From NCBI RefSeq assembly GCF_000817735.3, contig NZ_JTJC03000001.1, positions 186,001 to 250,000 of the forward strand: a DNA stretch of 64,000 bases, written 5' to 3'. The notes under the pieces are model-generated. The model was not told the origin of the DNA. It worked only from the letters and a program-made list of their open reading frames with translations, and searched no databases. The translations under genes were made by a program, and so were the position numbers. The stretch comes from Scytonema millei VB511283. GTDB taxonomy: Bacteria; Cyanobacteriota; Cyanobacteriia; Cyanobacteriales; Chroococcidiopsidaceae. Below, in pieces: positions 1 through 64,000 of the stretch; within the stretch, counting starts at the first letter, position 1, and each line of letters opens with the position of its first letter.

Positions 1-248
1 TAGACTTAACATTCTTGGGGCAAAATCTCAACGATGCCTTAGTCGTACCCACAGTATCGATCGTCACTCAACAAGGTAAAACTGGGGTTTTAGTCCCAGG
101 AGAAAAGAACAAACCCGAATTTCGTCCGGTCACAATTGGCTCTAGCATTCAAGACCAAACGCAAATTTTACAAGGTGTAAAACAAGGCGATCGCGTTTTT
201 CTCGACCTACCAAAAGACCAACAACCACAGCAAGAAAGCGATTTGTAA
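1..248 (+). CDS. Efflux RND/ABC periplasmic adaptor (HlyD/MacA family), C-terminal fragment
   Basis: The reading frame is already open at base 3 (GAC TTA ACA), so the start lies upstream of the window and only about 81 C-terminal residues are visible. They match the membrane-proximal end of MacA/HlyD adaptors: a VVPTVSIV strand, then a 'GKTGVLVPGEK' hairpin and the 'GVKQGDRVFLDLP' ending. The same ending (GVNRGDRVLITPP) closes the second adaptor at 2340, so the two are paralogues. Adaptors of this family bridge an inner-membrane ABC permease to an outer-membrane channel. The permease gene follows after about 100 bases of tandem repeats. The TTG at 15 is not a credible start. Confidence 0.85.
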   Translation, partial: DLTFLGQNLNDALVVPTVSIVTQQGKTGVLVPGEKNKPEFRPVTIGSSIQDQTQILQGVKQGDRVFLDLPKDQQPQQESDL

Positions 249-351
249 GTCGTAACTCGTAACTCGTAAGTCGTAAATCAGAAACTTTTTTCTTTCCTAC
301 TCCCTGCTCCCTGCTCCCTGTTAACTGATAACTGATAACTGATAACTGTCA
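246..351. repeat. STRR arrays (heptamers) between adaptor and permease
   Basis: Consecutive 7-nt arrays: GTAACTC/GTAAGTC units at 248-280, CTCCCTG units at about 299-320, and GATAACT units at 327-348. The arrays end three bases before the permease ATG and displace any recognisable ribosome-binding site. Confidence 0.85.
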
Positions 352-1569
352 ATGGATATTTTAGAAAGTGGTAAGATGGCAACGAAAACGCTGCTATCTA
401 ATAAGTTGCGTAGTGCCTTAACGATGTTAGGAATCGTCATCGGCAATGCTTCGGTGATTGCGATGGTGGGGATCGGACAAGGAGCGCAAAGATTTGTTGC
501 CGAACAATTTGAATCTTTAGGAACTAATGTTTTGTTTGTGATCCCAGGTAATCGGGATGCTCAAAGAACGACGGTAGATTTACCAAAAACTTTGGTTTTA
601 GAAGATGCCAAGGCGATCGCTACTCAAGTACCGACAGTGGCTAAAGTCGCGCCTCAGCTTCAGTCAAGAGAATTAGTCACGTATCGCAACAAAAATACCT
701 ATAGTTCAATTGTCGGTACAACTCCAGAATATACTGCTGTTCGTAACTTCAATCCAGAAAAAGGACGATTTTTTACCCAGCTTGATGTGAAGCGAAATAA
801 TCAAGTTGTTGCTTTGGGTTCGGATTTAGCCAAACGATTATTTATTAATCAAGATCCAATTGGTAAATACGTCCGCATTAAAGACGTACGCTTTTTAGTG
901 ATTGGTGTAATGGAATCGAAGGGTTCTGTCTTGGGAACCAATTATGACGATAGCGCTTTGCTGCCAATTACCACTATGGCGAGCCGCATCGTCGGCGAAA
1001 ATTCTCCTTATGGAGTGAGTCTAACTTTTATTTCAATTTCAGCTAAAAGCGATGCCAGTGTAGAAGCAGCTCAATTTCAAATTCAAAACCTGCTGCGATT
1101 GCGGCACAAAATTACTAGAGAAGACGATTTTAGCGTTCAAAGTCAAAAAGATGTACTAGAAATTGCGGGAACTGTCACGAGTGCTTTAACGGTCATGCTA
1201 GCTGCGATCGCAGGTATTTCTCTACTCGTGGGTGGCATCGGTGTCATGAATATCATGCTCGTTTCCGTGACCGAACGCACGCAAGAAATCGGGTTGCGTA
1301 AAGCTTTGGGTGCTACTCAGCACGACGTTTTGATTCAATTTCTGATTGAAGCCGTCATGTTGTCGGCAGCTGGTGGCATCGTGGGAACTGCCTTGGGTGT
1401 AGGTGGCATCCTACTAATTGGTACGTTTACTCCCTTTCAAGCAGGTATTTCACCTGTAGCAATTGCTCTGGCTGTCAGTATCTCCGGCGGTATTGGCGTT
1501 GTCTTTGGTGTCGTTCCTGCCCGTCGTGCTGCCCAACTCGATCCGATTGTTGCTTTGAGAAGCGCCTAA
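352..1569 (+). CDS. MacB-type ABC transporter permease (copy 1)
   Basis: The 405-residue protein has the MacB/DevC-type permease architecture. An N-terminal membrane helix (about residues 20-42, LTMLGIVIGNASVIAMVGI) is followed by a large periplasmic MacB_PCD domain (about 45-265) and a C-terminal FtsX domain with three helices. The FtsX part includes the conserved 'TERTQEIGLRKALGA' coupling loop and the 'VPARRAAQLDPI' ending. It lacks its own ATP-binding domain, so it must use a separate ATPase, most likely the one at 5143. It is closely similar to the permease at 3837 across the first helix. The substrate cannot be told; macrolide, lipid or siderophore export are family possibilities. Confidence 0.88.
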   Translation: MDILESGKMATKTLLSNKLRSALTMLGIVIGNASVIAMVGIGQGAQRFVAEQFESLGTNVLFVIPGNRDAQRTTVDLPKTLVLEDAKAIATQVPTVAKVAPQLQSRELVTYRNKNTYSSIVGTTPEYTAVRNFNPEKGRFFTQLDVKRNNQVVALGSDLAKRLFINQDPIGKYVRIKDVRFLVIGVMESKGSVLGTNYDDSALLPITTMASRIVGENSPYGVSLTFISISAKSDASVEAAQFQIQNLLRLRHKITREDDFSVQSQKDVLEIAGTVTSALTVMLAAIAGISLLVGGIGVMNIMLVSVTERTQEIGLRKALGATQHDVLIQFLIEAVMLSAAGGIVGTALGVGGILLIGTFTPFQAGISPVAIALAVSISGGIGVVFGVVPARRAAQLDPIVALRSA

Positions 1570-2339
1570 GTGAAGAGAGCTGAGGGAGCGATTGGGAGCT
1601 GAGGGAGCTGAGGGAGACTAAGAAACCAGTTTTTTGTTGGGAACACTTTTTCTGCTAGATTCGTCCTTTGTGTGCGATAAGCGATCTAGATTAGGCAAGA
1701 CACAGCAGCTCGATCGAGCGGTCATTAAATGCATTACCAATGACCAATGACAACCCCAACGAATATTTCCCGACTCAAATCGGGTGGTCATATAAATAAT
1801 TGTGAGGTTGGCTGTAGTTTTGTTGAAACTCGATCGCAAAAAATAATAAAAAATTTGAGCGTTTATTAAAATTTTCTAAAATAAACGACAGCTTGATGCT
1901 GCCTCCGACAAATTCTTGGAATTATGGCTGTAGTCAATAGTAGAGATGACTGTAGCGAGGTGAAACAGGCTGTTGAGAGCGAATAACATAGCGAATAACA
2001 CCAAGTGAAAAGGCGCGATCGCGTGGCGATCGGAATCAGTTTGGTATTAAATACACGTTGTTTTGGCAGAGCGAACTTTCTCCTCAAGGAGTAGATAGAA
2101 CTTGAAGCTTGAGGTAAGGTAGAGGCGTGTCTGTCACTGATGATTGCGATTGCCCAACTGCTAAAGTTTGGGAGTACGTACCTGCCCTTGGCAAAAGTTG
2201 TCGTGCCAATTGTGCAAATCTGACACGCTTGCCAGGAGCCTTTTACTTTGTCATGCCGTTACGTGCTGCAAGCGGACAATAAAAACTGAATATTTACTGA
2301 ATATAAAAACTAAATTCATAAACCATAAACTATTTATCT
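1570..2339. other. 770-bp intergenic region
   Basis: The first 50 bases are GAGGGAGCT-type repeats. The rest is AT-rich with scattered GCGATCGC sites. I found no tRNA and no recognisable conserved gene. The only frame of any interest is a 51-codon Cys-containing one at 2127-2282. The promoter of the second adaptor-permease-ATPase set probably lies in the AT-rich last 70 bases. Confidence 0.5.
2127..2282 (+). CDS. Possible small Cys-containing peptide (uncertain)
   Basis: A GTG-initiated frame of 51 codons, preceded by a purine-rich stretch (AGGTAAGGTAGAGG). The peptide has a CDC pair near residue 8 and a CRANC pair near residue 34, and ends LRAASGQ. I do not recognise it. It ends 57 bases before the adaptor start. 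It may be a chance frame or a gene remnant; conservation in related genomes would decide. Confidence 0.18.
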   Translation: MSVTDDCDCPTAKVWEYVPALGKSCRANCANLTRLPGAFYFVMPLRAASGQ

Positions 2340-3704
2340 ATGATGAACCCTGAAGCGCCAAATAAAGCTGTATCCTTGCCATTTGGAAAAGCTAAGCGCC
2401 GTAAGTCGTGGTTGGCAGGATTCATGACAGTGGGATTGCTGGGCAGTGCTGCCGTTGCTTTTGCGATCGCCCGTACTCAAACCCCTGAAATCGACATTGC
2501 CAGTCTCCAAACAGTAATGGTCGAATCTCAAGACTTAAAAGTCCAAATAAAAGCCAATGGCGTAGTTCAGGCAGTCAGAAAAATTAATCTCAGTCCTAAA
2601 GATGCAGGGCGAATTGAAGAATTATATGTCGATGAAGGCTCCCAGGTGAAAAAGGGTACGCTCATCGCCCGGATGGACAACGAAGAATTTCAGGCACAAG
2701 TCAAGCAATATCAAGCAGGTTTGGCAAAAGCTAAGGCAGAACTAGCAAAAAAGCAGACTGGCAATCGTCCCGAAGAAATCGAGCAGGCTAAAGCTGAATT
2801 AGCAGAAAACGAAGCTCAAGTCCGAGAAGCTAAATCGCAGTTAACGCTGCATCGGGAACGAGTCCAGCGCAAACTCAGACCAGCGAAAGAAGGAGCAATT
2901 TCTCGCGACGATTTAGACCAAGCTTTGACAGAAGAACGTACAGCCAGGGAAAACCTCGACCGGGCGATCGCCAGTTTAGCAGTAGCCAAACACGAGCTGA
3001 CACTGCAAATGAAGGGGTATCGCAGCGAAGAAATTACCCAAGCCGAAGCCGAAGTTGCCCAAGCCGAAGCCCAACTGAAGTACTACCAAACTCAACTATC
3101 AAACACTTTAGTACGCGCTCCTTTTGCAGGCACGATCACGCGCCGCTACGCTCAACAAGGCGACTTCGTGACCCCCACAACATCTGCTTCTTCCTCGGAT
3201 GGCGCTACTTCCGCATCGATCGCCGAACTCTCTAGCGGTTTAGAAGTAGAAGCCAAAATCCCAGAATCCAGCATTGCCCGGATTACTCCCAATCAGCCAG
3301 TAGAAATCCGTTCCGATGCCTACAATAAAACTTTTAAAGGTCGCGTCCGCACGATCGCACCCAGAGCAATCAGGGAAGATAACGTCACCTCCTTTCGCGT
3401 TAAAGTCAGCCTGCAAACAGGGCAAAACCAGCTCAAATCAGGCATGAATATCAAACTCACCTTCCTTAGCGACAAAATTAAAGATGCAGTTGTCGTACCC
3501 CTGACAGCAGTTGTCACCAAGAAAAACGGTCAAACAGGGGTATTTATGCCAGATCGAGAAGGACACATCAAATTTCGCGAAGTTTCTCTAGGTGCGAGTA
3601 GCAGCACTCACGCTCAAGTTCTCGAAGGCGTGAATCGAGGCGATCGCGTCCTCATCACCCCTCCCCCCGGTCAAGCCATTCCTGGCGTGGATGAAGAGAG
3701 CTGA
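2340..3704 (+). CDS. Efflux periplasmic adaptor subunit (HlyD/MacA family)
   Basis: The 454-residue protein has one N-terminal membrane anchor (about residues 24-44), a first lipoyl half (about 60-100, with 'GRIEELYVDEGSQVKKG'), a long Lys/Glu/Ala coiled-coil hairpin (about 108-250), the second lipoyl half ('LVRAPFAGTITRRYAQQGD') and a beta-barrel plus membrane-proximal domain. The coiled coil would contact a TolC-like outer-membrane channel. A double ATG at 2340/2343 gives the start. It heads an adaptor-permease-ATPase set (2340-5880) with the same gene order as Anabaena devBCA. The adaptor fragment at the window start is a paralogue. Confidence 0.9.
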   Translation: MMNPEAPNKAVSLPFGKAKRRKSWLAGFMTVGLLGSAAVAFAIARTQTPEIDIASLQTVMVESQDLKVQIKANGVVQAVRKINLSPKDAGRIEELYVDEGSQVKKGTLIARMDNEEFQAQVKQYQAGLAKAKAELAKKQTGNRPEEIEQAKAELAENEAQVREAKSQLTLHRERVQRKLRPAKEGAISRDDLDQALTEERTARENLDRAIASLAVAKHELTLQMKGYRSEEITQAEAEVAQAEAQLKYYQTQLSNTLVRAPFAGTITRRYAQQGDFVTPTTSASSSDGATSASIAELSSGLEVEAKIPESSIARITPNQPVEIRSDAYNKTFKGRVRTIAPRAIREDNVTSFRVKVSLQTGQNQLKSGMNIKLTFLSDKIKDAVVVPLTAVVTKKNGQTGVFMPDREGHIKFREVSLGASSSTHAQVLEGVNRGDRVLITPPPGQAIPGVDEES

Positions 3705-3836
3705 GGGAGCAGGGAGACAAGGGGGACAAGGGGGACAAGGAAGCAATCTGGTTTCACCAGCCACTAGCCACTAGTCACTGATAATTGTCAGCTGTCAACC
3801 GTCAACTAACAACCAACTACCAATTACCAATTCTTC
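3702..3836. repeat. STRR arrays between adaptor and permease
   Basis: Tandem units GGGACAA (about 3715-3740), CCACTAG (3760-3778), GTCAACT/CAACTAC types and finally AATTACC run up to the permease ATG. Several different heptamer families are joined end to end. Confidence 0.85.
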
Positions 3837-5042
3837 ATGAATCCGATTGAATGTATCAAAATGGCAGTTGCTACTCTGACGGCTGATAAGCTGCGGAGTA
3901 GCTTAACTATGTTAGGAATTGTCATCGGTAATGCTTCTGTAATTGCAATGGTAGGCATAGGACAGGGAGCGCAGAATTACACTCTTAATAAACTCGATTC
4001 TTTTGGACCAAATCGACTGTTGGTATTTTCCAGTCGCGATGATTCAGAAGGATTTATTTCCGAACAACGAGGGCTAGTACTCTCGGATGCGGAAGCCGTG
4101 AAAAACCAAGCATCAGCGGTTAAGTCAGCAGCTCCAGTCATTGAAAATAACTTATTAATTTCTTACCGCAACAATCAAACTTATACCCAAGTCAAAGGGA
4201 CAACACCAGCACTGCGGGAGATTAGAAATCTCATTGTCGATCGCGGTCGGTTTTTTGATGCTTCTTTAATGCGTCAAAGTTCTCCCGTGGTCGTTCTAGG
4301 TGCAGAATTAGCAGAAAAACTCTTCGATCGCGAAAACCCAATTGGCAAAGATATCCAGATTAAGAATACTAGCTTTCAGGTGATTGCAGTCATGACAGCT
4401 AAGGGTTCTTTTGCCGGAGAAAATGAAGATAACGTTGCCTACATTCCCATCACGACAATGGCAACTCAAGTTGATGGCAGAAGATCGGCGTTTGGAACTC
4501 CAATCAGCCACATTCAAGTTGCGGCAAAAGATAAAGACAACGTGCGAGTTGCAGCTTTTCAAATTACTAACTTACTAACACGATTGCACGGTAGAAAAGA
4601 CTTTGTAGTCGTCGCCAACAAATCTTTTCAAGAATTAGTCTCGCAGGTGACAGGAGTACTATCGCTGATGCTGGGAGCGATCGCGGGTGTATCGCTGTTT
4701 GTTGGCGGCGTAGGCATCATGAATATTATGCTGGTGTCAGTCACCGAACGCACGCCAGAAATCGGCTTGCGTAAAGCAATTGGAGCGACTCCCCAAGCAA
4801 TTTTGGCACAATTTTTAGTTGAATCAATTATTCTCTCAGTATCGGGTGGCTTAATCGGTACGGCGATCGGTATCAGTGGTGTGGCGATCGTTGGTGTATT
4901 AACCCCACTCCAACCCAGCGTTCCCATTGCCGCGATCGCTCTAGCGGTAGGGATTTCTGGTGGTGTCGGACTCATATTTGGCGTAGTTCCCGCCCGTCGC
5001 GCCTCCCAACTCGACCCGATTATCGCTTTGAAAAATAGTTAG
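3837..5042 (+). CDS. MacB-type ABC transporter permease (copy 2)
   Basis: The 401-residue protein has the same layout as the permease at 352: a first helix in 'RSSLTMLGIVIGNASVIAM', a periplasmic MacB_PCD domain, then FtsX helices around residues 270-295, 325-350 and 365-390 with the loop 'TERTPEIGLRKAIGA' and the ending 'VPARRASQLDPIIAL'. No nucleotide-binding domain is fused. It lies between its adaptor (2340) and an ATPase (5143), separated from both by heptamer repeats. Since the upstream adaptor-permease pair has no ATPase inside the window, the ATPase may serve both permeases, perhaps as a heterodimer (inference). Confidence 0.9.
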   Translation: MNPIECIKMAVATLTADKLRSSLTMLGIVIGNASVIAMVGIGQGAQNYTLNKLDSFGPNRLLVFSSRDDSEGFISEQRGLVLSDAEAVKNQASAVKSAAPVIENNLLISYRNNQTYTQVKGTTPALREIRNLIVDRGRFFDASLMRQSSPVVVLGAELAEKLFDRENPIGKDIQIKNTSFQVIAVMTAKGSFAGENEDNVAYIPITTMATQVDGRRSAFGTPISHIQVAAKDKDNVRVAAFQITNLLTRLHGRKDFVVVANKSFQELVSQVTGVLSLMLGAIAGVSLFVGGVGIMNIMLVSVTERTPEIGLRKAIGATPQAILAQFLVESIILSVSGGLIGTAIGISGVAIVGVLTPLQPSVPIAAIALAVGISGGVGLIFGVVPARRASQLDPIIALKNS

Positions 5043-5045
5043 GAT

Positions 5046-5142
5046 GAGTGGTAATTGGTAGTTGGTAGTTGGTAGTTGACGGTTGACGGTTGACGGTTGA
5101 CTGACAACTGATAACTGATAACTGATAACTGATAACTGATAA
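5046..5142. repeat. STRR arrays between permease and ATPase
   Basis: Arrays of GGTAGTT (about 5055-5075), GACGGTT (about 5077-5100) and AACTGAT (5105-5140) units run to within two bases of the ATPase ATG. The AACTGAT array also occurs before the permease at 352. Confidence 0.88.
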
Positions 5143-5880
5143 ATGACTAATCTAAAAACTATTACTAAACCAGTTATCGTCCGTTTGGAAAATATCTCTA
5201 AAATTTATGGTTTTGGAGAAACAGAGGTGCGGGCGCTAGTCGATGTCAATTTAATTGTGGAACAAGGCGAATATTGTTCGATTATGGGCGCGTCTGGTTC
5301 TGGTAAGTCTACAGCTATGAATATGATTGGCTGTCTCGATCGCCCGACCAGCGGACACTACTATTTAGATAATTTGGATGTCGCTCAGTTAGATGATGCT
5401 GACTTAGCACATATTCGCAATCTCAAAATTGGCTTTGTCTTCCAACAGTTTCACCTGTTACCTCAACTCAGCGCTTTAGAAAATGTGATGCTACCGATGG
5501 TTTACGCTGGGATCAAACCAGCCGAACGCCGCGATCGCGCTACAGCCGCACTCAAGCGCGTTGGTTTGGAAAATCGCCTGCACAATAAGCCCAATCAACT
5601 TTCTGGCGGACAACAACAAAGGGTAGCAATTGCCAGGGCGATCGTGAATCAACCAGTTTTGCTCCTAGCAGACGAACCGACTGGCGCTCTCGACTCTCGT
5701 ACCACCCAAGAAGTTTTGCAGATATTTGGCGAACTCAATGCCAGTGGGATCACAATTATTATGGTGACGCACGAACCAGACGTAGCAAAGCAAACTCACC
5801 GAATTGTTTGGTTTCGCGACGGTCAAGTCATCCACTCACACCTAACTCCCGATGATATCGGTCAAGTTGCAGCTTCTTAG
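5143..5880 (+). CDS. ABC transporter ATP-binding protein (MacB/LolD/DevA type)
   Basis: A single ATP-binding-cassette domain of 245 residues. Walker A is GASGSGKST at 49-57, the Q-loop is in 'FVFQQFHLLPQ', the signature LSGGQ is at 153-157, Walker B LLLADE is at 173-178, and the H-loop His is in 'VTHEPD'. This subfamily energises mechanotransmission-type permeases (MacB, LolCDE, DevC) that push substrates from the periplasmic side into a tripartite channel. It is the last gene of the adaptor-permease-ATPase set and the only ATPase next to the two permeases. Confidence 0.92.
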   Translation: MTNLKTITKPVIVRLENISKIYGFGETEVRALVDVNLIVEQGEYCSIMGASGSGKSTAMNMIGCLDRPTSGHYYLDNLDVAQLDDADLAHIRNLKIGFVFQQFHLLPQLSALENVMLPMVYAGIKPAERRDRATAALKRVGLENRLHNKPNQLSGGQQQRVAIARAIVNQPVLLLADEPTGALDSRTTQEVLQIFGELNASGITIIMVTHEPDVAKQTHRIVWFRDGQVIHSHLTPDDIGQVAAS

Positions 5881-5916
5881 TAGGAAGTTTTGAGAATTTA
5901 TTGAACTCTGTTGCAT

Positions 5917-5940
5917 GAAAAAAACCCGCAGTAGCGGGTT
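5917..5940 (-). terminator. Rho-independent terminator of the helical carotenoid protein gene
   Basis: Perfect 7-bp stem AACCCGC/GCGGGTT (5923-5929 and 5934-5940) with a 4-nt loop. On the minus strand it is followed directly by a run of T (A-run at 5918-5924 on the plus strand). There is no T-run on the plus-strand side, so it serves the minus-strand gene. Confidence 0.8.
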
Positions 5941-5959
5941 GCGATTGCACTTGCACAAA

Positions 5960-6490
5960 TTAAAGACTAGAAGTTTTGCCTGTCTGAGCTTGAGTTTCTA
6001 TAGGCTTAATATCGGTGTAACCCATATTACTTGAAATTGTGCGGAAGATCGAAATCTGATCTTCAAAATCGAGTCCTTCAATTTGGGAAAGTAAATTCTT
6101 AATTGGCTCAGATGCTTGATAATTTGAAGGCATTCCGACAACAGTATCACCCATAGCTTGCGCCCAAGCATACCAAACCATCAGTTGATTATTTTCTTTC
6201 AATGCACCGTAGGCGCGAGAATATTCTGTATCTTCTTTGTTAACGATCTGCCGCATAATTGCCAGCTGCTCGTCATCCGATAATTCGTAGTAATCTCCTA
6301 GCAGTCTTGGTGCTAGTTCAGGCTCGGCAGCAGTTGGTGCAGCTGGAGTGATTGAATCTCCCATCTTTTTGTAAACCAAATAAAACCAAGCCAACTTAGC
6401 GTCAGTGTCTAAAGCATCAAAAGCTTTTACGACTTTTTGAGTCTCGGCAGAAAGTGCTTGAGACCGATCTGGATTGAAGCTTGATGTCAT
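5960..6490 (-). CDS. Helical carotenoid protein (orange carotenoid protein N-terminal domain homologue)
   Basis: A 176-residue all-helical protein matching the N-terminal carotenoid-binding domain of OCP. Conserved blocks include 'DTDAKLAWFYLVYKKMGDS' (OCP helix B region), 'WYAWAQAMGDTVVGMPSNYQ' and 'LEGLDFEDQISIFRTISSNMGYT'-like C-terminal helices. The NTF2-like C-terminal domain is absent: the frame ends at the terminator 20 bases downstream. Known stand-alone HCPs bind carotenoid and act as singlet-oxygen quenchers or, in some clades, phycobilisome quenchers. Which HCP clade this belongs to cannot be decided here. It is divergent from the acidic protein gene at 6732, sharing a 241-bp control region. 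Confidence 0.88.
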   Translation of the reverse strand: MTSSFNPDRSQALSAETQKVVKAFDALDTDAKLAWFYLVYKKMGDSITPAAPTAAEPELAPRLLGDYYELSDDEQLAIMRQIVNKEDTEYSRAYGALKENNQLMVWYAWAQAMGDTVVGMPSNYQASEPIKNLLSQIEGLDFEDQISIFRTISSNMGYTDIKPIETQAQTGKTSSL

Positions 6491-6731
6491 TGCTGATATC
6501 CCAGTTAATTTAAACTCTCAAGCTTAGGGTTATCAGAGTTGGGGGACGCAATTCGCCCTCCGAGAGAGATAGTTTTAGCTGGTGAGAACTTATATCTTTA
6601 GTAGCAGAAACGGCAACGACAGTAGAAAGAGAAGGGATGAGAGAAAAATCTATCTTAGTGAGGTTATGAGAGTAGGCGATCGCATTGATAAGATTGCCTC
6701 ACGACTAAAATAATTTTAATAGGAGTGACCC

Positions 6732-7112
6732 ATGCCAGAAGAGATTAAACCCAATCCTAACGAAACTCCTACACAAGATGCTCAGCTAGCAGCTGAGAAT
6801 ATAGCTACTGGTGCAGAAAAAGCTCCGACGGTGGATGTTGAGGCAGATTATGCCGCTGCCCAGCAATACAGCGTTAGCGAAATCGATCGTAAGGGCGAAG
6901 GTGCGATGGCGGCTGAAAAGGTGACTCAACCTGAATTCCAAGTGTCCGAGTCAGTCGAACAGCAAACAGTAGCTAAGCCAACGGGAGATCCAGCTGACTA
7001 CATGGATATGGCAAAGGATGTGAATTCTCCTTCAAAGGAAATCAACCAAGAATCGAAGTCAATCGGAAATCCATCTGATTACATGGATATGGCAAAGGAT
7101 GTGAATTCGTAG
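6732..7112 (+). CDS. Small acidic protein with a duplicated C-terminal motif (unknown function)
   Basis: 126 residues with no signal peptide and no membrane segment; rich in Glu, Asp, Ala, Gln and Pro, and probably disordered. The C-terminal half carries two copies of a 16-residue unit, GDPADYMDMAKDVNS and GNPSDYMDMAKDVNS, separated by about 14 residues. The repeat is also visible in DNA (about 6984-7026 and 7068-7112, TACATGGATATGGCAAAGGA). A clear ribosome-binding site AGGAG lies at 6721-6725, 7 bases before the ATG. I do not recognise a family. Acidic low-complexity proteins of this kind are often stress- or desiccation-associated in cyanobacteria (inference only). Confidence 0.7.
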   Translation: MPEEIKPNPNETPTQDAQLAAENIATGAEKAPTVDVEADYAAAQQYSVSEIDRKGEGAMAAEKVTQPEFQVSESVEQQTVAKPTGDPADYMDMAKDVNSPSKEINQESKSIGNPSDYMDMAKDVNS

Positions 7113-7130
7113 TTTGAAGTAGAGAGATAA

Positions 7131-7158
7131 ATAGAGACGTTCCCGCGAGCGTCTCTAC
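7131..7158. repeat. GTAG-type 28-nt palindrome (second family), convergent terminator
   Basis: Stem TAGAGACG/CGTCTCTA (7132-7139 and 7150-7157) around a 10-nt centre TTCCCGCGAG, followed on the plus strand by CGTTTTTG. It overlaps the stop codon of the minus-strand MFS gene and lies between convergent genes, so it may terminate both. The sequence resembles the palindrome at 24184-24211. Confidence 0.75.
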
Positions 7159-8426
7159 GTTTTTGTCTGGGATAATATACCTCTTTGTTGCAAAACTGGA
7201 CGGGCTGCTTGTCTGAGTTTAGGTAACTGTCTGGTAAATAACAGCGAACCGATAATACAAAAACTTCCACCAATAATTAAAGTATTAGTAGCACCAATGC
7301 GATCGGCAGCAAATCCAGCAAATAAGTTACCAAATGGAACCATTCCTAAAAAGGACATGGTGAATAAACTCATGACTCGTCCGCGTTTATCATCTTCAAC
7401 AATAGTTTGAATGACAGTGTTGCTGGAGGAAATAGTCAGAATAGAACCTAATCCTATTAGCGCAGACATCAGAGTGGATAACCACAGCATTCTTGACAAG
7501 GAAAAAAAGATAATTCCCAGGCCGCAAAGTGCTGGAGCTAAAGCAATGACTTTGCCCAAACCAACAACTGTTTTGCGCGTGCTTAAATAAATTCCTCCCC
7601 CAATTGCCCCCACTCCCGAGGCTGCCATTAATAAGCCTAAAGTGCGTGCGTCTCCAGCTAAAATTTTGGTGGCAAATATGGGAACTAAGGTAATATAAGG
7701 CATTGCCATTAAACTAAATAAAGCTAGTAATAGCAAGGTCGAGCGGATCGGAGAAAAGTTGTAGGCGTAAACAAATCCTTCTTGCAATCTTTGCAATGGG
7801 TTGGCGGTTGTAACGACTATTTTCTTTGGTTTTAAGCGCATTGCCATTAAAGCCGCAATGACAGCAATATAGCTGACACTGTCAATTAAAAAACAGTAAG
7901 CAGCGCCAATTCTAGCAATCAAAATTCCCGCGATCGCAGGTCCAACTAACCGTCCGCCATTAACTAGAGAAGAATTCAACGCGATCGCACTAGCTAAATC
8001 GTCTCTCTTCTCGACCATTTCAGGCACAAATGCTTGTCTAGCCGGAGCATCTACAGCATTAATGATACCTTGAAATAAACTCAAAATAATAAAATGCCAA
8101 ATATGAATCGTGCCTGATAGCGCTAACACTGCTAGTGCTAGAGACTGAATCATAGCTAATATTTGAGCAATAACTAAAATTTTATGTGTATTGAATCGGT
8201 CTACTAAAACTCCACCCCAAACGGCTAAGAAGAAGCTAGGGATTTGACTGGAAAATCCCACAATACCCAGCATGAGTGCTGAATTCGTGAGTTTGTACAC
8301 TAACCAAATTGTTGCCGTTTGCGTCATCCACGTACCGATTAATGAAACCCCTTGTCCAAAGAAAAATAGACGGTAGTTTCTCGATCTCAAAGCAGGTACG
8401 ATCGCAATATTTGCAAGTCTATTCAT
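7155..8426 (-). CDS. MFS transporter (EntS/DHA3-like exporter)
   Basis: The 423-residue protein has about 12 hydrophobic helices and starts with 'ALRSRNYRLFFFGQGVSLIGTWMTQ', the usual opening of the MFS_3/EntS-like family. The loop 2-3 signature is present in the form 'GVLVDRFNTHKIL'; the second half contains 'EDDKRGRVMSLFTMSFLGMVPFGNLFAG'. Family members export siderophores, drugs or other small molecules. It lies 169 bp downstream of, and on the same strand as, a MarR regulator, suggesting co-transcription and control by that regulator. The stop codon lies in a palindromic repeat. Confidence 0.88.
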   Translation of the reverse strand: MNRLANIAIVPALRSRNYRLFFFGQGVSLIGTWMTQTATIWLVYKLTNSALMLGIVGFSSQIPSFFLAVWGGVLVDRFNTHKILVIAQILAMIQSLALAVLALSGTIHIWHFIILSLFQGIINAVDAPARQAFVPEMVEKRDDLASAIALNSSLVNGGRLVGPAIAGILIARIGAAYCFLIDSVSYIAVIAALMAMRLKPKKIVVTTANPLQRLQEGFVYAYNFSPIRSTLLLLALFSLMAMPYITLVPIFATKILAGDARTLGLLMAASGVGAIGGGIYLSTRKTVVGLGKVIALAPALCGLGIIFFSLSRMLWLSTLMSALIGLGSILTISSSNTVIQTIVEDDKRGRVMSLFTMSFLGMVPFGNLFAGFAADRIGATNTLIIGGSFCIIGSLLFTRQLPKLRQAARPVLQQRGILSQTKT

Positions 8427-8595
8427 TTTTTAGCTAGATTCAGGAAAGCACTTATTTATTAAATAAATACTTGGTTGCTTCGGAACACCATCCAGAGAAC
8501 TATTGTTGAAACATATTATTTAGAATCCATTGCCAATAATAATTTCTCTACGTCCGGCGATCGCTGTGTATGAGTAACAGTGGAATTGTTAGTTT

Positions 8596-9063
8596 TTAGG
8601 AAAGATTGGCGATCGCTTGGTCAATTAATCTGGAAAACAATTGGCGTTCTTCCAAAGAAAAGCCTTGCATGGCTTGCTCTCTCAGATCTAAAGCGATTGG
8701 GGGTAATATATTTTCTAGTTCTCGACCAGCACCCGTCAGCCAGATCCGCCAAATGCGGCGATCGCGAGGGTCGCGTTCTCTGCGGATCAATCCTCGTTCC
8801 TCCATGCGATCGAGGACTCCCGTTAAAGTCCCTCCTACCTGCTGCAATTTCTCCCCAATGCTACAAGTGGCTAAGCCATCTTCCTCCCACAAACAGCACA
8901 ACACGACCCAGTGAAAGGGTGTCAGACCAAAGGGTTCGAGGCGTTCTTGAAATCTGCGACTCCCCAACTGACCTAACAGCTTAATGCGGTAGCCAACGCT
9001 ATACGGCGCTAAAATTTCTCGCAATGGCTCGGCAATTTTTTGTTCGGTAGAAGTAGAAGGCAT
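8596..9063 (-). CDS. MarR family transcriptional regulator
   Basis: From the ATG at 9063 the product is 155 residues. It shows the MarR winged helix-turn-helix: 'LEPFGLTPFHWVVLCCLWEEDG' (helices 2-3), 'SIGEKLQQVGGTLTGVLDRMEERGLIRRERDPRDRRIWRIWLT' (recognition helix and wing with the DxR motif), and C-terminal dimerisation helices. Upstream in-frame ATGs at 9132 and 9201 would add 23 or 46 residues of unconserved sequence; no start has a strong ribosome-binding site, so the N-terminus is uncertain. The MFS exporter lies downstream on the same strand. MarR proteins usually repress their own operon and release DNA on ligand binding. Confidence 0.88.
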   Translation of the reverse strand: MPSTSTEQKIAEPLREILAPYSVGYRIKLLGQLGSRRFQERLEPFGLTPFHWVVLCCLWEEDGLATCSIGEKLQQVGGTLTGVLDRMEERGLIRRERDPRDRRIWRIWLTGAGRELENILPPIALDLREQAMQGFSLEERQLFSRLIDQAIANLS

Positions 9064-9201
9064 GTTGGGGATATTTCGCATACGTAACATTACTATTTTA
9101 GCTAAATTCTTCCGAGTTTGACAATCTGTCATAACTGTCTCTAAAAATGTAACCACAAAGCAAGTGGGTAATTTCGTATAGCAGAGCATGGATTGTTGCA
9201 T

Positions 9202-9574
9202 TCATTTGTAGATCGTGCCTCTTGCTCGCACAAATATAACTTCAGAAATAGTTTTGTTACTAGTCGGAATTACAATCGCGAGTGATGCTGGTTTGACAGG
9301 GAATAATTTTAGATGTACGAAGGATTTGGATTGAATTCAGGGTTCGGTGTAAGTTTACTTGTGCAAAAAAACACATTGTCGTGCAAGATGGAAAAAATCA
9401 AAATAGCGCGATCGCAGTTATTCGACCGGAAGTTATTGCTGAAAAGGCAACTCTAGGGTAGAATTGCCCGAATTCAAACTTTTGATTATGATGCTCACAA
9501 GTCAGAGTGATTGGTTCAACGATCGAGATTGAACGATCGCGAGATCGATCCCGTTAACTTATACAGGTGCAGCC
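9202..9574. other. Divergent intergenic region between marR-type gene and flippase
   Basis: About 370 bp of mixed sequence with GCGATCGC-like sites near 9410 and 9536. It must carry the promoters of both flanking genes. No RNA gene, repeat array or further coding frame was recognised. Confidence 0.5.
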
Positions 9575-11092
9575 TTGCCAGAGTCTTTAAAAACCAGCTC
9601 CGAACAGAGCGATCGCGACCGACACTTTCGTACCGATCATCTCAATGCCGACCTCAAAAAGCGTTCCGTACGCGGCGGAGCAGTGACGCTGGTAGCTCAA
9701 GCTTGTAAGTTTACCTTGCAAATGGGTTCTACAGTCATTTTAGCCCGCTTGCTAGCCCCGCAGGATTACGGTTTGGTTGGGATGGTGACTGCCGTGACGG
9801 GTTTTGTTGCCTTGTTTAAAGATATGGGGTTGTCGATGGCAACTATCCAAAAGGCAGAAATTAACCACCGCCAGATTAGCAACCTGTTTTGGGTAAATAT
9901 TGCCGTTAGCCTGTTATTAACTCTCGTAACTTGCGCGATCGCTCCCGTTGTCGCCGTATTTTACAACGAACCCCGTTTAACCTTAATTACCGTCGTTTCA
10001 GCAATTGGTTTTCTGTTTGGAGGCTTAACAGTCCAGCATCAAGCTTTGCTCAACCGCCAGATGCGATTTACGGCTTTGGCAGCAATTGATATTGTGGCTA
10101 TGGGTTTTGGAGTCATCAGCGCTTTAGTTTTAGCCTGGTATGGTGCGGGATATTGGGCATTGGTAGTCATGCAAATCGCGATCGCGATCGCTCAAATGGG
10201 AGGTGCGTGGTTGTTGTGTAGCTGGCGACCGAGTTTGCCACAACGACACGCTCATATTCGCGAATTATTGACTTTTGGCAGCCATCTCACGGGCTTCAAC
10301 GTAATTAATTACTTTGCCCGCAACCTAGATAACATTTTAATCGGTCGGTCTTGGGGTGCGGGACAACTAGGGCTGTACTCCAAAGCTTATGGCTTGTTAC
10401 TCTTACCATTGCAACAAATTAACGCCCCGATTACTGCGGTTGCGATTCCTAGCTTAAGCCGATTACAGGCAGACCCGCAGCAATTTCGCCACTACTACCT
10501 CAAAGCAGTCTCGCTAGTTACATTTCTCACGTTGCCTTTAGTTATCCTGTCGATCGCGATCTCTGAAGAAGTGGTGACGCTAATTCTCGGTTCTCAATGG
10601 CGAGAAGCTAGTTTTCTCTTTCGGTTTCTCGGTGTCGCCGCCATATTTCAACCACTTTGCAATACGGCTGGATGGTTGTATATTGCTACAGGCAAAACAG
10701 ACCGCATGTTGAAATGGGGCGTATTTGCTTCTAGTTTGACAGTGGTATCGTTCTTTATCGGTCTGCCTTATGGAGCGCGGGGAGTTGCTTTATGCTATGC
10801 CGTAGCAATGCTCTTACAAGTTTATCCTTGTATGTATTATGCAACTCGCGGTTTAGAAATTAAGACGAGCGATTTATTCTCGGCGATCGCCCAATCGCTT
10901 GCTGCTGCTTTTATGGCGGGGCTTGCCACAATTGGAGTTAAATTTGTACTCAATCCGATTTTACCAGTGTGGGGAATCGCGATCGCTTGCACGTTAGTGA
11001 TGGCAGGATTTTACGTGGCGATCGTGTTTTACTTGTTTGGCAAGAAATCTTTTTATCTGTCCTTCCTGCAAGAATTTAAACAACGACGATGA
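9575..11092 (+). CDS. Polysaccharide flippase (Wzx-like, MOP superfamily)
   Basis: The 505-residue integral membrane protein has about 14 hydrophobic helices and begins 'KKRSVRGGAVTLVAQACKFTLQMGSTVILARLLAPQDYGLVGMV', the typical opening of the lipopolysaccharide-biosynthesis/Wzx family (Polysacc_synt_3). It would flip an undecaprenyl-linked sugar repeat across the plasma membrane. The frame contains no ATG upstream of the conserved region; the TTG at 9575 is the most likely start because a stop lies at 9530. The next gene overlaps it by 4 bases (ATGA), so they are translationally coupled. It opens a surface-glycan cluster running to 15394. Confidence 0.87.
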   Translation: MPESLKTSSEQSDRDRHFRTDHLNADLKKRSVRGGAVTLVAQACKFTLQMGSTVILARLLAPQDYGLVGMVTAVTGFVALFKDMGLSMATIQKAEINHRQISNLFWVNIAVSLLLTLVTCAIAPVVAVFYNEPRLTLITVVSAIGFLFGGLTVQHQALLNRQMRFTALAAIDIVAMGFGVISALVLAWYGAGYWALVVMQIAIAIAQMGGAWLLCSWRPSLPQRHAHIRELLTFGSHLTGFNVINYFARNLDNILIGRSWGAGQLGLYSKAYGLLLLPLQQINAPITAVAIPSLSRLQADPQQFRHYYLKAVSLVTFLTLPLVILSIAISEEVVTLILGSQWREASFLFRFLGVAAIFQPLCNTAGWLYIATGKTDRMLKWGVFASSLTVVSFFIGLPYGARGVALCYAVAMLLQVYPCMYYATRGLEIKTSDLFSAIAQSLAAAFMAGLATIGVKFVLNPILPVWGIAIACTLVMAGFYVAIVFYLFGKKSFYLSFLQEFKQRR

Positions 11093-11832
11093 AAGTAGCG
11101 ACACCTGCTAAATACACTTATCAAGTCCAAGAACGGGGCGATCGCGTGCGTCCCAACCGCTTTCACTCCCGCTATGCAATTCTCAATTTGCTGCTGGAAA
11201 AGTTACAGTACCTAGTTGAATCTGAGTTGCTTGTCCCAGGAGAAAAGTTACTTGATTACGGTTGTGGTAACAAGCCTTATGAATCGTTATTTAAACAAAA
11301 ATTCGCTCGCTACATTGGGGCTGACTTTCCAGGTAACGATCGCGCAGAAATTGCGGTTGGTCCCCAAGGACAACTACCAATTGCTGATGCAAGTATTGAT
11401 TGCGTCCTCTCTTCTCAGGTTTTGGAACATGTAGAACAACCTCAAGTCTATTTGAAGGAAGCTTATCGAGTCCTCAAGCCAGGTAGCGCTTTGGTGCTTT
11501 CGACTCACGGAATTTGGCGATATCATCCCGATCCTTGCGATTACTGGCGCTGGACGGCTGCTGGTTTGCAACGGGAAATCGTTCGAGCTGGGTTTGAGAT
11601 CGTATCGGTGCAAAGTGTATTTGGGATGGCATCTGCTGGGCTGCAACTTTGGCAAGATGCTACGGAAGAGAAAATACCAGGTCGTTTGCGCAAATTCTAC
11701 ATCTGGTTGCTTCAACGGGCGATCGGTTGGATGGAATCGCGCCATCCCGATGAGTTATCTAACGATGCAGCAGTGTATATTATCCTTGCTAAAAAGTCGA
11801 TAGGGCAGGAGACTGTTTTATCCCACTTGTAG
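11089..11832 (+). CDS. Class I SAM-dependent methyltransferase
   Basis: 247 residues. The SAM-binding motif I is 'KLLDYGCGNKPYESLF' (about 58-73), followed by an acidic residue in 'YIGADFPG' and the motif 'DCVLSSQVLEHVEQP' (about 103-117) typical of the Methyltransf_11 fold. Lies directly after the flippase and before another methyltransferase and a GT4, which points to sugar or lipid-glycan modification (inference from context). Substrate not deducible. Confidence 0.85.
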   Translation: MKVATPAKYTYQVQERGDRVRPNRFHSRYAILNLLLEKLQYLVESELLVPGEKLLDYGCGNKPYESLFKQKFARYIGADFPGNDRAEIAVGPQGQLPIADASIDCVLSSQVLEHVEQPQVYLKEAYRVLKPGSALVLSTHGIWRYHPDPCDYWRWTAAGLQREIVRAGFEIVSVQSVFGMASAGLQLWQDATEEKIPGRLRKFYIWLLQRAIGWMESRHPDELSNDAAVYIILAKKSIGQETVLSHL

Positions 11833-11891
11833 CTTTTCTAGCGCAGAATTTTATTGTATCATTTTCAGCAAAAAAGGAGAAATTCAAATCT

Positions 11892-12695
11892 ATGGTGGTT
11901 AGTCCAGTTGAAACTTTCTACAACAACTTTTCTCCAACTTTTATTCGAGATTACGTTTACGGTAACGAACGTATCGATCGCCAGCTAGAGTTTTTTACAA
12001 AGGCAATTCATCCCGATACGGCAAGAATATTAGTTATTGGTTGTGGTTCGGGACAAGGGACTCATTTTATTGCTAAATGGATCGCCAAAAAAGCTCAGAT
12101 TTTAGCAGTAGATATTAGTTCGGAAAATCTTCGTTTGGCTCGGAGTTTATTTAGTCATCCTCGAATTGAATATCGCCAAGTTAACGTGGTGACAGAAGTA
12201 ATTGAGGGAAATTGGGATACGATCGTTTTACCTGATGTTTACGAACATATCCCTCTAGCAGCAAGGGGAGATTTACATCGTAAATTCAACGCTTTGCTGA
12301 GTCCTCAAGGCAAAATTTTGTTTACGATTCCTAGCCCAGGAAAGCAAGCAGCACTCTACGCATCGGGCGAAGGTTTGCAAGTCGTGGATGAAGTCGTCAC
12401 GCTCGAAGATTTGGTTGAAGTAGGAAAAGCAGTTGAAGGAACGCTGACCTATTGGAGTACAATTTCTGTATGGAACACAAACGATTATATCCACGCGATT
12501 GTGGAACGAAAAGCGGCAGAAATTGGCACGATCGCCCAACAAGATTATTTACCAATTAAAGGGTTCAGTTCTCTGCGGCAAAATTTATCTTATCGTGGCT
12601 TAGTTACCCTCACAAATTTACCTGGAATTGTTCGGGCTACAAGATGGTGGAAGCGCCAACGAGTGCAAAAGTTAGTGAAGGGCGATCGCTTTTAG
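11892..12695 (+). CDS. Class I SAM-dependent methyltransferase
   Basis: 267 residues with motif I 'RILVIGCGSGQGTHFIA' (about 44-60), an acidic end of beta2 in 'ILAVDISSENLRLAR', and 'DTIVLPDVYEHIPLAARGDL' (about 98-117). Purine-rich AAAAAAGGAGAAATTC precedes the ATG and supports this start. The C-terminal third is basic. It differs in sequence from the methyltransferase at 11089, so it is not a recent duplicate. Member of the glycan cluster; 29 bases separate it from the GT4 gene. Confidence 0.85.
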   Translation: MVVSPVETFYNNFSPTFIRDYVYGNERIDRQLEFFTKAIHPDTARILVIGCGSGQGTHFIAKWIAKKAQILAVDISSENLRLARSLFSHPRIEYRQVNVVTEVIEGNWDTIVLPDVYEHIPLAARGDLHRKFNALLSPQGKILFTIPSPGKQAALYASGEGLQVVDEVVTLEDLVEVGKAVEGTLTYWSTISVWNTNDYIHAIVERKAAEIGTIAQQDYLPIKGFSSLRQNLSYRGLVTLTNLPGIVRATRWWKRQRVQKLVKGDRF

Positions 12696-12724
12696 ATAAT
12701 AGAGTTGTTTCTACTTGGTTTTAG

Positions 12725-13957
12725 ATGAAAATAGCCTTTGTCGTGCAGGAATTTCCAGCTTTGTCTGAAACCTTTATCCTGAATCAAATTTCAGGTTTAA
12801 TCGATCTAGGACATGAGGTAGATATTTATGCCGTTCAGCCGCGATCGCAAGATTCAAAAGTGCATCCAGATGTCGAAAAATATGACTTGCGATCGCGAAC
12901 TTTTTATGCTGCTAAAATGCCTGATAATCGCTGGCAACAATGGTTGAAAGGATTGGGTTTGATCGCAACTAACTTCCCCAAAGCACCTCATGCGATCGCG
13001 CGATTGCTTTATTCTGAATCTGTCAAACAAGTCAGCCGACTCACGCTGATTTATGAGTTAACTCCTTGGCTAAGACGCAGTAGATCGTATGATATCATTC
13101 ACTGCCATTTTGGGATGAATGGTGTGAAAGCATCTGTATTAAAAGAAATTGGGGCAATTCAAGGTCGATTAATTACCGTATTTCACGGATTTGATATTAC
13201 CATTTATCTTCAGCAAGTCGGCGATCGCGTTTACGATCGCTTGCTATCGACCGCAGATTTATTAATGCCAATTAGCAAGCTTTGGCAGCAAAAACTGATT
13301 GATTTAGGTGGCGACGAAAAGAAAATTGTCGTTCACCATATGGGAATTGATTGCGATCAATTTACCTTTAAACCGCGTCAATATAGCGATCGCGCAGTGC
13401 GGGTAATTACTATTGCGCGTCTGGTCGAAAAAAAAGGCGTAGAATATGGAATTCGTGCTGTAGCAAAACTAGCAAAAGATTTTCCCCAAATCGAATATCA
13501 AATAGTAGGAGACGGTTGCTCAAAAGACGAGTTACAAAGGCTAATTCAAGAACTTAAAGTAACCGATAAAGTGAAGCTATTAGGCTGGAAACAACAGCAA
13601 GAAATTACCGAACTTCTGTCTCAAGCTCACATCTATATGGCTCCCAGCGTGACAAGTAGAAATGGCGATCGAGAAGGTATTCCAGTTTCTTTAATGGAAG
13701 CAATGGCTTGCGGAATGCCAATTTTGAGTACCATGCATAGCGGCATTCCCGAACTCGTCGAACATGGCAAATCGGGATTTTTAGTACCAGAACGAGATGC
13801 GGATGCTTTAGCTGAAAAATTGAGTTATCTGCTAGAAAACCCCGAAGTTTGGCAAGAAATGGGCGTAGCAGGTCGAGCCTGTGTGGAACAATACTACAAT
13901 ATCCAGCGACTTAACGGACAACTCGTCGATATCTATCAAAAACTATTAGGTGCTTGA
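12725..13957 (+). CDS. Glycosyltransferase family 4 (colanic-acid WcaL-like)
   Basis: 410 residues with a GT-B fold. The N-terminal half starts 'MKIAFVVQEFPALSETFILNQI', typical of GT4 enzymes of the WcaL type, and carries 'IIHCHFGMNG' and 'ITVFHGFDITIY'. The C-terminal Glycos_transf_1 domain includes 'ITIARLVEKKGVEYGIRA' and the E-x7-E motif region 'GDREGIPVSLMEAMACGMPI'. It would add a sugar from a nucleotide donor to a lipid-linked glycan. Follows the methyltransferase and precedes the GT2-GtrA gene. Confidence 0.9.
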   Translation: MKIAFVVQEFPALSETFILNQISGLIDLGHEVDIYAVQPRSQDSKVHPDVEKYDLRSRTFYAAKMPDNRWQQWLKGLGLIATNFPKAPHAIARLLYSESVKQVSRLTLIYELTPWLRRSRSYDIIHCHFGMNGVKASVLKEIGAIQGRLITVFHGFDITIYLQQVGDRVYDRLLSTADLLMPISKLWQQKLIDLGGDEKKIVVHHMGIDCDQFTFKPRQYSDRAVRVITIARLVEKKGVEYGIRAVAKLAKDFPQIEYQIVGDGCSKDELQRLIQELKVTDKVKLLGWKQQQEITELLSQAHIYMAPSVTSRNGDREGIPVSLMEAMACGMPILSTMHSGIPELVEHGKSGFLVPERDADALAEKLSYLLENPEVWQEMGVAGRACVEQYYNIQRLNGQLVDIYQKLLGA

Positions 13958-14119
13958 GGACACAACATTTAGCTTTGCAGCAAGAGTAGTAAGAAAAACT
14001 TCTGAATCGCGATTAGATATAATTCACCCAGGAGAAAGCAGAGAAATAGCATGGCGGCGCTGACAAAGATTGTATAGGTTTTATCGGAACAAAGTAATAA
14101 AATACACAAAAAAAAATTT

Positions 14120-15529
<1,410 letters not shown>

Positions 15530-16705
15530 ATGTCTCGCCCAATTTACTTAGATTGCCACTCGACTACGCCGCTAGATGAAAGAGTTTTGCAGGCGATGTT
15601 ACCCTACTTTCGAGAGCATTTTGGTAATCCGTCGAGTAACAGCCACGTTTACGGCTGGGAAGCAGAAGCGGCGGTGAGACAAGCAAGGGAAATATTGGCA
15701 GATGCGATCGCGGCTACGCCAGAGGAAATTGTCTTTACGAGTGGAGCGACGGAAGCAAATAATTTAGCTATTAAAGGGGTGGCTGAGGCTTATTTTCAGA
15801 AAGGACGGCACATTATTACGCTGGCGACAGAGCATAATGCTGTTATCGACCCTAGCGAATATTTGCGATCGCTCGGTTTTGAGGTGACGTTTTTACCCGT
15901 GCAAATCGACGGGTTAATCGATCTAGAAGAATTAGCACAAGCATTCCGTCCCGATACGATTTTAGTCTCGGTGATGGCAGCAAATAACGAAATTGGTGTA
16001 TTGCAACCGTTAGCAGAGATTGGCAAAATGTGCCGCGATCGCCAAGTTTTATTTCATACTGATGCTGCACAGGCGATTGGTAAAATTCCACTCGACGTGC
16101 AGGCGATGCAGATCGATTTAATGTCGCTGACGGCGCACAAAGTGCATGGACCAAAAGGGATTGGTGCTTTGTACGTGCGAAGGCGCAATCCTAGAGTCCA
16201 ACTAGCACCACAGCTACACGGCGGCGGACAAGAACGGGGAATGCGTTCTGGGACTTTGTATACGCCGCAGATTGTTGGTTTTGGTGAAGCAGTCGCGATC
16301 GCCTTGGCAGAACGGGAGACAGAGGCAAAGCGCCAAATGCAACTACGCGATCGGCTGTGGCAAAAGTTGAGCCAATTAGACGGGGTGTATTTAAATGGAC
16401 ATCCCAGCCAAAGGTTGCCTGGTAATTTGAACGTTAGCATCGAGGGTGTTGACGGCACGGCGCTGCATTTGGGCTTACAACCTGTTGTAGCGGTGTCCTC
16501 CGGTGCGGCTTGTTCTTCTGCCAAAACAGCCTCGTCTCACGTTTTACTAGCCTTGGGGCGCTCGGAACAGCTAGCTTATGCCTCAATTCGATTTGGGATT
16601 GGGCGGTTTAATACGATAGAGGAGATCGATCGCGTGGCAGAACACGTTGTGGCGACAATCTCCAGCTTGCGACGGCAAAAACAGTTAACAGTTGTCAGTG
16701 ACTAG
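15530..16705 (+). CDS. Cysteine desulfurase family protein (NifS/IscS-like)
   Basis: 391 residues, PLP fold type I. The N-terminus 'IYLDCHSTTPLDERVLQAM' and 'FTSGATEANNLAIKG' are family signatures; Lys204 in 'TAHKVHGPKGIGAL' is the expected Schiff-base lysine, and Cys328 in 'SSGAACSSAKTASSHVLLALG' is the catalytic cysteine in the mobile loop. It would mobilise sulfur from cysteine for Fe-S cluster or thio-modification. The group-I (IscS/NifS-type) loop is present, unlike SufS. It is flanked by tandem repeats on both sides and has no isc partners nearby. Confidence 0.92.
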   Translation: MSRPIYLDCHSTTPLDERVLQAMLPYFREHFGNPSSNSHVYGWEAEAAVRQAREILADAIAATPEEIVFTSGATEANNLAIKGVAEAYFQKGRHIITLATEHNAVIDPSEYLRSLGFEVTFLPVQIDGLIDLEELAQAFRPDTILVSVMAANNEIGVLQPLAEIGKMCRDRQVLFHTDAAQAIGKIPLDVQAMQIDLMSLTAHKVHGPKGIGALYVRRRNPRVQLAPQLHGGGQERGMRSGTLYTPQIVGFGEAVAIALAERETEAKRQMQLRDRLWQKLSQLDGVYLNGHPSQRLPGNLNVSIEGVDGTALHLGLQPVVAVSSGAACSSAKTASSHVLLALGRSEQLAYASIRFGIGRFNTIEEIDRVAEHVVATISSLRRQKQLTVVSD

Positions 16706-16758
16706 TGGCTAGTGGCTGGTGGTTAGCAACCAACAACTAATAACTAATGACCAATGAC
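16697..16758. repeat. STRR arrays after cysteine desulfurase
   Basis: Short arrays of GTGGCTA/GTGACTA and of CAACTAA/ACTAATG units between two convergent genes. The GTGGCTA unit is the same as in the array at 15393. Confidence 0.75.
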
Positions 16759-16760
16759 CG

Positions 16761-17729
16761 CTAAAACAGCTTTTTCACTCCGTCGTGATAGTCTAACTTG
16801 GCGTATGCGCCGTTTTTAGCTTGAGCGATCGAAAAGAGTTGCCAAAAAGGGTTTTGAGATTTCAGCACCGACGAATTTGCATAGGCAGCTTTGGCTAAAT
16901 CGTAGACCTTCTGAGGTTCCATAGCACGATTCACAAACAAAGCAGAAAAAGTAGCAGCGGTATTTACGGCTTGTTTTTGCCAAGGGTAGGTATTGCCAGG
17001 AACGGTTGCAGGTAAATACAAAGGCGATTTAGTTTTGGGAAATATTGCTTCTGGTTTGAGTGATTGGACGTTAATCGATAACAATTTCAGGTTCTTCCCC
17101 TGCTGAGCAGTAATCTTTTTCAATAACGGCGCACCCATACCAGCAGTATAGAAAGCGGCATCGAGTTCCCCAGATATAACTTGGGCGATCGCATCTGCAA
17201 CTTCTGCGGTCACGAGATTCTCTTGAGTAACATCCAGATCGTGCAGTTGATAGAGTAAAATTGCACTGACGTAAGTGCCTGAGTTTTCGGGACCAACTCC
17301 CACATTTTTACCAGCTAAATCTGTAAATTTATCGATTTTAGCCGTAGAGTTGACTATTAAGTGTACGTCTTCGTTGGTGACTGGAGCGAATACCTTAACA
17401 TTATCTGCCAGTCGTGAAAGGCTTTCGTCAGATAAACTTTGCAAAAATGTGAGTACGTCTTGCTGAGCAAATGCTAAGTCAGCGCGGCCGCTGCCTAACT
17501 GTTGCAGGTTTTGGAAAGAGCCAGGAGACTCTCGAACGTCGAGTTTAAATCCAGAATCTTTGAGACTAGCAGCTAGTTCAGTAGCAGCTTGGTAATAAAG
17601 GCTATCTTTTCTAGCGGTGAGAACTGTTATACTTTCTTGGGCGATCGCGGCATCTTTCAGCAGTGGTTGCCCTAGTCCTAATATCAAAGCTGTCAAGACT
17701 AATAACAATAAGAATAATCTTTTACTCAT
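16761..17729 (-). CDS. TAXI family TRAP transporter solute-binding protein
   Basis: 322 residues with an N-terminal signal sequence (MSKRLFLLLLVLTALILGLG, cleavage probably near 'AIAQE'). The mature part has the NMT1_2/TAXI fold: 'ITVLTARKDSLYYQAATELA', 'GSGRADLAFAQQDVL', 'VGVGPENSGTYVSAILLYQLHDL' and 'ISGELDAAFYTAGMGAPLL'. These periplasmic proteins deliver organic acids, often glutamate or similar, to TRAP permeases. No permease gene lies in the window, so the partner must be elsewhere or the protein acts as a sensor. It is divergent from the DNA methyltransferase. Confidence 0.87.
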   Translation of the reverse strand: MSKRLFLLLLVLTALILGLGQPLLKDAAIAQESITVLTARKDSLYYQAATELAASLKDSGFKLDVRESPGSFQNLQQLGSGRADLAFAQQDVLTFLQSLSDESLSRLADNVKVFAPVTNEDVHLIVNSTAKIDKFTDLAGKNVGVGPENSGTYVSAILLYQLHDLDVTQENLVTAEVADAIAQVISGELDAAFYTAGMGAPLLKKITAQQGKNLKLLSINVQSLKPEAIFPKTKSPLYLPATVPGNTYPWQKQAVNTAATFSALFVNRAMEPQKVYDLAKAAYANSSVLKSQNPFWQLFSIAQAKNGAYAKLDYHDGVKKLF

Positions 17730-17843
17730 AGATAGATGTTTTCCATCTAGGAAATGCTAACTAACTTAACAAAATAGATGAAAGAGAAAAAAAAGACAAG
17801 TCGCAGGCGATAATTAACTTTCAAACACAATACAGTTTGAAAA

Positions 17844-19148
17844 ATGGGAATGGATAGCGGACGACCTATCGGTGTAGATTTGTTTGCAGGTGTTGGTGGG
17901 ATGACGCTTGGTTTTGAGCAAGCAGGTTTTGATGTCCTGGCATCTGTGGAAATCGATCCGATCCATTGTGCAACCCATCAGTTTAATTTTCCATTTTGCT
18001 CGATTTTATGTAAGAGCGCGATCGATACTACAGGTGCAGAAATTAGAAATCGTTCGACAATAGGCGATCGCGATATTGATGTTGTCTTTGGCGGTTCACC
18101 CTGTCAGGGATTTTCGTTAATTGGCAAACGCACTTTGGACGATCCACGCAATGCGTTGGTACATCACTTTTTGCGATTGGTACTAGAGTTAAATCCAAAA
18201 TATTTCGTGTTTGAAAATGTACCAGGATTAACTATTGGCAATCATCGGCAATTTCTTTCAGAATTAATTACAGCTTTTAGCGCTGGTGGGTACGAAGTCA
18301 AAACAGATTATCGGGTTTTAAATGCGGCAAACTATGGCGTACCTCAAGATCGAGCCAGATTATTTCTGCTTGGCTGTCGTTACGGTTTACCTCTGCCCGA
18401 ATATCCTCAACCGATAACAAAACCCTCGCTCTCTCGTAAATCAAAATATATTTTAATTTTACCTCATTTAAAACCAACTCCCACAATTTGGGATGCACTA
18501 TGCGACCTCCCAGTAGTAGAAATGTATCCAGAATTACTGCGACAAGATTGGGCAATCGTTGAATACGACAAACCCAGTCATTATAGTAGTAAAATGCGCG
18601 GTATTTTTGCTAACAATGATAACTACGCTGGCGATCGCTATTTCGAGCCGTGCTTATTAACTTCTAGTTTGAGAACTCGTCACGGTGACAGTTCTATTGC
18701 TAGATTTGCTACTACCAATTGGGGGGAAGTAGAGCCAATCAGCCACTTTTATAAACTTGCTCCTGAAGGTATTTGCAATACTTTGAGAGCTGGGACGGCG
18801 AGTAATTTGGGTGCTTTTACTTCACCCCGTCCGATTCATCCTTATAAGCCTAGATGTATTACTGTTAGGGAAGCCGCCCGATTGCATTCTTATCCCGACT
18901 GGTTTCGATTTCATCAGACAAAATGGCACGGTTTTCGCCAGGTAGGAAATTCTGTACCACCACTTTTAGCTCAGGCAATTGCCAGAGAAATTATCCGTGT
19001 TTTAGGAGTAGTACCAGTCAAACCAAAAGAAACACAACAGATGGGAAGCGATCGCCTACTTCAACTCAATATGACTCAAGCAGCGCGAATCTATGGTGTA
19101 GCGGCAAATGCGATCGCGCCAAGGTTAAGACAGAAGCGAAGAGAATGA
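17844..19148 (+). CDS. Orphan DNA (cytosine-5) methyltransferase
   Basis: 434 residues with the C5-methyltransferase motifs in canonical order: I 'VDLFAGVGGMTLGFEQAG' (11-28), IV 'GGSPCQGFSLIGKR' with catalytic Cys87, VI 'FENVPG' (123-128), VIII 'QDRARLFLLG', IX 'REAARLHSYPDWF' and X 'QVGNSVPPLLAQAI'. The target-recognition region lies between VIII and IX. About 50 residues follow motif X. No restriction endonuclease gene is adjacent, so it is probably a solitary housekeeping methylase. Several cyanobacteria have a solitary methylase for CGATCG, the core of HIP1; this protein is a candidate for that specificity (inference). Three HIP1 sites lie inside its own gene. Confidence 0.9.
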   Translation: MGMDSGRPIGVDLFAGVGGMTLGFEQAGFDVLASVEIDPIHCATHQFNFPFCSILCKSAIDTTGAEIRNRSTIGDRDIDVVFGGSPCQGFSLIGKRTLDDPRNALVHHFLRLVLELNPKYFVFENVPGLTIGNHRQFLSELITAFSAGGYEVKTDYRVLNAANYGVPQDRARLFLLGCRYGLPLPEYPQPITKPSLSRKSKYILILPHLKPTPTIWDALCDLPVVEMYPELLRQDWAIVEYDKPSHYSSKMRGIFANNDNYAGDRYFEPCLLTSSLRTRHGDSSIARFATTNWGEVEPISHFYKLAPEGICNTLRAGTASNLGAFTSPRPIHPYKPRCITVREAARLHSYPDWFRFHQTKWHGFRQVGNSVPPLLAQAIAREIIRVLGVVPVKPKETQQMGSDRLLQLNMTQAARIYGVAANAIAPRLRQKRRE

Positions 19149-19310
19149 GTGTCGTTTTCGGTATTGTTGACTAGAGTTGGTAGGCTATTTGTTTCTCGCT
19201 AGCCGAGAGTTATGGGCGATCGCGCCAGTCAAAAACTTTAAATTAAAAAAACTTTAAATAATGTCTCAGAATTCTGATAAAACTTAAAACAGAGGTGACT
19301 GAGAGCATAC

Positions 19311-20033
19311 GTGATGGTGGCAGCAGCAGACTACCGAGAGATTGACATTGCCCCATTAATCGACCATACCTTGCTGATCCCGACGGCAACGCCCGCCCAG
19401 GTAGAACAGTGGTGTATGGAAGCAGACAGATTTGGATTTGCCGCAGTTTGTATCAACCCCGTCTACGTGCGGCAAGCAGCAGAATTGCTCCACGGCAAAA
19501 AACCAAAAGTTTGCACGGTGATTGGCTTTCCTACTGGAGCCACGACATCAGCGGTGAAGCTGTACGAAGCGCAAGAAGCAGCCGACAGCGGGGCGACTGA
19601 ATTAGATGTCGTCATCAATTTAGGCTGGCTTAAAGCTGAGAAAATAGAAGCACTGCACCGAGAAATAGCCGAGATTTGCGCAGAAACGGGGCAAACAGTC
19701 AAAGTTATTTTAGAAACCACCCTTCTGACAGAGGCAGAAAAACGACTTGCCGCAGATATATGTATGGATGCGGGAGCAGCGTTTCTCAAAACAAGTACGG
19801 GATGGAATGGGGGTGCAACAGTGGCAGACGTGCGCTTACTTAAAGAAATTGCTAAGGAACGAGTCGGTATTAAGGCATCGGGAGGAATTCGCACTATAGA
19901 CCAGGCAATAGAGCTAATATTGGCAGGGGCGACGCGACTAGGTACATCTCGTAGCGTCGATCTACTCCGCCAGCGCGATAACCTGGAAAAAGAGACAAGC
20001 TTCGAGGAGCGAGGAGTGAGGAGTGAGGGGTAA
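19311..20033 (+). CDS. deoC: Deoxyribose-phosphate aldolase
   Basis: 240 residues, class I aldolase TIM barrel. Lys160 in '[16 protein letters not shown]' is the Schiff-base lysine and Lys188 in '[11 protein letters not shown]' the second active-site lysine. It splits 2-deoxyribose 5-phosphate into acetaldehyde and glyceraldehyde 3-phosphate in deoxynucleoside catabolism. Start is GTG at 19311 or the ATG at 19314, with GAGGTGACTGAG upstream. The family usually ends shortly after '[11 protein letters not shown]'; here about 20 extra residues follow, the last ten encoded by a tandem repeat (20004-20033). Confidence 0.93.
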
Positions 20034-20131
20034 GTGGAATTAAATATAGACAAGTAGAATTATTACTGTTTCTCCGCCTCTGTTTCCCTAATTTTTTCCC
20101 TCGCTCCTCACCCCTCACTCCTTACCCCCTA
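20004..20131. repeat. Inverted STRR arrays at deoC 3' end and before recO
   Basis: GAGGAGCGAGGAGTGAGGAG-type repeats at 20004-20034 (the last part of deoC) are mirrored by CCTCGCTCCTCACCCCTCAC-type repeats at 20098-20131. The two can pair into a long stem with a loop of about 65 nt between deoC and recO. Confidence 0.8.
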
Positions 20132-20135
20132 ATTT

Positions 20136-21095
20136 ATGAGTCGTACCTACAAAGCCACTGGAATTAATTTAAAGAGTATGCCTTTGGGTGAGGCGGATCG
20201 GTTGCTGACGATTTTGACTCAGGAGTTTGGTTTGATCCGAGCTGTTGCGCCTGGGGTGAGAAAGCAAAATTCAAAGATTGGTGGTAGAAGTGGGTTGTTT
20301 GTCGTCAACGAATTGTTGATTGCTAAGGGGCGATCGCTCGATAAAATTACTCAAGCTGAAACCCTAGAGTCCTACCCCGCTCTGGGTCAAGACTTAGGTA
20401 AGCTAGCAGCTAGCCAGTATTTGGCAGAAATGGCGATGTGTCAAGCTTTGAGCGAACAACCCCAAACTGAATTGTTTTACTTGCTCAACGAGCATCTTAA
20501 ACGCCTGGAACAATTGCCTAAATCTTCAGGATTTTCTATCTTGGCTCATCTATGCCATGCAGCGTTTCACCTGTTAGCTTTGGCAGGGGTTGCGCCCCAA
20601 GTTCAAGCTTGTTCTTTAACGGCAAATTCCCTGACTCCAGATTTTTCTACTCCTGACTGGCAAGTAGGATTTAGTACATCAGCAGGGGGAACGGTAAATT
20701 TGTCTGCTTGGGAAAATGCATCGGCTACAGGCAAAAATAGCGATCGAAACAAATCCATAAAACCTGATGATGTTACTAATACCAAGATTTTGCCATCTAC
20801 GGGCAGAGTGGCAGAGGCGATCGGTACGGGTTATCGGGCGATCGCCCACAAGCAAGAGAAACTCGTACTCGATCGGCGGCTAAATGCCGCAGAACTAACT
20901 CTATTGCAACATCTGTCTCAGGCTAATCTACCTGCGATCGCTGATTTGCATCACCATGATTGGTTATCCATCGAACGCATTTTGCGTCAGTACGTACAGT
21001 ATCACTTCGGTCGCCCAATTCGGTCAGCTGCCCTAATCGATAGTTATTTCGCTTCCCTGCCGAGTCCTTTAACAGAAAATCATGCAACCGTTTGA
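20136..21095 (+). CDS. recO: DNA repair protein RecO
   Basis: 319 residues. The N-terminal OB fold starts '[43 protein letters not shown]', characteristic of RecO, followed by the helical domain with '[20 protein letters not shown]'. RecO helps RecR load RecA on SSB-coated single strands during gap repair. An insertion of about 60 polar residues (roughly 180-245) makes it longer than the usual 240-270. The zinc-finger cysteines of some RecO proteins are not evident. The ATG follows the repeat array after four bases. The downstream MFS gene overlaps its end by 14 bases. Confidence 0.9.
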
Positions 21096-22758
21096 TTTAG
21101 ATACAAGAAATATCAAGCCATCCTCTGCTGAGGCTAATTCCCTCAGAAGTCCCATTGGAGGTCACGCTGCTAATTCGCGGTCTACGCCATCTACGCCCAG
21201 ATATTTATCTAGTAAAAAGCAAATAAATCAAAATTCTGTAGCTGAAAATACAAATTTCCCAGAAAAAACCAACACTCAAGAAAACAGTGAATTGTATATG
21301 AGAGAGGCAGATGACAAGCTGCCAAAAATAGAGCAGTTAAATGAAACTGTTAGAAATGGCGTAGTTACAAAAACGCTAGAAAGTAAGGATAGCGCGATTG
21401 CCACGGAGTTGGGTGGCTCAAACGGCAGTTCTCAAGTGCATGGAGACGAGCCACCATCTGAAGAGCCACAAGGATTTTTGCCCGTTTTGCGCAACCGCAA
21501 TTTTCTCTCTTTATGGAGCGGTCAAGTCTTTTCTCAACTCGCTGATAAAGTTTATTTAGTGATGACGATCGCGATCGTTTCCAGCCGCTTTCAAGCCAGC
21601 GATCAAAGTATCAGCGGCTGGGTTTCGGCGATTATGATGGCTTTTACCATCCCCGCAGTCTTATTTGGCTCAGTTGCAGGGGTATTTGTCGATCGATGGT
21701 CGAAAAAGATTGTACTCGTAGTGACAAACTTGCTACGGGGCGTTTTTGTGTTGTCAGTCCCATTTCTGTTGTGGTTCACGCAAGACTGGCATTCAATTTT
21801 TAATTTGCCCGTAGGCTTTGCGATTCTTTTAGGATTATCGTTTGCGATCTCGACACTGACACAGTTCTTTGCTCCAGCCGAACAAGCAGCGATTCCGTTA
21901 GTCGTGGAGCGAAGACACTTACTATCAGCTAACTCGCTTTACACCACGACAATGATGGCTTTGGTGGTTGTGGGATTTGCGGTAGGAGAACCGTTACTGG
22001 CGATCGCCGATACAATTACCGATCGTATTGGTGTCGGTACGGGTATGGGTAAGGAAATCGTTGTTGGCGGGAGTTACGCGATTGCCGGACTGATTTTATT
22101 TCTCCTCAAAACTGGCGAAAGTCTGCCCGATAGCGATCGAGAACCGCCTCACGTTTTGCAAGACTTGCGCGATGGACTGAGCTATCTGAGGCACAATCGC
22201 CGCGTCCGCAATGCTCTCCTCCAGCTAATCATTTTATTTTCGATCTTTGCAGCTTTAACCGTGCTTGCCGTGCGGCTAGCAGAAGTCATTCCAGGGTTAA
22301 AATCTTCTCAGTTTGGCTTTCTGTTAGCGGCTGGCGGCGTTGGAATTGCCTCTGGTGCAACTCTCCTCGGTCAATTCGGTCAACGCTTTTCCCACGCTCA
22401 GTTAAGTTTGTGGGGTTCTGTGGGCGTAGCAGCCTCCTTAGTCGGTCTATCGATGTTCTCCCAACAACTGTGGTTTGCTTTAGCATTGATTGCGCTGCTA
22501 GGGGCTTGTGCTGCCTTAGTAGCGATCCCCATGCAGACCACAATTCAAAAAGAGACTCCGCCTGACATGCATGGTAAAGTCTTTGGTCTCCAAAATAATG
22601 CCATTAATATTGCTTTGTCTCTACCCCTAGCACTGGCTGGTTTAGCCGAGACATTAATTGGTTTACAGGCAGTTTTTCTAAGTTTAGCCGTAATCGCGAT
22701 CGCAGGAGGTCTCTTAACCTGGTATATTTGCCGTACAGAGACCCAGATTGTTAGTTAG
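21082..22758 (+). CDS. MFS transporter with long N-terminal extension
   Basis: 558 residues. Residues about 133-555 form a 12-helix MFS_3/EntS-like transporter starting '[29 protein letters not shown]' and including '[13 protein letters not shown]' (loop 2-3) and '[20 protein letters not shown]'-like loop 10-11. The first about 130 residues are Ser/Asn/Glu-rich, hydrophilic and unlike the family; they may be a cytoplasmic tail. The ATG at 21082 overlaps recO by 14 bases; in-frame ATGs such as at 21298 would shorten the tail. Substrate unknown. Confidence 0.85.
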
Positions 22759-22774
22759 TTATTATCAACGAGAG

Positions 22775-22960
22775 GCTTTGGGGGGAATTAAGGGAGTAGG
22801 GAGCAGGGAGCAGGGAGCAGGGGAAAGAGAGAGTCGCGGAGCTGAGGGAACTGAGGGAGCTGAGGGAGAGAATTGACTCACCACGCACCACACCCACACC
22901 CCACACCCTACACCCTACACCCTACACCCCACACCCCACACCCGACTCCCTAAGTCTCTT
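22775..22960. repeat. Dense STRR arrays between MFS and GT4 genes
   Basis: Successive arrays GGGAGCA (22796-22822), GCTGAGG-type 9-mers (about 22840-22866), then CACCCCA/CACCCTA heptamers (about 22892-22940). They fill most of the 231-bp gap. Confidence 0.9.
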
Positions 22961-22989
22961 ACTAGATCGGAAAATCGAGCCGCAACCGA

Positions 22990-24162
22990 ATGCATATTGC
23001 CTGGATTGGAAAAAAATCACCCTTTTGTGGCAATGTTACTTACAGTCGAGAAGTTACTAATGCCTTGCTAGACCGAGGAAATCAGGTTAGTTTTCTTCAC
23101 TTCGCTCAAGAAGAAGAAGAAGCTAAGCGGGATAATTGGCCCGACTGCCCAGAAGTCCCTCTACCTTTCCTCTATAAGTCTCAAGTCTATACAATCCCGA
23201 CTTTAGGGGCAACAAAGGTTTTAACTCAGTCGCTACGGGAGTTAAAACCAGATTTAGTTCATGCATCTTTAACGCTATCTCCCCTAGATTTCATCCTGCC
23301 AGAGATTTGCGAGGAGCTGAACCTGCCTCTTATTGCAACTTTCCACACTCCCTATGCTGGTAAAGGGGCAAAACTCGTATCGGGTACTCAATTGCTGGCA
23401 TATCAACTGTATGCTCCATTTTTAATCAACTACGATCGCGTTATCGTCTTTTCGGAAGTCCAGCGAGAGTTGTTTGCCAAAATGGGTTTGACTGCTGACA
23501 AAGTAGCAGTGATCCCCAACGGCGTAGACGTACAGAAATATAGTCCTGGGACTTCACGTATCAAGCAAGAATTCCACGCCGAACGACTATTCGTCTATCA
23601 AGGTCGAATTGCTGCGGAAAAAAATATCGAAGCATTGCTTCGCGCCTGGAAGCAAGCGGATATGAAACCTAGTAGTAAATTGCTCATGGTAGGTGATGGT
23701 CCCCTTACCGCTTCTTTGCGACCTTTCTACAGCGCAGAATTTGGTATTTACTGGCTGGGATATATTGCTGATGAAAATCGACGGTTGGAGATTTTGCGTG
23801 GTAGCGATGTGTTTGTTTTGCCGTCTTTGGTAGAGGGATTGTCAATTTCTTTGTTAGAGGCAATGGCTTGTGGTCTGGCATGTTTAGCTACAAATGTGGG
23901 TGCAGATGGGGAAGTGTTAGAAAATGGCGCTGGTGTAGTTCTCACTCCCAGGCGCGTCACGTCACAACTATCAACTCTGCTACCTTTGTTTCAAGATCAT
24001 CCAGAACTTACCATCTTACTAGGGCAAAAAGCGCGACAGCGAGTATTAGAGCGCTATACCCTGAGTCAGAATATCGATCGGCTAGAGCAGCTTTATGACA
24101 GCGTATTGTCACAACGGCAAAGTTCAAAAATTCTCAGTTCTAAGTTTCGCGCTCGACTATAG
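22990..24162 (+). CDS. Glycosyltransferase family 4
   Basis: 390 residues, GT-B fold. N-terminal Glyco_transf_4 domain: 'MHIAWIGKKSPFCGNVTYSREVTNALLDRGNQV', 'DLVHASLTLSPLDF' and 'IATFHTPYAG'. C-terminal Glycos_transf_1 domain: 'VFVYQGRIAAEKNIEALLRAW'-like segment, 'LLMVGDGPLTASL' and 'VLPSLVEGLSISLLEAMACGLACLAT' with the E-x7-E pair. Related cyanobacterial enzymes make membrane glycolipids, but the acceptor cannot be told from sequence alone. It is convergent with secG across a long palindrome. Confidence 0.88.
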   Translation: MHIAWIGKKSPFCGNVTYSREVTNALLDRGNQVSFLHFAQEEEEAKRDNWPDCPEVPLPFLYKSQVYTIPTLGATKVLTQSLRELKPDLVHASLTLSPLDFILPEICEELNLPLIATFHTPYAGKGAKLVSGTQLLAYQLYAPFLINYDRVIVFSEVQRELFAKMGLTADKVAVIPNGVDVQKYSPGTSRIKQEFHAERLFVYQGRIAAEKNIEALLRAWKQADMKPSSKLLMVGDGPLTASLRPFYSAEFGIYWLGYIADENRRLEILRGSDVFVLPSLVEGLSISLLEAMACGLACLATNVGADGEVLENGAGVVLTPRRVTSQLSTLLPLFQDHPELTILLGQKARQRVLERYTLSQNIDRLEQLYDSVLSQRQSSKILSSKFRARL

Positions 24163-24174
24163 ATAAATTGTAGA

Positions 24175-24220
24175 AGATAAATTGTAGAGGCGCTCCCGGG
24201 AACGCCTCTACAATTTATCT
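24175..24220. terminator. 18-bp perfect inverted repeat between convergent genes (bidirectional terminator, GTAG-type palindrome)
   Basis: Arms 24175-24192 and 24203-24220 are exact complements (AGATAAATTGTAGAGGCG and its complement) around a 10-nt centre CTCCCGGGAA. The inner 28 nt (24184-24211) begin GTAG and end CTAC, like the palindromes near the RAYT. It ends the GT4 gene and, in the other direction, secG (AT-rich flanks on both sides). Confidence 0.75.
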
Positions 24221-24448
24221 ATTCAACCAACCAGCACTTAAAACTACTGTTAAACCTAAAAACGTTACTACCAATGCCCAAGTAACGCGGTTTAGCGTTG
24301 TTTCTGCACTTTTGGTACTGCTAAATAACTGTGCCTGACCGCCGATCGCACCGATCCCATCACCTTTGGGACTGTGCAGTAGTACCAAAACAATCAAACC
24401 CACGGCAGAAAATGCCCAGATAGCTTCAAGAACTGTAGTAACTGTCAT
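24215..24448 (-). CDS. secG: Protein translocase subunit SecG
   Basis: 77 residues with two hydrophobic helices (about 5-27 and 53-75) and the SecG loop 'LLHSPKGDGIGAIGGQAQLFSSTKSAETTLNRVTW'-type region. It is an accessory part of the SecYEG channel and helps SecA-driven protein export. It lies 60 bp downstream of gpmI on the same strand, an arrangement common in cyanobacteria. The start ATG is preceded by GAGCTAATTCGCACT with no strong ribosome-binding site. Confidence 0.92.
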   Translation of the reverse strand: MTVTTVLEAIWAFSAVGLIVLVLLHSPKGDGIGAIGGQAQLFSSTKSAETTLNRVTWALVVTFLGLTVVLSAGWLNR

Positions 24449-24508
24449 AGTGCGAATTAGCTCAGATAGCGCAAAAAAAGTATAGCTTACTTGCTTACTT
24501 ATTTAACT

Positions 24509-26107
24509 TTACCAGCCCATTCTGACAGGAGTACGGGAAGATTGAACTTCATACTTAGCTGGGGCAATTAAAGATTGACCAGTCATCTCTGCTGGTTGGG
24601 GAAGCTGCAAGATTTCTAGAATCGTCGGTGCGAGATCGGCAAGCTTGCCGTCACTCCTAAGCGCTACCTCTGTACCGTAGCCGGGTATCTTCGCTTTTTC
24701 GCCTTCAATCAGTATTAAAGGAACTGGATTTGTCGTATGTGCCGTCCAGGGATTACCACGTTCGTCTCGCATGTACTCGGCATTACCGTGATCGGCAGTA
24801 ACTATAGCCGTGCCTCCTACTTGACCGATACTTTCCAATAAATGTCCCAAACAGCGATCGACAGTCTCAATTGCTTCAACAGTTGCTGGAATCTCGCCTG
24901 TATGACCCACCATATCGGGGTTGGCGTAGTTAATGACTACCAGAGAGTAAATTTGTTGCTTTATCGCGGCGATCGCTACATCTGTCACCGCTTCAGCTGA
25001 CATGGCTGGCGCTTTGTCGTAGGTCGCTACCATCGGACTCATCACCATTTCCCGATCTTCACCTTCAAATGGGTCTTCTAAGCCGCCATTGAAGAAGTAA
25101 GTAACGTGGGCATATTTTTCTGTTTCTGCGGTGCGAAACTGCTTGAGTCCGTGTTGAGCAATGACTTCACCTAAAATGTTATTGAGATTCTGCGGCTCAA
25201 AAGCGATGGGGACGGAAAGTTCGGAGTCGTACTGCGTAAACGTGACAAATGATAAAGGCTCGATCTGCTGCCTTTCAAAGCCGTCAAAGTCTGGCTTGAC
25301 GAAAGCATAAGTCAGTTGTCTGGCGCGATCGGGGCGAAAATTGTAAAAGAGTACGCCATCGCCTGGTTCTATCGCTCCCGGAGCGATCCGTGTAGGGATG
25401 ACAAATTCATCAGTGACTCCCTCATCGTAGGAAGCTTGTAAGACCTCAACTGCCGATCGCCCGTCGCCTGCACCGTCTTGAGTCATCACATCGTAGGCAC
25501 GTTTGACGCGATCCCAACGGCGATCGCGATCCATTGCATAGTAACGACCGCTGAGAGTGACGATCTGACCGACACCAATTAAATCTACGTGTTCTTGAAT
25601 CTGTTTGAGAGCTTCTACGCCTTCTGTAGGTGTTGTATCACGTCCATCCGTAATTGCATGGATGCAGACCTGAGCGATCTTTTGTGCCTTTGCTAAGTCT
25701 AGCAATCCTAACAAGTGGCTTAAATGGGAGTGTACCCCACCTTCCGAGCATAAGCCGATTAGGTGCAGTTTACCATTTCTGTCTTTGACTTCTCGGCACA
25801 ACTGAGCGATCGCTGCGTTTTGCCCAATTGAACCATCTTCGACCGCGTCTGTAATTCTGACTAATTCTTGCGGTACAACTCGCCCTGCACCAATATTCAG
25901 GTGTCCGACTTCCGAGTTGCCCATTTGACCCTCTGGCAACCCTACTGCTTTGCCTGAAGTGCGAATTAGAGTTCTGGGATAGACTGCCCAGAGGCTATCC
26001 ATTACAGGAGTTTTTGCAGATGAAATCGCGTTACCGTCTGCTGCCTCGCGATAACCCCATCCGTCTAATATCACTAGCACCACGGGAGCAACAGGTGCTT
26101 GGGTCAT
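24509..26107 (-). CDS. gpmI: 2,3-bisphosphoglycerate-independent phosphoglycerate mutase
   Basis: 532 residues, alkaline-phosphatase superfamily. N-terminal metal site in 'VVLVILDGWGYRE'; catalytic Ser65 in 'QMGNSEVGHLNIGAGR'; phosphatase-domain metal ligands in 'VINYANPDMVGHTG' and 'IVTADHGNAEYM'; transferase domain 'IHAITDGRDTTP' and 'YYAMDRDRRWDR'. It interconverts 3- and 2-phosphoglycerate using two Mn ions. Length is typical (about 510-535), and secG follows. Confidence 0.96.
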   Translation of the reverse strand: MTQAPVAPVVLVILDGWGYREAADGNAISSAKTPVMDSLWAVYPRTLIRTSGKAVGLPEGQMGNSEVGHLNIGAGRVVPQELVRITDAVEDGSIGQNAAIAQLCREVKDRNGKLHLIGLCSEGGVHSHLSHLLGLLDLAKAQKIAQVCIHAITDGRDTTPTEGVEALKQIQEHVDLIGVGQIVTLSGRYYAMDRDRRWDRVKRAYDVMTQDGAGDGRSAVEVLQASYDEGVTDEFVIPTRIAPGAIEPGDGVLFYNFRPDRARQLTYAFVKPDFDGFERQQIEPLSFVTFTQYDSELSVPIAFEPQNLNNILGEVIAQHGLKQFRTAETEKYAHVTYFFNGGLEDPFEGEDREMVMSPMVATYDKAPAMSAEAVTDVAIAAIKQQIYSLVVINYANPDMVGHTGEIPATVEAIETVDRCLGHLLESIGQVGGTAIVTADHGNAEYMRDERGNPWTAHTTNPVPLILIEGEKAKIPGYGTEVALRSDGKLADLAPTILEILQLPQPAEMTGQSLIAPAKYEVQSSRTPVRMGW

Positions 26108-26234
26108 ACGATGTTACCCTTTACTTTTGTTAACTCAACCGTCATGATACCACTGCTGATTGTCTCTGCAAGGGTTTTTTTGCTGATTTTGTCATTTTCT
26201 CTACTATAACTTTCAGTTTTTCTACTGGGGATCG

Positions 26235-26339
26235 CTTCTGGGAGGGGCGAGGAGTGAGGAGTGAGTAATTTTAGATTTTAGATTTCAGATTTTAGATTGA
26301 ACCTCCCCCTTGTCTTCCTTGTCTCCCTTGTCTTTTTTT
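26235..26339. repeat. STRR arrays downstream of ABC-F gene
   Basis: GAGTGAGGA units (26250-26264), TTTTAGA units (26270-26298), then CTTGTCT/CCTTGTC units (26310-26335) that run to the stop codon of the ABC-F gene. Confidence 0.85.
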
Positions 26340-28043
26340 CTAACCCCTACTCCCTTTCTTAGCGGCAGCTTTAGAGGCTTTGGCGGCTTTTTTAGCAGCT
26401 TTCTCGGCAGCAATCGCGGCTTGTCTTTCCTGTTCTCGTTCTTCTGCTAATTTATTTTGGTAGTAATGGTAATCTCCCAAATAAACTCGAAATTCTCCAT
26501 CGCGGATTTCGATAATTTTGTTAGCGACTTGAGAGATGAAGTAGCGATCGTGAGAAACGATCAGTACCGTACCATCGTAATTTTGAATTGCTTCTTCCAG
26601 CATTTCTTTCGCTGGAATATCTAAATGATTTGTCGGCTCATCTAAAATCAATAAATTTGCCGGACGTAGCAGCATTTTTGCTAAAGCGAGACGGGCTTTT
26701 TCGCCTCCACTTAAGGCTGCAACTTTTTTAAATACCGTGTCGCCGCTGAATAAAAATCTTCCTAACAACGTGCGAACTTCTTCATTCGTCCAGTCGGGAA
26801 CTTCATCATGGATCGTTTCCATGACGGTTTTGTTTAAATCTAAGGCTTCTGCTTGATTCTGCTCGAAATAGCTAGGAATCACGTTATGAGCGCCCAGTTC
26901 GACTACTCCTTCTGTCGGTTCCTCCATTCCCGTAATCAGACGCAGTAATGTAGATTTACCCGCACCATTGGGACCGAGAAAAGCAATGCGATCGCCTCTT
27001 TCTATTAAGAGGTTTCCACCTAAAAATAATATTTTGTCGTCGTATATATGGGTTAAATCTTGAATCTTCACCACTTCTCGTCCGCTACGAGGTGCGGGTG
27101 GAAAGCGAAAGTGCAGGGTTTTTAAATCTGATATCGGTGCTTCGACGCGCTCGATTTTATCTAATTGTTTCTCGCGGCTTTTTGCTTGCGTACTGCGAGT
27201 AGCACTAGCTCTAAACTTATCGACAAATGCTTGCTGTTTATCAAGCTCTTTCTGTTGCCGTTCGTAGGCACTTTGTTGGGCTTCCTTAGCTTCAAATTTT
27301 TGTTGTAAATAAATTGAATAGTTACCTAAGTATGTGGTGGAAACTCCTCTCTCAGTTTCGACAATTTGAGTGCAAAGGCGATCGAGAAATTCGCGATCGT
27401 GAGAAACAATTACCATCGGTGTAATTAACCCTTTCAGGTAATTTTCCAACCACTCAATAGTTTCTAAATCTAAATGGTTAGTCGGCTCGTCTAGAAGTAA
27501 CAAATCGGGTTTTTGTAGTAAAATCTTGCCCAAACTCATCCGCATCTGCCAACCGCCACTAAAAGCGCTGACAAGGCGATCGCCATCTCCTAGTTCAAAT
27601 CCCAGCTCTGGCAAGATTTTATCGATTTGCGCCTCCAGGCTGTAACCATCCAAAGCTTCAAACTGGCGCTGGAAGCGATCCATTTGTCGCAGGAGTTTAT
27701 CTAATTCTTCGGGTGTTGCGGTTTCTAACTGATGTTGTACGTTTGTCAAACTTTCATGAACTTCGTTTGCCTCAACAAAGGCACGCCAGAACTCTTCCTT
27801 TACAGTACGAGTAGGATCGACTTCAAATTCTTGGGTCAAGTATGCTATGTGTAAACTAGCAGGACGAATCACCTCTCCGGTGGTTGGCTCAATCTCTCCA
27901 GCAATAATTTTCAGTTGGGTAGACTTGCCTGCTCCGTTGACACCTACTAAACCGATGCGATCGCCTGCTTTGACTTCCCAATTCACATCTTTCAGGACTT
28001 CACCAGTAGGATAAATTTTACTAATGTGTTCCAGTCGCAGCAT
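26340..28043 (-). CDS. ABC-F family ATPase (ribosome-associated, Uup/EttA-like)
   Basis: 567 residues with two ABC domains and no membrane segment. Domain 1: Walker A 'GVNGAGKST', signature 'FSGGWQMRMSLGK', Walker B 'LLLLDEPTNHLDLETIEWLE'. A charged linker ('KELDKQQAFVDKFRASATRSTQAKSREK' region) precedes domain 2 with 'GPNGAGKST', 'LSGGEKARLALAK' and 'LILDEPTNHLD'. The DEPTNHLD pair is diagnostic for ABC-F. The C-terminus is an Ala/Lys-rich tail. These proteins bind the ribosomal E site and relieve stalling or regulate translation. The exact subfamily cannot be fixed here. Confidence 0.92.
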   Translation of the reverse strand: MLRLEHISKIYPTGEVLKDVNWEVKAGDRIGLVGVNGAGKSTQLKIIAGEIEPTTGEVIRPASLHIAYLTQEFEVDPTRTVKEEFWRAFVEANEVHESLTNVQHQLETATPEELDKLLRQMDRFQRQFEALDGYSLEAQIDKILPELGFELGDGDRLVSAFSGGWQMRMSLGKILLQKPDLLLLDEPTNHLDLETIEWLENYLKGLITPMVIVSHDREFLDRLCTQIVETERGVSTTYLGNYSIYLQQKFEAKEAQQSAYERQQKELDKQQAFVDKFRASATRSTQAKSREKQLDKIERVEAPISDLKTLHFRFPPAPRSGREVVKIQDLTHIYDDKILFLGGNLLIERGDRIAFLGPNGAGKSTLLRLITGMEEPTEGVVELGAHNVIPSYFEQNQAEALDLNKTVMETIHDEVPDWTNEEVRTLLGRFLFSGDTVFKKVAALSGGEKARLALAKMLLRPANLLILDEPTNHLDIPAKEMLEEAIQNYDGTVLIVSHDRYFISQVANKIIEIRDGEFRVYLGDYHYYQNKLAEEREQERQAAIAAEKAAKKAAKASKAAAKKGSRG

Positions 28044-28281
28044 TCAGTCTCTCCAAGGGCGATCGCTTCATCGACATCGTAACAAAATTTAATCGCAAGA
28101 TGTAGGGGGCATTCTTCAAGACCGACAAAAGATTTGGAGAATCTTAATTTCTAGGTTGAAGTCACATAAGGTGACTAATATGATTGACGCGCAGTCCTCA
28201 CACCTCTATATTGAATTATCTTCATTAGGCTGTTGGTACGCAAATTCGGTGCATCAAATTGATTCAAACAAGGAATAACAA

Positions 28282-28512
28282 ATGAGCTTGTATGATGAGA
28301 CAATTTCCAAAATTCTCCAACTGCCAGAACCGCTTGTTAAGGAAGTGAGCAATTTTGTAGATTCTTTGCGACTAGACCAAGATAGCACTCGCTCGGCTTT
28401 ATGGATGCATTCTACCGAAGCCTTGAAAATTAGCACCTCAGATATTTCAGATTATTCCAAGCACCCAGAAGAGTACGAAGCACGCCTAGCGCGGGGAGAG
28501 ATTCAACAGTAG
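28282..28512 (+). CDS. Small DUF2281-like protein, possible solitary antitoxin
   Basis: 76 residues: 'MSLYDETISKILQLPEPLVKEVSNFVDSLRL' resembles the N-terminus of DUF2281/VapB-like antitoxins (an oligomerising helix pair around a Leu-Pro turn). The C-terminus 'YEARLARGEIQQ' is typical of the partner-binding end of such proteins. No toxin frame follows on the same strand; the next genes are on the other strand. It may be a remnant of a toxin-antitoxin pair or act with the distant RelE-like locus (unlikely). Confidence 0.6.
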   Translation: MSLYDETISKILQLPEPLVKEVSNFVDSLRLDQDSTRSALWMHSTEALKISTSDISDYSKHPEEYEARLARGEIQQ

Positions 28513-28611
28513 TATTAGGCTGGCTGTATGGGGGGTGGGCGATCGCGCTTATCGGGCATTAGAGGAGGCGATCGTAATTCTCAGCAGAAAGTTAAAGAGT
28601 GCCATCAAAAT

Positions 28612-28893
28612 TTAATAAACCTCATCGTGTGAGCCTAAAGTTAGTAGTAAGATTTCTTCACCCAACTCAGAGCTTTTTACAAACTCAAACAAGATGCGAT
28701 TACTATAGTCAATTGAACAAGCCCATCTTCCTGCTAAATCTCCTTTGAGTTTATGAGTACGCAAACTAGGGTGAAATGGATCTTCCGCTAACTGCTGCAA
28801 GACTCGTTCGATTTGAGGAAGCATCTGTGGATTTTGGCGAACTAGACGTTTAACAGCGCGAGTGAATGCTGAACTTCAAACTAAACTTTTCAA
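28612..28893 (-). pseudogene. RelE/YafQ-type toxin gene disrupted by an in-frame TGA
   Basis: Reading from TTG at 28893 gives L-K-S-L-V-stop-S-S-A-F-T-R-A-V-K-R-L-V-R-Q-N-P-Q-M and then a typical YafQ/RelE toxin body ('RTHKLKGDLAGRWACSIDYSNRILFEF', ending 'LLTLGSHDEVY'). Relatives normally have Trp after 'SLV', so codon 6 (TGA, 28876-28878) looks like TGG changed to TGA. The TTG overlaps the antitoxin stop codon, the usual coupling. Translation could restart at the internal ATG (28824) to give 70 residues, lacking the first helix. Probably non-toxic; the full protein would have 93 residues. Confidence 0.75.
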
Positions 28894-29108
28894 TCGTCCA
28901 GCTCCGCTAAGAAGTCTTTGACTGAACCACGCTTCACATTCCCCTGAGCATAGTCTTGTTCTGCTTCTGCGATTTCTTGTAAAAGTTGCTCCCGTCGTTG
29001 TTGTACGAGTCTTTTTTGCAGAATTTCTAGCAACATTGCTTGCTCATCGATTGATAAAGCTTCTACCGTTTCGATCGCCTGCTGAAACTTAGAGGTTTTG
29101 ATTGTCAT
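28890..29108 (-). CDS. Type II antitoxin partner of the RelE/YafQ-like toxin
   Basis: 72 residues: 'QAIETVEALSIDEQAMLLEILQKRLVQQRREQLLQEIAEAEQDYAQGNVKRGSVKDFLAELDD'. The Leu-rich N-terminal helices and the acidic 'VKDFLAELDD' end are typical of cyanobacterial antitoxins placed directly upstream of RelE/YafQ-type toxins. The gene is intact whereas its partner carries a premature stop. It would bind and neutralise the toxin and repress the operon. Confidence 0.78.
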   Translation of the reverse strand: MTIKTSKFQQAIETVEALSIDEQAMLLEILQKRLVQQRREQLLQEIAEAEQDYAQGNVKRGSVKDFLAELDD

Positions 29109-29229
29109 AGGTTCAGATTGTCTGTTGACTTTATTAAATCTATCCTAAAGTGTAATTTACAGCCTTCGCTTTTACTTCCAAGCGATCGCAATTCTCAGCA
29201 GAAAATTTATTGGTTTGAATAATAAACCT

Positions 29230-29257
29230 GTAGGGGCGCACAGCTGTGCGTCCCTAC
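29230..29257. repeat. GTAG...CTAC palindrome, RAYT-associated REP copy 1
   Basis: 28-nt palindrome with arms GTAGGGGCGCACAG and CTGTGCGTCCCTAC; one mismatch (T for C in the right arm). Lies between the antitoxin gene and the 132-residue gene. Confidence 0.88.
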
Positions 29258-29284
29258 AAGATCTGTATTATTTCAAAATGTTTA

Positions 29285-29683
29285 TCAAAATGTCCATTCG
29301 CGGTTTGGATCGTCTAGTGCTGCTCTTACCGAAGTTAAATTAGCAAGTTCTTTGAATGGGCTGGATTTAGCTATTTCTGTAATTGAATGTAAAGCTACTG
29401 CTAGTTGCTCGTTATTACCTGTTGTAATTGCGCGATCGACTACTTTAAATAAAGCCCGAAAATTTTCCGCTCGTTCGTCAAAAGAGCGATCGAGATATTC
29501 TATTAATACATCTCGCTGAGCATTGATTCTCGCGATCGTTTCTTGTTCCCAAGCTTCAATCTCACGACGCTTAGTTTGTTCTTGTTCGGCAATTATTTTG
29601 TACTCAGTATACGCTGAGACTACTTGCTGTAGAGACTCTAAGAGATTTACATTCTCTTTGAAGAAAGCTTTCTTGACTGGCAT
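29285..29683 (-). CDS. Conserved hypothetical protein, second gene of a two-gene module
   Basis: 132 residues, highly charged and helical, with a predicted coiled coil in 'YKIIAEQEQTKRREIEAWEQETIARINAQRD' (about residues 27-58) and no membrane segment. It begins 2 bases after the stop of the glycine-rich membrane protein gene (29686-30657), so the two are translationally coupled. I do not recognise a named family. The pairing of a soluble coiled-coil protein with a glycine-rich hydrophobic protein suggests a membrane-acting module, but function is unknown. Confidence 0.7.
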   Translation of the reverse strand: MPVKKAFFKENVNLLESLQQVVSAYTEYKIIAEQEQTKRREIEAWEQETIARINAQRDVLIEYLDRSFDERAENFRALFKVVDRAITTGNNEQLAVALHSITEIAKSSPFKELANLTSVRAALDDPNREWTF

Positions 29684-29685
29684 TT

Positions 29686-30657
29686 CTAATTACCTGAAAT
29701 AGTAGAATACTTGGCTCGAATGGTAGCAGTAACAGGATTCAATTGTCCTTGTTCATCTAAAACAGGAGTTTTCATAATTTCTGCAAGTGCTTTTATCAGA
29801 AGTCCTAGCTGTTGAAACTTTTCAGTATCTCTATTTTTATCAAATGATGGTAATAAATCAAGTTCGTTAAGACTAAGAACAGCACGGTCATTAAGTAATT
29901 CGATTAAACCCTTTAACTCAGAAATTCTCTGTCTAACTTGTTGTAGAAAATCTTTTGCTGCGTCAATTTGAGCAATCGCGATATTTACATCAGCTTCGTA
30001 CTTCCGTGCATTGGTTAAAGCTTTCTCACCCTCACCAGCAAGCACAAAACCGCCAATCAACACAGCGGGACCAACGGTAATACCACCCAACACAAGAGAA
30101 CCAAGAGCCATTCCACCACCACCCGCCGCGAGTGAACCACCTCCTAACTAGGCTAGTGTTGCATTCCAAGCTGCCGCACCACTAAGTCCAGAGATAGCTG
30201 TTCCAGTACTTGCCACTCCTACTGAGGTAACAAGACTCATTGCACCGCCATATCCTGCTGTTGCTACTCCAACAGCCTTAGCTTCACCCACAAAGTAATG
30301 CTCGGCTTGCATGGTCGCCGTTTTGTACTCATCAAGCTGCTGAACTGAAATTCCTTCCAATCCTTCTAAAAACTCTTTATCACTCTGTTTTGCTTTGCCA
30401 ATTTTTCGCTCAATAAAGTCAACAAAACGTCCAATTGTACGCACTATTACATCAATTTGAAGTTGCCCATACTCTTGCGCTAGGTCATTAGTAGCATTCC
30501 AGTCTATTTGCAATTGATTGACAGCTTCTTCACGTCGCTTTTGGGCGCGTTGACCGATTTCATTAGCTTCATTCATGCTGGTAACGCCTGAAATGCCTGC
30601 TCCTACACCAAATACGGCAGTCCCTAAAGCAACAGCACCTAATATTAGTGGAATCAC
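29686..30657 (-). pseudogene. Glycine-rich (glycine-zipper-like) membrane protein split by in-frame TAG
   Basis: Two open stretches (30148-30657 and 29686-30111) lie in one frame, separated only by TAG at 30148-30150 and 12 further sense codons. Read through, the junction gives 'SGAAAWNATLA-stop-LGGGSLAAGGGGMALGS', one continuous hydrophobic Gly/Ala stretch; Trp (TGG) is the likely original codon. The full product would have 323 residues: an N-terminal helix (MIPLILGAVALGTAVFG), a charged central region, a long glycine-zipper-like hydrophobic core and a soluble C-terminal part. AGGAGGT lies just after the TAG, so restart at the ATG at 30111 is possible. Family unnamed to me; two separate genes are the less likely reading. 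Confidence 0.72.
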
Positions 30658-30689
30658 AAAAGTCTCCGATTTTTAGTCATGTACAACTA

Positions 30690-30717
30690 GTAGGGGCCCA
30701 CAGCTGTGCGCCCCTAC
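30690..30717. repeat. GTAG...CTAC palindrome, REP copy 2
   Basis: 28 nt, arms GTAGGGGCCCACAG and CTGTGCGCCCCTAC; one mismatch in the left arm. Located just upstream of the glycine-rich protein gene. Confidence 0.88.
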
Positions 30718-30873
30718 AGATATGTTTCGCATACAGTTGAGAATTGCTACATATTTTATTAATTTACACGTTAAAAATTTGGAAAATTTGAGCCTTAAGT
30801 GAAGGTAATTAAAAGCTTGTATAAAGTTTGTCGATCGCGATTATTTTTAATAAATTACTTCCGATACGGTTGA

Positions 30874-30901
30874 GTAGGGACGCACAGCTGTGCGCCCCTA
30901 C
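30874..30901. repeat. GTAG...CTAC palindrome, REP copy 3
   Basis: 28 nt, arms GTAGGGACGCACAG and CTGTGCGCCCCTAC; one mismatch. It ends 35 bases before the RAYT start, so it lies in the transposase leader. Confidence 0.9.
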
Positions 30902-30936
30902 AGATGTGCAAGACATTCAGTCAAAAAAAGGCAATA

Positions 30937-31479
30937 ATGATCTCATACAATTCCAAAATTCATCACCGCCAGTCGATTCGTTTACGTGGTTACGATTATT
31001 CTCAAGCAGGAGCTTACTTTATCACTATTTGTACTCATCATCGAGAATGCTTATTTGGTGAAGTTGTGGATCGTCAAATGCACTTCAAAGTGGGATGTAT
31101 AGTAGCTGAAGAATGGTTGCGCTCATCCAAAATTCGGTCGGGAATCGAATTAGATGAATGGGTTATCATGCCTAATCACATACACGCGATCGTTGTATTC
31201 AAATCTTCTGTAGGAATACCAGATCCGGTAGGGGCGCACAGCTGTGCGCCCCTACATCGCAAACCGCGTTCTCTGCCGTCATTGATTGCTGGGTTTAAAT
31301 CAGCTACTACTAAACGAATTAATGAAATACGCCAGACTCCTAAAATACCAGTCTGGCAGCGAAATTTTTATGAACAAATTATTCGCAATGAAGGATCTTT
31401 AAGTAAGATTCAGCAGTACATTATAAATAATCCTTCTAATTGGCTCCACGATACAGAAAATTTAACTAATTCTATATGA
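30937..31479 (+). mobile_element. REP-associated tyrosine transposase (RAYT, Y1/HUH type)
   Basis: 180 residues from the ATG at 30937 ('MISYNSKIHHRQSIRLRGYDYSQAGAYFITICT' is the family opening; an in-frame ATG at 30904 is less likely). The HUH motif is H81-I-H83 in 'WVIMPNHIHAIVVF' and the catalytic tyrosine is probably Tyr145 in 'VWQRNFYEQIIRN'. RAYTs nick single-stranded REP hairpins next to a GTAG foot. Residues 98-107 (VGAHSCAPLH) are encoded by a 28-nt GTAG...CTAC palindrome inside the gene; the frame is kept. Matching palindromes flank the gene on both sides. Whether the enzyme is still active with the insertion is unknown. Confidence 0.9.
31228..31255. repeat. GTAG...CTAC palindrome inside the RAYT gene, REP copy 4
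   Basis: Perfect 28-nt palindrome (arms GTAGGGGCGCACAG and CTGTGCGCCCCTAC). It is in frame with the transposase, encoding residues 98-107 between the HUH motif and the catalytic Tyr. Confidence 0.93.
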
Positions 31480-31502
31480 CAGCCAGATCGCCATTTTCGC
31501 AA

Positions 31503-31530
31503 GTAGGGGCGCACAGCTGTGCGCCCCTAC
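31503..31530. repeat. GTAG...CTAC palindrome, REP copy 5
   Basis: Perfect 28-nt palindrome 24 bases after the RAYT stop codon; identical to the copy inside the gene. Confidence 0.93.
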
Positions 31531-31652
31531 AAATTGGTGTAATTAAACAAGAACTGCTATAAAATGCGATCGCACTTCCTCACCCCACAATCCCTAAGCG
31601 CGATCGCATTTTCTCATCACAGGGATCTTCCCTGGCGCAGTTTCACATACCC

Positions 31653-31685
31653 AAAAATTAATCCTCCCTAAATTTAGGAAGGATT
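31653..31685 (-). terminator. Terminator at the end of the ribosomal/prfA cluster
   Basis: Inverted repeat AATCCTCCCTAAA/TTTAGGAAGGATT (31660-31685, one mismatch). On the minus strand it is followed by TAATTTTTGG. It lies 43 bases downstream of the prfA stop and is placed to end the long minus-strand transcript. Confidence 0.7.
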
Positions 31686-31728
31686 ATGTTGCCATATCTT
31701 AACGTACTAATCCAAGCGCGATCGCCTT

Positions 31729-32829
31729 CTACGCACCCGCACTAGATGCAGCCAATTCTGCTAACTGTTCCTGTTGATCTTGAGCGATACAATCTTGAAT
31801 AATTGTTTCTATATCGCCTTCTAGGACAGGGTTCAGAGAATAATTCTGTCCCAAACGATGGTCTGTGACGCGATTATCTTTATAGTTGTAGGTGCGAATC
31901 TTCTCCGATCGCGAACCCGTACCAACTTGCGATCGCCGCATTGAAGTCACAGCTTCTTGTTGTTCCCGCAGCTTCATTTCATATAATTTAGCTCGCAGAA
32001 TTTGCATCGCCCGTTCTTTGTTTTGTAACTGGCTGCGTTCTTCTGTACAGAAAATCCGAATTCCCGTCGGTTTGTGGAATAAGTCTACTGCTGTCTCCAC
32101 CTTGTTGACGTTTTGACCGCCAGCACCGCCAGAGCGAGCTGTTTTCATTTCAATTTCCGTGGGATCGATGTGAATTTCCACATCGTCTACTTCTGGCATC
32201 ACAGCTACAGTCGCAGTAGATGTATGAACTCTTCCCCCCGCTTCTGTCACTGGTACGCGCTGAACGCGGTGAACCCCTGCTTCAAACTTGAGTTTGCTGT
32301 AGACCGAGTCACCTTGAATTTCTAGCACTGCTTCTTTGAAGCCGCCCATTTCCGCCAAAGATTCGCTCACCAGCTTGACACGCCAGTTTTGAGTATCGGC
32401 ATAGCGCGAGTACATTCTAATTAAATCGCCCGCCCAGATACTTGCCTCATCGCCACCAGTGCCCGCCCGAATTTCTAACATGATATTCTTGTCATCGTTC
32501 GGGTCGCGGGGTAGCAGTAAAACCTTCAAACGATTTTCTAGCTGTTCCAACTGCGCTTCTAATTCCTGCACCTCCAAAGCTGCCATTTCCTGCAACTCTG
32601 GATCGCCAGCCGCCTCTTTTAAGACTTGACGCGCTCCCTTGAGTTCTTCCTGAGCATTTTTCCAAGTCTCATAGGTATTAACGACTTCTTCAAAAGAAGA
32701 GCGCGCCTTCGCTACCCGTTGCATCTCTACCGGATCGGTAGCAATGTCTGGGTCGGCAAGGCGACGAGTCAATTCGTTATAGGTTTGCTCGACAGATTTA
32801 AGCTTGTTTAGCAGGTAAGGTTCCGCCAT
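31729..32829 (-). CDS. prfA: Peptide chain release factor 1
   Basis: 366 residues. The codon-recognition tripeptide is PVT (193-195) in '[17 protein letters not shown]', the RF1-type PxT motif, and GGQ is at 237-239 in '[16 protein letters not shown]', which triggers peptide release in the ribosomal A/P sites. It reads UAA and UAG. It is the last gene of the ribosomal cluster, after rpmE, as in many cyanobacteria. The next feature downstream is a terminator hairpin. Confidence 0.97.
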
Positions 32830-32879
32830 AATCGCGATCGCTCAGCAAATAGTAGATTGGGTCATAAACAAAAATTTGT

Positions 32880-32937
32880 GAACTTAGATTCAGATTTTTT
32901 CCGACCTAAATCCAAAATCTAAAATCCAAAATTGAGT
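32880..32937. repeat. Short repeat array between rpmE and prfA
   Basis: Units of the type AAATCTA/AAATCCA (32905-32935) preceded by the complementary type TTAGATTCAGATTTT (32883-32898). The two can pair weakly. Confidence 0.6.
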
Positions 32938-32945
32938 TGACCGCG

Positions 32946-33194
32946 CTACTTCTTCTTGGACTTGCCTTCTGACGTACCTTGCTGAGAATCCATCATGCCG
33001 TATTTTCTCAAGAAGCGTTCTACGCGCCCTTCAGTATCGATAATCTTTTGAGTTCCAGTATAGAACGGGTGGTTGCCAGACCAGACATCAACGTGGAGTT
33101 CTGGCTTGGTCGAACCAACAGTCATAACTAGTTCCCCGTTGCAGTAAACCTTAGCTTCGGGATACCACTGCGGATGAATATCTGGTTTTGCCAT
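32946..33194 (-). CDS. rpmE: 50S ribosomal protein L31
   Basis: 82 residues: 'MAKPDIHPQWYPEAKVYCNGELVMTVGSTKPELHVDVWSGNHPFYTGTQ' region is diagnostic. Only one Cys is present (residue 18) where zinc-binding L31 has four, so this is the zinc-independent type usual in cyanobacteria and chloroplasts. L31 forms an intersubunit bridge at the central protuberance. The C-terminal tail is Gly/Ser/Lys-rich. Located between rpsI and prfA. Confidence 0.96.
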   Translation of the reverse strand: MAKPDIHPQWYPEAKVYCNGELVMTVGSTKPELHVDVWSGNHPFYTGTQKIIDTEGRVERFLRKYGMMDSQQGTSEGKSKKK

Positions 33195-33273
33195 CTCTTT
33201 TTCCTATCTTTCCTTTCTTATTGTAACTAATTGGTCATTTATCACGATCCCAACAAATGACCAAGGACAAATG

Positions 33274-33696
33274 TTATCGCTTCGAGAACTGGGGCGCTTT
33301 CCGTGCTTTATGTAAGCCGTATTTCTTCCGTTCTTTAGCTCTAGGATCGCGAGTTAAATAACCCTCTTTCTTCAGATGTAAGCGATTTTCAGGCTCTAAC
33401 TGGCAAAGAGCGCGAGCAACTCCCAAACGAATTGAATCGGCTTGTCCGGTTAAGCCGCCGCCGTGGGCGTTTACGAGAATGTCGTATTCGTTCTCTAGAC
33501 CTAGCGTCTCTAGAGGTGCTTTAGCAGCTGCAAGATAGCTAGCATTAAATTGAAAATATAAGTCGCCAGCTTTACCGTTGACGACGAGTTGACCGTTACC
33601 TGGAACTAGACGAACCCTAGCTACAGACGCTTTGCGTCGTCCTGTACCCCAGTACATGACTCGCCCGTTGGTGGTAGCGGTTTGTGTTGCTTGCAT
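33274..33696 (-). CDS. rpsI: 30S ribosomal protein S9
   Basis: 140 residues. The start region '[19 protein letters not shown]' and the C-terminal '[24 protein letters not shown]' are family signatures; the final Lys-Arg tail reaches the P-site tRNA. Its ATG overlaps the rplM stop by one base (TAATG), so S9 and L13 are translationally coupled, as in most bacteria. Confidence 0.97.
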
Positions 33697-34148
33697 TACT
33701 TATCTCCTGGGATGGTTTGAATTTTAATTGCTTCTGGTTTCTGTGCTTGATGGGGATGTTCTGCCCCAGCGTAGACTTTGAGCTTAGTAAATAGTTGTCT
33801 GCCCAAGCTATTTTTTGGCAGCATACCTTTAACAGCCTGTTCTACAATGCGCTCTGGTATTCGAGCTTGAAGTTGAGCAAAGGTTTCGGTTTTCATCCCG
33901 CCAGGTCTTCCAGAATGACGGCGGTAAACTTTTTGACTGCGTTTTTTCCCTGTCACTTTGATCTTCTCAGCGTTCACAACGATGACAAAATCACCAGTGT
34001 CCATGTGTGGGGTAAATTCTGGCTTGTTTTTGCCTCGCAGGAGATTAGCGATTTCAGTGGCGAGCCTGCCTAGTCGTTGGTCGGCAGCATCGACCAGATA
34101 CCACTGCTGATTAATCGTATCTTGAGGGGGAATGTAGGTTTTGGTCAT
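33696..34148 (-). CDS. rplM: 50S ribosomal protein L13
   Basis: 150 residues with '[33 protein letters not shown]' near the N-terminus and '[29 protein letters not shown]' toward the end, both typical. L13 is an early-assembly 50S protein. It lies between truA and rpsI with a 72-base gap after truA and a one-base overlap with rpsI. Confidence 0.97.
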
Positions 34149-34220
34149 GGTGGTTTTACTATCCTGAAATAATCTACTAGAATATCTACCCTAAAATAAT
34201 TTACTTGAAATAATTTGGGT

Positions 34221-35144
34221 TCATGTTTGTGCGGCAGCTTGAGAAAGCCGAGAAGCTGCTATGCAGGACGGAGTAGGAATCAGCTCGTTTTGTTCTATTG
34301 GGGTAGTGGTTACATCTGGTAAGAAAAACTGGGGCTGCGTATCGTACCAAATTTCAGCCGGAAAGGGAAATTCGGCATAGCCAACTCGCAACAAGCACAA
34401 GCCAGCAGCAGGGGCGGCGTACTTGACTTCGGCACGGCGCTGCTGCTGCCAAATCTCGGTAAAATTAGCTAGCGATCGCTGTTTGCTACCCACTTGAACC
34501 AGTAATCCCATTAACAACCGCACCATTCCGTACAAAAACCCATTTGCCTGCAATTCAATTTGCACGAACGAACCTTGGCGATGGCATTCTGCTGCTTGTA
34601 TTTCTACCCAAGAGTGAGCGCGGCTAGAACCCGCCCGATGAAAAGCTGCTAAATGGTGGTTGCCGAGTAGAGGTTTTAATGCTGCTTGAATTAATGATTC
34701 ATCTAGAGGTGCGTGATAATAGTGCCAGCTCAAAGCTTTGACAAACAAATTCGGTCGGGGATCTGTGTAGAGCGTGTAGCGATAGCGCCGCCATTTAGCA
34801 GAAAAGCGGGCGTGCCAATCTAAGCTCACCTCAGCCGAAGCGCGAATCAAGATATCTTCTGGCAAGCGACTGTTGAGAATTGCTGCCCAGCGATGGGCTG
34901 GAATCGGACAATTCACCACGTTAAAATGAGCGACTTGGGCAGCAGCATGAACTCCTGCATCCGTTCTGCCTGCTCCATGAATGACAACTGGATAACCCAG
35001 AACATTGGCGATCGCAGTTTCTATCTCTTCCTGCACTGTACGCTGCTGCGGCTGTCGCTGCCATCCATGAAAACGAGTACCCAGGTATTGAATTACCAGG
35101 GCGACTCTACTTGTCAATTCAGGTTGCCAAACAGCCATTTCCAA
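34221..35144 (-). CDS. truA: tRNA pseudouridine(38-40) synthase TruA
   Basis: 307 residues. Catalytic Asp62 lies in 'IHGAGRTDAGVHAAAQVAHF'; other signatures are 'ALVIQYLGTRFHGWQRQP' and 'NGFLYGMVRLLMGLLVQVG'. It makes pseudouridine at positions 38-40 of tRNA anticodon arms. The length exceeds the usual about 260 because of a C-terminal tail of about 40 residues. The first residues 'MEMAVWQPELTS' are variable, so a start a few codons later is possible. Sits between rplQ and rplM as in other cyanobacteria. Confidence 0.95.
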   Translation of the reverse strand: MEMAVWQPELTSRVALVIQYLGTRFHGWQRQPQQRTVQEEIETAIANVLGYPVVIHGAGRTDAGVHAAAQVAHFNVVNCPIPAHRWAAILNSRLPEDILIRASAEVSLDWHARFSAKWRRYRYTLYTDPRPNLFVKALSWHYYHAPLDESLIQAALKPLLGNHHLAAFHRAGSSRAHSWVEIQAAECHRQGSFVQIELQANGFLYGMVRLLMGLLVQVGSKQRSLANFTEIWQQQRRAEVKYAAPAAGLCLLRVGYAEFPFPAEIWYDTQPQFFLPDVTTTPIEQNELIPTPSCIAASRLSQAAAQT

Positions 35145-35158
35145 AGCGCCACAGTGTT

Positions 35159-35509
35159 TTAAACGAGTTCGATAATTGCCATTTCTGCGTTGTCGCCCCG
35201 ACGACGTATCGTTTGTAAAACGCGAGTGTAACCACCAGCGCGGCTACCATAGCGATCGGGAACTTGCTCGAATAGAGCGTGTACGAGTTGCTTATCGTAG
35301 ATATATCCCATAGCTTGACGACGAGCTGCTAAAGAGCCATCTTTAGCTAGGGTAATCATTTTTTCTGCTTCAGACTGTACGACTTTTGCTCTGACTTTAG
35401 TGGTGGTAATTCGTCCGTGTCTGAGTAGTTCGGTAGTTAGCGCTCGTAGTAGGGCGCGGCGTTGGTCTGCTGGTTTACTAAGTTTTTTAATGCTATTGCG
35501 GTGACGCAT
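35159..35509 (-). CDS. rplQ: 50S ribosomal protein L17
   Basis: 116 residues: '[37 protein letters not shown]' is the canonical L17 N-terminus and '[23 protein letters not shown]' its end. L17 lies near the polypeptide exit tunnel. It follows rpoA by 90 bases, the usual alpha-operon order. Confidence 0.97.
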
Positions 35510-35599
35510 GATCGTAAAAGGATGTAGGGTGAAGCCCTTCCCGTAGGGTAGGATCGGGGGTGAAGGATGGATTGCTACATCCTTCTTTCAAAGAGTATT

Positions 35600-36547
35600 T
35601 CAGGTAGGTTTAGAAGATTTTTCGTGCGGCAAGGTAATGCCTAGACGCTTCTGCAACGCTTCGATCACTTCCTCTGCTGACTTCTGACCGAAGTTCTTAA
35701 TTTCTAGTAGATCTTCTTGGGTGTAGTCTAGTAAGTCAGCTACCGAATTCACCTGCGCTCGTTTGAGACAGTTGTAAGCCCTGACGGAAAGTTGCAGTTC
35801 TTCAATTGGAATCTGACTAGTTGGGTCTTCGTCGGCGGGAATTTCGTCTTTCATCGCCGCCAGCGAGATGTCTTTTAAGGGTGTGAACAGGTCAACGAGA
35901 ATATTTGCGGCAGAAGAAAGGGCTTCCTGCGGTGTTAGGCTACCGTTTGTCCAAATTTCCATAATCAACCGATCTTTTTGCAGCGAGCCGTCTACCCGCG
36001 CATCTTCAACGCTGTAGTTGACCTTACGAACTGGCATAAAGATCGAGTCAATTTGCAGGTAATCGATGGACGTAGCTTCGTCGCGCCCTCGTTCGACCGT
36101 ACGATAGCCCTTTCCCCGTTCGACCCGAAATTCCATTTCTAATTTTGCCCCGTCTGCTAGGGTAGCTACGTACTGATTGGGGTCGATAATTTCTACTTCT
36201 GCTGGTAGATCGAAATGAGCCGCAGTAACCGTGGTAGCGCCGTGGACGAGCAATCGACCAGTTACGGCTTGCGAGGAGTGGCTTCTGAGGACGATTTCTT
36301 TCATCTGCATCAGAATTTCCATTACGTCCTCGCGCACGCCAGGAATTGTAGCAAATTCATGGCTTACGCCTGCAATTCGGACGGCTGTGACTGCTGTACC
36401 TTCTAGATTAGAGAGTAAAATTCGCCTTAAGGCGTTACCTACTGTCGTTCCTTGACCGCGATCGAGAGGTTCCAAGACGAACTTACTATATTGACTCCGA
36501 TTCTCCTGCGTAATAGACTCAACACATTCGATTTGAAATTGCGCCAC
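35600..36547 (-). CDS. rpoA: DNA-directed RNA polymerase subunit alpha
   Basis: From GTG at 36547 the product 'VAQFQIECVESITQENRSQYSKFVLEPL' has 315 residues; GGGGAGG lies 7 bases upstream, which supports this start over the ATG at 36592. The N-terminal dimerisation domain includes 'RGQGTTVGNALRRILLSNLEGTAVTAVRI'. The C-terminal domain 'LSVRAYNCLKRAQVNSVADLLDYTQEDLLEIKNFGQKSAEEVIEAL' contacts UP elements and activators. Core enzyme subunit; located after rpsK. Confidence 0.96.
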   Translation of the reverse strand: MAQFQIECVESITQENRSQYSKFVLEPLDRGQGTTVGNALRRILLSNLEGTAVTAVRIAGVSHEFATIPGVREDVMEILMQMKEIVLRSHSSQAVTGRLLVHGATTVTAAHFDLPAEVEIIDPNQYVATLADGAKLEMEFRVERGKGYRTVERGRDEATSIDYLQIDSIFMPVRKVNYSVEDARVDGSLQKDRLIMEIWTNGSLTPQEALSSAANILVDLFTPLKDISLAAMKDEIPADEDPTSQIPIEELQLSVRAYNCLKRAQVNSVADLLDYTQEDLLEIKNFGQKSAEEVIEALQKRLGITLPHEKSSKPT

Positions 36548-36774
36548 GGAGTAACCTCCCCTATTGTTAGCTCCTATAAATTGGCATAGCAACCGCTTGC
36601 CTGAATTTTCTTGCTTGGATTACTTAGCCTGAATTTTTTTACCTGAATTTCTGACTTGGTTTATCTGTGCCGCCGTTTCAGTTTCTAGCTGACTTTGGGG
36701 ACAAGATAACGCGATCGCCCACTGGACGAACGCGCAGGTTGCAGAAATTCCCACATCTTTTTGGACATTTGAGT

Positions 36775-37167
36775 TTATACTCGGCGGCGTTTGGGCGGAC
36801 GACAGCCATTATGTGGAATAGGCGTGATGTCGCGAATTAGAGTAATTTCTAATCCCGCCCCTTGCAGCGCTCTAATTGCTGTTTCTCTGCCTGCTCCAGG
36901 TCCGCTGACCATGACTTCGATCTGACGCATACCTTGGTCAACTGCGCGCCGTGCAGCACTTTCAGCTGCGGTCTGCGCGGCAAAAGGAGTGCCTTTCTTC
37001 GCTCCCTTAAAGCCGCTAGAACCAGCCGATGCCCACGAAATCGCATCGCCATTTTGATCTGTAATGGTGACTATGCTGTTGTTGAATGTGGATTGGATGT
37101 ATGCCATGCCATTTGGTACGTTGCGTTTTTGCTTTTTCGTACCGCTTTTCTTAGTTGGTCGCGCCAT
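36775..37167 (-). CDS. rpsK: 30S ribosomal protein S11
   Basis: 130 residues with '[28 protein letters not shown]' and the C-terminal '[17 protein letters not shown]', both invariant S11 signatures. S11 lines the mRNA exit channel on the 30S platform. A 228-base gap separates it from rpoA, containing no recognised gene. Confidence 0.97.
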
Positions 37168-37233
37168 AGGGTTACGATCGGTTTAATTTTGCTCTACTCA
37201 ATTCAAAAATGCTCTATATAGCCAGGAGGCTAT

Positions 37234-37614
37234 TTATTTCCCTGGAGCCTTTTTCTTTCCTGCTACCGTTTGTCGTCTGCCTCGACGGGTACGAGCATTG
37301 GTACGAGTGCGTTGTCCTCTGACGGGTAAGCCCATCCGATGGCGACGACCCCGATACGTACCAATATCGATCAGGCGCTTGATGTTCATCGTTTCCAAAC
37401 GCCTTAAATCTCCTTCAACTTGATAGTTTGCTTCTATCTCGTTTCTCAGAGCTGCTACATCGGCATCGCCGAGATCTTTGACGCGGGTATCTGGGTTGAC
37501 ACCTGTAGTCGCCAAAATTTCTTTCGATCTCGTTAAACCAATCCCATAAATATAGGTCAGACCGATCTCAATCCGCTTATCTCGCGGAAGGTCTACACCA
37601 GATATCCGTGCCAC
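37234..37614 (-). CDS. rpsM: 30S ribosomal protein S13
   Basis: 126 residues: '[26 protein letters not shown]' and '[26 protein letters not shown]' are diagnostic. S13 sits on the 30S head and contacts the P-site tRNA through its C-terminal Lys-rich tail (GKKKAPGK). Follows rpmJ. Confidence 0.97.
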
Positions 37615-37714
37615 GCTGTTTCTCCCTAGTCTTGCTTTGTTGCAACAATATTTACTCTTTCATGGTGTTAACTGAAACACCAAATGTCGACGATCGCCGC
37701 CAATCATTTTATAG

Positions 37715-37828
37715 TTAGCCTTGACGTTGTTTGTGTTTCGGGTTAGAACAAATAACCATTACCCTACCTTTACGGCGGATAACGTTACACTTTTCACAAA
37801 TTCTTTTTACAGAAGCTCTAACTTTCAT
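37715..37828 (-). CDS. rpmJ: 50S ribosomal protein L36
   Basis: A 37-residue gene: ATG at 37828, TAA at 37715-37717. The protein starts [19 protein letters not shown] and ends HKQRQG. Cys11, Cys14, Cys27 and His32 form the zinc ribbon, so this is the zinc-binding L36 type. It lies between infA and rpsM, the standard position. Confidence 0.96.
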
Positions 37829-37938
37829 GGCTTTTACATTACAAACTCTATATTATAATACTACGATTGAATTTTCTGCAAGAATTTAACACTCATACTG
37901 AGTTTTCGGACTTGGATGTTGCTAAAAATTAACTTCAA

Positions 37939-38163
37939 TTATTTTTTGCGTAATCTATAGGTAATTCTACCTTTAGACAAATCGTATGGCGTGAGTTCGA
38001 CTTTCACGCGATCGCCAGGTAGAATCTTGATATAGTTACGGCGAATTTTGCCGGAAATATGGGCGAGTACGTTAAAGCCGTTGTCCAGATCGACGCGAAA
38101 CATAGCGTTAGGCAGCGATTCCGTCACCGTGCCTTCCATCTCAATTAAATCTTGTTTAGACAA
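37939..38163 (-). CDS. infA: Translation initiation factor IF-1
   Basis: 74 residues, an S1-like OB fold: '[29 protein letters not shown]' and '[36 protein letters not shown]'. IF-1 blocks the 30S A site during initiation. Located between adk and rpmJ. Confidence 0.97.
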
Positions 38164-38253
38164 CTTGTTGATTCCTCAACTCTACTGGTTTTTTTGTGGA
38201 ATTAGCTCTAGCACTTTTGGACATATTTTTCCACTGTTAATATATCTTATCGA

Positions 38254-38328
38254 AAATAGGGAGCAGGGTGGCAGCGAGCAGGGAGCAGGGGAAAATAATA
38301 CCCACTACTCACTACTCACTCTTGAGTT
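38254..38328. repeat. STRR arrays between adk and infA
   Basis: GGGAGCA-type units (38260-38290, with variants GGCAGCG and GCGAGCA) and then ACTCACT/CTACTCA units (38300-38322) reach the adk stop. Confidence 0.8.
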
Positions 38329-38893
38329 AAGAATTAACTGCCGTTTGCAGATGAGCTGTAACCTGTTCCATAGACTGATTGCCATCGACTGAGACGAGTT
38401 GTTGGCGATCGCGGTAGAAATCAATTAAGGGCGAAGTTTCTTGGTGATAGACTTCCAAGCGACGGCGAATCACTTCTTCAGTGTCGTCAGCTCGTCCTTC
38501 TTTTTCTGCCCGTTTCAGCAGCCGATCCACAACGATCGCTTCTGGTACTTCTAGATTCACCACTCGCGTAGAACCTTGGTGAAGCTTTTGCAGCAGTTCG
38601 TCTAAAAATACTGCTTGGCTGAGTTTGCGGGGAAAACCATCGAGAATCCATCCTACTTGCGCGTCACTCTGCTGAAGGCGTTCGGCAACGAGATCGTTTA
38701 CTAGTTGGTCGGGGACGAGTTCGCCTCGGTCAGCATAGCCTTGAGCTTGAATTCCCAAAGGCGTGCGATCGCGCATAGCTTGGCGCAGAATATCACCAGT
38801 CGAGATGTGAGGAATCTGCCAGGAATTGGCAAGGTGTTTTGCTTGCGTGCCTTTACCTGCTCCTGGCGGTCCCAAAAAAATCAATCGCGGCAC
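38327..38893 (-). CDS. adk: Adenylate kinase
   Basis: 188 residues. P-loop '[19 protein letters not shown]' (4-22), AMP-site '[13 protein letters not shown]', '[14 protein letters not shown]' and the LID start '[22 protein letters not shown]', a short LID without zinc ligands. Start is GTG at 38893, whose first base is the last base of the secY stop (TAGTG), so the two are coupled. Interconverts ATP + AMP and 2 ADP. Confidence 0.97.
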
Positions 38894-40200
38894 TACTTCA
38901 CCATTCCTTCATAACGCTGGGAGATCACATAGGTCTGAATCTGTTTCGCCGTGTCGATTGCCACACCAACCAGAATCAACAGCGAAGTCGCTCCTAATCC
39001 TTGAAAGGTCGGTACTCTGGTGGCGCTTTCTACTGCTGTAGGAATAATTGCCACTGCGCCGAGAAAAACAGCTCCCAAAAATGTCAGCCGATTAAGCACC
39101 CGTTCGACGTATTCGCTCGTTGCTTTACCTGGTCTAATGCCTGGAATACTAGAACCCATCTTCTTCAAGTTCTGTGCCAAGTCAACCGGATTCACGATCA
39201 ACGTGGAGTAGAAATAACTGAAGAAAACAATCATTACGAAGTACACTAGGGCGTAGAGCCAAGGTGTAGAACCGCCAGGACTGATCGCATTGGAGATGTT
39301 AATCACATATTCGTTTTGAGTAAACCTAGCGAGTGAAGCTGGCAGAATTAGGACGGCAGAAGCAAAAATAATTGGCATTACACCGCCTTGATTCAACCGC
39401 AAAGGTAGATAGCTACTCCGCTCTAGATAAAGCTTGCGTCCTACTTGACGACGAGCTGAAATAATCGGAATGCGTCGCGTCCCTTCTTGAACGAAGACAA
39501 TCCCGACAATCATGACCAAAAATACGAGCAACAGAACGATGACTCGTCCGATGGTTTCCCTGCCTCCAGTCTGTGCCAGAGTAATGGTATCGCCTAAAGA
39601 TTTAGGTAGAGAGGCAACAATGTTGACAAAAATCAACAGCGATGCACCGTTACCGACACCTCGCTCCGTGATTAACTCTGATGCCCACATGACAAACATC
39701 GAACCAGCTGTGAGTGCGATCGCGGTTTCGATGACAAATACGGGTCCTGGGTTGAGGGCAAACGGTCTGATCCAAATTGCTGCAATAAACGTACTTTGCA
39801 GAATTGCCCAACCCAAAGCGACATAGCGAGTCACCTGCGAAATTTGTCTTCTGCCTGCCTCACCCTCATTTTTCTGTAAATTCTCTAAAGCTGGGATTGC
39901 AGCTGTCAGTAATTGGATTATGATCGAGGCATTAATGTATGGCAAAATCCCTAAGGCGAAAACCCCCAAAGTTGAAAGTCCGCCGCCGGAAAAGATGTCT
40001 AAAAAACCGATGACAGCACTATTATTTTGTACGCTTTGAGCGAACTGTTCGCGGTTGATTCCTGGTACAGGTAAAAATACACCCAAGCGAGCCAAAATTA
40101 ACATACCGATAGTGACAAGCAACCGTCCTCTCAGTCCGGCTGCTTGTGCCATCTGCATGAAAGTTTCTTGAGCTGTTGGGGCTTTATCTCGACTAATCAT
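38893..40200 (-). CDS. secY: Preprotein translocase subunit SecY
   Basis: 435 residues with ten hydrophobic helices; signatures '[33 protein letters not shown]' and '[33 protein letters not shown]'. Central pore of the Sec channel of plasma and thylakoid membranes. Located between rplO and adk, as in the spc operon of most bacteria. Its SecG partner is encoded at 24215. Confidence 0.97.
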
Positions 40201-40263
40201 AAACGGCTACCTTTCTACTGCCATAGGCATCTTGCGTTAAATAACTTCAGTCAAAAACTTTAG

Positions 40264-40710
40264 CTACTTAACAACTTCACAACTCCCGCCAGCTGCTTCT
40301 ATCTTGCTTTTAGCTGATGCCGTAAAAGCTGCTGCTTTTACCTTGAGGGCAACGTTTAATTCCCCATCTCCCAAAATTTTGAGCGAACCTTTAGCGGCTT
40401 TAATTATTCCTGCCTCTTTTAATGAGGACAAGTTAACTTCCGTATCAGCAGGAAGTGAAGACAGCTTGCTTACATTCATCGTAATGTATTCTTTACGATT
40501 AATAATTGGAAAGCCTTTCAACTTAGGTAGACGGCGATACAAGGGCTGCTGACCGCCTTCAAATCCTGGTCTAGTGCCACCACCAGAACGGGAATTTTGT
40601 CCGCGCATCCCTTTACCAGCACTCGCGCCTTGTCCGGCAGAAACTCCCCGACCGAGACGACGAGCGCGTTTTTTTGAGCCTTTTTGGGGTCTAACGTCAG
40701 TTAGTCTCAT
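40264..40710 (-). CDS. rplO: 50S ribosomal protein L15
   Basis: 148 residues: '[44 protein letters not shown]' is the typical glycine/basic N-terminal extension, followed by '[18 protein letters not shown]'. A late-assembly 50S protein. Precedes secY. Confidence 0.96.
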
Positions 40711-40721
40711 AACTTTTTTGT

Positions 40722-40765
40722 TAGTTGGTCATTGGTCATTGGTCATTGGTCATTGGTCATTTGTT
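40722..40765. repeat. STRR array between rpsE and rplO
   Basis: TGGTCAT heptamers, about five units (40727-40762), in the 68-base spacer. Confidence 0.88.
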
Positions 40766-40778
40766 TGACGCATGACGA

Positions 40779-41306
40779 TTAGACGATATAGAGCTTTTCT
40801 ACTGGAATGCTGCGTTCTTCTGCGACTTCGGCAAAAGTGCGGAGTGTAGCAAGGGCATTAACGGCAGCTCTGGCGTTGTTCAGGGGATTGTTGGAACCTA
40901 GCTGTTTGGCTAGAATATTCCGCACTCCTGCTAATTCCAGTACGGTTCTGACTGCACCGCCGGCAATTACGCCCGTTCCAGGTGCGGCTGGACGCATTAA
41001 TACTTTTGCTCCGCCACCAGTGCCATTAGTTGGATGGGGAATGGAGTTAGATTTGGTCAATGGGACATCAATGAGATGTTTTTTGCCATCTGCTACGCCT
41101 TTTTTCACAGCGCCGATTACATCTCCAGCTTTACCTACTCCGATCCCAACTTGACCGCGCTCGTTACCGACAGCGACAATGGCACGGAAGCTGAGTTTTT
41201 TTCCTCCCTTGACGACCTTACTCACCCGCCGGATTTGAATCACCCGCTCTTGAAAAGTCGTTTCTTTTTCTTTAGTTCGATTAGCTTTGCGACGACCTGT
41301 TGCCAT
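40779..41306 (-). CDS. rpsE: 30S ribosomal protein S5
   Basis: 175 residues: '[43 protein letters not shown]' (dsRNA-binding-like domain) and '[34 protein letters not shown]'. S5 controls decoding fidelity with S4. The ending '[13 protein letters not shown]' is usual in cyanobacteria. Confidence 0.97.
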
Positions 41307-41319
41307 ATTGAGTGCCTCT

Positions 41320-41393
41320 AAAAATGTTAATTGCTAATTGTTAATCGTTTATTGTTAATTGCCATCAACTATTAACTATTAACCATTAACAAA
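41320..41393. repeat. STRR arrays between rplR and rpsE
   Basis: GTTAATTGCTAATT-type units (41325-41360) followed by their complementary type ATTAACTATTAACC (41370-41390), able to pair. Confidence 0.75.
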
Positions 41394-41753
41394 TTAAAAA
41401 TCTAATCCTGCTTCCCGTGCTGCGTCAGCTAGTGCTTTGACTCGACCGTGGTAGAGGTTTCCGCCTCGGTCAAAGACAACTTGTGATATGCCTTTAGCTT
41501 TAGCTCGTTGGGCAATTAATTTGCCAACTTCCACTGATGCTTCGCACGTTCCTTTAGATTCGAGGGATTTTAAATCTGGGTCTAAAGTAGAAGCAGCTAC
41601 CAAAGTATGATGTTGGGAATCGTCTATGACTTGAGCATAGATATGCTGATGAGAGCGAAACACTGCTAGGCGCGGGCGTTCCGTGCTGCCTACGATAACT
41701 TTTCTGATCCGACGATGCCGTTTTTCCCTGGATTCTCGACGACTGAGCTTCAT
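41394..41753 (-). CDS. rplR: 50S ribosomal protein L18
   Basis: 119 residues: '[32 protein letters not shown]' and the end '[28 protein letters not shown]' are diagnostic. L18 carries 5S rRNA into the central protuberance with L5. Two bases separate it from rplF. Confidence 0.97.
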
Positions 41754-41755
41754 AA

Positions 41756-42295
41756 TTACTTCTTACCTGCCTTACCAGCTTTACGTCTGACGGCTTCTCC
41801 GGCGTAGCGAACGCCTTTACCTTTGTAGGGTTCTGGCGGGCGCTTGTCGCGAATCTGGGCGGCGACGTTGCCGACTAATTCTTTGTCAAAGCCGCTGACA
41901 ATAACGTTCGTGTTGTTTTCGACTGCGAGTTGAATACCTTCAGGTGGTTCGATTTGCACGGGATGGCTGTAGCCAAGACTGAGGACTAAGTTGCGTCCTT
42001 GAACTTGCGCTCGGTAGCCGACTCCCTGAATTTCCAACCGCTTTTGGAATCCTTGCGAAACTCCATCCACCATATTTGCCACTAGAGTGCGGGATAAACC
42101 GTGGAGTTGTCGCGAGAGGCGAGATTCATCGTGCCGTTTGACTAAAATTGTGTCTCCTTCCTGTTCCACCGTAACGGCACTAGGAAGGACGCGAGCGAGT
42201 TCCCCTTTAGGACCTTTGACGGCAACGTGGGAGCCGTTAATGGTGACGGTAACTTTGCTGGGGATGGTAATGGGACGTTTGCCGATTCGAGACAT
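41756..42295 (-). CDS. rplF: 50S ribosomal protein L6
   Basis: 179 residues from the ATG at 42295 ('[19 protein letters not shown]'), preferred over an ATG seven codons upstream because family members start here. The end '[32 protein letters not shown]' is typical. Binds near the sarcin-ricin loop. Confidence 0.97.
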
Positions 42296-42302
42296 GATTA
42301 AC

Positions 42303-42378
42303 TCCTTGTTTGTCATTGGTCATTGGTCATTGGTCATTGGTGAATAGAAATGACAAATAACAAATGACAAGTGACGAA
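42303..42378. repeat. STRR arrays between rpsH and rplF
   Basis: TGGTCAT heptamers (42314-42341) are followed by the complementary type AATGACAAATAACAAATGAC (42347-42368). The two can form a stem between the genes. Confidence 0.88.
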
Positions 42379-42379
42379 T

Positions 42380-42784
42380 TTACCAGATATAGCAGAGAAC
42401 TTCGCCACCTAGACCTTGACGGCGGGCTTCGCGATCGGTCATGATGCCGTGCGAGGTGGAGATGATAGCAATGCCAATACCACCTAATACTCGCGGTAAT
42501 TCTTTTCGGTTGGAGTAAACTCGCAGTCCTGGTCTGCTGACTCTTTTGAGTGCAGTGACAATCGGCTGGCGATTTTTACCCTTGTACTTGAGGGTAACTA
42601 CCAGATTGCGTTTTACCCCTTCTTGCGCTTCTTCTTCAAACTGGGCGATAAAACCTTCTTCTTGTAGGACTCTAGCAAGGTTGCGAGTCATTTTGGTAGA
42701 AGGGATTTTAGTTGTCTGATGCCGCGCCATATTAGCATTGCGGATGCGCGTCAGCATATCAGCAATTGTGTCGTTAGCCGCCAT
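42380..42784 (-). CDS. rpsH: 30S ribosomal protein S8
   Basis: 134 residues: '[29 protein letters not shown]' and the ending '[27 protein letters not shown]' are diagnostic. S8 binds 16S helix 21 early in assembly and in other bacteria represses the spc operon by binding its mRNA; no such site was identified here. Confidence 0.97.
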
Positions 42785-42802
42785 CGTTTCCTCTTGTAGA
42801 AT

Positions 42803-43351
42803 TTATTGATCTCGGAAGGGCATACCAAATGCTTTGAGTAAGGCACGACCTTCCTCGTCAGTATTGGCAGTAGTAATGATGGAAATATCCATGCCGCGAA
42901 TTTGGTCGATACTGTCGTATTCGACTTCGGGGAAAATTAGCTGTTCTCTTACGCCAAGGGTGTAGTTACCGCGTCCGTCGAAGCTTTTGGGACTGATGCC
43001 GCGAAAGTCACGAATCCGAGGCAAGGCAAGATTGACAAAGCGATCGAGGAAAGCGTACATGCGATCGCCCCGCAGAGTTACCATAATGCCTACTGGCATC
43101 CCCTGGCGAATTTTAAAGCCCGCGATCGCTTTTTTGGCTCGCGTGACTACGGGTTTTTGACCTGCGATCGTTGCTAGCTCAGCCAAAGACGATTCCATTG
43201 CTTTAGCGTTTTGTGCTGCTTCACCTAAACCTCGGTTTATAGTGATTTTCACTAGCTTGGGGACTTGATGGATGTTTTTGTATTGAAACTGTTCCACCAA
43301 TTGCGGCACTATTTTTTCTTGGTATATGCTTTTGAGTTTTGACGATGCCAT
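42803..43351 (-). CDS. rplE: 50S ribosomal protein L5
   Basis: 182 residues from the ATG at 43351 ('[45 protein letters not shown]'). An upstream ATG at 43393 would add 14 residues encoded largely by spacer. Ends '[19 protein letters not shown]'. Binds 5S rRNA and contacts P-site tRNA. Confidence 0.97.
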
Positions 43352-43387
43352 ATTCTTTCCTTGTTTACCCTGGTCTTGGTCAGGGGG

Positions 43388-43457
43388 TATCAATTTTTGA
43401 TTTTTGATTTTGGATTTTAGATTTAATCCAAAATCGGCAATCTAAAATCTAAAATTG
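43388..43457. repeat. Inverted repeat arrays between rplE and rplX
   Basis: TTTTGGATTTTAGATTTAAT (43408-43427) pairs with AATCTAAAATCTAAAATTG (43439-43457) and neighbouring AATCCAAAATC. A similar pair is found at 61905-61975 before cbiT. Confidence 0.8.
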
Positions 43458-43465
43458 TATGACAG

Positions 43466-43828
43466 TTATTTGTCGATGATTTCGCCTGTTTTTTTCAACA
43501 TTCGCACTTTTTTGCCTTCTTGGTTGAAGGTATAGCAAATTCGGCTAGCGACGTTTTGCTTGGTGGAATAGTGCATGACGTTGGAACTGTGGATGGGAAA
43601 TTCTAAGGTAACGATCCGACCCGACTCCCCTTCTTCTTTGGGCTTGACGTGCTTGGTTTTGACATTTACGCCTTTGATAATCACTTGGCTTTTTTCTGGA
43701 AGCGATCGCACAATTTCGCCGACTTTACCTTTATCTGCTCCAGAAATTACCTGTACCGTATCGCCAGTTTTGACGTGCATTTTGTGGCGAACTGGTTTAT
43801 TTTCTTTGGCTCCTTTTCTCTTTGCCAT
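43466..43828 (-). CDS. rplX: 50S ribosomal protein L24
   Basis: 120 residues with a KOW motif: '[44 protein letters not shown]'. L24 starts 50S assembly. Its start overlaps the rplN stop by one base. Confidence 0.96.
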
Positions 43829-44196
43829 TACAGCACCTCCGGCGCTAAAGAAACGATTTTGGTATAGTTTTTATCCCGTAGCTCTCTGGCTACAGGTCCA
43901 AATACCCGCGTTCCTCTGGGGTTACCATCTTGGTTGATAATCACGGCAGCATTGTCATCAAAACGAATGCTCATGCCGCTATCGCGCCGCAAACCTTTGC
44001 GGGTACGAACGATTACCGCTCGCACGACATCAGATTTTTTCACTCCCATATTGGGGATAGCATCTTTAACAACGGCGATAATTACATCGCCGACGTTCCC
44101 GTAACGACGATTACCAGCACCGAGGACGCGGATACACATTAATTTTCGCGCCCCACTATTGTCCGCGACGTTGAGGTAGGTTTGGGGTTGAATCAC
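43828..44196 (-). CDS. rplN: 50S ribosomal protein L14
   Basis: 122 residues: '[32 protein letters not shown]' and the end '[20 protein letters not shown]'. Forms bridge B8 and contacts L19. Overlaps rpsQ by four bases (ATGA-type coupling). Confidence 0.98.
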
Positions 44197-44477
44197 TGTT
44201 GTTCTCCCGTTGTGGTAGTTGCAGCGATCGCGGTGGTGGGACTATCGAGAATCTCTATCACTTCCCAGCGTTTCGTACGGCTGAGAGGTCTAGTTTCGCG
44301 AATGCGGACGCGATCGCCCTCTTTACATTTATTCTCTTCGTCGTGAGCTTTGTAGCGCCGAGTACGCACGACAATTTTGGCGTACTTGGGATGAGGAGAG
44401 CGGTTTTCTACCGCGACTACCACAGTCTTTTGCATTTTGTCGCTCACGACTAAGCCAATTCTTTCTTTGACTGCCAT
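44193..44477 (-). CDS. rpsQ: 30S ribosomal protein S17
   Basis: 94 residues: '[47 protein letters not shown]' (OB fold) and '[20 protein letters not shown]'. A Thr/Ala-rich tail of about 15 residues follows the conserved core. Six bases after rpmC. Confidence 0.97.
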
Positions 44478-44483
44478 CGTTAC

Positions 44484-44717
44484 TTACTCTTCTGTTGCGG
44501 GTTCGGCTGCATTTGTGTTTGCCACTTGGCGTTCGCGTTCCACCGTGAGCAATTGCCCTAACCGATGTTTGGCGTGCTTGATTTGGTGTGGCTTGTCTAA
44601 CTGGCGGGTTGCTTTTTGCAAGCGCAGACTAAACAATTGCTTTTTCACGGCAATAATTTCTGTAGCTAACTGTTCGTCAGTTAATTCTCTCGCTTCGGAA
44701 ATCTTAGGTAGGGGCAT
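44484..44717 (-). CDS. rpmC: 50S ribosomal protein L29
   Basis: 77 residues, two helices: 'LPKISEARELTDEQLATEIIAVKKQLFSLRLQKATRQLDKPHQIKHAKH'. L29 sits at the exit tunnel and is part of the trigger factor/SRP docking site. Between rplP and rpsQ. Confidence 0.96.
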   Translation of the reverse strand: MPLPKISEARELTDEQLATEIIAVKKQLFSLRLQKATRQLDKPHQIKHAKHRLGQLLTVERERQVANTNAAEPATEE

Positions 44718-44720
44718 GAC

Positions 44721-45140
44721 TTATACTTGCTCCTCCTCGCGCATAATAAACTTTGTTTGAATTGGTAGTTTGTGAGAAGCCAATCGCATTGCTTCGCGGG
44801 CAGTTGCTTCTGGCACACCAGCGATTTCAAATAAAATTCGTCCTGGCTTCACTACGGCTACCCAAAACTCAGGCGAACCTTTACCCGAACCCATACGGGT
44901 TTCAGCCGGACGCATGGTTACTGGTTTATCGGGGAAAATCCGAATCCAAATCTTCCCACCACGACGGATATAGCGAGTCATGGCACGACGGCTTGCCTCA
45001 ATTTGCCGAGAGGTAATCCAAGCTGGTTCTTGAGCTTGTAGGGCAAATTCACCAAAGTTGATGTTGCTACCTCTGGTGGCAAGTCCTTTCATTCGTCCGC
45101 GTTGTTGTTTGCGGAATTTTGTTCTTCTAGGGCTTAGCAT
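44721..45140 (-). CDS. rplP: 50S ribosomal protein L16
   Basis: 139 residues: '[36 protein letters not shown]' and '[25 protein letters not shown]'. L16 organises the A-site finger and peptidyl-transferase region. Three bases separate it from rpmC. Confidence 0.98.
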
Positions 45141-45202
45141 GGTTTGTCATTCGTCATTTGTCATTTGTCATTTGTCATTTGTCATTTGATGACGAATGAC
45201 AG
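45141..45202. repeat. STRR array with terminal inverted repeat between rplP and rpsC
   Basis: TCATTTG heptamers (about five units, 45154-45188). The ends TGTCATTCGTCA (45145-45156) and TGACGAATGACA (45190-45201) are exact complements, so the whole spacer can fold into a stem-loop. Confidence 0.9.
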
Positions 45203-45949
45203 TTAACCTTCGTTAGAACGGTCTTCAAACTGCTGCCGTCGGCGCTGCTGTTGACGGCGGCGGGGTTGATTGGTTCCAGGGGTAGGCTGTGGTTCTTGTC
45301 CAGGGATAATTTCTCCCTTAAACGCCCAAACCTTGATTCCTAAAATGCCGTAAATGGTTTTTGCGGTACAGTAGGCGTAGTCTATATCTGCCCGTAAGGT
45401 GTGTAATGGTACTCTACCTTCGCGCGTCCATTCGGTACGGGCAATTTCTGCGCCGTTGAGCCGACCGCCAACTTGAACTCTAATACCTTGAATGCCTGCT
45501 CTTTGAGCGCGTTGAATCGCTTGGCGTACTACGCGGCGGAAGGAGACGCGACGCTCTAACTGTTGCGCAATGTACTCAGCAATTAGAAAGGCATCGGCAT
45601 CAACTTGGGCGACTTCGACAACGTTAATCCGAATTTGGCGTTGGCTGCCCAGAAGCTCTTGAAGTCCGTTACGCAAGGCTTCAATCCCAGCTCCACCACG
45701 ACCGACGACTACACCAGGGCGAGCAGTGCGTAACTCTAGCTCAATTTGATCTGCTTTGCGCTCGATCCGAACTTCAGCAATTCCGGCATTATTGGCAGCA
45801 TAACGTCCTAGCTTCTGCTCGATGTATTGCCTTAGTTTATAGTCTTCTTGAAGAATTTCTGGATATCGCTGTGGCTCGGCAAACCAACGAGAGTGGTGTT
45901 CTTTGGTAACGCCGAGGCGAAAACCGACTGGATGAATTTTTTGTCCCAT
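45203..45949 (-). CDS. rpsC: 30S ribosomal protein S3
   Basis: 248 residues: '[33 protein letters not shown]', KH domain '[17 protein letters not shown]' and 'GVKVWIFKGE'-like '[16 protein letters not shown]'. The tail is Gln/Arg-rich ([13 protein letters not shown]). S3 is part of the mRNA entry helicase of the 30S. Confidence 0.97.
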
Positions 45950-46054
45950 AGTTGAGGGGTAAGGGGTAAGGGGTAAGGGGTAAGGGGTAAGAGGCGAGAG
46001 GCAAGAGGTTTTTCCCCTCAGCTCCCTCAGCTTCCTCAGCTCCCCCAGCTCTCT
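45950..46054. repeat. STRR arrays between rpsC and rplV
   Basis: GGGGTAA heptamers (45956-45990), AGGCGAG/AGGCAAG units, then CTCAGCTCC and CCCAGCTCT units (46018-46045). Confidence 0.9.
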
Positions 46055-46411
46055 TTATTGAGCTGCTACGGCGATCGTGATGTGACAGGTCGGCTTGCGA
46101 ATCTGATACGCTCGCCCTTGCGCTCTCGGACGGAAGCGCTTCAGCACTGGTCCTTGGTCGGCATAGGCTTGGGTAATTTTTAGCTCGGATGGTTCTAATC
46201 CAGCGTTGTGTTCGGCATTAGCAACGGCAGAACGCAGCACTTTCAACACTGGTTCGCAGGCACGGTAAGGCATGAACTCTAGAATAATTAATGCTTCCCG
46301 ATACGAGCGCCCCCGAATTTGGTCGAGAACGCGCCGCACTTTAAAAGGAGACATGCGAATGTAACGGGCGATCGCTTTGATTTCTTGTGTATTAGTTGTG
46401 TTTGTAGCCAT
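46055..46411 (-). CDS. rplV: 50S ribosomal protein L22
   Basis: 118 residues from the ATG at 46411: '[41 protein letters not shown]', tunnel-loop region '[27 protein letters not shown]'. An ATG four codons upstream is also possible. The extended hairpin lines the exit tunnel. Confidence 0.97.
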
Positions 46412-46424
46412 AACTTTCTCCATT

Positions 46425-46484
46425 TAGCTGTTAGCAATTAGCTATTAACTTCTTTTAGTGCTGATAGCTAATTGCTAATCGCTC
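46425..46484. repeat. Inverted repeat between rplV and rpsS
   Basis: AGCTGTTAGCAATTAGCTATTAAC (46427-46450) is largely complementary to GCTGATAGCTAATTGCTAATC (46460-46480), giving a possible stem in the spacer. Confidence 0.65.
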
Positions 46485-46485
46485 G

Positions 46486-46764
46486 TTATCTGCCAGCTTT
46501 TTTGTCACTTTTGGCGTGACCGCGAAAGGTACGGGTGGGAGCAAATTCACCTAATTTATGTCCTACCATTTGTTCGGAAACATAGATGGGAACGTGCTGT
46601 CTGCCGTTGTGAACTGCGATCGTGTGACCGACCATCTGTGGCAGAATTGTCGATGCCCGCGACCAAGTTTTGATGACCTGTTTCTCACCTCGTGAATTCA
46701 GCTTTTCAATTTTGCTGAGTAGGCTATCGGCAATGAAAGGACCTTTTTTTAAAGAACGACCCAT
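46486..46764 (-). CDS. rpsS: 30S ribosomal protein S19
   Basis: 92 residues: '[23 protein letters not shown]' and '[26 protein letters not shown]' are diagnostic. S19 is on the 30S head with S13. Located between rplB and rplV. Confidence 0.98.
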
Positions 46765-46767
46765 AGT

Positions 46768-46885
46768 TTTATGTGGTTGGTAATTGGTAGCTGGTAGTTG
46801 GTAATTGGTGAGTTAGGCAAGAGGCGAGAGGCGAGAGGCAAATTTTGACTTTTGACTTCCCATTACCTATTACCCATTACCCAAA
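46768..46885. repeat. STRR arrays between rplB and rpsS
   Basis: GGTAATT/GGTAGTT/GGTAGCT heptamers (46778-46808), AGGCGAG units (46815-46840), then ATTACCC/ATTACCT units (46862-46882). The first and last sets are complementary. Confidence 0.88.
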
Positions 46886-46886
46886 T

Positions 46887-47750
46887 TTAGCTTTCGCGAC
46901 CGCCACGTCCGCGCTTGGAGGATTTACGACGGCGACGGACGATTAAAGCAGAACTTGGTTTTTTCCGCTTACGAGTCTTCATACCTAATGCTGGCTTACC
47001 CCAAGGGGTGACTGGACCCGATCTACCAATGGGCGCTCTACCTTCACCACCACCGTGTGGGTGATCGACGGGGTTCATAACGCTACCCCGAACGTGGGGC
47101 TTTTTACCTTTCCAACGGGTGCGACCAGCTTTTCCTGCGCTGAGGTTTCTCGCGTCGGTATTACCAACTTGTCCAATGGTGGCGTAGCATTCACGACGAA
47201 TCATGCGGACTTCGCCGGAAGGGAGCTTGAGAGAGACGTAATTGCCTTCTTTGGCTACCACTTGGGCGCTAGCACCAGCAGCACGAACAATTTGTCCACC
47301 GCGTCCTGGGGTCAGTTCGACGTTGTGAACTGTTGTACCAAGGGGGATGTTAGCTAAAGGTAATGCATTCCCGTCTTCAATCGGCGCATTTACCCCAGCG
47401 GTTACGACTGTTCCTACTTTCAAGCCGTTTGGCTGAAGAATGTAACGCTTTTCTCCATCTTGGTAGAAAAGCAGGGCAATTCTAGCGTTCCGATTGGGAT
47501 CGTATTCGATCGCTGCTACCTTAGCTGGAATGTTGCGCTTGTCACGTTTGAAATCGATGATGCGGTAGAGTTGCTTATGTCCGCCACCGCGAAAACGAGA
47601 AGTGATGACACCGCGATTGTTCCGTCCTTTAGGATTGTGAACGTACTTTACCAGCGACTTTTCTGGTTCGCTTTTGGTAATTTCAGCAAAATCAGAAACA
47701 ATCCGTTGGCGCGTGCTAGGGGTGTATGGTCTATAAGAACGAGTACCCAT
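46887..47750 (-). CDS. rplB: 50S ribosomal protein L2
   Basis: 287 residues: '[25 protein letters not shown]', '[23 protein letters not shown]' and the active-centre loop '[22 protein letters not shown]'. L2 is essential for subunit joining and peptidyl transfer. The C-terminus is Arg/Lys-rich. Confidence 0.98.
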
Positions 47751-47754
47751 AATT

Positions 47755-47836
47755 TTTTTCCTTAGTCATTTGTCATTTGTCATTTGTCATTTGTCATTTG
47801 TCATTTGTGGCAATAACGAATGACGAATAACGGATG
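47755..47836. repeat. STRR arrays between rplW and rplB
   Basis: Six TCATTTG heptamers (47765-47808), then the complementary type AATAACGAATGACGAATAAC (47812-47831). Confidence 0.9.
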
Positions 47837-47842
47837 ACCAGC

Positions 47843-48157
47843 TTAAACATCTGGGAAGAGAACTTGTCTGATCTTGTCTTCATCCCCAGGTGCTATGGTA
47901 ACGATCGCTCGCTTGTACTGGGGTTTAAAGCCAACAAACCTACCTACCCGCTTCTTTCTTCGAGGTTTGAGCAGGGTATTGACTTGTATGACTTTAACTT
48001 CAAATAAGTCTTCGATCGCGGCTTTAATTTGCGGTTTGCTAGCTTGAGGAGTCACGTCAAATGTATATTTGTTTTGCTCCATCAACCGCGTGGCTTTTTC
48101 AGTCAAAATTGGACGGCGGACGAGATCGGGTAACTGGCGGGGGTCGATCTTAAGCAC
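47843..48157 (-). CDS. rplW: 50S ribosomal protein L23
   Basis: 104 residues: '[60 protein letters not shown]' is typical. L23 docks trigger factor at the tunnel exit. Overlaps the end of rplD by eight bases. Confidence 0.97.
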
Positions 48158-48782
48158 TGTAGACCTCCTGAATCATGTTAAGGGCGGATGATGTAGCAAC
48201 AATCTTGTCGGCGTTGAGGATGTCGTAGACGTTTAATTCATCGGCTGAAATTAAAGTCAGCTTGTTAATATTACGGGCTGACAAATAGACGTTTTCCGTT
48301 TCTTCAGCGACAATTAATAGGACTTTTGTGCCTGGTTCTATTCCCCAACGCGCGATCGCTGCTGTCATTTCTTTTGTTTTCGGCTGCGAGATCTGCTCGG
48401 CAAAGTCTTCTACTACAACCATGTCATCGGCTCTACTTGCAAAAGCCGTGCGCAATGCTAGCAGTTCTTCTTTGCGGTTCATCTTGAGGTTGTACGTTCT
48501 CGGTTTGGGTCCGAAAGTGACACCACCACCACGCCAGAGGGGCGAACGGATCGAACCAGCACGGGCGCGTCCGGTTCCTTTTTGTCGCCAAGGTTTGCGA
48601 CCACCACCTCGTACTTCTGCACGGGTTTTGGTGCTTGCCGTTCCTTGACGGGCATTTGTTAATTGTTTAACTAGGGCGCGGTGAACGACATGAGAAGCGC
48701 TTGTTTCTTTTGCCACTTTCAATTCAAGCGTCGCCTGTCCGACTGCTTCACCCTGCCAATTTTTGACTACACACTCAACCAT
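48150..48782 (-). CDS. rplD: 50S ribosomal protein L4
   Basis: 210 residues: '[23 protein letters not shown]' and the tunnel loop '[35 protein letters not shown]'. L4 lines the exit tunnel; in E. coli it also represses its operon, but no such leader was identified here. Confidence 0.97.
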
Positions 48783-48809
48783 TTTGGGTTTTACCTTTTC
48801 ATTTCATTT

Positions 48810-48868
48810 GGGATAAGAGTTGACAGTTGACAGTTAACGGTTAGCCGTTAACTGTCAACTCTTATCCC
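48810..48868. repeat. 24-bp imperfect stem of STRR units between rplC and rplD
   Basis: Left arm 48810-48840 and right arm 48845-48868 pair over 24 bp around the loop TTAG; the only interruption is one extra TTGACAG heptamer (48827-48833) in the left arm. The right arm contains the rplC stop codon (48862-48864). Confidence 0.9.
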
Positions 48869-49500
48869 TTACCAACTTTTTTCGTAGGTATAATATTGAG
48901 CAAAGCACCTGGCTTACCTGGAACTGCTCCTTTGATCAGCAATAGATTGCGTTCTGCATCTACCCGCACGACAGTCAGTTTGCGAATCGTGACTTGGGAG
49001 CCACCTAAACGCCCTGCCATCCGCTTACCTGGGTAAACGCGACCAGGAGTCGTACCAGCTCCAATAGATCCAGGGAGGCGGTGATTTTTGGAACCGTGAG
49101 ACATAGGACCGCGACCGAAATTATGCCGTTTTTGATAACCAGCAAAACCGCGACCGATACTATTGCCACTGACATCGACAATTTGTCCTGAATTAAATAT
49201 ATCTGCCGTAATTTGCTGCCCTAGCGTATATTCACCTGTATTGTCGAGGCGATATTCGTGCAAATGACGCAAAGCAGGAGCAGAAGATTTTGCTAAATGA
49301 CCCAACTCTGGTTTACTCAGCGCTTTGGGTTTTACTTCTTTAAATCCAACTTGAATTGCGGTGTAGCCGTCAGTCTGTTTTGTTTTAATCTGGGTCACGA
49401 CGCAAGGACCCGCTTGAACGACCGTGACAGGAATAGCTTTGCCTGTCTCGTCAAATACCTGGGTCATGCCCAGCTTTGTGCCGAGAATACCAATAGACAC
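48862..49500 (-). CDS. rplC: 50S ribosomal protein L3
   Basis: 212 residues from GTG at 49500, with AGGAGAG about 12 bases upstream. Signatures '[31 protein letters not shown]' and '[42 protein letters not shown]'. L3 is an assembly initiator near the peptidyl-transferase centre. It is the first gene of the cluster; rpsJ is not upstream, as expected in cyanobacteria, where it belongs to the str operon. Confidence 0.97.
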
Positions 49501-50282
49501 GGGGATTGTCTCTCCTATTTAAATCAGTTGCATCGGAACCGGATTGCAATGGTGGGACTCGGTTCTTACTATCTCCGCTTTCAGTATCGATCCAGCCCAT
49601 TCACCTAAAAAAGGTTGTCAGGCTGGAGTAGCGAGCAATTGAATTACTTGGTTAAAACCAAATTCATCGCTATAACTCGCAAAACGCTCTACTGTAAAGC
49701 AGTTGCCAATGGCGACAGAAGTTGTGGCACTATCTGGCTTAAGTAGGACTTAAGTAGCAAGCTACCTAGTATCCCATCCACAAAGAACCTTAACGGTTCT
49801 TGGGTTTTACTTCTCTGAGATTTCATCAACCCACGTTCTCAGAATCTAGAGAAGCACCAGTAAGGTAATTCAAGTACCTCACCTGCGAGACTGCCACTAA
49901 CGAGCTAAAAAGTGTAGTCAGACACTCAAAAACAAATAACTCGCTTGCCTTGCAGAGGATTTCCTCTTGTTCCCGAAGGACTGGAGCAAACTGTCAAAAA
50001 CAATTTATGAGTTGAGTCTAGCTACCTTGTTTGGTCACGATCTAACAGTTTAAATCATGCGGTCGCAAATGACAACTATTGACGGGATTTTTTCGAGGTA
50101 AGAAGACAAGGGGGACTATTCGCAATTCGTAACCCGCCCCTACTAATGACTTGGGGACGGGCGGGTTTTGAGCGAACGAGCGATCGCCTGAGGGTGAATC
50201 TGCTGGCTAAACCCGCCCCTACTACTGATAACTGGCAACTGAATATTAAGATAAGAATGGAATTAAACAACAATACTTAACG
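49501..50282. other. 782-bp region between rplC and ndhN: long leader and repeats
   Basis: The promoter and leader of the ribosomal cluster must lie here on the minus strand. A hairpin AAGAACC/GGTTCTT (49783-49789, 49795-49801) and several short inverted repeats (for example TAGCAAGCTA at 49755-49764) suggest structured RNA. No tRNA, RNase P, tmRNA, 6S or SRP RNA signature was recognised and no convincing coding frame. The part from 50085 on is repetitive. Confidence 0.5.
50131..50222. repeat. GTAGGGGCGGGTT-type inverted repeat with HIP1 in the loop
   Basis: On the minus strand GTAGGGGCGGGTT occurs twice (complement at 50131-50143 and at 50209-50222). The sequence GGGGACGGGCGGGTTTT at 50153-50169 pairs with AAACCCGCCCCT at 50209-50220 around a loop that carries GCGATCGC (50180-50187). 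It shares the GTAGGGGC start with the RAYT-associated palindromes. Confidence 0.75.
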
Positions 50283-50771
50283 ATGCCACTCTTTACTACT
50301 GGTAGCAAATTAATTCGCGACTTAGAAAAGCACGGGGCGCTAGGCGTTTACGCTCCGCTAGAAGGTGGGTTTGAAGGTCGTTATCGTCGCCGCTTGCGTG
50401 CTACTGGCTATACAACTCTGAATATTACTGCTAGGGGACTAGGAGACGTATCGGCTTATCTAACTGGAGTTCATGGTGTGCGTCCGCCACACTTGGGCAA
50501 GAAGAGTGTAGGTCAAGGGGCAGCAGTAGGATACGTTTATTACGTACCACCGATAGTCAGCTACAACTTGGAGCAGCTACCACCCAAGTCTAAAGGGTTA
50601 GTCCTGTGGATTATTGAAGGACACATTCTCTCGAATCAAGAAATTGAATTTTTGGTCAATTTGCCTACCCTAGACCCGCGAGTAAAAATCGTCTTAGAAA
50701 GAGGAGGAGAGCGCTATTTTCGCTGGCAACCACTGAAAGATACTCTCGCACCCAACTACCAAGCCGGATAA
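50283..50771 (+). CDS. ndhN: NAD(P)H-quinone oxidoreductase subunit N
   Basis: 162 residues: 'MPLFTTGSKLIRDLEKHGALGVYAPLEGGFEGRYRRRLRATGY' and 'YYVPPIVSYNLEQLPPKSKGLVLWIIEGHILS' match NdhN, a subunit specific to the cyanobacterial and chloroplast NDH-1 complex. It is part of the cytosolic arm near the ferredoxin-binding site and serves cyclic electron flow and respiration. Length is normal (about 158-162). Confidence 0.95.
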   Translation: MPLFTTGSKLIRDLEKHGALGVYAPLEGGFEGRYRRRLRATGYTTLNITARGLGDVSAYLTGVHGVRPPHLGKKSVGQGAAVGYVYYVPPIVSYNLEQLPPKSKGLVLWIIEGHILSNQEIEFLVNLPTLDPRVKIVLERGGERYFRWQPLKDTLAPNYQAG

Positions 50772-50868
50772 ATACTCATTCGCAGTCAAGGAAAAAAAAT
50801 TGGCAACAAGTAATAGAAATTAATCGAGGACATATTCTTTTTTATCGGTTGCACATTAGCATAGAAGT

Positions 50869-52050
50869 GTGACTGAGATTGACAATGCCTTACGCTCTTT
50901 AAAGGAAGGTCACTGGTTCAAATTGATTTGCGGAGCCAGCTACCAGCATCTGCCTGCGGTCAGAAATCTTAGCTTAGCGTATACCCTGGCTGGTGCTGAT
51001 TGTATTGATGTGGCAGCAGACCCATCTGTAATTGCGTCAGTGCAAGCCGCGATCGCCGTGGCAAGTACGTTAATGGAAGAAGCTCGACAGCGCGGCTTTG
51101 GCAGTCGAGGAGAGTTGCCTTGGTTGATGGTAAGCCTCAACGATGGCGAAGACCCACATTTTCGTAAAGCAGAGTTTAATGCGGTTGAGTGTCCGTCACA
51201 ATGCGATCGCCCGTGCGAACGAGTTTGTCCTGCTCAAGCAATTGTGTTTCATCCCCCCAGGGACGATTATTCTAAAGTTGTATCTTCTGGAGTTATATCG
51301 GAAAATTGTTACGGCTGCGGGCGGTGTTTGCCTGTTTGTCCGCCGCAAATTATTTACACTCGCTCTTATGTATCGACACCAGGAGCGATCGCGCCGCTCG
51401 TACTTGCTACTGGTGTCGATGCAGTAGAAATTCATACCCAGGTGGGTAGAACAGCAGAATTTCAGCGTTTATGGTTAAGTATAGCTCCCTGGATCGAGCG
51501 CTTGAAACTTGTGGCAATTAGCTGTCCTGATGGCGATGGATTAATTGAATATCTCCACAGCCTACATCGTCTAATTTCTCCCCTTAAGTGTCCGATAATT
51601 TGGCAAACTGACGGGCGACCGATGAGCGGTGATATTGGCGACGGTACAACCTTAGCCGCCGTGAAATTAGGTCAAAAAGTCTTGGCGGCTGGCTTACCTG
51701 GATACGTTCAACTTGCAGGTGGAACGAACAGCTATACCGTTGCCAAGTTAGCAGCGATGGGATTGTTGAGGAAAAGTCAAAAGTCAAACGTTAAAAGTCA
51801 AAACAATTACGACTTACGACTTACGACTTACGACTTTCCGGCTCCCGACTCCCACATTTCAGGAATCGCCTATGGCAGTTATGCCCGCGTTTTGCTGTCG
51901 CCGATTTTGCACCAATTAGAACAAATGGAGGTAAATCCAGCTAATGAAAGAGCGATCGCCTGCTTGGAAAACGTACCGGAATTACTATGGCAAGCAGTAG
52001 AACTTGCCTATTCGCTGGTATCTCAACTGAAGTCTATGGAGTTGCCATAG
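50869..52050 (+). CDS. ldpA: LdpA: circadian-clock redox input iron-sulfur protein
   Basis: 393 residues from GTG at 50869. Two 4Fe-4S motifs: 'ECPSQCDRPCERVCPAQAIVF' region and 'CYGCGRCLPVCPPQII'. N-terminal 'LKEGHWFKLICGASYQHLPAVRNLSLAYTLAGADCIDVAADP' and the C-terminal domain are those of LdpA, which in Synechococcus adjusts circadian period to light through redox sensing. Residues about 302-328 (KSQKSNVKSQ...LTTYDFPAP) are encoded by tandem repeats at 51774-51853 and interrupt otherwise conserved sequence. It is 97 bases after ndhN and 52 bases before the Ycf45-like gene. Confidence 0.92.
   Translation: MTEIDNALRSLKEGHWFKLICGASYQHLPAVRNLSLAYTLAGADCIDVAADPSVIASVQAAIAVASTLMEEARQRGFGSRGELPWLMVSLNDGEDPHFRKAEFNAVECPSQCDRPCERVCPAQAIVFHPPRDDYSKVVSSGVISENCYGCGRCLPVCPPQIIYTRSYVSTPGAIAPLVLATGVDAVEIHTQVGRTAEFQRLWLSIAPWIERLKLVAISCPDGDGLIEYLHSLHRLISPLKCPIIWQTDGRPMSGDIGDGTTLAAVKLGQKVLAAGLPGYVQLAGGTNSYTVAKLAAMGLLRKSQKSNVKSQNNYDLRLTTYDFPAPDSHISGIAYGSYARVLLSPILHQLEQMEVNPANERAIACLENVPELLWQAVELAYSLVSQLKSMELP
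51774..51853. repeat. STRR arrays inside ldpA, in frame
   Basis: AAAAGTC/AAACGTT units (51774-51803), CTTACGA heptamers (51811-51836) and the CTCCCGA pair (51842-51852). The total preserves the reading frame. The CTTACGA array also occurs at 15465-15522. Confidence 0.9.
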
Positions 52051-52102
52051 AACAAAATTGCTAAACCTTCTCGCTATTGTTGACTGAATAGCTCTAGCCA
52101 GC

Positions 52103-53866
52103 ATGACAAAAACAGACGATCTCCAGAAGTTGTTAGATATTTTGCCACTAGACATTAAAAATGTTTTAGAGCAACACCCACAGCGGGACAGCTTAATTGA
52201 AGTGGTGATGGATTTAGGTCGTCGCCCAGAAGCTCGTTTTCCCGATCGCGCCGAGTACCTTGCTGAGTCTGGCATTTCCCACGATCAAATTAGATATAGC
52301 ATACAGCGCGTGGGACATTTTGGTGGTGATAATCGGGCAGGACTGGCGCAAACTCTGCACCGGATTAGTGCGATTAGGAACCGTGCTGGCGATATTATCG
52401 GTTTAACCTGTCGTGTCGGGCGGGCTGTCTTTGGCACGATTGGCATGATCCACGATTTAGTAGAAACCGGACAGTCAATTCTACTGTTAGGTCGTCCTGG
52501 GGTGGGTAAAACCACAGCTTTGCGAGAAATTGCCAGAGTGTTAGCCGATGACTTAAATAAGCGTGTCGTCATTATCGATACTTCAAACGAAATTGCAGGG
52601 GATGGAGATGTTCCTCATCCAGCCATTGGACGGGCGCGACGAATGCAAGTATCGCGTCCAGAATTTCAGCATCAAGTGATGATTGAGGCAGTAGAAAATC
52701 ACATGCCAGAAGTCATCGTGATTGATGAAATTGGTACGGAGTTGGAAGCTCTAGCGGCTCGTACCATTGCCGAACGGGGCGTACAACTGGTAGGAACGGC
52801 GCACGGCAATCAAATTGAAAATTTGATCAAGAACCCGACTCTATCAGACTTAGTGGGTGGTATCCAGTCTGTCACTTTAGGCGATGATGAAGCCAGACGG
52901 CGGCGGACGCAGAAAACTGTTTTAGAACGTAAAGCTCCACCAACATTTGAAATTGCCGTGGAAATGTTGGAAAGACAACGCTGGACGATCCATGAAAGCG
53001 TTGCTGATACCGTCGATGCACTGCTGAGAGGACGCATACCAAATCCACAAGTTAGAACTGTTGATGCAGATGGTAAAGTCACGATTGTACGACAGTCACC
53101 CACGCCACTACGGGGAGTAGGGCAAGATGGGTTTGGGCGAGGCTACGAGGTAGGCAATCCCAGGCAAGAGGAAGAATCGAAACTATCGCCGACTATGACT
53201 GTAGGTGGGTGGCGTTCGACTGGACGAATGATACCACTTGCTGCCGTACCAGAACCAGCCACGCGAGAACAAGAGTTCGAGCGCTTGTTGGATGAATCTC
53301 TGGCTCGCAGCGATCGCTTTAACAGCGATTTGGCGGTGAATGCGGGTCCGAATGGGGAAGATTTACCCTTGCATATTTATCCCTACGGTGTGAGTCGCCA
53401 CCAGTTAGAGCAAGCAATCCAAGTGCTGAGTTTACCCGTGGTACTGACGAAAGATATTGACAGTGCCGATGCAATTTTAGCTTTGCGATCGCACGTCAAA
53501 AATCAGTCTAAGTTACGTCATGTCGCTAAGGCGCGTCACGTCCCAATTCACACGCTCAAGTCAAATACTATTCCACAAATTATCCGCACGTTGCGGCGGT
53601 TGTTGGATATGGACGAGCCAGTCGTACCGGACGAACGGGAACTGAGTTTATTCATCCAAAATGGCAGCGAGGACGAACTCGATGCTTTAGAAGAGGCTCG
53701 TTTAGCGGTAGAACAAATCGTAATTCCCAAAGGACAACCCGTAGAGTTGTTACCCCGTTCGGCAAAAGTGCGAAAGATGCAACACGAATTAGTAGAACAC
53801 TATCGCTTGAAATCAGATAGCTTTGGTGACGAACCAAATCGGCGCTTGCGGATTTATCCGGCGTAA
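52103..53866 (+). CDS. ycf45: AAA ATPase with R3H domain (Ycf45/SpoIIIAA-like)
   Basis: 587 residues. An AAA-type domain (about 40-330) has the P-loop 'LLLGRPGVGKTTALREIARVLADD' and Walker B 'PEVIVIDEIGTELEALAARTIAERGVQLVGTAHG', characteristic of the chloroplast Ycf45/SpoIIIAA group. The middle is variable. The C-terminus carries an R3H motif (R-K-M-Q-H in 'SAKVRKMQHELVEHYRL'), which binds single-stranded nucleic acid. Precise role is not established. It follows ldpA closely on the same strand. Confidence 0.88.
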   Translation: MTKTDDLQKLLDILPLDIKNVLEQHPQRDSLIEVVMDLGRRPEARFPDRAEYLAESGISHDQIRYSIQRVGHFGGDNRAGLAQTLHRISAIRNRAGDIIGLTCRVGRAVFGTIGMIHDLVETGQSILLLGRPGVGKTTALREIARVLADDLNKRVVIIDTSNEIAGDGDVPHPAIGRARRMQVSRPEFQHQVMIEAVENHMPEVIVIDEIGTELEALAARTIAERGVQLVGTAHGNQIENLIKNPTLSDLVGGIQSVTLGDDEARRRRTQKTVLERKAPPTFEIAVEMLERQRWTIHESVADTVDALLRGRIPNPQVRTVDADGKVTIVRQSPTPLRGVGQDGFGRGYEVGNPRQEEESKLSPTMTVGGWRSTGRMIPLAAVPEPATREQEFERLLDESLARSDRFNSDLAVNAGPNGEDLPLHIYPYGVSRHQLEQAIQVLSLPVVLTKDIDSADAILALRSHVKNQSKLRHVAKARHVPIHTLKSNTIPQIIRTLRRLLDMDEPVVPDERELSLFIQNGSEDELDALEEARLAVEQIVIPKGQPVELLPRSAKVRKMQHELVEHYRLKSDSFGDEPNRRLRIYPA

Positions 53867-53883
53867 TGTTTTTTTCGGTATAC

Positions 53884-53911
53884 ATAGGGGCGCACAGCTG
53901 TGCGCCCCTAC
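53884..53911. repeat. GTAG...CTAC palindrome, REP copy 6 (distant)
   Basis: 28 nt, arms ATAGGGGCGCACAG and CTGTGCGCCCCTAC: the same palindrome as around the RAYT, with one change in the first base. It lies 18 bases downstream of the Ycf45-like gene, 22 kb from the transposase. Confidence 0.9.
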
Positions 53912-54090
53912 TAGTTCTGTATGTTACCCCATTGAAAACGGCTTTCCGCCTCTAACAGATCTACCGCGATCGCTGTGTACTAGCTAAAGTTGGCTCATCT
54001 GTATCTTTTCAAAAGTAACGCTATTGTGTGAGTGTAAAAACAATTGTATGAGCGATCGCTAAATCCTCTCACACCCATACTCAGGTAGAT

Positions 54091-54708
54091 ATGACACAGC
54101 GAAGAAACGTTGCTATCTTAATTTTTGATGAGGTAGAGATTTTGGACTTTTGCGGTCCCTACGAAGTCTTTGGAGTGACGGGAAAACGCAATGGCTCTGA
54201 GCCTTTTAACGTCTACACGGTAGCCGAGGAACGCCGACCAATAATCGCTCGGAATCAGTTGAGTATCAATCCGCAGTACACTTTACTTGACTGCCCGCGA
54301 TCGCATATTGTACTCGTGCCTGGTGGCTTCGGCACGCGGCGAGAAATGCGCAATTCAGCTTTGATTGACTGGATTAAAGAACGTTCTCAACAAGCAGAGT
54401 TATTGCTTTCCGTCTGTACGGGTGCGTTACTTTTGGCTAAAGCTGGTTTGCTGGAAGGACTTACAGCTACTACCCATCATGGCGCGATCGATTTACTCAA
54501 GCAGGTTGCACCCAATACACAAGTTAAACCAGATAAAAGGTTTGTAGACAACGGCAGCATAATTTTATCGGCTGGAATCTCAGCAGGGATTGATATGTCG
54601 TTGTATGTAGTCGCTAAGCTTTTGGGAGAACAACAAGCGAGAGAGACTGCGGAGTACATGGAATATGACTGGCAGCTAAGTGGAAAGTTAGAAAATTATA
54701 TGGAATAG
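54091..54708 (+). CDS. DJ-1/PfpI family protein (GATase1-like)
   Basis: 205 residues: 'RRNVAILIFDEVEILDFCGPYEVFGVTGK' and the nucleophile elbow 'LLLSVCTGALLLAKAGLLEGLTATTHHGAIDLL' with Cys about 109. These match the AraC-N/PfpI-like subgroup related to isonitrile hydratases and the ligand domains of FtrA-type regulators; no DNA-binding domain follows. Substrate unknown. The neighbours give no pathway hint. Confidence 0.87.
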   Translation: MTQRRNVAILIFDEVEILDFCGPYEVFGVTGKRNGSEPFNVYTVAEERRPIIARNQLSINPQYTLLDCPRSHIVLVPGGFGTRREMRNSALIDWIKERSQQAELLLSVCTGALLLAKAGLLEGLTATTHHGAIDLLKQVAPNTQVKPDKRFVDNGSIILSAGISAGIDMSLYVVAKLLGEQQARETAEYMEYDWQLSGKLENYME

Positions 54709-54720
54709 CCGTAAAAGTTC

Positions 54721-54751
54721 TTGACACATTCGCAGTACTAACTGCTATCAT
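54721..54751 (+). promoter_or_regulatory. Probable sigma-70 promoter of tRNA-Gln
   Basis: TTGACA at 54721-54726 and TATCAT at 54746-54751, 19 bases apart, ending 20 bases before the tRNA. The -35 matches the consensus exactly; the spacing is slightly long. Confidence 0.55.
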
Positions 54752-54770
54752 GGTTAAGGCTAACAAACGA

Positions 54771-54842
54771 TGGGGCGTAGCCAAGCGGTAAGGCAGCGGG
54801 TTTTGGTCCCGCCATCCCTAGGTTCGAATCCTAGCGCCCCAG
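54771..54842 (+). tRNA. tRNA-Gln (UUG)
   Basis: Acceptor arms TGGGGCG (54771-54777) and CGCCCCA (54835-54841) pair fully. The D arm is GCCAAGCGGTAAGGC, the anticodon stem-loop GCGGG-TTTTGGT-CCCGC has anticodon TTG, and the T arm CTAGG-TTCGAAT-CCTAG is canonical. The discriminator base is G54842; no CCA is encoded. Confidence 0.96.
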
Positions 54843-54879
54843 TTTATATCTTGAGTATTGAAGTAGAAGCTTTCTGTGA

Positions 54880-54916
54880 GGGGGAGCTGAGGGAGCTGGG
54901 GAGGCTGGGGGAGTAA
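54880..54916. repeat. GGGGAGCTGAGGGAGCTG-type repeat
   Basis: Four imperfect 9-nt units downstream of the tRNA, of the same family as at 1575-1618 and 22840-22866. Confidence 0.65.
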
Positions 54917-55027
54917 GAGTAGGTTAATATCTCTTGCCTAAACAATGAGAATTTTTGTGTAGAGATTTTCTGTTATTGAAGGGCTAGATCGGCTAAGCTT
55001 GCCGTTGGAATCTCACACTTGGGAAAA

Positions 55028-55813
55028 ATGAGTGCAAATGCTCCCACGATTTTAGCTCTGGATTTTGATGGCGTAATTTGTGACGGCTTACCAGAATATT
55101 TCGCTACGGCTTGGCGAACGTACTGCAAAATTTGGCTGCCATCATCTCAGACACCCCTAGATGATTTAACACCGCAATTCGATCGCCTGCGTCCGGTAAT
55201 TGAGACTGGTTGGGAAATGCCCGTTTTAATTCGAGCTTTGTTATCCGGGGTAACAGAAGCAGAAATATGGCAAAATTGGAGTGCGATCGCCCAAAAATTA
55301 TTGCAACAAGATAACTTAACTGCGGCTGAGGTCGGTAAGCAATTAGATACAATTCGAGATGAATGGATTTCTACCGATCTCGATAGTTGGCTAGACTTGC
55401 ATCGGTTTTATCCTGGGGTTTTAGAAAGATTGCACTCATTAATTGATAGTCCGGTTAAACCGCTGATTATTACAACTAAAGAAGGGCGTTTTGTCGAGCG
55501 ACTTTTACAACGGCAAGGTATACAATTACCCAGTCAGTCGGTTTTAGGCAAAGAAATCAAGCGTCCAAAATATCAAATTATCAGAGAGTTAATTGCGATC
55601 GCCACTCAAACACCAGTTCTTTTGTGGTTTGTGGAAGACAGACTCAAGACTTTGCAACTCGTGCAACAGCAAGCAGACTTAGAAGACGTAAAACTTTTTC
55701 TAGCTGATTGGGGATATAATACCGCAGCCGAGAGAGAACTGGCGCAGCAAAACCCCCGTATCCAGTTGTTATCGCTAGCTCAGTTTGCTGAAGATTTTTC
55801 GGCTTGGAGCTAA
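55028..55813 (+). CDS. HAD superfamily hydrolase
   Basis: 261 residues from the ATG at 55028 (a TTG at 55019 is possible). HAD motif I is 'ILALDFDGVICDGLPEY' with the nucleophilic Asp, motif II 'PLIITTKEGRFVERLLQRQG' and motif III/IV 'LLWFVEDRLKTLQLV'. The cap is all-helical between motifs I and II. Most likely a small-molecule phosphatase; substrate unknown. Confidence 0.85.
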   Translation: MSANAPTILALDFDGVICDGLPEYFATAWRTYCKIWLPSSQTPLDDLTPQFDRLRPVIETGWEMPVLIRALLSGVTEAEIWQNWSAIAQKLLQQDNLTAAEVGKQLDTIRDEWISTDLDSWLDLHRFYPGVLERLHSLIDSPVKPLIITTKEGRFVERLLQRQGIQLPSQSVLGKEIKRPKYQIIRELIAIATQTPVLLWFVEDRLKTLQLVQQQADLEDVKLFLADWGYNTAAERELAQQNPRIQLLSLAQFAEDFSAWS

Positions 55814-55910
55814 ATTGTAAATGATGATTTTTGAATATTTATCATCAAAAACTCACAAAAAATAAAAATTGAATATAAGCTGACTAATAGCCGAAAGCTT
55901 ATAGCTCGAT

Positions 55911-57221
55911 ATGCTCGATCTGACAAAAGTAGCGAAGGCGATGCAAGGCATCAGCCAACATTTAAGCACGGAAGTAGCTGCAAGTCGCCAACGGTTAGAG
56001 TTGGCGCAAGATCTCATGACAGCAGCTTACAAAAATCAAGCAGAATTGATGCAGCGACAAAAACAGTGGCGCGATCGCATTTTATTCAGCACCGCTATAC
56101 CAATGGAACCGCTTAACACCTGCATCGATCTACCAGTACCACCTAAAACTCATACCGTTCTCGCCACGGATGGCTCGCAGATTGCTCCTAACCATCACGA
56201 AATCGCTTATTGTTATCTACTCAATATCGGTCGGGTAGTCTTGCACTACGGACAAAATCGCCAACCTTTACTCGATAGCTTACCAGAAGTATTCTACCGT
56301 CCCGAAGATTTATATATTTCGCGTCAATGGGGTATCCGCACTGAAGAATGGATGGGTTATCGCCGTACCGCTTCTGAAGCTACCGTATTGGCTGAGTTGG
56401 CTGCTGCTGTGGTAGGGAGCAGGGAGCAGGGAGCAGGGAGCAGGGGGAAGAGAGCTGGGGGAGTTGGGGAGGCTGAGGAAGCTGAGGGAGAGAAGAACCA
56501 ACTGTCAACCATCAACCATCAACTACCAACTACCAACTACCAACTACCAACTACCACTCCTACACTAGCTATGGTCGATGGATCGTTAATCTATTGGTTT
56601 TTGGAACAGTTGCCTTTAGAAGCACGCGATCGCATTTTGCCACCAATTTTGACGGCTTGGGAACAGCTTAAAGCTTTGGGTATTCCCATCATGGGTTATC
56701 TCAGCGCTTCTCGCAGTATGGAAAGCTTGAATTTTTTACGTCTGCAAGCTTGCATTCACGAAGTACCGGACTGCGCCAGTTTTTGTCCGAATCAAATTGA
56801 AAAAGTTCCTTGTCAAGTCCTCGAACCATTGCGCGATGCGGCACTGTGGTCGATCCAATTGCAGCCAGGACAAAGAAGTACTTTATGGCGTAGTTCTGCC
56901 CGCATAACAGAATTATACGGAGATTGTGCAATCTATTTCTGTTACGTACATGTCGGTACGGAAATTGCACGGGTAGAAGTTCCGGCTTGGGTAGCAGAGG
57001 ATGAAGCTTTATTTAATCAGTCTTTAGGTTTGATGTTAGCCCAAGTACAGAAAGGCTATGGCTACCCTGTTGTGTTAGCAGAGGCGCACAATCAAGCAGT
57101 TGTGAGAGGAGGCGATCGCGCTCGTTTTTTTGCGATGCTAGAACAACAAATGATTAAAGCAGGCTTGCGAAATGTGGGAATTTCCTACAAAGAAGCGCGT
57201 AAGCGGGGCAGTATTGCTTAA
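55911..57221 (+). CDS. NurA domain-containing protein (possible DNA end-processing nuclease)
   Basis: 436 residues. 'HTVLATDGSQIAPNHHEIAYCYLLNIGRVVLHYG' contains the first acidic motif of NurA, and 'LAMVDGSLIYWFLEQLP' the second; the C-terminus 'GYGYPVVLAEAHNQAVVRGGDRARFFAMLEQQM' completes the fold. Archaeal NurA resects DNA ends with HerA; no HerA gene is nearby. Residues about 168-219 are encoded by tandem repeats (56412-56565) and separate the two motifs; without them the protein would have about 385 residues. The frame is intact. Confidence 0.85.
   Translation: MLDLTKVAKAMQGISQHLSTEVAASRQRLELAQDLMTAAYKNQAELMQRQKQWRDRILFSTAIPMEPLNTCIDLPVPPKTHTVLATDGSQIAPNHHEIAYCYLLNIGRVVLHYGQNRQPLLDSLPEVFYRPEDLYISRQWGIRTEEWMGYRRTASEATVLAELAAAVVGSREQGAGSRGKRAGGVGEAEEAEGEKNQLSTINHQLPTTNYQLPTTTPTLAMVDGSLIYWFLEQLPLEARDRILPPILTAWEQLKALGIPIMGYLSASRSMESLNFLRLQACIHEVPDCASFCPNQIEKVPCQVLEPLRDAALWSIQLQPGQRSTLWRSSARITELYGDCAIYFCYVHVGTEIARVEVPAWVAEDEALFNQSLGLMLAQVQKGYGYPVVLAEAHNQAVVRGGDRARFFAMLEQQMIKAGLRNVGISYKEARKRGSIA
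56412..56565. repeat. STRR arrays inside the NurA-domain gene, in frame
   Basis: GGGAGCA heptamers (56413-56445), GCTGAGG-type 9-mers (about 56455-56490), CAACCAT units (56502-56522) and CAACTAC units (56520-56563). About 51 codons of low-complexity peptide (GSREQGAGSRGK..., NYQLPTTNYQLPTT) result. Confidence 0.93.
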
Positions 57222-57247
57222 AGTTGATTATCAATAGGTAAACTGCT

Positions 57248-57325
57248 ATGACTGAGTTACTCGAACAAGCGATCGCTCGATTAAAGACTCTACCTGCTAA
57301 TGAGCAGGATGCGATCGATTTGTGA
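57248..57325 (+). pseudogene. Remnant of a type II antitoxin gene
   Basis: A 25-codon frame, MTELLEQAIARLKTLPANEQ followed by DAIDL and TGA. It matches the N-terminus of small cyanobacterial antitoxins that normally continue for 40-60 residues. No toxin or continuation follows in any frame that I could recognise. It lies in the 311-bp gap between the NurA-domain gene and the SDR gene, which holds nothing else recognisable. Confidence 0.55.
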
Positions 57326-57532
57326 ATTAATTCGCATATAGAGTGTGACAAATTACTATTTCAGTTGTGGCGATCGCGCTGATTTTTTGTCATGCTATAA
57401 CAGCAAATGAAGCGAAATAAAACTTACTGAAGAGCGTCTCGATTGAAAGTTATGACATCACAAGATGGGGCTACTTAATTGTGTAGCTTTGGATCGATGT
57501 AGTTAAGCCTAGACAAGCAAGGATTTGAGACA

Positions 57533-58279
57533 ATGACAACAAAGCCAGTTACTTTCATTACAGGTGCAAATAAAGGAATTGGAAATGAAGTTGCACGGCA
57601 GCTTGCCCAGCATGACTTCACTGTTTTGATTGGTACACGTAACGTACAACGTGGAGAAGCAGCAGCAGAAACACTCCGTGCTGAAGGATTTGACGTTCAT
57701 TTTGTACCAATTGATATCAATGATGAATCGTCAATTAAAGATGCTGCTGAAACTGTGGCTAGACAGTGGAAACAAGTTACTGTGCTGATTAATAATGCTG
57801 CTGTCAATTATGATTTCTCACCAGCAACTCGACCATCTACGCTGAGTGTAGATGTTCTCAAAGATACTTTTCTCACGAATGTTTTTGGTGCATTTGCAAC
57901 AATTCACCATTTTCTACCGTTACTCAAGCAAGCTGGAACAGCACAAATCCTTAAACCACAAATCATAAATGTTTCATCAACACTTGGTTCCCTGACTGCT
58001 CTGAGTGACCCAGAACATTATTACTACGGAGTTAATACCGTTGCTTACAACTCTTCCAAATCTGCAATTAATGCTATAACTGTTGCCTTGGCAAAAGATT
58101 TAGTAGAGGACAGAATTAGCGTCAATTCTATTTGTCCTGGTTGGGTAAAAACTGATATGGGTACAGATGATGCACCGCGTACTGTCGAACAAGGAGCATC
58201 AATTATAGTCAAACTTGCTACGATGGAGAATCCACCGACGGGTAAATTTCTCGACGATGATGGAGAAATTTTGTGGTAG
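57533..58279 (+). CDS. Short-chain dehydrogenase/reductase
   Basis: 248 residues, Rossmann fold. The cofactor motif is 'FITGANKGIGNEVARQLAQ' (TGxxxGxG), followed by 'VLINNAAVNYDF' (NNAA) and the catalytic Y-x3-K in 'VAYNSSKSAINAITVALAKDL'; Ser is in 'IINVSSTLGSL'. 'GTRN' after beta2 favours NADP(H). It resembles carbonyl-reductase-like SDRs. Substrate unknown; apparently a single-gene unit. Confidence 0.9.
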   Translation: MTTKPVTFITGANKGIGNEVARQLAQHDFTVLIGTRNVQRGEAAAETLRAEGFDVHFVPIDINDESSIKDAAETVARQWKQVTVLINNAAVNYDFSPATRPSTLSVDVLKDTFLTNVFGAFATIHHFLPLLKQAGTAQILKPQIINVSSTLGSLTALSDPEHYYYGVNTVAYNSSKSAINAITVALAKDLVEDRISVNSICPGWVKTDMGTDDAPRTVEQGASIIVKLATMENPPTGKFLDDDGEILW

Positions 58280-58428
58280 CTTCTCCTGCCATAAATTCTA
58301 AGAGTATTGACATTTGAAAATGAAGCACTTGAATCGAATTTCTGTAGCAAATTGATAAGATATCGATCGAGTGCTTTACTTGTGCGATCGCAATATTGAA
58401 TTATAAATTACGAATCGCCCGTTCCGAA

Positions 58429-59229
58429 TTAGAGCTTCGTATTATTTGCTTTAAAAGTAACTCTTTGTACTTGTCCTAGCTGTCCTAAAAGTTTAGCTTC
58501 TTCCTGATTATATGTAACTAATACTCCCCCAGCATTACCAACTTCGAGTTTTAATTGTTCGTTAGCTACCCATTTACGCTGCGTTCCTGGGGATAACTCT
58601 CCTTCAAACTCTTTCTTTCCGTCAGCAGTTACCCGTATCCAAGATTTGTCTTTTACAGTTATACCAACTTCAACTGGCTTGGTTTGCTTCTTGAGGTTAG
58701 CAACTGGTTTGGCTTTAGCTGGTGCTTTAGGCTTAGCGACATTAGCAACGGGTAATGGAGGCTGTGACTGAGTATTTTGACCGATTTGAAAGTCAGAATT
58801 ACTCAAAGTTTGAGACAAAATGCTGACTGCACCAATAATTAAAAGAATGTATATAGCGTATAGATGGGAGGTCTGTAATTGAGCTGGAGGTAAGCTGACT
58901 CCTACGGGTTTCAAACTCTGCCGATAATCTTCTAAAGGAAAAGAATTTGCTAATTCCGTACCATCTAAATCTAAAGCCTCGGCATATTGCTTAATAAAAC
59001 CTCGAATATAAACTGGCTCAGGTAACTTATCAATATTACCCGCTTCGATCGCCCGCAAAAAACTTTGGCGAATCCGCGTGGTTGATTCGATTTGCTCCAA
59101 AGATATTTGTTTGTCTTCTCGCCTACGACGTAGAGCAGCACCTATCTGCCCTAACTTTTCGGCTCTTTGCTGTTCGAGCGTCTGAATAATTGGTTCTTGT
59201 GGTTGTGGTTGTTGTTTCCACTGCTTCAT
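58429..59229 (-). CDS. RodZ-like helix-turn-helix membrane protein (DUF4115)
   Basis: 266 residues from the ATG at 59229 (a GTG at 59259, just after the upstream stop, would add 10). The cytoplasmic HTH_25 domain is 'LGQIGAALRRRREDKQISLEQIESTTRIRQSFLRAIEAGNIDKLPEPVYIRGFIKQYAEALDLDG'; one membrane helix 'LYAIYILLIIGAVSILSQTL'; a Pro/Lys/Ala linker; and a DUF4115 beta domain 'SWIRVTADGKKEFEGELSPGTQRKWVANEQL'. RodZ links MreB to the wall-elongation machinery. Follows the pseudouridine synthase within a few bases. Confidence 0.87.
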   Translation of the reverse strand: MKQWKQQPQPQEPIIQTLEQQRAEKLGQIGAALRRRREDKQISLEQIESTTRIRQSFLRAIEAGNIDKLPEPVYIRGFIKQYAEALDLDGTELANSFPLEDYRQSLKPVGVSLPPAQLQTSHLYAIYILLIIGAVSILSQTLSNSDFQIGQNTQSQPPLPVANVAKPKAPAKAKPVANLKKQTKPVEVGITVKDKSWIRVTADGKKEFEGELSPGTQRKWVANEQLKLEVGNAGGVLVTYNQEEAKLLGQLGQVQRVTFKANNTKL

Positions 59230-59260
59230 AGACTTATCTGTTGCACTTCTTGACAGCACC

Positions 59261-60040
59261 TTACACCTGCACCCTTGTTGTAGATTTGAGTTGATTTTGT
59301 AGTTGATTTTGTAAATAATGAATCTCGCGTTCTTCGAGCGGACGATAGCGACCCGGAGGCAAAGCCGCGCCTACAGTTGATTCTAGTTGAATCGAACCGA
59401 TCGCAGTCCGATGTAACTGGAGCGTGGGATAACCTAATTGTTCTGTCATGCGCCGAATCTGTCGATTTCTGCCTTCCCATAAAACGAATTCCAACCACGT
59501 TCGATTGGCATCGCGAGACAACACGCGCACTTGTGCCGCTCTGGTCTTTCTCCCCTCTAAAACAACTCCCTGTCGCCATTGTTTTAACACTGATTCCGGC
59601 GGATGTCCCGCAACCACAACCTGATATGTCTTAGAGATATCGTGTCGCGGGTGGGTGAGAGCAAATGTCAAGTTTCCATCATTTGTCAGTAACAATGCAC
59701 CTGTAGATTCTGCATCCAACCGTCCGACAGGATGAATACCCTGACCTTGACGTAGATTAGTTGGCAACAGTTGCATCACTGTAGGTCTACCTTGAGGATC
59801 GTCGCAAGTTGTAACTACACCAGTTGGTTTGTTGAGCAATAAATAGGTTGGCTGGGGACGATGAGGCGATCGCAGTAGCTTTCCATCAACTTCGATCGTA
59901 TCCTGAGTTGGATTTGCTTTTTGTCCCAGTTCTACCACAGCACCATTACAGCGCACGCGACCGAGCTTAATCATCTCTTCCGCTTGCCGTCTCGAAGCTA
60001 TTCCCCACTGAGAAAGAATTTTTTGTACCCGTTCCTCCAT
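59261..60040 (-). CDS. rRNA pseudouridine synthase (RsuA/RluB/E family)
   Basis: 259 residues. The S4 RNA-binding domain is 'ERVQKILSQWGIASRRQAEEMIKLGRVRCNGAVVELGQKA' (2-41); catalytic Asp is in 'HPVGRLDAESTGALLLTNDG' and the core ends 'GRNRQIRRMTEQLGYPTLQLHRTAIGSIQL'. Family members modify 23S U2605/U2457 or 16S U516; the closest match is RluB-type but specificity is not provable here. A short Gln/Leu tail closes it. Confidence 0.93.
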   Translation of the reverse strand: MEERVQKILSQWGIASRRQAEEMIKLGRVRCNGAVVELGQKANPTQDTIEVDGKLLRSPHRPQPTYLLLNKPTGVVTTCDDPQGRPTVMQLLPTNLRQGQGIHPVGRLDAESTGALLLTNDGNLTFALTHPRHDISKTYQVVVAGHPPESVLKQWRQGVVLEGRKTRAAQVRVLSRDANRTWLEFVLWEGRNRQIRRMTEQLGYPTLQLHRTAIGSIQLESTVGAALPPGRYRPLEEREIHYLQNQLQNQLKSTTRVQV

Positions 60041-60081
60041 TTGTCGATCCTTGACCCAGGTAATACCAATATATACGCTGA

Positions 60082-60180
<99 letters not shown>

Positions 60181-60244
60181 CACTGATAACCGAACAAATA
60201 TTAACTACACTAATTTGAGCAACTGTTACACTTACATACTTCCC

Positions 60245-60958
60245 TTGAATCCGAACAACTTAGAGCAAGACAAGACCGCTAAGCATCGCCTAATCAGTAA
60301 AGTGCTGTCTCCAGCACTATGGCTGTTTGTCCGATCGCAAGTCGAGCAAGTATCCCATTTAGAGGTACAAATTGCCAGCAGCGATCGACAAATCCTTTCT
60401 GGTAGTATTCCCCGTCTATCTATCTTTGCCGATCGCGTTGTTTATAAAGGTTTACATTTCGCAAAAATCTGCCTAATGGGGGAGGGAATGCAGACAAATT
60501 TACGTCAAGCGATGAGAGGACAGCCGCTACAACTGTTAGAACCTATGGATGTCTCTGGGGAAGCAACGCTACAGGAAATGGATCTCAATGCTTCCCTGAA
60601 GTCGGATTTACTCTCTAGCGCTTTAACAGAGTTACTATCAAAATTAGCTCCTAACAACAATGCCGTGCGAGGACAAATTGACTGGACAAAAATCGCGATC
60701 GCGCCAGAACTTTTATTACTTCAGGGTAATTTAGTCAATTCAAGCCACACTACAACCATCACCCTTAAATGCGGTTTGCAGCTGTCTAGCGGTCGCGAAT
60801 TGCTTCTAACTCAACCCCAGCTCCAAATCTCCTCTAACTCACTTTGGGAACAGTTAGAAGACCATGCCATAGATTTAGGTTCTTACGTCAATTTAAAAGA
60901 ACTAACCTTACAGTCAGGACAAATCGTCTGTCGTGGTAGTATTACCGTCATGCCTTAA
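60245..60958 (+). CDS. DUF2993 domain-containing protein (LmeA-like)
   Basis: 237 residues from a TTG at 60245; a GTG at 60167 is also in frame but lies in repeats, so the start is uncertain. DUF2993 features: 'VRSQVEQVSHLEVQIASSDRQILSGSIPRLSIFADRVVYKGLHFAKICLMGEGM' and 'ILLLQGN'-type strands near the end. The mycobacterial relative LmeA is a phospholipid-binding envelope protein. No signal peptide is evident. Role in cyanobacteria is unknown. Confidence 0.8.
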   Translation: MNPNNLEQDKTAKHRLISKVLSPALWLFVRSQVEQVSHLEVQIASSDRQILSGSIPRLSIFADRVVYKGLHFAKICLMGEGMQTNLRQAMRGQPLQLLEPMDVSGEATLQEMDLNASLKSDLLSSALTELLSKLAPNNNAVRGQIDWTKIAIAPELLLLQGNLVNSSHTTTITLKCGLQLSSGRELLLTQPQLQISSNSLWEQLEDHAIDLGSYVNLKELTLQSGQIVCRGSITVMP

Positions 60959-61004
60959 TCAGTTATCTGCGATCGATTACCAATTACCGATTACCAATTA
61001 CCAC

Positions 61005-61892
61005 TCAATCTAATAACGGCAACAACAAAGTGACAAAATAGTAAACTAATGGAGCAGTAAAAACGTAACTATCGGCGCGATCGAGGATACCCCCGTGACC
61101 TGGAATTAATTGTCCTGAATCTTTGACCCCAGCATCGCGTTTCATCATGGACTCCGTGAGATCGCCTAATAAGCTGGTAATCCCAATTAATAAGCCTAAA
61201 GCTATACCCGTCCAAGGCGAACCAGCCCAATGAAGCAACCAACTACCAATCGTTGCTACAGTTATACTACCAGCAACTCCAAATACAGACCCTTCCACAG
61301 TTTTTTTGGGACTAATATCAGAAAGGCGAGTGCGTCCGAAAAATTTACCAATAGTATACGCTCCAATATCAGCCGCCCAAATACAAAAGAAAGCTAGGAG
61401 AGTGACTGTCAAACCTTGCGGTAAAGCTGCAAAATTTCCTTGCTTGACCAGATGAATTGTATTCATATCTGGTAAATAGCCATCGAATGGAATATTGCTC
61501 ACAGCATGATTACCAAGCGATCGCAATCTAATCCAATAACTAGGTAAATAACCGCAATAAAATAGTCCCAAAATAGAAGTAGAAATATCGGCGATCGAGG
61601 CTAATTTTGGTAAAAATAGGAGATAGAAACAAATAAACGTTCCTGCTACTGGCATCACGGCATCTGCTAAGCTGGAAGAAACCGTAGCGATCGCCAGCAA
61701 AGCTAAACTGACAACGATCGTTGTTTTCGCAGCAGGTGCAATTCCCTTGGCTCGAACTAATTCAAAATATTCCAGTTGACCCAAATAAACAATCGCCATA
61801 AACATAAAGGTAAAATACCATCCTCCTAAGACGCTGGCAGTTAGGGCAAGAGCGATCGCGATAATTCCACTAATAATTCGAGACCAAGGCAT
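61005..61892 (-). CDS. cdsA: Phosphatidate cytidylyltransferase
   Basis: 295 residues with about eight hydrophobic helices. The CDS signature is 'LLGDLTESMMKRDAGVKDSGQLIPGHGGILDRADSYVF' near the C-terminus, which carries the metal-binding aspartates. Makes CDP-diacylglycerol from phosphatidate and CTP for phosphatidylglycerol synthesis, which is essential for photosystem function. cbiT lies 86 bp upstream on the same strand, separated by repeats. Confidence 0.95.
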   Translation of the reverse strand: MPWSRIISGIIAIALALTASVLGGWYFTFMFMAIVYLGQLEYFELVRAKGIAPAAKTTIVVSLALLAIATVSSSLADAVMPVAGTFICFYLLFLPKLASIADISTSILGLFYCGYLPSYWIRLRSLGNHAVSNIPFDGYLPDMNTIHLVKQGNFAALPQGLTVTLLAFFCIWAADIGAYTIGKFFGRTRLSDISPKKTVEGSVFGVAGSITVATIGSWLLHWAGSPWTGIALGLLIGITSLLGDLTESMMKRDAGVKDSGQLIPGHGGILDRADSYVFTAPLVYYFVTLLLPLLD

Positions 61893-61904
61893 AGAGCAAT
61901 TTTG

Positions 61905-61976
61905 GATTTAGGATTTGGAACTTTCGATTACAGACTTTGACTTCAATCCAAAATCTAAAATCTAAAATCGGATGGG
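61905..61976. repeat. Inverted repeat arrays between cdsA and cbiT
   Basis: TTTTGGATTTAGGATTTGG (61901-61919) can pair with AATCCAAAATCTAAAATC (61943-61960). The sequence type is the same as between rplE and rplX. Confidence 0.75.
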
Positions 61977-61977
61977 A

Positions 61978-62580
61978 TTAGTCTAGCTTTTCTCCACTCA
62001 AAATAAAAATAGGATCGACAGCAGCAAAGATTTGCTGATTACCTTTTTGCTCTAAGCGATTGACAGATGATTGGACGACATCGATATTTCTAGCATGTAA
62101 CTCAGCTAAACCTTGAGAAATAGCATATAAACTTTCCAAATTACCAGCCGTGGTAACGACTCTACCTTGTAGCGGCAGATATTGCCAAACAGCTTTGAGA
62201 ATATCTTTGATAGGACGACCACCTTCAATACAAACTCGGTGCGGAGCTTGAGGTAAATTGGGTAAGCATTCTGGGGCGCTAGCTTCTACGACTTCAACAT
62301 TTTTCACATTAAAGCGATCGCAGTTGCGACGGATCAAGCTAGCAACTTCGTCATCTCGCTCAACAGCAATAATCTGGGCTTTCGGACACAACAAGCCAAT
62401 TTCAACCGGAATTGTCCCTGTTCCTGCGCCAATATCCCACACCAAGGAGTTTGGTTGTAACCGCAGTTGAGAAATCAGCAATAACCGAATTTCCCGCTTA
62501 CTCAAGGGAATTCCTGGCAAGCGCTCGAATAAATCGTCAGGGATACCTGGTGTAATATAGGGCCAGAGTTGGGAAGGCAT
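61978..62580 (-). CDS. cbiT: Precorrin-6B C15-methyltransferase/decarboxylase CbiT
   Basis: 200 residues. N-terminal 'WPYITPGIPDDLFERLPGIPLSKREIRLLLISQLRL' is characteristic of CbiT; SAM motif I is 'LVWDIGAGTGTIPVEIGLLCP', followed by 'IIAVERDDEVASLIRRNCDRFNVKNVEVVEASAPE' and 'RVCIEGGRPIKDIL'. It methylates C15 and decarboxylates the acetate side chain in cobalamin/corrin synthesis. The partner CbiE is not fused and not nearby. Confidence 0.93.
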   Translation of the reverse strand: MPSQLWPYITPGIPDDLFERLPGIPLSKREIRLLLISQLRLQPNSLVWDIGAGTGTIPVEIGLLCPKAQIIAVERDDEVASLIRRNCDRFNVKNVEVVEASAPECLPNLPQAPHRVCIEGGRPIKDILKAVWQYLPLQGRVVTTAGNLESLYAISQGLAELHARNIDVVQSSVNRLEQKGNQQIFAAVDPIFILSGEKLD

Positions 62581-62667
62581 AGAAATTAGATGAATGACAT
62601 CAGCTTGCCCCAGCAGTAAAGGAAAGCTCTCAACAATAAGAACTTAACATCACTCGCACTTTTATAC

Positions 62668-62700
62668 ATAAAGTGAGGAGTGAGGAGTGAGTGGTGATGA
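62668..62700. repeat. GTGAGGA repeat
   Basis: Three to four GTGAGGA/GTGAGTG heptamers in the 292-bp region between cbiT and the small gene. Otherwise the region shows no gene; a TTG-initiated upstream extension of the small protein (from 62783) is open but unlikely. Confidence 0.7.
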
Positions 62701-62872
62701 GAGAAGTTCTGCACTCCTTACCTCTTTCCCTTGTCTGTTGTTAAGTCGTGAGGAGTAAGCAGGCGAAAACTGCTAGCGAAGATTGGGAAATTTGGTGGTT
62801 AACGAAAGGGTACAACAGGTTAAGCTAACAAATGTCAACTTCGAGTCAGCGTCAGTTTACACCAGAGGCAAG

Positions 62873-63079
62873 ATGACAATTTGGGTTAACGAGCAGATCG
62901 ATCCGTCTGGAATGATACACGCCTGCATCGCTTGCTGTGACGAAACGCAAGCACAAGCTTGTCACGAATCCTACCAACAAAATTTGACCGAGATGCAAAA
63001 AGAATCTGGTTGGGAAGCCAGACTGCGAACGGTAGAATCGTGGGACGACGTGCCAGTTAATGCTTTGAAATTGGACTAA
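62873..63079 (+). CDS. Small conserved cyanobacterial protein (unknown function)
   Basis: 68 residues from the ATG at 62873 ('MTIWVNEQIDPSGMIHACIACCDETQAQACHESYQ'), with AGAGG 6 bases upstream. Four Cys residues lie between positions 18 and 34 (C-x2-CC and a later Cys). No signal peptide or membrane segment. Short proteins starting this way occur in several cyanobacteria, to my recollection, with no assigned function. An in-frame TTG at 62783 would add 30 residues. Confidence 0.7.
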   Translation: MTIWVNEQIDPSGMIHACIACCDETQAQACHESYQQNLTEMQKESGWEARLRTVESWDDVPVNALKLD

Positions 63080-63107
63080 TGAGAAACGGTTATCCAGCAA
63101 CCCACAT

Positions 63108-64000
63108 TTAATGCTTGGGCGGACGCGGGAGCTGCTGGGGGCGAATTGGTCCCAAAATTTGGTTGAGCTGACGCAATTGCTCTGCCGTTCCCATACAAAT
63201 CAATAAATCACCTGCCATTAACGTAGTGTCTGCCGTGGGACCACCAATTAGAGTTCCATCGACGCGGCGGATTGCTAAAATTAGCGCTCCAGTTTGCGAT
63301 CGCAGTTTTGCTTCTCTCAAAGTTTGACCGATGCAGGGACACACTACTGGATCGAGGCGAAATTCCTCCATATACAGTTCCCTGTCTGCTCCCGTGAGGA
63401 TGCCATCGACGAAATCTAATACTTGGGGTCTTAATGCCGCTGCTGCCATGCGTTTACCCCCCGTGATATAGGGAGATACAACTGCATCAGCTCCCGCCCT
63501 TTGCAGCTTTTGTAATGCCTCTCTCGTACTAGCTCTGGCGATCGCTCGAATTTGCGGATTGAGGGTTTTGGCTGACAGCACTGTATAGAGGTTTTCAGCA
63601 TCAGAAGGCAGTGCCGCAACTAGACAAATCGCTCGATCTATTCGCAGTTGCAGCAGAGTATCGTCTAATGTCGCATCACCCTGGATTGCTACATAACCGA
63701 GCTGCCGTGCTTTTTCCACCGAAGCATCATCTAAGTCAACCGTGACAAAATTAGCCCCTTCAGCTTGAAATTCCAGGGCAATTTGCTGTCCCGTGCGCCC
63801 AAATCCACATAAGATGTAGTGTCCAGAGAGCGATTCCATTAACCGCCGCTGTTGCCTCAGTCGAATTCCTTCTTGAAAGTACCCTTGAATTACAGCTTCT
63901 GTAAAGCGATTGACGATATAACCGATCGTAATCACTCCCATTAAAATTAGACCGATGGTAAATAATCGTCCGCGATCGCCTAACGGTCGCGTTTCACCAT
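63108..64000 (-). CDS. Potassium channel protein with TrkA-N and TrkA-C domains (5' end outside the window)
   Basis: The frame runs off the window edge; the first visible residues GETRPLGDRGRLFT correspond to the end of a K+ selectivity filter (usually TVGYGE) and the start of the last channel helix 'IGLILMGVITIGYIVNRFTEAVIQGYF'. The cytosolic RCK domain follows: 'HYILCGFGRTGQQIALEF' (GxGxxG), 'GDATLDDTLLQLRIDRA', then a TrkA-C domain ending 'MAGDLLICMGTAEQLRQL'. A ligand-gated K+ channel of the bacterial two-helix type. The ATG at 63941 is internal, not the start. Confidence 0.9.
   Translation of the reverse strand, partial: GETRPLGDRGRLFTIGLILMGVITIGYIVNRFTEAVIQGYFQEGIRLRQQRRLMESLSGHYILCGFGRTGQQIALEFQAEGANFVTVDLDDASVEKARQLGYVAIQGDATLDDTLLQLRIDRAICLVAALPSDAENLYTVLSAKTLNPQIRAIARASTREALQKLQRAGADAVVSPYITGGKRMAAAALRPQVLDFVDGILTGADRELYMEEFRLDPVVCPCIGQTLREAKLRSQTGALILAIRRVDGTLIGGPTADTTLMAGDLLICMGTAEQLRQLNQILGPIRPQQLPRPPKH

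Follow-up and report, generated by a model that had tools for sequence, protein, structure and literature searches.

Our results indicate that the palindromes clustered in this stretch of DNA (64,000 nt in length, hereafter the window) probably form part of a REPtron, in which a resident TnpAREP/RAYT transposase of subclass 2.4 is accompanied by a cognate family of double-foot REPs, with the REP also serving as the core of a MITE. The palindrome has the 28-nt sequence GTAGGGGCGCACAGCTGTGCGCCCCTAC and, counted at up to three mismatches, is found at six places in the window, which are precisely those named in the original prediction; dinucleotide shuffles of the window contain no match. The copies and their associated features are given below, with the palindromes listed without strand; G000 denotes the source genome, and G009 and G008 are two other genomes of the same genus.

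29230-29257: double-foot palindrome with one mismatch, 1.7 kb upstream of the RAYT gene
30690-30717: double-foot palindrome with one mismatch
30722-30749 (G000:C1:216722-216749), minus strand: degenerate terminal arm of the 90-91-bp MITE, adjoining the palindrome at 30690 (nhmmer E 0.004)
30874-30901: double-foot palindrome with one mismatch, in the 5' flank of the RAYT gene
30937-31479, plus strand: RAYT (TnpAREP, Y1/HUH transposase) of 180 aa with NHIH, WQ and YIINNP motifs
31228-31255: perfect palindrome within the RAYT ORF, in a low-pLDDT loop; the same site is filled in G009
31503-31530: perfect 28-nt double-foot palindrome, in the 3' flank of the RAYT gene
53884-53911: palindrome starting with ATAG, with a weak MITE-like right arm (E 0.26); the site is common to G009 and G008

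The copies were initially described as perfect, GTAG-bounded palindromes around a transposase gene, which applies to only some of them. Those at 31228 and 31503 are indeed perfect, but those at 29230, 30690 and 30874 contain one mismatch each, and the copy at 53884 is not bounded by GTAG. Moreover, while the flanking copies do surround the gene, the one at 31228-31255 is located in frame inside the ORF (30904/30937-31479), where it reads GTA GGG GCG CAC AGC TGT GCG CCC CTA and encodes VGAHSCAPL. The lack of an unpaired loop holds at the sequence level, whereas the folded single strand has an AGCT tetraloop, with GTAG base-paired with CTAC. Similarly, the absence of further copies is correct for the window but not for the genome (5.97 Mb), which contains 239 of them. 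Compared with this number, the presence of five copies within 2.3 kb has a Poisson probability of ~5e-8, for a cluster that was chosen because it stood out. A separate double-foot palindrome, GTAGAGGCGCTCCCGGGAACGCCTCTAC, is located at window positions 24184-24211 and conserved in G009 (L050:3144).

The identification of the transposase as a RAYT is well founded. The protein, for which the ATG at 30904 is also a possible start, with alignment favouring 30937, matches the Pfam family Y1_Tnp (E 5.1e-8) and the NCBIfam model NF047646 (REP_Tyr_transpos; E 2.6e-19, 69.5 bits against a curated cut-off of 80, with the match split into two stretches). H81, H83 and Y161 are conserved in the alignment, and NHxH, W[QH] and the YIxNNP region are kept among its 27 members. 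The structure model (mean pLDDT 83, pTM 0.80) has as its top match PDB entry 4ER8 (E 2.9e-7; TM 0.58 for the query and 0.63 for the target), the E. coli RAYT in complex with a REP hairpin, which is also the sole PDB sequence-profile match (E 3e-8). The least confident internal stretch of the model comprises residues 99-106, and the REP-encoded peptide (residues 98-106) occupies the same loop, such that the internal palindrome is predicted to sit in a disordered loop of the transposase.

The motifs NHIH, WQ and YIINNP fit those tabulated for subclass 2.4 (NH[IFV]H, WQ, YIxNNP; PMC6006769), and another feature of this subclass, a double-foot REP both flanking the gene and inside it, is present as well. 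Judging from these motifs and REPs, the enzyme appears to be a TnpAREP of subclass 2.4 (Bertels group 4). For this subclass, Quentin et al. (2018; PMC6006769) have already described both double-foot REPs and the in-frame insertion of REPs into the gene, and the system studied here resembles the published one in its motifs, in having GTAG and CTAC at opposite ends of the REP, in occurring in Cyanobacteria and in carrying the in-frame REP between the HUH and Y motifs, whereas carriage by a MITE is additional. The contrast with E. coli drawn earlier, namely GTAG on both strands, stands but corresponds to the published 'double foot' type (PMC6006769). The E. coli RAYT/REP system (4ER8; PMC8266576) shares the fold and the GTAG foot. 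In E. coli, however, this foot is unpaired and the REP also contains a bulge and a loop, whereas GTAG and CTAC are paired with each other here. The cyanobacterial GTAG-12, -15 and -16 elements (Di Nocera et al., 2013; PMC3733652) are likewise GTAG-tagged palindromes of filamentous and unicellular cyanobacteria, and GTAG-15 dimers of A. variabilis are embedded in longer palindromic sequences, much like the REP in the MITE; however, GTAG-15 has loops of 9-15 nt, whereas here the arms abut. Rickettsia palindromic elements are similarly found in frame in protein genes, as mentioned in PMC3733652 and generally known. Neither the exact palindrome nor the peptide VGAHSCAP was found in the literature searched. 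The small dispersed repeats of Nostoc, attributed to Elhai et al. in 2008, are reportedly 21-27 nt long, mobile and in some cases part of minitransposons; they are alike as short mobile cyanobacterial repeats, a likeness drawn from their description.

The relationship between the transposase and the palindromes is illuminated by the palindromes inside RAYT genes. Such internal copies are present in 40 of the 111 RAYT loci collected, from several phyla, a proportion that is not a population rate because one search peptide, IPDPVGAH, overlaps the insert and biases the sample. Thirteen of the sampled loci have a palindrome in the flank as well as inside the gene, and at these loci inner and flanking copies differ by four mismatches in total, versus 61 expected when the loci are shuffled (p ~1e-5), and the match is retained in the 9 loci left after dropping look-alikes (p ~2e-5); the internal/flanking pairs differ between loci. 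At the level of sequence, this agreement supports a cognate RAYT-REP pairing. The original proposal that the palindromes are the substrate of this RAYT thus gains support as far as the pairing is concerned, whereas we infer the action of the enzyme itself. Save for two broken frames, internal palindromes avoid the phase in which GTAG would produce a TAG stop. They lie 9-58 aa after NHxH and are read in phase 0 or phase 1, and this variation does not support a single ancestral internal REP site in all RAYTs. It is conceivable, albeit doubtful, that the internal copy is kept as a functional cis element, acting either as a master copy that links enzyme and substrate or as an autoregulatory DNA or mRNA target. 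Such an element would keep the specificity of the RAYT in step with the sequence of the REP during horizontal transfer, and it would explain why internal palindromes recur in several phyla and track the flanking REPs in sequence. Another RAYT, in G009 (L052:3275-4080), has a different double-foot palindrome, GTAGAGACGTTGCATGCAACGTCTCTAC, both flanking and inside its gene.

The palindrome family qualifies as a REP in that it is high-copy, mostly extragenic and GTAG-tagged. There are 221 copies in G009 and 96 in G008, and only 26 of 96 copies sampled from G000 and G009 lie fully within ORFs, compared with an ORF coverage of 83%. The palindrome sequence hardly extends beyond a single genus. Among 16 other members of the family, 15 have no copies and one has six copies of a variant; within the order, near-exact versions are present in 7 of the 293 genomes. 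In an order-wide search using a RAYT query with the insert removed, at least 10 double-foot palindromes were present in 77 of 158 RAYT-positive versus 35 of 135 RAYT-negative genomes (Fisher p 7e-5, ignoring phylogeny), with many exceptions in both directions and at least 30 such palindromes in 16 RAYT-negative genomes. G009 (stretches L182-L201 and L262-L281) also has an abundant second double-foot family, GTAGAGACGTTACATGTAACGTCTCTAC, which is rare in G000. Almost every copy has a T before it and an A after it, and longer complementary flanks are seen in some. Flank complementarity as an insertion signature was seen at the first few positions in a separate AGACGTT family, and extended flank complementarity is absent in naked copies of the GTAGGGGCGCACAGCTGTGCGCCCCTAC family. 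After some palindromes in G000, their 3' half plus flank is repeated in a short tandem array, such as GATTCATCTGTGCGCCCCTAC, which suggests slippage at the hairpin.

G000, G009 and G008 share 93-94% DNA identity and long collinear stretches. The RAYT locus of G009 is orthologous and REP-studded, with the internal palindrome at the same place as in G000 and a TAG stop interrupting the RAYT gene. In G008, the flanks of the locus are present (97% and 95%), with the 3.0 kb containing the RAYT gene and its palindromes replaced by 1.3 kb of other ORFs, a state that arose either because G008 lost the segment or because the ancestor of G000 and G009 gained it. G008 nevertheless keeps 60-96 palindrome copies without a RAYT at the syntenic site, which, together with the stop in G009, means that the RAYT is at least not needed for their maintenance. 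Co-occurrence of RAYT and palindrome, put forward previously as a check, is thus not borne out in a strict form, and the order-wide association is moderate. The region between an ABC-F-like gene and prfA (window positions 28547-31562) is hypervariable, containing the RAYT gene and small ORFs without Pfam hits in G000. Its G008 counterpart (L284:7351-8686) has another set of small ORFs, including one similar to a restriction-type nuclease.

One route of mobility, evident from gains between species, had escaped the original prediction: many copies form the centre of a 90-91-bp MITE with TAGC...GCTA ends, imperfect inverted arms and no ORF. An arm profile applied to 1.64 Mb of G000 and G009 detected 12 arm pairs, all enclosing a palindromic REP-like core (nine within five mismatches of the family, three variants), and among 20 G000 regions taken from 65 arm-pattern matches, all except one (L324) contained a MITE with such a core. 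Target duplications of 3 bp, identical and of the form TNA, flank 8 of the first 11 MITE copies scored and, in our estimation, recall the IS5/IS1031 group; the MITE is presumably moved by a DDE transposase. A candidate parent IS (G000:C2:12438-13718, L305) turned out to consist of an ordinary gene with a MITE on either side, the two facing each other. MITE-borne copies account for 14 of 47 in an unbiased 840-kb sample of G000, 8 of 49 in G009 and 1 of 14 in 400 kb of G008. The cleanest species-specific gains are whole MITEs (G000:C1:67256 and 122623 and, less cleanly, 530370). Between the species compared, no clean empty site pointed to insertion of the naked 28-bp palindrome, several candidate sites being rearranged or filled with other small repeats. 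The empty sites lacking exactly the palindrome that had been anticipated were thus not recovered. Whole-MITE insertion accounts for the cleanest recent gains and ~30% of the copies; most of the others, which are naked, are common to more than one species or located in repeat-rich intergenic DNA or protein loops.

Palindromes are also found in other genes, whose names are based on sequence likeness judged by eye. A glycyl-tRNA synthetase beta-like gene (glyS) contains an in-frame copy, encoding VGAHSRAPLL, that is kept in all three species (G000:C1:294597, L325; G008, L326; G009, L327), and a PepN-like aminopeptidase gene has an orthologous in-frame copy in G000 (C1:521906, L344) and G009 (L345), with heptamer-type repeats instead of the palindrome in the same loop of G008 (L359). 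The glyS and pepN copies sit in loops of variable length among relatives, and in the glyS loop the relatives have other sequence.

Work on TnpAREP from E. coli and Stenotrophomonas has shown that the enzyme recognises GTAG together with the hairpin when the DNA is single-stranded, makes a cut close by and rejoins strands (PMC8266576). If the RAYT studied here behaves similarly, it would recognise, nick (conceivably on either strand, as originally suggested) and mobilise its REPs in the same manner and so have generated the family; the REP would also have become the core of the MITE, whose insertion as a whole adds further copies. The putative role of the RAYT as maker of the family is deduced from the pairing at the locus and from the enzyme work on other species (PMC8266576); the movement of REPs by the MITE is seen directly in the empty sites.

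Alternatively, the palindromes could be the mere centre of a MITE moved by a DDE transposase, with the RAYT a bystander whose locus happened to collect copies. The REP-like core and TNA duplications of the MITE arm pairs, the whole-MITE nature of the cleanest gains and the persistence of copies in G008 all speak for this reading, but it is unlikely, given that ~70% of the copies in the unbiased sample have no MITE arms, that those inside the RAYT, glyS and pepN genes are naked, and that the agreement between internal and flanking palindromes extends to RAYT loci from several phyla. Even less probable is that the host keeps these repeats because they serve it, for example in transcription termination, mRNA stability or supercoiling, and that the RAYT is a domesticated processing enzyme instead of a disperser. 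The under-representation of copies within ORFs and their survival in G009, where the RAYT is broken, would be in line with such a role, yet there are species-specific copies, the abundant REP families differ between G009 and G000, and copies also occur within housekeeping coding sequence. The chance that the palindromes are random or an assembly artefact is negligible, considering the shuffles, the zero matches obtained with reversed-pattern controls and the use of the same sites in independent genomes.

Collectively, our findings add a well-resolved cyanobacterial double-foot REPtron to a kind of system that has already been published, with the MITE as an additional route. Because the REPs are also carried in the core of a MITE, the RAYT need not be their only means of spreading, and copy number or empty sites alone can therefore mislead about the moving enzyme. 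The match between internal and flanking palindromes provides a usable handle for assigning REPs to RAYTs, and the three species, with an apparently intact RAYT, a RAYT with a stop and no locus, respectively, and the palindrome in all of them, constitute a natural comparison set.
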